Assembly (NCBI GenBank): GCA_003697085.1
Contig: RFFU01000015.1
Location: 1 to 18,753, forward strand
DNA: 18,753 nt
Direction of reading: 5' to 3'
DNA from: Candidatus Hydrogenedentota bacterium
GTDB lineage: Bacteria > UBA8481 > J006
Shown: piece after piece, positions 1 to 18,753 of the stretch
How positions within the stretch are numbered: the first letter of the stretch is position 1
Layout of the letters: every line of letters starts with the position of its first letter
Program-made: the position numbers and the translations under genes
The notes under the pieces: generated by a model
Told to the model about the DNA's origin: nothing
What the model saw: the letters and a program-made list of their open reading frames with translations, nothing else
Database searches by the model: none

Positions 1-1145
1 CCCTTGCGATCAGCGCAATCCCGGCCGTAAGCCAACTCGGTCTCTGCGCCGGACTCGGCCTTACCCTCGCCGGCGCAACCGTGCTCACGCTCCTCCCCCT
101 CCTCCTCGATCTCTTCCACGCGCGGCGCTCCTCCCTCGAAACGCTCACGAAAAGACACGCCGCCACCGAAAGCCACATCCGCGCCGCCATTCCCGGGTGG
201 ACGACGCTGGCCGTCCTGATCATCGCTTTCGCTTTCCTCTTCTTCACGAAGTTACCGACGGAGATACGCGCCGAGCACTACTTTCCGGAACACCATCCCG
301 TGCGCGTCGCCGGGCGCGTTCTCGAACGTGACTTCCTTCCGATGCGCTCCTTCGAGATTCTGCTGACGGATGCGAATCTCCGTTCCGAATGGAACGATCT
401 CACTCGGGCCCTGGAAGGACTTCCCGGAGTGGTACGCGTGCTTTCCCGCCCCTTGCCGGGTCTTCCCGTCTTCTCGGCCGACGGAAAATCCGGTCGCCTC
501 TCCGTCTTTGTCACCGACACGGCGCTCGCGCGCCCCAAGGTCCTTCTCGATGGAATCCGCGAGACGATCTCCGCTCATCTCGGGCCGCAAGGAAGAAGTA
601 CGTTCGTTGGGAGCGCCTCCCGCATCGTTGCGGCACAATTCGCTCTCCGCACTACGCTTGTGAAAAGCCTTTTGATCACCGGAATCGCGATGGCGTTGCT
701 CTTCGCCCTTCTGTCCCGTTCCTTCGTCGTCACCTCCGCCGCGGTAATCGCCAACGCCTTTCCCATCGTCACCGTCTTCTATTTTCAGTACGCCGTCGGC
801 TTTCCCCTCGATATCGGAACGATACTGGCCTACAGCGTCTGCCTCGGCCTGGCCGTGGACGACACCATCCACCTCGTGATGGCCATGCCGCCGGACGCGC
901 GCAGCCTCAGTGAAGCGGTTCGAGAGGCGATTCATCATTGCCACGGTGCCGTCAAGGACACCTCCTGGATCCTGGCCGTCGGGTTCCTTCTCCTCTCCTT
1001 CTCACACTTTCTCCCTGTTCGCTGTTTCGGGATTCTCGTTTTCCTCGGAGTGCTCGCCGCTCTGATGGGTGACCTTGCCATCTTTCCCTCCGTCTTCGCC
1101 TTCGCCGAATTGGCCGAAAGGCGGAATATCGAGGAGAACGAATAA
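1..1145 (+). CDS. MMPL/RND-family exporter, C-terminal part (5' end outside window)
   Basis: The reading frame is open from the first bases (codons in frame with position 3), so the gene starts upstream of the window; the GTG at 81 is internal. The first visible residues form a transmembrane segment typical of the end of the first RND half (AGLGLTLAGATVLTLLPLLL). A charged linker, a transmembrane helix (about 200-245), a periplasmic loop (about 250-650) and a final bundle of four to five membrane segments follow. The motif GLAVDDTIHLV (about 846-878) matches the conserved acidic segment in the transmembrane core of RND/MMPL proteins, which use proton or ion motive force to export lipids or hydrophobic compounds. 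The cargo cannot be told. The protein ends in a short charged tail (ERRNIEENE). It is followed after 100 bp by nadE on the same strand, with no evident functional link. Confidence 0.85.
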   Translation, partial: LAISAIPAVSQLGLCAGLGLTLAGATVLTLLPLLLDLFHARRSSLETLTKRHAATESHIRAAIPGWTTLAVLIIAFAFLFFTKLPTEIRAEHYFPEHHPVRVAGRVLERDFLPMRSFEILLTDANLRSEWNDLTRALEGLPGVVRVLSRPLPGLPVFSADGKSGRLSVFVTDTALARPKVLLDGIRETISAHLGPQGRSTFVGSASRIVAAQFALRTTLVKSLLITGIAMALLFALLSRSFVVTSAAVIANAFPIVTVFYFQYAVGFPLDIGTILAYSVCLGLAVDDTIHLVMAMPPDARSLSEAVREAIHHCHGAVKDTSWILAVGFLLLSFSHFLPVRCFGILVFLGVLAALMGDLAIFPSVFAFAELAERRNIEENE

Positions 1146-1245
1146 GGCGGTGGTTCTCACCAAGGGAACGACCGATCCCCCCTACTTTTCTCGGATTCAT
1201 TCTGCCTTGACGGTTCGGAATGGGTGAAACAGGCTACTCTTCGCT

Positions 1246-2856
1246 ATGAGAATACGACTCGTCCCGCTCAACTCCACCATCGGCTCGATCAGTGGAAACG
1301 CGCGCGCGATCCTTGCAGCCGCGAACGCCGCCGCTGAGGATAAGTGCGAACTCGTCGTCTTCCCGGAACTCGCGCTCGTGGGTTATCCTCCGAAGGATCT
1401 GCTCGATCGGCGCGATCTGATCCGCCACAACATCGAGACGCTGGAGAAACTCCGGCGTGATCTTCCGATCCCGGCGATCGTCGGGTTCGTCGAGGAGGAA
1501 AACGGCCGCCTCTACAACGCCGCGACGGTTCTCATGCCCGAGGTATCCTGCACACGTCCCCCCGATCCTCTTCCGCCGATCAGAAAGACCCATCTCCCCA
1601 CGTACGATGTCTTCGATGAAGATCGATGGTTCTCGCGGGGAACGCCGGCGGCTCCCGTGCTTGTCGGGGGAAAATTGCGCCTCGGCGTTTCGATTTGTGA
1701 AGACCTTTGGAAGGAAGAAGAACCGGACGTCTTGGAAACGCAAGCCGAGGCCGGAGCGGATCTCTTCGTCAATCTCTCCGCGTCCCCGTTTCATCGCGAG
1801 AAACCCGCGGAACGCCGGGAACTCCTTCGGAAAAAGGCGCAACGCCACCGCCGGCCGGTCCTCTATTGCAATGCCTATGGCGCCAACGACGAAATCATCT
1901 TCGACGGCGAGATCCTTGTCTTCGATGACGAGGGGCGGCTGCACGTCGCTCAGATCTTCCAAAAAGAACCCGTGACGATCGAGACCGAGGACCTTCCTGC
2001 TCCCACGCCGGACGAGGATGTTCCCTGGGAGACCTTGACGCGCGAAGCAATCGTGCTGGGAATTCGGGATTTCTTCCGTAAATGCGGACTCCGAACGGCC
2101 GTCGTCGGCCTTTCGGGAGGGATGGACTCGGCGCTCATCACGGCCTTGACTGCACGGGCTTTGGGGCCGGAAAACGTGAGGCCGTATTTTCTTCCATCCC
2201 GTTTCACCTCGGACGCCTCGCGACGGGACGCCGAAGCCACTGCGAAAGCACTCGGCCTCTCATTGACCACAATTCCGATTCAATCCGCCGTCGCCGCAAT
2301 CCGCCGTAATCTCGAACCTTTTCTTTCCCTGGAAGGGATCGCCGGTGAGAACATTCAGTCGCGATTGCGCGGACTTTTCCTGATGGCCGCCGCGAATTCC
2401 ACCGACGGCGCCGCCGTCCTCGGAACCGGTAATAAATCGGAACTCGCAATCGGATACGCCACGCTCTACGGCGACCTCATCGGTGCCCTCCTGCCGCTGG
2501 GCGATGTCACGAAGAGCCGCAGCTACCTCTTGGCTCGGCGTATCCAGGAGGTGTATCCCGATTTTCCTGAGGCGCTCTTTACCAAGGCTCCAACAGCGGA
2601 GTTACGGCCGAACCAGACGGATGAGGAGGAACGGCTTCCTTACAACGTAATGGATCCGATCATCGAGGGGTTCGTCGAAGAAGGGCTGACGGCGGAGGAA
2701 CTCATCGAGCGCGGCCGGAATCCCGAAAATGTTCGACAAGTGAGGCGATGGATAGAGACGGCCGAGTTCAAACGAAAACAGGCGCCGCCGATTCTGAAAG
2801 TGACACGACGCGCCTTCGGACCGGGCTGGCAGATTCCCATCGCGGCCTGGCGGTGA
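1246..2856 (+). CDS. nadE: Glutamine-dependent NAD+ synthetase
   Basis: This 536-residue protein makes NAD+ from nicotinic acid adenine dinucleotide using ATP and ammonia released from glutamine, the last step of NAD biosynthesis in the cytoplasm. Residues 1-250 are a nitrilase/CN-hydrolase glutaminase domain with the expected triad: Glu41 (VVFPELALVGYPPKDLL), Lys114 (RKTHLPTYDVFDEDRWF) and Cys151 (LGVSICEDLW). Residues 262-536 are the synthetase domain with the pyrophosphate-binding loop SGGMDS at 290-295 and a GTGNKSE segment. The length fits the two-domain family. ATG 1246 is chosen because it begins directly with the first beta strand of the nitrilase fold; no strong Shine-Dalgarno sequence precedes it. 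The usual GGQDE-like segment reads GANDE here, a small deviation. It is convergent with the CDGSH gene downstream. Confidence 0.96.
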   Translation: MRIRLVPLNSTIGSISGNARAILAAANAAAEDKCELVVFPELALVGYPPKDLLDRRDLIRHNIETLEKLRRDLPIPAIVGFVEEENGRLYNAATVLMPEVSCTRPPDPLPPIRKTHLPTYDVFDEDRWFSRGTPAAPVLVGGKLRLGVSICEDLWKEEEPDVLETQAEAGADLFVNLSASPFHREKPAERRELLRKKAQRHRRPVLYCNAYGANDEIIFDGEILVFDDEGRLHVAQIFQKEPVTIETEDLPAPTPDEDVPWETLTREAIVLGIRDFFRKCGLRTAVVGLSGGMDSALITALTARALGPENVRPYFLPSRFTSDASRRDAEATAKALGLSLTTIPIQSAVAAIRRNLEPFLSLEGIAGENIQSRLRGLFLMAAANSTDGAAVLGTGNKSELAIGYATLYGDLIGALLPLGDVTKSRSYLLARRIQEVYPDFPEALFTKAPTAELRPNQTDEEERLPYNVMDPIIEGFVEEGLTAEELIERGRNPENVRQVRRWIETAEFKRKQAPPILKVTRRAFGPGWQIPIAAWR

Positions 2857-2962
2857 ACCCTACGCGGAAAGAAAAACGCCCTCTCCCTCTTACCGCGGAT
2901 GTCCCCCTGTAAAAACGGTTTTCCGCCCCCTGCTATTCTTTTCCTTTTCCCGCGGGGCGGCC

Positions 2963-3205
2963 TTATTCCTCGATCCGCGAGTGGGCCCCGTCGCAAAAAG
3001 GAGGAGTGGCGGTTCGCTTGCAGTTACACAGAGCCACTTTCTTTTTCTCCTCGATCTCGAAAACGAGCGGGCGGAATCCCTTTTCCCGATGCGCGCCGTC
3101 GCAATACGGTTGGTTGGCGGAATAACCGCAAGCGCACCAGTAATATGTCCCGGGGTCCAGATCAACAACTTCCGGCTTCAACGAAGCGATCTTCGGTTCT
3201 GACAT
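2963..3205 (-). CDS. Small protein with two CDGSH iron-sulfur motifs
   Basis: The 80-residue product carries two complete CDGSH-type motifs, each with three Cys and one His. The first uses C24, C26, C35 and H39 (CACGYSANQPYCDGAH); the second uses C60, C62, C71 and H75 (CNCKRTATPPFCDGAH). Both follow the C-x-C-x2-(S/T)-x3-P-x-C-D-G-x-H pattern known to bind a [2Fe-2S] cluster, so the protein should hold two clusters. There is no membrane segment or signal peptide, so it is likely cytoplasmic. Bacterial two-motif members have been linked to redox or iron-sulfur handling, but no specific partner is visible. The start is supported by a GGAGGTG ribosome-binding site five bases upstream of ATG and by a sigma-70-like promoter further upstream. 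It appears monocistronic. Confidence 0.93.
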   Translation of the reverse strand: MSEPKIASLKPEVVDLDPGTYYWCACGYSANQPYCDGAHREKGFRPLVFEIEEKKKVALCNCKRTATPPFCDGAHSRIEE

Positions 3206-3233
3206 TATTGCACCTCCACACTCTTTGAACTGA

Positions 3234-3263
3234 ATTCTACATGAAACCGCGTCCCCTTGTCAA
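3234..3263 (-). promoter_or_regulatory. Sigma-70-type promoter of the CDGSH gene
   Basis: Read on the minus strand, a perfect -35 box TTGACA (3263-3258) is followed by 18 bases and then TAGAAT (3239-3234), five of six matches to the -10 consensus. The predicted transcription start near 3227 gives a leader of about 20 bases that contains the GGAGGTG ribosome-binding site. It is the best promoter match noticed in the window. Confidence 0.7.
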
Positions 3264-3400
3264 AAAATCAAACCCGCAAAGTCCGAAATACACAGGTCCA
3301 TCGTGAGCGACCACGGCACGCGGGAATAAGCGGGCGGTGGGAAGCACCATAGGGGCGAGTGTGGACAAGCCGACATGGGCACCGATCGGGGAGGTGCGGA
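3240..3400 (-). pseudogene. Possible remnant of a hexapeptide-repeat protein
   Basis: Minus-strand translation of this stretch reads SPIGAHVGLSTLAPMVLP, then PRAVVAHDGPVYFGL. The pattern of spaced IGA, APMVLP and AVVA recalls left-handed beta-helix acyltransferases. Only about 50 codons are readable and nothing recognisable lies upstream. This could be a decayed gene fragment or a chance frame in GC-rich DNA. It ends next to the CDGSH promoter. Confidence 0.15.
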
Positions 3401-3438
3401 TTGGAAAGAGCCCGCTCCATAATACGGCGAAAATGGAA

Positions 3439-3458
3439 CGCAGGTTCTCAAACCTGCG
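3439..3458. repeat. Short hairpin repeat (CGCAGGTT type)
   Basis: CGCAGGTT, the loop CTCA, and AACCTGCG form a perfect eight-base-pair stem. The same stem recurs with other loops at 3792-3811 and 15348-15372. No T-run follows, so it does not look like an intrinsic terminator. Confidence 0.8.
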
Positions 3459-3480
3459 GAACGAATCGTGCACCGCCTTC

Positions 3481-3654
3481 TGTCATTCCGAGGCGCCTTG
3501 GCGCCGAGGAATCCCCTTCACGTGGTATCCCGCCCCGTGGCGCCAATACGCACCCCTCACCCCGACCCTCTCCCCCGAGGGGCGAGGGAGAAAGAGGCGG
3601 TTGTCAGCAATCTTGGGGGATTCCTCGTCGGGCTCCGCCCTCCTCGGAATGACA
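3481..3654. repeat. 174-base nested palindromic element, copy 1
   Basis: The element begins TGTCATTCCGAG and ends with its exact reverse complement CTCGGAATGACA. Inside these are a second inverted pair (GAGGAATCCCC and GGGGATTCCTC) and a central pair (CCCTC...CTCTCCC against GGGCGAGGG). The whole unit could fold into a long branched hairpin. It recurs at 10456-10628 and 15395-15638. No open frame in it is credible. The terminal-inverted-repeat layout resembles a MITE or REP-like intergenic repeat; I see no transposase and no clear target-site duplication. Confidence 0.85.
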
Positions 3655-3676
3655 AGGAAAGAGCGGATCGCCGATT

Positions 3677-3880
3677 CGCAGACTGGAGAGTCTGCGCTCC
3701 ACTGCAGTCCGCAGACTGAAGAGTCCACGCTCCATTGCAGGCAAGATGGCTGCGCTCCCAGGAATGCGCGCTCCTTGCCGGCTCCGCCCTCCGCAGGTTG
3801 GAGAACCTACGCTCCATGCCGTGGCTACATCCCGCTCCCATTCCTGCACCCAAGATGCCTGCGCTCTCAGGAAGGCGTTC
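3677..3880. repeat. Cluster of decayed GGAG-loop hairpin units
   Basis: At 3677-3696 CGCAGACT, the loop GGAG, and AGTCTGCG form a perfect stem. Related units follow at about 3711 (GCAGACT, loop GAAG, arm decayed) and 3792-3811 (CGCAGGTT, GGAG, AACCTACG, one mismatch). GCAAGATGGCTGCGCTCCC near 3740 and AAGATGCCTGCGCTCTCAGG near 3851 are a sister type. Nearly every unit is followed by CGCTCC. Units are irregularly spaced with variable stems, unlike a CRISPR array. Confidence 0.7.
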
Positions 3881-3935
3881 CTTTTGGAATTCACATCTGC
3901 AAAGGATTTGCCACTCCCCCGAACCGTCTCGGCAC

Positions 3936-4919
3936 TCAGTGTGCGACGCAGACGCGGTTCTTTCCCGCGCGTTTGGCGTCGTACAAGGCCTGATCGGCGC
4001 GGGTCACCAGTTCGTGAAAGGCTCCCGCCGCCACCCCGATCGAAACCGTGACGCGAGGATATTCTTCTCCCAAATCGATCTTCTCCACAGCCGCTCGGAC
4101 CCGCTCCGCGATCATCCGCGCTTCCGAAAGGTCCGTCTCGGGCAGGATCACGGCGAATTCCTCGCCGCCGTACCGCGCCAGAATATCCACGGCCCGAACG
4201 GCCCTTTTGACGGCCGCGGCGACTTTCTTCAGGACCTCATCCCCGACGGGATGACCGTACCGATCATTGATCGATTTGAAGTTGTCGATGTCCATCATCA
4301 TGCAGGAGATGTCGAACCCGTATCGGTACGCTCGGGCGATCTCCTCCTCGATCCTCTTCTCGAAATACCTTCGGTTGAAGACATCCGTCAGCGGATCCCT
4401 GATCGCCATTTTCTCCATTCGTTCCGCCCGAGCCTTCTCCTGCTCGGCGCGCACCTTCTCCTTCTTCCGCGCTCCCGCTTCCCTCAGGGCCGCCCTGACA
4501 CGCGCCAAGAGTTCTCCGGGATCGAAGGGCTTGGGAATATAATCGCTGGCTCCCAATTCCAACCCGCGGATTCGATCCTCGACATCGCCCCGCGCCGTAA
4601 GAAAAAGAATCGGAACGTCTGGAAACCGCTCCTTCATTATCCGACACGCTTCCATTCCATCGACCCCCGGCATATTGACGTCGAGAAGCACGAGATCCGG
4701 ATTTTCCCGCTCGAAAGCCTCGAGCGCCGACGCGGCATCGGAAAATTCGCACGTCTGATAACCCCCGTGCCTTTGAAGACGCTTCCGGGCAAGGATTCTC
4801 ACATCACTCTGGTCATCGACGATCATTATCTTTTCTACGGGTTTTTCCTCGAAAGAATTCTCCCTCCCGCCGTCTTCCGCTCCCCCTCGCGATTCCTCCC
4901 CCCACCGCCGTTCATTCAT
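3936..4919 (-). CDS. Response regulator with GGDEF diguanylate cyclase output
   Basis: This 327-residue protein should make c-di-GMP from two GTP when its receiver domain is phosphorylated. A charged 28-residue N-terminus is followed by a REC domain (29-147) with acidic D35/D36, phospho-acceptor D80 (LVLLDVNMPG), T108 and K130 (KPF). A charged coiled-coil linker (148-172) leads into a GGDEF domain (173-327). The active-site motif is GGEEF (251-255), a functional variant in this family. An intact inhibitory I-site RAVD (242-245) lies five residues upstream, so product feedback is expected. The layout is that of PleD/WspR-type cyclases. ATG 4919 overlaps the end of the preceding response-regulator gene by eight bases and has GGGAGG upstream, supporting translational coupling. 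It is the last gene of the minus-strand operon. Confidence 0.95.
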   Translation of the reverse strand: MNERRWGEESRGGAEDGGRENSFEEKPVEKIMIVDDQSDVRILARKRLQRHGGYQTCEFSDAASALEAFERENPDLVLLDVNMPGVDGMEACRIMKERFPDVPILFLTARGDVEDRIRGLELGASDYIPKPFDPGELLARVRAALREAGARKKEKVRAEQEKARAERMEKMAIRDPLTDVFNRRYFEKRIEEEIARAYRYGFDISCMMMDIDNFKSINDRYGHPVGDEVLKKVAAAVKRAVRAVDILARYGGEEFAVILPETDLSEARMIAERVRAAVEKIDLGEEYPRVTVSIGVAAGAFHELVTRADQALYDAKRAGKNRVCVAH

Positions 4920-5277
4920 TCAACAACCTCCCGATCAGTCCGAGGAGTTCCTGCCGCCGAAAAGGCTTCGTCAGAAAATCGTTCGCGCCGCTTTCCCGCG
5001 CCCGCTCCCGATATTCGGGAAGAACGTGCGCCGAAAGCATCACGACCGGCGTGGCGTCTCCACGACCCCGCAAGTCCTCCAGAACCTCCCAACCGTCCTT
5101 CTCCGGCAACGAGATGTCCAGTAGAACCAGGCCGAATTCCGTCTGGCGCACGGCCGCAAGCGCCGCGTCGGCCGTTTCGGCAAGTATAACCTCATACCCC
5201 GCATGCCGCAAAATCTTCGTCGCCAATCGGCTGTTCTCCTCGTTGTCCTCCACAAGAAGAATTCTCTTTCCGCTCAC
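4912..5277 (-). CDS. Single-domain response regulator (CheY-like)
   Basis: The 121-residue product is one receiver domain with no output domain. Acidic E10/D11, phospho-acceptor D54 (LVLLDISLPEKDGW), S82 and K104 (TKPF) are all in place. The start is placed at GTG 5277 because it overlaps the kinase stop codon in the classic GTGA arrangement, has the purine-rich GGGGGAGAGGAAG just upstream, and begins right before the first beta strand. A longer frame reaching 5373 would lie inside the kinase coding sequence and adds only low-complexity residues. It probably takes phosphate from the neighbouring hybrid kinase and either relays it to the cyclase or acts by protein-protein contact. No Hpt domain was found nearby. 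Confidence 0.92.
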   Translation of the reverse strand: MSGKRILLVEDNEENSRLATKILRHAGYEVILAETADAALAAVRQTEFGLVLLDISLPEKDGWEVLEDLRGRGDATPVVMLSAHVLPEYRERARESGANDFLTKPFRRQELLGLIGRLLNE

Positions 5278-7310
5278 TTCTTCCTCTCCCCCTTCATCTT
5301 GACCATCTCTCCGAGCACTCTGAGGAAGTCCTCGCGGGAGACCGGCTTCGTCAGAATCGCCTCGACCTCCCATTCCCGCGCCGCGTCAGGTTCCCCCTCG
5401 ACGGACACGACAGCGCACGGAACGTCCTTCCACATCGGGTTCCGCCTCATTTCCCGCAGAAATTCAGTTCCATCTCCGTCTGGGAGCCGGATGTCGAGAA
5501 TGACAGCCGCGGGAATCTCCTCCTCTTCGCCTTCTCTTTCTTCGAGCAGACGCCGCGCCGCCTCGAGGCTCCGAGCCTCCCGCTTCCGAATCTTCTGGCC
5601 TGCCAGATAACGATCATACAACGCCTGCATCTCCGGATCATCCTCGACAACGAGAACCACCGGTCCCGTCTTCGGCTCGAGACGCTTCCGCGGCCAGGCC
5701 AGCGGAAGCCGGACGCGGAACCGGCTTCCCTTCCCGACTTCACTTTCGACGGAAATGTCCCCCTCCATCATCTCAACCAACTTCTTCACGATCGCCAATC
5801 CCAAACCCGTTCCGGCATGCTTCCGGTTCGTTCGATCGTCCACCTGATGAAAATCCTCGAAGATCCTTTGAAGATGCTCCTTAGGAATTCCGATTCCGGT
5901 ATCCTCCACCTCCAAAATTCCCCAGGTTTCATCCTTCGAGAGGATCGTCTTGATCCGGCCGGTCTCGGTGAATTTGACCGCGTTCGAGAGCAGGTTCATT
6001 ACAATCTGTTTCAAGCGGTCCCGATCGGCAATCACGACGATATCGTCCTCTCGGAACTCCCGCGTATGCTCCAGATTCTTCTGCTCCACCAAGGGTTCGA
6101 TCGTTACGGCGACGTCCTGCACGATGTCCCTCAACCTCACCTCGGTCGGATTCATCCTCATATGCCCGGCCTCGATCTTCGACAAATCGAGAATTTCATT
6201 GATCATCGTCAGGAGGTGTTGCGCGGCGCGCGAGATCGCCTCGAGGTCCTCCCGCTGCTCCGCATTCAATTCTCCGTCGAGGCCGTCGAGGAGCACATCC
6301 GTGTAGCCGATGATCGAATTCATCGGCGTGCGCAGCTCATGGCTCATCATCGCAAGGAACTTCGATTTCATATGCGCCGCTTCCATCAATTTCCGGTTCA
6401 TTACCTGAATCCGCTCCTCGCGTTCGACGACACGATCCGCCATCTCGTTGAAAATGCGCGCCAACTCTCCCAATTCGTCCTCCGAAAGATTCCCGCGCAC
6501 GCGCGCCCCTCGTTCCCCCTCGCTGAATCTCTGCGTTACGTTGCGAAGTTCCATCAACGGATTCAGAACGACCTTCTGAAGAGCCAAGAAGAGGACGAGA
6601 AACGTCCCAAGACCTCCGATGAGAACACAAAAGTTGACGAACCTCAGGCGCATAACCTTGGCATGGTTGAGATCACGGAGAACGTCTTCGAGCATCGAGA
6701 TGCGATCGAGGATCTCGTTCGTCGCCTCGATCAATTCCTCGGCCGCCACCGGCGCGCCTCCCTCGGAAGCGGCGCTCTCGAAGAGCGGCTTGGCGGCCTC
6801 CCAGGCAAGGCGCACGTCGTCCACGGCCGAACGGATCCGTTCCGTCTCGACCAGACGCCGGAAGAGCTGCCTCTGGAGGGCTTCCTTGGGTGAGAGTTGA
6901 GCCAAAAGGCTCGGCGGCGGTTCCGGTTCCATCACCGCCAGGGTGTTCCCAAATCCGACCACACTGGCCCGCAATCCCTCGCGGTAAAATTCCGGTTCCT
7001 CCGCATGCCGAAGGCTCAAGGCATTGAAGAAGAGGTTCTGCGCCATCACGCGCAAGAGCCTTACTTGAGTCAAAAGCGCCTCGTCCGACTCCGTCGTCGC
7101 CGCCAACTGGGCCATAATCCCGTTGGTCAGGTGTCCCAAAAACATCAGGACGGCCAAGATGCCCACGAGAGTCATGATCTTGGCGCGCAGCGATCGCCTG
7201 AGGAAACGTGGAAAGGCGGGAAACGAGCCGCCGGAGGAAACGGACTTCTTCGCCGGCGAAGTACCGATATCCGGGGAGGAGTTCGTTGGAACCGCCTCCT
7301 CGGAATTCAT
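5274..7310 (-). CDS. Membrane-bound hybrid sensor histidine kinase
   Basis: From ATG 7310 the protein has 678 residues. A 44-residue cytoplasmic lead is followed by TM1 (about 45-66), a periplasmic, mostly helical sensor region of about 158 residues (67-224) that looks like a four-helix bundle, TM2 (225-247), a HAMP domain (248-300), and HisKA with H324 (MMSHELRTPMNS). The HATPase_c domain shows an N box (NLLSNAVKF, N443), G1 (DTGIGIP, 470-476) and G2 (GTGLGLA, 500-506). A C-terminal REC domain has D606 (VILDIRLPDGDG) and K655. All catalytic residues are present. The ligand is unknown. ATG 7310 lies 10 bases after the glyA stop codon; a longer frame to 7382 would overlap glyA. The stop overlaps the GTG start of the next response-regulator gene. 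Confidence 0.94.
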   Translation of the reverse strand: MNSEEAVPTNSSPDIGTSPAKKSVSSGGSFPAFPRFLRRSLRAKIMTLVGILAVLMFLGHLTNGIMAQLAATTESDEALLTQVRLLRVMAQNLFFNALSLRHAEEPEFYREGLRASVVGFGNTLAVMEPEPPPSLLAQLSPKEALQRQLFRRLVETERIRSAVDDVRLAWEAAKPLFESAASEGGAPVAAEELIEATNEILDRISMLEDVLRDLNHAKVMRLRFVNFCVLIGGLGTFLVLFLALQKVVLNPLMELRNVTQRFSEGERGARVRGNLSEDELGELARIFNEMADRVVEREERIQVMNRKLMEAAHMKSKFLAMMSHELRTPMNSIIGYTDVLLDGLDGELNAEQREDLEAISRAAQHLLTMINEILDLSKIEAGHMRMNPTEVRLRDIVQDVAVTIEPLVEQKNLEHTREFREDDIVVIADRDRLKQIVMNLLSNAVKFTETGRIKTILSKDETWGILEVEDTGIGIPKEHLQRIFEDFHQVDDRTNRKHAGTGLGLAIVKKLVEMMEGDISVESEVGKGSRFRVRLPLAWPRKRLEPKTGPVVLVVEDDPEMQALYDRYLAGQKIRKREARSLEAARRLLEEREGEEEEIPAAVILDIRLPDGDGTEFLREMRRNPMWKDVPCAVVSVEGEPDAAREWEVEAILTKPVSREDFLRVLGEMVKMKGERKK

Positions 7311-7320
7311 AACCTGCGTC

Positions 7321-8589
7321 TCACCCGAGGGCTGCAGGAAATGCCGAACACAACTCCGCCACCTTCTCGCGAACAGTCGCAATAACGTCCTCGGCCCCGC
7401 CGCTCTCGATCACATCCGCAATCCAGTTTCCGATCAGTTCCAATTGATCCGGACCCATACCGCGCGAGGTCAACGCGGGTGTCCCGATCCGAATTCCGCT
7501 GGTCACCGCGGGTTTCCTCGGGTCCCCCGGAACCGCATTCTTGTTCACCGTGATGCCGGCCGCTTCGAGAAAGGCTTCCGCGTCCCGGCCCGTGACCTTG
7601 CGATCTCGAAGATCGAGGAGGACGAGATGAGAGTCGGTTCCACCGGAAACGAGCCGAAAACCGCGATTCAAGAGAACCTTTGCCAGGGTCCGAGCATTCA
7701 GCAAAACGGTTTCTTGATATTTTCGGAATGATTCCGTCAGAGCCTGGCCGAAACAGACCGCCTTCGCCGCCACAACGTGCATCAGCGGCCCCCCCTGCGT
7801 ACCGGGAAAGACCGCCTTATCGATGGAGCCCGCAAGTTCGTTGCGACAAAGGATGAATCCGGATCGCGGGCCGCGAAGCGTCTTGTGGGTCGTGGAGGTC
7901 ACGACACCGGCGTGTGGCACCGGATTCGGATAGAGCCCGGCCGCGATCAGCCCCGCGTAATGCGCCATATCCGCGACGTGCACCGCGCCGATCTCTTCCG
8001 CGATCTTCCCGATCCGCTCAAAATCGAACCGGCGTGGATAGGCCGAGGCCCCGCTGACGATGATCCGCGGGCGGGCTTCCTTGGCCGAACGTTCGAGCGC
8101 CTCGTAATCAATCAGGCCCGTCTCGGGATCCACTCCGTACGAGACAACCGAGTACGTCTTTCCGGAAAAGTTGACCTTGTGACCGTGAGTGAGATGCCCG
8201 CCTTGGTCGAGCCGCATTCCCATAATGACATCGCCCGGCGAGGCCAGCGCAAAGTAGGCGGCGAGGTTGGCGGAAGATCCGGAATGGGGCTGGACATTGG
8301 CGTGCTCCGCTCCAAAAAGCCGCTTCGCCCGCTCGATCGCCACACGCTCGATCTCGTCCACGAATTCGCACCCGCCGTAATATCTCCGACCCGGATACCC
8401 CTCCGCATACTTGTTCGTCAAGATCGTTCCCATCGCTTCGAGCACGGCACGGCTCGTGAAGTTCTCCGACGCGATCATCTCCAACTGTCCGTTCTGGCGC
8501 GAGGCTTCCCTCCGTATCCAGTCCGATACTTCCGGGTCCGCTTCGACCAAGGGAGCGGTCAAGATGTCGTTTCTCTGCGTCTTCGTCAT
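7321..8589 (-). CDS. glyA: Serine hydroxymethyltransferase
   Basis: This 422-residue PLP enzyme interconverts serine and glycine while moving a one-carbon unit to or from tetrahydrofolate. The family core is clear: [19 protein letters not shown] (37-54), the [14 protein letters not shown] tetrahydrofolate/active-site segment (60-73), [10 protein letters not shown] near 103-112, D207 and H210 (VADMAHYAG), and the PLP-binding lysine K236 in [13 protein letters not shown]. The length is normal for bacterial GlyA. ATG 8589 is chosen because it gives the standard N-terminus and has GGAG eight bases upstream. The frame stays open further 5', but that part overlaps ssnA and is not needed; an ATG at 8700 would add 37 charged residues. 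It sits between ssnA and the sensor kinase gene and is probably co-transcribed with both. Confidence 0.97.
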
Positions 8590-8726
8590 CGGCTCACTCC
8601 ATCCTTTCCTTTCTCCGGCGACCTGCGCCGCTTCTTTTCGTTCTTTCATCTCTCGAACCGATCCGGCAACCTCCGCCTCGGCGCGGTCGGTTTCCGTCAT
8701 TCTATCCGCTGAAATCGAAAAGTGAT

Positions 8727-10091
8727 TCAAAAACGTTCCCAGAGTTCTTGAGCGTGTTCCCGGGCGCGCGCCGCCAATCCCTCCTCGTCGATGTCCAACT
8801 TCAACCGCCCCGATTCCAGCAAGATCTTTCCATCGCAGACGACATGGTAGGCGGTGGAATGGGAAAGGCCGAAGAGGAGATGGCCTCCCAACGAATCCTT
8901 CGACAACGGCGTCGGAGGAAAATAATCCATGACGGCCACATCGGCAAACGCTCCCTCTCGCAATACCCCAACCGGCTTCTCGAAGTACCGGCTCGCCAAA
9001 GCCGGATTTCCCTCGACCAAGAGCGCGACGGATTCTCCCCATCCCTGCCGCGGATCGGCGGCGCGGTGACGCATCAACCATGACGCGGTTCGAAAATCGT
9101 TCCAGACCACGGGACTCATTCCGTCCGTGCCGACTCCGAGCAGAATCCCTTCGGCCGCCAGGTCCACGATCGCGGCGGCGCCGACGGCGTTGTTCATATT
9201 GGACGTCGGCTGGTGCACGACCGCCGTTCCGCTCGACGCGATCATCTCGACCTCCGCGTCCGTGATGTGAATGCAATGCGCCAGAATCGACTTTTCACCG
9301 AGAATCCCGAACTCACGAAGCCGATCGACGGCCCCCTGAAAACCGCGGGAACGGGCGTTCTCGGCATCCGCCACGTCTTCGGCGCAATGAATGTGACAGC
9401 CCGCGCGGAGATAATCGTTCAACTGCCGCGCCCGTTCCAGGGTATCGTCTTCGCAGGTGAACTGCGCGTGCAATCCGATCATTCCGGAAAGTCGCCCCCC
9501 GCCGTGGCCGGTCCGACACATCTCGATAAATCGCTCGTTCTCCGACATCCCCACCTCGGCAACCGTCTGTCCATCCCGATCCGATACCTCGTAACAAAGA
9601 CAGGCCCGCACGCCCGTATCGAGAACCGCTTGGCCGACTTCCTCCAGGCACCCCAACGGGGTCCCTTCGCGATAGAACGGCGAGGCGTGGTGATCGAGGT
9701 ACGTCGTGATCCCGTAGCGGAGCCCCTGCAGAATCGGTATCGCCGCGGAAAGGTAGCAGTCCTCGGGTCCGAGGGCTTTGTCCAACCGCCACCAGAGCCG
9801 TTCGAGAATCTGAACGAAATTTTCCGGAGGGGCATCCTTCAACGCCATCCCGCGGGCGAAGGTCGAGTAGAAATGCATATGGGCGTTAACGATCCCCGGA
9901 AGGATCACGCGCCCGCCGGCATCAAGTGTTTCGAACTCTTCCTTTCTCTCCCCCAACGCTCGATGAAGATCGTCGTACTTCCCGACACTCTCGATTACGT
10001 TGCCATCGATCAGAACTCCCCCCTCCTCGATGACCTCACCGTCCTTCCCAAACGTCACCACACTTCCCGGACCAACCAATAAACGCGCCAT
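8727..10091 (-). CDS. ssnA: SsnA-family metal-dependent aminohydrolase
   Basis: The 454-residue protein belongs to the amidohydrolase superfamily, closest by eye to SsnA. Shared segments include [44 protein letters not shown] and LLFGLSHS. Metal-site residues are visible: H71 and H73 (NAHMHF), H235 (HIHCAED, with E238), H272 (LAHCIH) and D323 (GVGTDGMS). Such enzymes hydrolyse C-N bonds of purine- or guanidine-like substrates. SsnA itself has no firmly established substrate; it is often found near purine or selenium-dependent hydroxylase genes, which are not present here. ATG 10091 is preferred over the in-frame TTG at 10109 and ATG at 10100, because it leaves room for the purine-rich GCGAGGGATGGGAAGA. 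It is the first gene of the five-gene minus-strand unit. Confidence 0.9.
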
Positions 10092-10123
10092 TCTTCCCAT
10101 CCCTCGCAAAAAAGGTGAAAAAA

Positions 10124-10147
10124 GGTGTCATTCTTCCAATTTGTCAA
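10124..10147. repeat. 24-base direct repeat, copy proximal to ssnA
   Basis: The 24 bases begin GGTGTCATTCTTCCAATTTG and match 10225-10248 at all but one position; the copies start 101 bases apart. On the minus strand each copy begins with TTGACAAA. This copy has no usable -10 box downstream. Confidence 0.75.
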
Positions 10148-10199
10148 TTTCGGGAAACCACGTTGTCGAGCAGCGACACTCCTCACGGAAAACCCGAAA
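10148..10199 (-). promoter_or_regulatory. Foldable 5' leader of the ssnA transcript
   Basis: On the minus strand TTTCGGG (10199-10193) can pair with CCCGAAA (10154-10148). Inside, TGTCG and CGACA form a second stem around the loop CTGCT. The fold would start almost exactly at the predicted transcription start (about 10197). I do not recognise it as any known riboswitch class. It may be a regulatory leader or simply the scar of another palindromic repeat. Confidence 0.35.
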
Positions 10200-10203
10200 G
10201 GTA

Positions 10204-10232
10204 AAGATACCACAGAAAGAAGAGGGTGTCAT
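10204..10232 (-). promoter_or_regulatory. Candidate sigma-70 promoter of the ssnA-glyA-kinase operon
   Basis: On the minus strand ATGACA (10232-10227) is a five-of-six -35 match. It is followed by 17 bases and TATCTT (10209-10204), four of six for -10, preceded by TGG as in extended -10 promoters. The -35 box lies inside the distal 24-base repeat. The predicted leader to ATG 10091 is about 106 bases. Confidence 0.45.
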
Positions 10233-10248
10233 TCTTCCATTTTGTCAA
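10225..10248. repeat. 24-base direct repeat, distal copy
   Basis: This is the partner of 10124-10147, with one mismatch (CCATTTTG here against CCAATTTG). On the minus strand it supplies the ATGACA used as the -35 box of the candidate ssnA promoter. Confidence 0.75.
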
Positions 10249-10266
10249 GGATACGAGGCGAAAAAC

Positions 10267-10340
10267 GGGCACATTCGGCCAAATCGTGTCAGTCCACTCC
10301 TGGACAAGCCCGCGCATAGGATCGGGGCGGCCGAAAGGTA
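10267..10340. repeat. Diverged intergenic repeat, copy B
   Basis: The stretch from GGGCACATTCGGCC through CCGAAAGGTA aligns with 15225-15300. Shared blocks include TGTCAG, an AAGCCC block, ATCG.GGCG and CCGAA.GG. Both copies open with a GGGACAC/GGGCACA-type end. I could not identify the family; decayed ends of a small transposable element are one possibility. Confidence 0.5.
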
Positions 10341-10358
10341 AAAACCCCCACGAATTCG

Positions 10359-10386
10359 TGCGTGCCTGTCGGCAGACAGGCACGCA
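10359..10386. repeat. Perfect 12-bp hairpin (TGCGTGCCTGTC arms)
   Basis: TGCGTGCCTGTC is followed by the loop GGCA and then GACAGGCACGCA, a fully paired 12-base-pair stem. Related CCTGCC...GGCAGG palindromes are inserted in copy 3 of the nested palindrome (15501-15534 and 15606-15621), so this belongs to a small GC-rich palindrome family. No T-tract follows. Confidence 0.8.
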
Positions 10387-10422
10387 CTCCCAAGGATGGC
10401 TTCATTGTGGGCGGGTCTTCCG

Positions 10423-10439
10423 GCAGGCAAGATGCCTGC
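10423..10439. repeat. Short hairpin repeat (GCAGGC type)
   Basis: GCAGGC, the loop AAGAT, and GCCTGC form a six-base-pair stem followed by GCTCCCGG. It is the same type as the AAGATGCCTGCGCTC units near 3740 and 3851 in repeat island 1. Confidence 0.65.
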
Positions 10440-10455
10440 GCTCCCGGGGGGCCAT

Positions 10456-10628
10456 TGTCATTCCGAAGCGCGTAAGCACCGAGGAATCCCCTCCACTTGG
10501 TATCCCGCGTTGTGGGCCAATACTCCCCCCTCACCCCAACCCTCTCCCCCGAAGGGCGAGGGAGAACGCGGCGGTTGACAGCAGTTTTGGCGGATTCCTC
10601 GTCGGGCTCCGCCCTCCTCAGAATGACA
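10456..10628. repeat. Nested palindromic element, copy 2
   Basis: The copy begins TGTCATTCCGAAG and ends CTCAGAATGACA, with the GAGGAATCCCC / GGATTCCTC inner arms and the central CCCTCTCCC / GAAGGGCGAGGG stem. At this site the terminal inverted repeat extends outward: CCATTGTCATTC (10452-10463) mirrors GAATGACAATGG (10621-10632). It lies in the same orientation as copies 1 and 3. Confidence 0.85.
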
Positions 10629-10770
10629 ATGGGGAGGCGACGTGCTCCTTCGGTTCCTTGTTATACAAAAAGACATTCTCGGGTATGGTAACCGGCGGAG
10701 AGATGCAGACCGTTCAAGGAAAACCGGAAGCCGAGATGAAAGCCGTGGAGAAGAAGAGGGAAGACTTCTC

Positions 10771-12372
10771 GTGACGGAAAGGCCGTCTTCCCCCGGAACT
10801 TTTGCCGAAGTCCTCGGACTTCTCACTTCAGAGATTCGTCCCGCGCGCAACGGAGAGGCGACGCTCTTTCATCGAGGGCAGGCGCTTCAAAGCACATACG
10901 ATCCGCTTCGAGAAGCACGACGGAAGGTCGCCGCGATCCCGGAGGGCCGCATCGTCGTCGTCGGCCTCGGTCTTGGTTATCTTGCCGAGGCCGCCGCTGA
11001 TCGGCTCGAAATCGTCCTTGCCTTCGAGGGCGAAGAGGGACGCTTCGCCACCGCTCGCCCGAAGGCCCACAAACATCTTCACGGCAAGATTCGCTTTTTC
11101 TCCGACTGGCCTCTCCTCGAACGAGAATTGGTTCGCCTCGCCTCCTTACACACTGTTCTCTTCGATCCCTCCCTGGATGCGGTTCCTACCGTGAAGAATC
11201 GTCTCGAAGGGCTTGTCAATGCAACAACCTCTCCCCTCGTACTCGTCATTCATCTCAAAACCGCCGGTGACGTTCTGCGTTCCTTGGCTGCCGTTCAGCA
11301 ATACAAGCAGCACCATCCTTATACCCGCATTCTCTTTGTTACGGAACCTCTCTACGTTCCAATCGTCCGCTGGGCTCCAGGAATCGATGGGATCCTTTCC
11401 GTCGGGGAGACGCCGCCCCGCGTGGCCCAACGTCCGCTTGTCGCCTTCAATTTCAGCGGCGAACCGGCGGGAACCTCGCTTTTAGAGCATTTCAATCCCG
11501 TCTTCCGGGTCGGCTACGCCTCCACCGGCTCGGGAATCCGCCTCATCGATGACCGAACACCTCGGCACGCCGAAGACCTCAATAAAATCCGGAATCATAT
11601 GAATCGATATCATCTCTACTTTACCATTTTGGGCCTTGAACCTCGATATGACCCGCCCCGACTTCAGATTCCCCCGCCCACGGAAACGTCGGTCCCCATA
11701 CCCCCGTCACCATACAACGTGGTTCAACTGGGAGCCGGAAGCGGAGCCGATGTCTGGACGCCGAAACGAATCGCTCCTGAAACGATCGGCGTTGCGCTGG
11801 AACGGCTCGGAGGCACGTGGTACGCCATCGGCGGGAAGGACGAATCCGAAACGGCGTCGCGAGCCGGGATTCCCGAAGAACGAAATCTGTGTGGTAAAAC
11901 TGACTGGGATGATCTCGCACGCATTCTTTCCGGAGCGGATTTCGTGATCGGCCACGACAGCGGGCCCGTTCATCTGGCCGCCGCTCTGGGGCGGCCCACT
12001 CTGGCGCTTTTCGGTTTTACATCACCTATCCTCAATGCGCCGATCGGACCCCGTGTCGGCGTGATCCAACCCGATATGCCCTGTGCCTTCGGCGGATGTC
12101 GCGTGCCCTGTCCCGAAATCACCTGTACCGCTTCTTACGATCCGGAGGTCATCGTCGAAGCCGCCCGGCATATTCGCGCCGAGACACTCGGTCACTTTCT
12201 CGACACGGCCTGTACCATCGCGGCGAAAGGATTCCGTTTCTTTTATCCGCGGGAACATGTGGAGAACCGCGATCCGCTCCTTCGGTTCGCCGCAGAGATG
12301 CCTTCGACGGCGCCGCCGTGGGACCTTCCGCTGGCTTTGGCCGCGGAATGGGCCGGAACACGAGAGCGATGA
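10771..12372 (+). CDS. GT9 glycosyltransferase with Maf/DUF115-like N-terminal domain
   Basis: From GTG 10771 the product has 533 residues. Residues 1-150 contain LQSTYDPLREARRK (39-52) and IVVVGLGLGYLAEA (61-74). These are the hallmark N-terminal segments of the motility accessory factor (Maf, DUF115/MptE-like) family, which glycosylates flagellin. Residues 157-470 form a GT9 heptosyltransferase-like module, with HLKTAGDVLRSLAAV (catalytic-type Asp167), APGIDGIL, a GAGSGADVWTPKRIAPE acceptor/donor loop, and GHDSGPVHLAAALGRP (394-409). The Cys-containing CAFGGCRVPCPEITC (438-452) is common in this family. The tail 471-533 is unassigned. It probably transfers a nucleotide-activated sugar to a glycan or surface protein. 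GTG 10771 begins just before the conserved domain, with GAGGG upstream; the frame remains open to 10642 but crosses repeat DNA. It overlaps the next gene by four bases (ATGA). Confidence 0.82.
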   Translation: MTERPSSPGTFAEVLGLLTSEIRPARNGEATLFHRGQALQSTYDPLREARRKVAAIPEGRIVVVGLGLGYLAEAAADRLEIVLAFEGEEGRFATARPKAHKHLHGKIRFFSDWPLLERELVRLASLHTVLFDPSLDAVPTVKNRLEGLVNATTSPLVLVIHLKTAGDVLRSLAAVQQYKQHHPYTRILFVTEPLYVPIVRWAPGIDGILSVGETPPRVAQRPLVAFNFSGEPAGTSLLEHFNPVFRVGYASTGSGIRLIDDRTPRHAEDLNKIRNHMNRYHLYFTILGLEPRYDPPRLQIPPPTETSVPIPPSPYNVVQLGAGSGADVWTPKRIAPETIGVALERLGGTWYAIGGKDESETASRAGIPEERNLCGKTDWDDLARILSGADFVIGHDSGPVHLAAALGRPTLALFGFTSPILNAPIGPRVGVIQPDMPCAFGGCRVPCPEITCTASYDPEVIVEAARHIRAETLGHFLDTACTIAAKGFRFFYPREHVENRDPLLRFAAEMPSTAPPWDLPLALAAEWAGTRER

Positions 12373-13787
12373 AGACCCTCTTCATACTCCCGAACGCGAT
12401 CGGAGACGTGATCGCCGGGCTACCGTCCGCCGAGTCCCTTTCCCGGAACGAACAATTCGTCTGGCTCGTCAATCGAAACAGCGTTCCCATCGTGCGCGCG
12501 GCCGGATACGAAACGCTCGTTCCCCCGGGAGCCGAAATCCGCCGCCGGGGAGAATTCGGCGCGTCCCTCGTCCAGAGTCGCGCCCTTGTAATCGACTTTC
12601 TCCGGAGACTTTCCCAAAGGGGCCCCTTCCACCGAGTTGTTAATCCCCACCTCTCCCGGAGCGCGTGCCTGCTGGCCGGTGCCGTAGAGGCCGACGAACG
12701 GGCCGGCCCCGCCATTCGTCCTCTTCCCGATCCCGCCCTCGAATTCGGCCCGCTCGATACCATTATCTCGAGCATAGCCAAATCGCCGTATACTCCGGAC
12801 TTGATGCTTTCCGATCCCTGGTCCGACTTCTTTCTCGGCTCGATCGTAGGAGCAACCTCCCCGGAGTTGAGCGCTTATCGCCGGTTCGCCGCGATTTCCC
12901 GAGTACGCAATCCCTCACCGCCGAGGCTGCCCCTGCCGGGCTCGCCCTCGAGGGAAAAGATCGTTCTTCAATCAGGAGCCGGGTGGCCTTCCAAGGCATT
13001 ACCGCCCGAGGAAGCGGCTCGAATCGCCGACGCACTCTCTTCTCTCGGTCCCGTAGTACCGATCGGAAGTCCGGAGGAGGAGCCTGATCTGCGTCGCATT
13101 CGTGACCTGGCGGAAAAATCTCTCCTTCCCTTTCGCCCCGGACCTCTCGAACGCGCGCTCGAAGAGATCGCCGAAGCGGCGCTGGTCGTCACGACCGACT
13201 CCTGGGCGCTTCACGCCGCCGCGGCGCTCCAAAGGCCCGTTCTCGTTCTCCTGGGCTCCACGCGTGTCTTCCCCGCCTGTGAGCCCTCATTCGGCCTTGC
13301 TCTCTCGCCACCAGGTTGGGGCAGTTGGAATCCGGAAGCGACCGCGGAATGTCCTCGATTTCGCGGCGAAGATATCACGGCCGCCGCGCGAGCCCTGCTT
13401 GAGAATGAAACTCCACCTTCCTTCAGCAATCCCGACGGGCCGATACTCTGGCGCGCCCGTACCGACGGCTTCGCCGAACCATCCCGGCCGCCGTTTTCAA
13501 ACACCGCCTCCGCCGCGGAACACCTCTATCGCTGGGCCCGCGCCCGCGCCTTCGATTCGCTCTGTCGTAAACTCGCCCCCGACCGCACTGTTCCGATCGC
13601 CTTCCGTTCGAAAGAAAGCCTGAAAGCATTTCTAAAGCCTTTTCCAAAAGAGAAGATCCGCGCGGCCGCCCGAACGCGGATCAGGGAGACCGATTTTCCT
13701 CTCTTTCCGACAACCTTTCCCGGGCAGGACGCCGGCGAGATCGCTCGGGAATGGCTTCGCCGAACGATGCGGGAAATTGAAATCTGA
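12369..13787 (+). CDS. GT9-like glycosyltransferase, divergent
   Basis: The 472-residue protein starts at ATG 12369, whose ATGA overlaps the upstream stop codon, so translation is coupled. The N-terminus MKTLFILPNAIGDVIAGLPS carries the GT9 signature with Asp13 at the expected position. A second Rossmann half starts near 197 (KIVLQSGAGWPSKALPPEEA). The donor-site helix reads VVTTDSWALHAAAALQRPVL (273-292), where most relatives have TDTGPMHLAAALG, so Trp-Ala replaces Gly-Pro. Residues 330-472 are an extra region rich in Arg and Pro with no family I recognise. It likely acts with the preceding enzyme on the same glycan. The altered donor motif leaves open a different sugar donor or a weak catalyst. 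The start codon is secure; the frame continues 5' only as a shadow of the upstream gene. Confidence 0.75.
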   Translation: MKTLFILPNAIGDVIAGLPSAESLSRNEQFVWLVNRNSVPIVRAAGYETLVPPGAEIRRRGEFGASLVQSRALVIDFLRRLSQRGPFHRVVNPHLSRSACLLAGAVEADERAGPAIRPLPDPALEFGPLDTIISSIAKSPYTPDLMLSDPWSDFFLGSIVGATSPELSAYRRFAAISRVRNPSPPRLPLPGSPSREKIVLQSGAGWPSKALPPEEAARIADALSSLGPVVPIGSPEEEPDLRRIRDLAEKSLLPFRPGPLERALEEIAEAALVVTTDSWALHAAAALQRPVLVLLGSTRVFPACEPSFGLALSPPGWGSWNPEATAECPRFRGEDITAAARALLENETPPSFSNPDGPILWRARTDGFAEPSRPPFSNTASAAEHLYRWARARAFDSLCRKLAPDRTVPIAFRSKESLKAFLKPFPKEKIRAAARTRIRETDFPLFPTTFPGQDAGEIAREWLRRTMREIEI

Positions 13788-13872
13788 AATCGAAGTCCGT
13801 ACGGGAAAGGAGGCGCACATTTAAAAAGCCACAGAGCCACAGAGCACACAGAGAGAACACGGAGAAAAGATG
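13787..13872. repeat. CACAGAG-type repeat, copy 1 of a local duplication
   Basis: The block begins at the last base of the glycosyltransferase stop codon (AAATCG) and runs through CCACAGAGCCACAGAGCAC to AAAAGATG. It aligns over its whole length with 14033-14114. Such CACAGAG/CACGGAG strings are, to my knowledge, frequent intergenic repeats in several uncultured lineages. Confidence 0.75.
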
Positions 13873-14150
13873 TAAGAAAGGAAAAAGCGGGTTTCCCTTT
13901 TTGGCAACGAAAGATCAGCGGGAAAATCTGCTTCTCGCGGCGAAGCGAAGAGAAATGGAGTTTTTGTTCCGGATCTTCTTCGTTTTTCTTCATTTCTTCC
14001 CTCTTTCTATTCCCTCTGTCTCCGTGCGAAGCAAATCGTAACCGGAAAGAGGCACGTCGCATTCGAAGGGCCACCGAGCCACGGAGCACACTGAGAGAAC
14101 AGGGGGAAAAGATGCCCCCGCCTTCTTCGCCACCGGGAAAAAAACGCGCT
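13788..14150. other. Gene-free region between convergent genes
   Basis: This 363-base spacer holds two CACAGAG-type blocks in direct orientation, separated by about 160 bases of A/G-rich then T/C-rich sequence. A pyrimidine-rich stretch near 13976-14025 ends CTCTGTCTCCGTG, which looks like a short inverted piece of the same repeat. No coding potential or clear terminator was seen for either converging gene. Confidence 0.8.
14033..14114. repeat. CACAGAG-type repeat, copy 2 of a local duplication
   Basis: The copy runs from AAATCGTAACCGG through CCACCGAGCCACGGAGCAC to GGGGAAAAGATG and aligns with 13787-13872 with scattered substitutions and small gaps. The flanking AAATCG and the terminal AAAAGATG are shared, so the duplicated unit is larger than the CACAGAG core. 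Confidence 0.75.
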
Positions 14151-15137
14151 TCACTCTCCCGGATGAAATACGGCCAGTTTTTCCTCGATCTCCGTCAAGA
14201 CGACGTCGCCGCGAATCCGCCATTCCCGCTCGGCCCGATAATCACTGCTGCCGGGGAGAAATTTCTGGTACAACCATCGCTGCTCCGGCTGCAGCCTTTT
14301 CCATTCTTCCGGGCTCCGATGCTGGACCTTTCGAGCCCCCAGGCTCTTCGCCAGCGCGATCGGGATTCCGATCGCAAACGGCTCGAAATCCCAACGAAGC
14401 AACGCCGGGCGATAACGGTGAAGTTCGGAAATTTCCTCGGGGGAGGCTTCGCTGAAACAGACCACAGGGACGCCGCCTCGGATCAAGCCACCCCCGGCCC
14501 GCAACCGCCCCTCGTTCCATATCCGCGCAAGGGTATCTCCCGCCGTATGGCCCGAAAGCGGATGGTTCTCGACAAGCGAACGGAAATATTCCTCCGTTCT
14601 CTGCCCCGGCCACGGTCCCGGGCACGAGCGGGTATAGTGCCAGAGGAATTCTCCTTCGGGGCGGCGGAGAGGAGGAAGCGGAGGCGGACTGATTCGCGGA
14701 ATCTCGATCCTCAAATCCATAATTTCGCAACGCCCGGGAAACCGTTCTTCCAAGAACGAGGCCGCCGCCGAATTCTCCCTCGGGCAGACGATGCGTTTCC
14801 CGAGTGACACGGCCTCTTCGAGGCACCGTTCCATGTTTCCGCCGGGCCTGATGTCGAGAACGACGAGAAGGTCGGCCTCGCGGCAACGAAGATGATCCCA
14901 TTCGAAGAGCTCCCTCTTCGACGGACGACGCTCGATATCGGCGCCGATCCAGAGACACTTGCCTCCCGCTTCTTCATACATCCATCCGGCGAAACGATTT
15001 CTTCCGGGATGCGCCTGCACCAGAAGAATCGCACCCGACGGAGCGAAACGCCGCGCCGCTGCCACCGCGGAGCGGAGCCACAAATCCGAAGGACTCCAGA
15101 GGCGCGGGCCACGGGAGAGAAGAAAGGTGATCTTCAT
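14151..15137 (-). CDS. Orphan protein: SLOG-like N-terminal domain plus ART-like C-terminal domain
   Basis: I do not recognise a named family for this 328-residue protein. Residues 1-145 look like a Rossmann/SLOG-type fold: GAILLVQAHPGRNRFAG (35-51), then ADLLVVLDIRPGGNMERCLE (88-107) and GKRIVCPRE (113-121), the spacing expected for a nucleotide-binding GGN loop. After a Pro-rich linker (147-160), residues 163-328 show FLWHYTR (164-170), DTLARIWNEGRLRA (201-214), GGVPVVCFSE (221-230), RWDFEPFAIGI (248-258) and EREWRIRGDVVL (303-314). The order H-Y-T, small-residue strand, late E-x-E-W-R recalls ADP-ribosyltransferase-fold families such as DarT-like proteins; this is inference from layout. 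ATG 15137 has GGAG seven bases upstream, and TAAAAT (15173-15168, minus strand) may be its -10 box. It stands alone between repeat-rich spacers. Confidence 0.6.
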   Translation of the reverse strand: MKITFLLSRGPRLWSPSDLWLRSAVAAARRFAPSGAILLVQAHPGRNRFAGWMYEEAGGKCLWIGADIERRPSKRELFEWDHLRCREADLLVVLDIRPGGNMERCLEEAVSLGKRIVCPRENSAAASFLEERFPGRCEIMDLRIEIPRISPPPLPPLRRPEGEFLWHYTRSCPGPWPGQRTEEYFRSLVENHPLSGHTAGDTLARIWNEGRLRAGGGLIRGGVPVVCFSEASPEEISELHRYRPALLRWDFEPFAIGIPIALAKSLGARKVQHRSPEEWKRLQPEQRWLYQKFLPGSSDYRAEREWRIRGDVVLTEIEEKLAVFHPGE

Positions 15138-15224
15138 CCCAACGCTCCTCGGCCGAGTTCAGCAAACATTTTACGCAAGTCCGATCTCCAAGAAAACCTC
15201 GCCGGGAGGGAGCATAGCGAAATA

Positions 15225-15300
15225 GGGACACTCATTTCCGAAGCATGTCAGCCCCCGCCGAGCGAAGCCCCTCACAGAATCGAGGCGTCCGAAGGGCGAA
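15225..15300. repeat. Diverged intergenic repeat, copy A
   Basis: It opens GGGACACTCATTTCCGAAG and continues through TGTCAGCCCC and ATCGAGGCGTCCGAAGG, aligning with 10267-10340 in the same orientation. The right half (from TGTCAG on) is better conserved than the left. Confidence 0.5.
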
Positions 15301-15347
15301 CATTCCCGAACCTGTTTTTGCAGGCATCCTGTCTACAAGAAATGGGG

Positions 15348-15372
15348 CGCAGGTTCTGTTCTCCAACCTGCG
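15348..15372. repeat. Short hairpin repeat (CGCAGGTT type)
   Basis: CGCAGGTT, a nine-base loop CTGTTCTCC, and AACCTGCG form a perfect eight-base-pair stem, the same arms as 3439-3458 but with a longer loop. The preceding ATGGGG resembles the ATGGAA before the island 1 copy. Confidence 0.75.
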
Positions 15373-15500
15373 GAGGGCGAATCGGCGTCCGCGTTGTCAT
15401 TCCGAGCCCCTCGCATTCGCTCGGGACAGGCTCCGCGAGGAATCCCCTTCACGCGGTATCCCGCCGTGGTGCCAATACGCCTCCCCTCACTCCAACCCTC

Positions 15501-15534
15501 CCTGCCTGCGCCGCGATGCGTCGCGGCAGGCAGG
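15501..15534. repeat. 34-base GC palindrome inserted in nested element copy 3
   Basis: The insert has arms CCTGCCTGC and GCAGGCAGG around a centre with further pairing (GCCGCGA / TCGCGGC). Copies 1 and 2 read CCCTCTCCCCC with no interruption at this point, so the insertion boundary is clean. No target duplication is evident. Confidence 0.75.
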
Positions 15535-15605
15535 TCCCCCGAGGGGCGAGGGAGAACGAGGCGGTTGTCAGCAATCTTGGGGGGGGCCTCGTCGGGCTGC
15601 GCCCG

Positions 15606-15621
15606 CCTGCCGGCAGGCAGG
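15606..15621. repeat. Small CCTGCC palindrome inserted in nested element copy 3
   Basis: CCTGCCGGCAGGCAGG lies in the right outer arm of copy 3, where copies 1 and 2 have only CCGCCCTCCTC. It shares its CCTGCC/GGCAGG arms with the 34-base insert nearby and is related to the hairpin at 10359-10386. Confidence 0.65.
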
Positions 15622-15647
15622 CCCGTCTCGGAATGACACCACGGGCG

Positions 15648-15712
15648 AATCGCCGGTCGCCGCTACGAGCGCCGGTCGTGCCAGGAGGGCGACCAGCCGG
15701 TCGCTCCTACAG
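15648..15712. repeat. GGTCGC-type hairpin unit
   Basis: GCGACC, the loop AGCC, and GGTCGC (15689-15704) form a perfect six-base-pair stem followed by TCCTACAG. A decayed related unit, CGCCGGTCGCCGCTACGAG, lies just upstream. It is another short palindromic repeat type, different from the GCAGGTT and CCTGCC families. Confidence 0.6.
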
Positions 15713-15780
15713 TCCGCGATCGAATCCATCCGCCTCTCTTTTTCCACCGTTTTTCGCAGACGAGAGAGGCTGTGCTCTAC

Positions 15781-15912
15781 TCTCCCTTTTTCCTTTTCCC
15801 TTTTGCCTTTTGCTTTTTGCCTTTCTCATTTTCCGTGTATTCCGTGTGTTCCGTGGTTTCCCCGTTCCGTGTCTTCAGTGGTTTCCCTCCCTTCCGTGGC
15901 CCTCCGTGTTCT
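15781..15912. repeat. CACAGAG/CACGGA-type repeat, reversed, with pyrimidine tract
   Basis: A tract of CTTTT, CCCTTTT and GCTTTTTGCC units (15781-15830) leads into repeated TTCCGTG motifs (TTCCGTGTATTCCGTGTG and on to CCTCCGTGTTCTGCGG). On the minus strand this reads as CACGGAA/CACGGAG strings, the inverse orientation of the 13787 and 14033 repeats. Confidence 0.65.
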
Positions 15913-15927
15913 GCGGATCAATCTCGT

Positions 15928-16611
15928 TCAGTGGACCAAGGAAATCACAAGAAAACCGCCGACGAGAAGAATGACGAAGAGGAGACTGAGGAGATCGAAA
16001 TAGCGTTCAATGAGGGCGCGAATACGCTCCCCGAAGATCCGCAACAACCCGGCAACAAGAAAGAATCTTCCGCCGCGACTCACGATCGATGCTCCGAGAA
16101 ACGCCGGGAAGTTCATCCCCGCCACTCCGCTGGCGATGGTAAAGACCTTGTAGGGAATCGGTGAAAATCCGGCGACGAAGACCACCGTCACGCCCCACAC
16201 TTCATACCAATGCTGGAATTTCGCAAAGGACTCCGGTGTGAACCCCGGAACGTACCGAAAGAAGAAGTGGGAAACCCCCGCCCAAAGGAAACGGCCGATC
16301 GTGTATCCCAACATACCTCCGAGAACAGAGCCGGCGGTGCAGAGAGCCCCGGTTTTGAGCCAGAGGCGGGGCGAGGCGGCCACGATGGCGATCAAGAGAA
16401 CATCGGGAGGAATCGGAAAGAAACTCGCCTCTGCAACGGCAAGGAGAAAAAGCGCCGTCAACCCATATGGGGTCACGGCCCAATGAAGGGTCCAATCGTA
16501 GAGGCGCCGCAAGAGCGACCGTTGCGAACTCTGTCTTCCTTCTCCCGATTCGCAGGCTCTCTCTTTCTCCGCTTCCCTCACGCCAGGGGACGAACCGTTG
16601 TTTTCCTTCAT
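15928..16611 (-). CDS. DedA/VTT-domain membrane protein, YqaA-like
   Basis: The 227-residue protein starts with a charged, disordered 35-residue N-terminus and then shows four to five hydrophobic segments (about 48-82, 90-112, 138-160, 168-195, 207-226). Family landmarks are EASFFPIPPD (61-70), GYTIGRFLW (102-110), the re-entrant motif FSPIPYKVFTIASG (149-162) and SRGGRFF (178-184). The FSPIPYKVFTIASG wording is closer to the YqaA branch than to classic DedA. VTT/DedA proteins sit in the inner membrane; several act as undecaprenyl-phosphate or phospholipid flippases, but this branch is not assigned. ATG 16611 is preceded by GGAGAAG at a somewhat long distance, within sequence that looks repeat-derived. 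It lies 81 bases downstream of the propeller-protein gene and may share its transcript. Confidence 0.88.
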   Translation of the reverse strand: MKENNGSSPGVREAEKERACESGEGRQSSQRSLLRRLYDWTLHWAVTPYGLTALFLLAVAEASFFPIPPDVLLIAIVAASPRLWLKTGALCTAGSVLGGMLGYTIGRFLWAGVSHFFFRYVPGFTPESFAKFQHWYEVWGVTVVFVAGFSPIPYKVFTIASGVAGMNFPAFLGASIVSRGGRFFLVAGLLRIFGERIRALIERYFDLLSLLFVILLVGGFLVISLVH

Positions 16612-16620
16612 CCTTTTCTT

Positions 16621-16665
16621 TGTCTTCTCCGTTCTCTCGTCTCTGTCTCTCCCGCGTCTCCCCGT
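16621..16665. repeat. Degenerate CACGGAG-type repeat upstream of the DedA-like gene
   Basis: The minus strand reads GGGGAGACGCGGGAGAGACA followed by GAGACGAGAGAACGGAG, a worn version of the CACAGAG/CACGGAG strings. It occupies most of the 81-base gap and supplies the purine-rich sequence just 5' of the DedA-like start codon. Confidence 0.4.
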
Positions 16666-16692
16666 TGAAGATTCTTAAGGAAATGCGCCTCG

Positions 16693-18702
16693 TTAGAAAG
16701 CAAAATATCCCAACCGATCGAAACGCCCCTCGTCGAGGAAATAACTCTCGAGCGCCACGGGACGCCAGCGCCCCCGATCCAAAGGATCCGGAGTCGGAAT
16801 GGCCGCAAGGATCCGATAACGCCCTGAAACGGAACGCGAGAGGCCTGCCACGAAATCCGTCGGAGACCGATCGCTGTAGAGGCGGTAATAATCCCCGTGC
16901 GTCTGACGCGCCAATTTCTCGAGTTCCCGGGAGGAATTGTCGCCCACGTGCAGAACAAAGATTCGAACCTGGTTCGCCAAAGCCATCCGGCGGGTTCTCC
17001 GGAGCGTCTCTTCCCTCAAACCGTTTCCGCTTGTAATCCAGATCACGACCCGTGCCTCCGAAAATGGTGCCAATCGGAGAATCGCTCGTTCAAGCGCTGG
17101 AAGGCGACGAAGATCGATCTCAGCAACGTGGGGGACATCTTCCGCAAGTGTTTTCCGAACGAGTGGAGTGGAGCGGACAAAATCGCGGCGGAAAATGAAG
17201 GTATCGGCCATATCGAGAAGAGCAAAGGCATCCACTTCTCGTGCTTGGTCGAGAATCATTCCGAGGATCCTGTTGATACCGTTCCGATGGCGAGCAACCA
17301 CATCGCTCGCTTCTCTCAAGAAAATCACCCGTCTTCCCACTTCCGGAGCGGAAAAGTTTTCCACCTCGACGGGAAAGATCTCTTCCTCTTCGCCCTTTTT
17401 TCCCGTCCGAATCACGCGAAATGATCGCCGATCAAGAGATTCAATCGGAGCGCCGTCCGGGAGTTCCACCGTCGCATCCATCACGACAGCGGAACGTGTT
17501 CCGTCGATTCTTTCCATATTCATACTCTCCACCTCGACAATGTGAAACGGACGATTTGTAGGAAGCCGCCGTGCCATGTTGACGGACTGCCCGTCCGCCC
17601 ACCAGAGGTTTCCATAACGATCGAACTGGAACCCTAATCTTCCGGTCGTAATGGGTTTTTTCTTTCCCCCCAGTGGTCCCGAAAAATCATCCTCTAACGA
17701 GGTCGCGAAATAAAGCAGCCCGTTGTCGGCCTGAACCACGATTCCCTCTTTCCAGACGGCGATTCCCGTCACCTTCGAGACACCGGTTATCTCGTAGCCT
17801 CTTACGAGATAACCGGTCTTCGTCACGAGGCGCACCGGAACCTCTCCCGCGCCCGCCACCAGAAGAAACCGCTCGTTCGGCACCGCCACAGCCTCCGGCT
17901 CCAAGCCCTTCGGCACGGGAATTCGCGCGATCGGACGGCCATCCTTGGACAAACGCACGAGCATCCGATTGCCGTAATCAAGCACCCAGAGTGTTCCATC
18001 CGGATCGACGGCGATGTCACGAACGCCGGGCAGAGGAATCTTCGCCAATTCGATGACCTGGACCGTTCTGACTTCCGGGTCGATCCGCGCCAATCTGCCC
18101 GAAGACATATCCGCGACCCAAACGGTTCTTCCGTCCGGTCTTATCCGCACGGGACGCCCGAGATCGCTCACGCGGAAGGCGACTCTCCCGGAAGCGGACC
18201 AGAATCGGACTTCCCCTTCCGCGGTGTGAGCCGTGACCACAGTGCCGTCGTCGAGGAGTTTGACGTCGCCGACTCCCTGGTTTTGACCAAAGGTCACCTC
18301 GAGCGGCAGCCAACGAGCGCCGGCCAACTCCTCCGAAGGATCTCGTCTCGAAAGCGCTCGGATTCGCCGGAGGGCATTCACGGCCGAGAGATGGAGTTCC
18401 GTATCTGCGGAGGCACGGATGAACTGCTTCTCCGCCTCCTCCCAGAGGCCGAGGTGAAAGAGCGCGCGGCCGTAAAGATAATGATGAAACGCGCTGAAAT
18501 CGATCGTCGGGAGGGTCGAGCGGTAGATGTTGCGGGCTTGCTCGTAATCCATCCGCAGGACGAATTGCGCCGCACGATTGCTGCTTTCTTCCGCCAAAAT
18601 AACGTCCGCCGAGGGAACGTTGACGGCGGGAGGGCGCGCACCCGAAAGCGTCATCGCCGCCAGAAATGTAATGCTCACAACTGGAAAGCCCGGACTCTTC
18701 AC
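16693..18702 (-). CDS. Exported TPR, beta-propeller (NHL-like) and VWA-like protein
   Basis: The 669-residue protein starts at GTG 18702; an in-frame TGA lies just upstream, so this start is nearly forced. A hydrophobic N-terminus (about 6-21) looks like a short signal peptide. Residues 40-118 resemble a TPR-like helical pair (YEQARNIY, YLYGRALFHLGLWEEAEKQF). Residues 130-385 form a beta-propeller with NHL-style blades: IRPDGRTVWVADMSSGRLAR, IAVDPDGTLWVLDYGNRMLV and FDRYGNLWWADG. Residues 400-450 are a beta-rich spacer. Residues 455-630 look like a VWA domain (RRVIFLREASDVV, then VVIWITSGNG and VRIFVLHVGDNSSRELEKLA), but the metal-binding DxSxS site is replaced by REASD. It likely acts in the periplasm or on the surface in protein-protein contacts. 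Its role is unknown. Confidence 0.75.
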   Translation of the reverse strand: MKSPGFPVVSITFLAAMTLSGARPPAVNVPSADVILAEESSNRAAQFVLRMDYEQARNIYRSTLPTIDFSAFHHYLYGRALFHLGLWEEAEKQFIRASADTELHLSAVNALRRIRALSRRDPSEELAGARWLPLEVTFGQNQGVGDVKLLDDGTVVTAHTAEGEVRFWSASGRVAFRVSDLGRPVRIRPDGRTVWVADMSSGRLARIDPEVRTVQVIELAKIPLPGVRDIAVDPDGTLWVLDYGNRMLVRLSKDGRPIARIPVPKGLEPEAVAVPNERFLLVAGAGEVPVRLVTKTGYLVRGYEITGVSKVTGIAVWKEGIVVQADNGLLYFATSLEDDFSGPLGGKKKPITTGRLGFQFDRYGNLWWADGQSVNMARRLPTNRPFHIVEVESMNMERIDGTRSAVVMDATVELPDGAPIESLDRRSFRVIRTGKKGEEEEIFPVEVENFSAPEVGRRVIFLREASDVVARHRNGINRILGMILDQAREVDAFALLDMADTFIFRRDFVRSTPLVRKTLAEDVPHVAEIDLRRLPALERAILRLAPFSEARVVIWITSGNGLREETLRRTRRMALANQVRIFVLHVGDNSSRELEKLARQTHGDYYRLYSDRSPTDFVAGLSRSVSGRYRILAAIPTPDPLDRGRWRPVALESYFLDEGRFDRLGYFAF

Positions 18703-18753
18703 GTTTCTTCTATCGGTTCAAAAATTCCCGCGCTTTATCTCCAAGCCTTTCAA

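What the first reader, a model, noticed from the sequence alone, without database searches (positions are those of the whole stretch)
14151..15137. Orphan SLOG-like plus ART-like two-domain protein: candidate nucleotide-sensing effector
The sequence shows a Rossmann-like half with a GGN loop (LDIRPGGNMERCLE), fused through a Pro-rich linker to a half with HYTR, TLxxI, EGRLRA, VVCFSE, RWDFEPFAIGI and EREWRIRGD. SLOG domains are known to bind nucleotide-derived ligands, and ART-fold toxins such as DarT use NAD+ with a similarly ordered set of short motifs. The fusion suggests a one-protein sensor-effector that modifies a macromolecule in response to a nucleotide signal. The gene is alone and bounded by repeat-rich spacers, as expected for acquired cargo. 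The ART reading is inference; the C-terminal half could be an unrelated fold.
Basis: partly seen in the sequence, partly recalled or inferred. Interest (0 to 1): 0.62.

Follow-up and report, generated by a model that had tools for sequence, protein, structure and literature searches.

The report
SLOG sensor fused to AbiGi-like ART-fold domain
A solitary bacterial gene encodes a nucleotide-sensor-type domain joined to a domain with the fold of NAD+-using ADP-ribosyltransferases, and the same unnamed fusion recurs in many bacterial phyla with every putative catalytic residue kept, so it may be a one-protein switch that uses NAD+ when a small nucleotide signal appears.

Summary
The gene is real: a 328-aa ORF on the minus strand (14151-15137) with an AGGAG ribosome site, conserved as a two-domain protein in 86 of 92 related loci from many phyla (Planctomycetota, Hydrogenedentota, Lindow-, Zixi-, Acidobacteriota and others). 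Residues 1-144 fold as a SLOG domain (Moco-carrier/DprA/ShosA/LOG; VIA Z 12-13.6). Residues 160-328 modelled alone (pLDDT 92.6) give only modest structural scores, but the top eight and nearly all listed matches are ADP-ribosyltransferases, DarT first (Z 5.9), then Tpt1/KptA. By sequence this half belongs to the AbiGi/DUF2971 superfamily (hhalign 97-99%), not to DarT (0.3%). H167 and T169 are invariant in 93/93 sequences, E303 and E305 in 92/92; Y168 is not conserved. There is no constant partner gene, no plasmid or phage-genome match, and no ThsB in this genome. In seven planctomycete loci with SLOG-ART proteins only 31-46% identical, nadA (NAD+ biosynthesis) lies 48-152 bp downstream. Best explanation: a self-contained, SLOG-gated NAD+-dependent effector. 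Catalysis, ligand and target are inferred. New variant of a known kind.

The parts
14151..15137 (-). gene for the SLOG-ART two-domain protein, 328 aa, stop codon included
   Evidence: homologues
15145..15149 (-). Shine-Dalgarno AGGAG, 7 bases before the ATG
   Evidence: sequence, read on the minus strand
14706..15137 (-). residues 1-144: SLOG (Rossmann-like) domain
   Evidence: model pLDDT 89.4; VIA-align Z 12-13.6 to Moco carrier protein, DprA, ShosA, about 11.8 to LOG
14832..14849 (-). R97-M102 (RPGGNM), glycine loop of the SLOG domain; R97 and G100 nearly invariant
14658..14705 (-). residues 145-160: proline-rich linker, low confidence in the model
   Evidence: pLDDT dips to 60-74
14154..14657 (-). 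residues 161-328: ART-fold domain of the AbiGi/DUF2971 superfamily
   Evidence: model pLDDT 92.6; VIA-align best Z 5.9 to DarT; hhalign 97-99% to AbiGi
14631..14639 (-). H167-Y168-T169; H and T invariant in 93 of 93 sequences, Y168 variable
14604..14615 (-). P175-G178 (PWPG), insertion after the H-x-T motif typical of the SLOG-fused subfamily, absent from single-domain relatives
14217..14231 (-). E303-R-E305-W306-R307 (ExEWR); both Glu invariant in 92 of 92 sequences with residues there, candidate catalytic ExE

Best explanation
A single-gene, self-regulated NAD+-dependent effector. The N-terminal SLOG domain binds a nucleotide-derived small molecule (perhaps an NAD+ or ADP-ribose metabolite) and thereby controls the C-terminal AbiGi-type ART-fold domain, which uses the invariant H-x-T and ExE residues to bind and cleave NAD+ and to transfer ADP-ribose to a macromolecule (or simply to deplete NAD+). 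Shown here: the gene, the two domains, the SLOG fold, the ART-type fold with conserved H/T/E/E, AbiGi kinship, wide and ancient spread, no constant partner. Inferred: NAD+ use, the ligand, the gating, the target, and the role (stress or phage response, or NAD+ homeostasis).
For: SLOG fold of residues 1-144: VIA-align Z 13.6 (2iz5), 12.7 (DprA), 12.1 (ShosA), about 11.8 (LOG). C-terminal domain modelled alone at pLDDT 92.6: the eight best VIA-align rows are DarT (7yk3 Z 5.9, rmsd 4.0, 119 aligned; 7omv 5.6; 7omu 5.2) and Tpt1/KptA; lower rows are cholera/LT A chains, PARPs, Arr and exotoxin A, while the beta-secretases that head the Foldseek list do not appear. H167 and T169 in 93/93, E303 and E305 in 92/92 across very diverged proteins: enzyme-like constraint. 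The fusion is kept: SLOG profile hit in 86 of 92 loci. AbiGi superfamily by profile: hhalign 97.1% (E 7e-11) for fused members alone, 98.6% with single-domain relatives. NAD+ hint: nadA directly downstream, same strand, 48-152 bp, in seven loci whose SLOG-ART proteins are only 31-46% identical; NUDIX directly upstream in two diverged loci (L037, L136) and a macro-domain gene upstream in one (L024). Published parallel: in Thoeris ThsA a SLOG domain activated by cyclic ADP-ribose isomers switches on an NAD+-consuming SIR2 domain (PMC11204291 abstract).
Against: No activity data. C-terminal Z scores are below 8, where shared arrangement alone can occur (note), and Foldseek found nothing significant. 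No sequence similarity to DarT. Pfam and NCBI label AbiGi an antitoxin. The nadA link is confined to part of the planctomycetes, needs only about 1-3 origins on the tree, and nadA is on another contig in this genome (C129). No recurring signal-producing partner; a ThsB-type TIR occurs in only 3 of 17 carrier genomes and not in this one.
Confidence: 0.5

Rival explanations
1. The C-terminal AbiGi-like domain is a non-catalytic ART-fold regulator (antitoxin or nucleic-acid/ligand-binding module), and the protein is a sensor-regulator rather than an effector.
For: Pfam/NCBI name the related family AbiGi 'antitoxin'; a plasmid AbiGi lies directly upstream of an AbiGii toxin gene.
Against: Invariance of H167, T169, E303, E305 across 92-93 diverged sequences, and of H and both Glu also in single-domain relatives, is more like an active site; the SLOG-fused genes have no adjacent AbiGii, and none was found in 17 carrier genomes, though that search lacked a positive control.
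Confidence: 0.2
2. A housekeeping NAD+-homeostasis or salvage-linked enzyme (not defence): SLOG senses an NAD+-related metabolite and the ART-fold domain acts on NAD+ or on a metabolic protein such as quinolinate synthase.
For: nadA directly downstream in seven diverged planctomycete loci; mostly phylum-coherent tree; chromosomal single copy among ordinary metabolic genes; none in plasmids or phage records.
Against: Link seen only in part of the planctomycetes; patchy presence (60 of 297 planctomycete-class genomes, 21 of 386 relatives) is unusual for housekeeping.
Confidence: 0.25
3. A Thoeris-like or abortive-infection phage defence effector triggered by a phage-induced nucleotide signal.
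For: SLOG-NAD+ effector logic as in ThsA (PMC11204291); AbiGi kinship; single-domain relatives on viral contigs (L148 beside a tail-fibre-like and a small membrane-protein gene) and on plasmids, one near avs4.
Against: No defence-gene neighbours and no ThsB partner; the fused form was not found in plasmids, phage records or viral contigs.
Confidence: 0.25

Closest known systems
AbiGi family (PF10899; PADLOC AbiGi) and DUF2971 (PF11185)
   Same: Sequence-profile kin of residues about 160-328: same order of motifs (H-x-T, L..IL, VCF, GI.F, PV.Y, ExEWR); hhalign 97-99%
   Different: AbiGi proteins seen here carry no SLOG domain and can pair with AbiGii; here the domain has a PWPG insertion, is fused to SLOG, and has no AbiGii neighbour; P0001 itself does not reach the Pfam cut-off
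DarT (PF14487) and the wider ART superfamily (Tpt1/KptA, CT/LT A chain, PARP, Arr)
   Same: Best structural matches of the C-terminal domain; H near the start and Glu near the end of the domain
   Different: No detectable sequence homology to DarT; no adjacent DarG; ExE rather than DarT's single AE motif
ThsA of Thoeris (SIR2-SLOG)
   Same: A SLOG domain and an NAD+-linked effector domain in one chain
   Different: SLOG is N-terminal here, the effector is ART-fold instead of SIR2, and there is no ThsB neighbour
SLOG proteins: Moco carrier protein, DprA, ShosA, LOG
   Same: Fold of residues 1-144 (Z 12-13.6) and a glycine loop
   Different: Lacks the LOG PGGxGTxxE catalytic motif; lacks DprA's accompanying domains; fused to an ART-fold domain

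Membership tests
SLOG superfamily | Rossmann-like SLOG fold | tested here: met
   VIA-align Z 12-13.6, 2.3-3.2 A over 130-137 residues, many SLOG entries
SLOG superfamily | conserved glycine-rich nucleotide loop | tested here: met
   R97 and G100 invariant or nearly so in A2/A7
LOG phosphoribohydrolase (SLOG subfamily) | PGGxGTxxE catalytic motif | tested here: not met
   RPGGNMERCLE here; no conserved GT or Glu after the loop
Thoeris ThsA | SIR2 NADase domain | tested here: not met
   C-terminal domain is ART-fold/AbiGi-like; no SIR2 hit in P0001
Thoeris ThsA | ThsB TIR partner in the genome | tested here: not met
   none in G000; 3 of 17 carrier genomes
ART superfamily | ART fold | tested here: met
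   top eight VIA-align rows are ARTs, DarT first, but Z 5.9 at best
ART superfamily | conserved [H/R] on an early strand and catalytic Glu on a late strand | tested here: met
   H167 in strand 164-168, E305 at the start of strand 305-309; 93/93 and 92/92 conserved
ART superfamily | H and E facing one NAD+ cleft; NAD+ turnover | not testable with these tools
   model coordinates not available to scripts; no biochemistry
DarT (PF14487) | sequence profile match | tested here: not met
   no Pfam hit; hhalign 0.3%
DarT (PF14487) | adjacent DarG macro antitoxin | tested here: not met
   the own genome's only macro gene is on contig C131, not C34; one macro gene near in 92 loci
AbiGi (PF10899) | Pfam gathering score | tested here: not met
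   P0001 no hit; 6 of 36 relatives hit at E up to 0.1
AbiGi superfamily | profile-profile homology | tested here: met
   hhalign 97.1% fused only, 98.6% all
AbiG abortive infection system | AbiGii partner | tested here: inconclusive
   none found in 17 carrier genomes, but no control rang; none among shared neighbours
mobile phage-defence gene | found on phages, plasmids or in defence islands | tested here: not met
   no fused copy in plasmids, phages or viral contigs; neighbours look like ordinary chromosomal genes

The most novel reading that the evidence does not exclude
The AbiGi/DUF2971 superfamily, labelled 'antitoxin', is in fact a large unrecognised group of NAD+-using ART-fold enzymes, and this branch is a stand-alone, ancient, SLOG-gated ADP-ribosyltransferase or NADase tied in planctomycetes to NAD+ synthesis through a nadA operon: an NAD+ rheostat rather than a toxin-antitoxin pair.
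Probability: 0.25. Interest if true: 0.78.

Novelty: new variant of a known kind. Interest (0 to 1): 0.6.

Why it matters
If right, it adds a SLOG-ART architecture beside the SIR2-SLOG effectors, gives the AbiGi/DUF2971 families a testable enzymatic function in place of an 'antitoxin' or 'unknown' label, and provides a single-gene system (no partner needed) in which nucleotide sensing and NAD+ use can be dissected in one polypeptide. The nadA linkage makes the question 'defence or NAD+ homeostasis?' directly testable.

Tried and rejected
Single-sequence searches of Pfam, NCBIfam, PADLOC, PHROGs and PDB gave nothing; the KRAB hit (E 0.028) is chance. A profile of the SLOG half found only ubiquitin/creatine-kinase noise in PDB sequences. 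Foldseek on the C-terminal model gave only beta-secretase noise; VIA-align on the same candidates gave ARTs. The Agrobacterium 6b protein (3aq3, Z 5.1) also appears in that list; I take it to be ART-like from memory and did not test it. The BFVD list for the full model appears to be filled by the N-terminal half. I first suspected a miaB-miaA operon in L028/L030: their neighbours look like membrane-transporter genes, and a miaA-like gene is upstream only in L033. Literature searches in the held library found no SLOG-AbiGi/ART fusion and no ART assignment of AbiGi or DUF2971; subscription papers, including the main SLOG survey, are not held, so prior description cannot be excluded.

Full report
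What is there. The ORF at 14151-15137 on the minus strand encodes 328 aa and has AGGAG seven bases upstream of its ATG. Its neighbours are ordinary chromosomal genes: a glycosyltransferase-9-like gene on the opposite strand downstream, a VTT-domain membrane protein 0.79 kb upstream, and NAD synthase, SHMT, an amidohydrolase and a histidine kinase farther off. GC does not differ from the surroundings. The spacer repeats are real, but the motif is a low-copy dispersed one, so there is no evidence of cargo boundaries.

A conserved family. By sequence alone nothing known is hit, but relatives exist: 4 of 60 genomes in a first survey, 39 loci in the GTDB-species collection, 21 of 386 relatives at profile level, and 60 of 297 genomes of the class of a planctomycete carrier, nearly always one copy. 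In 86 of 92 loci both halves are detected in one frame. Of the six others, L027 and L034 have the SLOG part in a separate upstream ORF, L016 is masked with N, L100 and L138 only just miss the threshold, and L037 is diverged and seems shifted in frame near its end. The tree is mostly phylum-coherent with deep branches, and this window groups with Hydrogenedentes and Lindowbacteria. No fused copy was found in plasmids, phages or viral contigs.

N-terminal half. The full model has pLDDT 89.4. Residues 1-144 match Moco carrier protein (Z 13.6), DprA (12.7), ShosA (12.1) and LOG (about 11.8): a SLOG domain. S8, W20, D81, R97 and G100 are the conserved residues. The LOG catalytic motif is absent, so ligand binding is more likely than LOG-type hydrolysis (inference).

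C-terminal half. Modelled alone (pLDDT 92.6, pTM 0.86), it gave no useful Foldseek hit, but in the structural re-alignment of Foldseek's 616 candidates the best rows are DarT (Z 5.9, 5.6, 5.2) and Tpt1/KptA (5.0-5.5), followed by cholera/LT A subunits, PARPs, Arr and exotoxin A. The Z values are modest; what persuades is that nearly every row is an ART, while the non-ART chains at the head of the Foldseek list drop out. By sequence the domain belongs to the AbiGi/DUF2971 superfamily: single-domain relatives L038-L043 include hits to AbiGi (1.2e-7) and DUF2971 (0.0028) in Pfam, hhalign to genuine AbiGi proteins, three of them plasmid-borne, gives 97.1% for the fused subfamily alone and 98.6% with the relatives included, and DarT is not detectable. 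The H-x-T ... ExE pattern resembles the H/R ... ExE pattern known from ARTs (established knowledge), but placement in a cleft was not measured.

Context as a clue to function. There is no constant partner. The most telling immediate same-strand neighbour is nadA (PF02445, E 7.6e-97): directly downstream, 48-152 bp, in L025, L105, L106, L111, L117, L126 and L131, whose SLOG-ART proteins are only 31-46% identical. Six of the seven fall in one clade of ten and L105 elsewhere; the tree needs three changes. Some other upstream genes are shared by three to five of these loci, so part of this is inherited synteny, but only nadA is shared by all seven. A NUDIX gene sits directly upstream in two diverged loci and a macro-domain gene upstream of one. 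These point to NAD+/ADP-ribose metabolism, but they were noticed after the fact and are lineage-bound; in the window's own genome nadA is on another contig. AbiGii was not found in 17 carrier genomes (no control rang) and ThsB-type TIR only in 3 of 17.

Mechanism. I commit to a SLOG-gated NAD+-dependent effector in one polypeptide. Fold, fusion and conservation are shown; NAD+ use, gating, ligand and target are inferred. The nearest working parallel is ThsA, where cyclic ADP-ribose isomers activate a SIR2-SLOG protein that degrades NAD+ (PMC11204291, abstract). It works like that family's logic but is not a member: the effector fold, domain order and missing ThsB all differ. It is not a DarT by sequence, and it is a diverged member of the AbiGi superfamily rather than an AbiGi. 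Whether its role is defence or NAD+ homeostasis is open; the chromosomal, single-copy, phylum-coherent distribution and the nadA pairs weigh for homeostasis, the AbiGi kinship and the patchiness for defence.

Verdict. A new, widespread, unnamed architecture of known parts: new variant of a known kind.

Noticed in passing
window 13818-13872, 14060-14114, 15831-15887: Direct repeats of the 'CACAGAGCACACAGAGAGAACA' type in the spacer on one side of the gene and a related-looking 23-nt repeat cluster on the other; the first is a low-copy dispersed repeat, at only four places in the genome.
   Followed up: partly
L025, L105, L106, L111, L117, L126, L131: nadA directly downstream of the SLOG-ART gene in strongly diverged planctomycete loci.
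   Followed up: yes
L037 and L136: A NUDIX (ADP-ribose-pyrophosphatase-like) gene ends 1-48 bp before the SLOG-ART frame in two diverged loci.
   Followed up: partly
L024 6408-6953: Macro-domain gene about 0.3 kb upstream of the SLOG-ART gene, same strand; a possible ADP-ribose eraser.
   Followed up: partly
L148 2944-3546: Single-domain relative (200 aa, no SLOG) on a viral contig between a tail-fibre-like and a small membrane-protein gene: a possible phage-carried accessory gene.
   Followed up: no
L079 3794-5859: Plasmid AbiGi gene followed 2 bp later by an AbiGii gene in Niallia; a useful reference locus for testing whether AbiGi is an enzyme.
   Followed up: no
L080 3815-8375: AbiGi gene on an E. 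coli plasmid near avs4 (AVAST type 4), with an IS2 transposase between.
   Followed up: no
L027 and L034: SLOG and ART parts lie in separate ORFs; possible decay, frameshift error or a natural split.
   Followed up: no
window 7324-9276, minus strand: 651-aa ORF whose SHMT match covers only residues 244-619; the true start is probably farther downstream.
   Followed up: no
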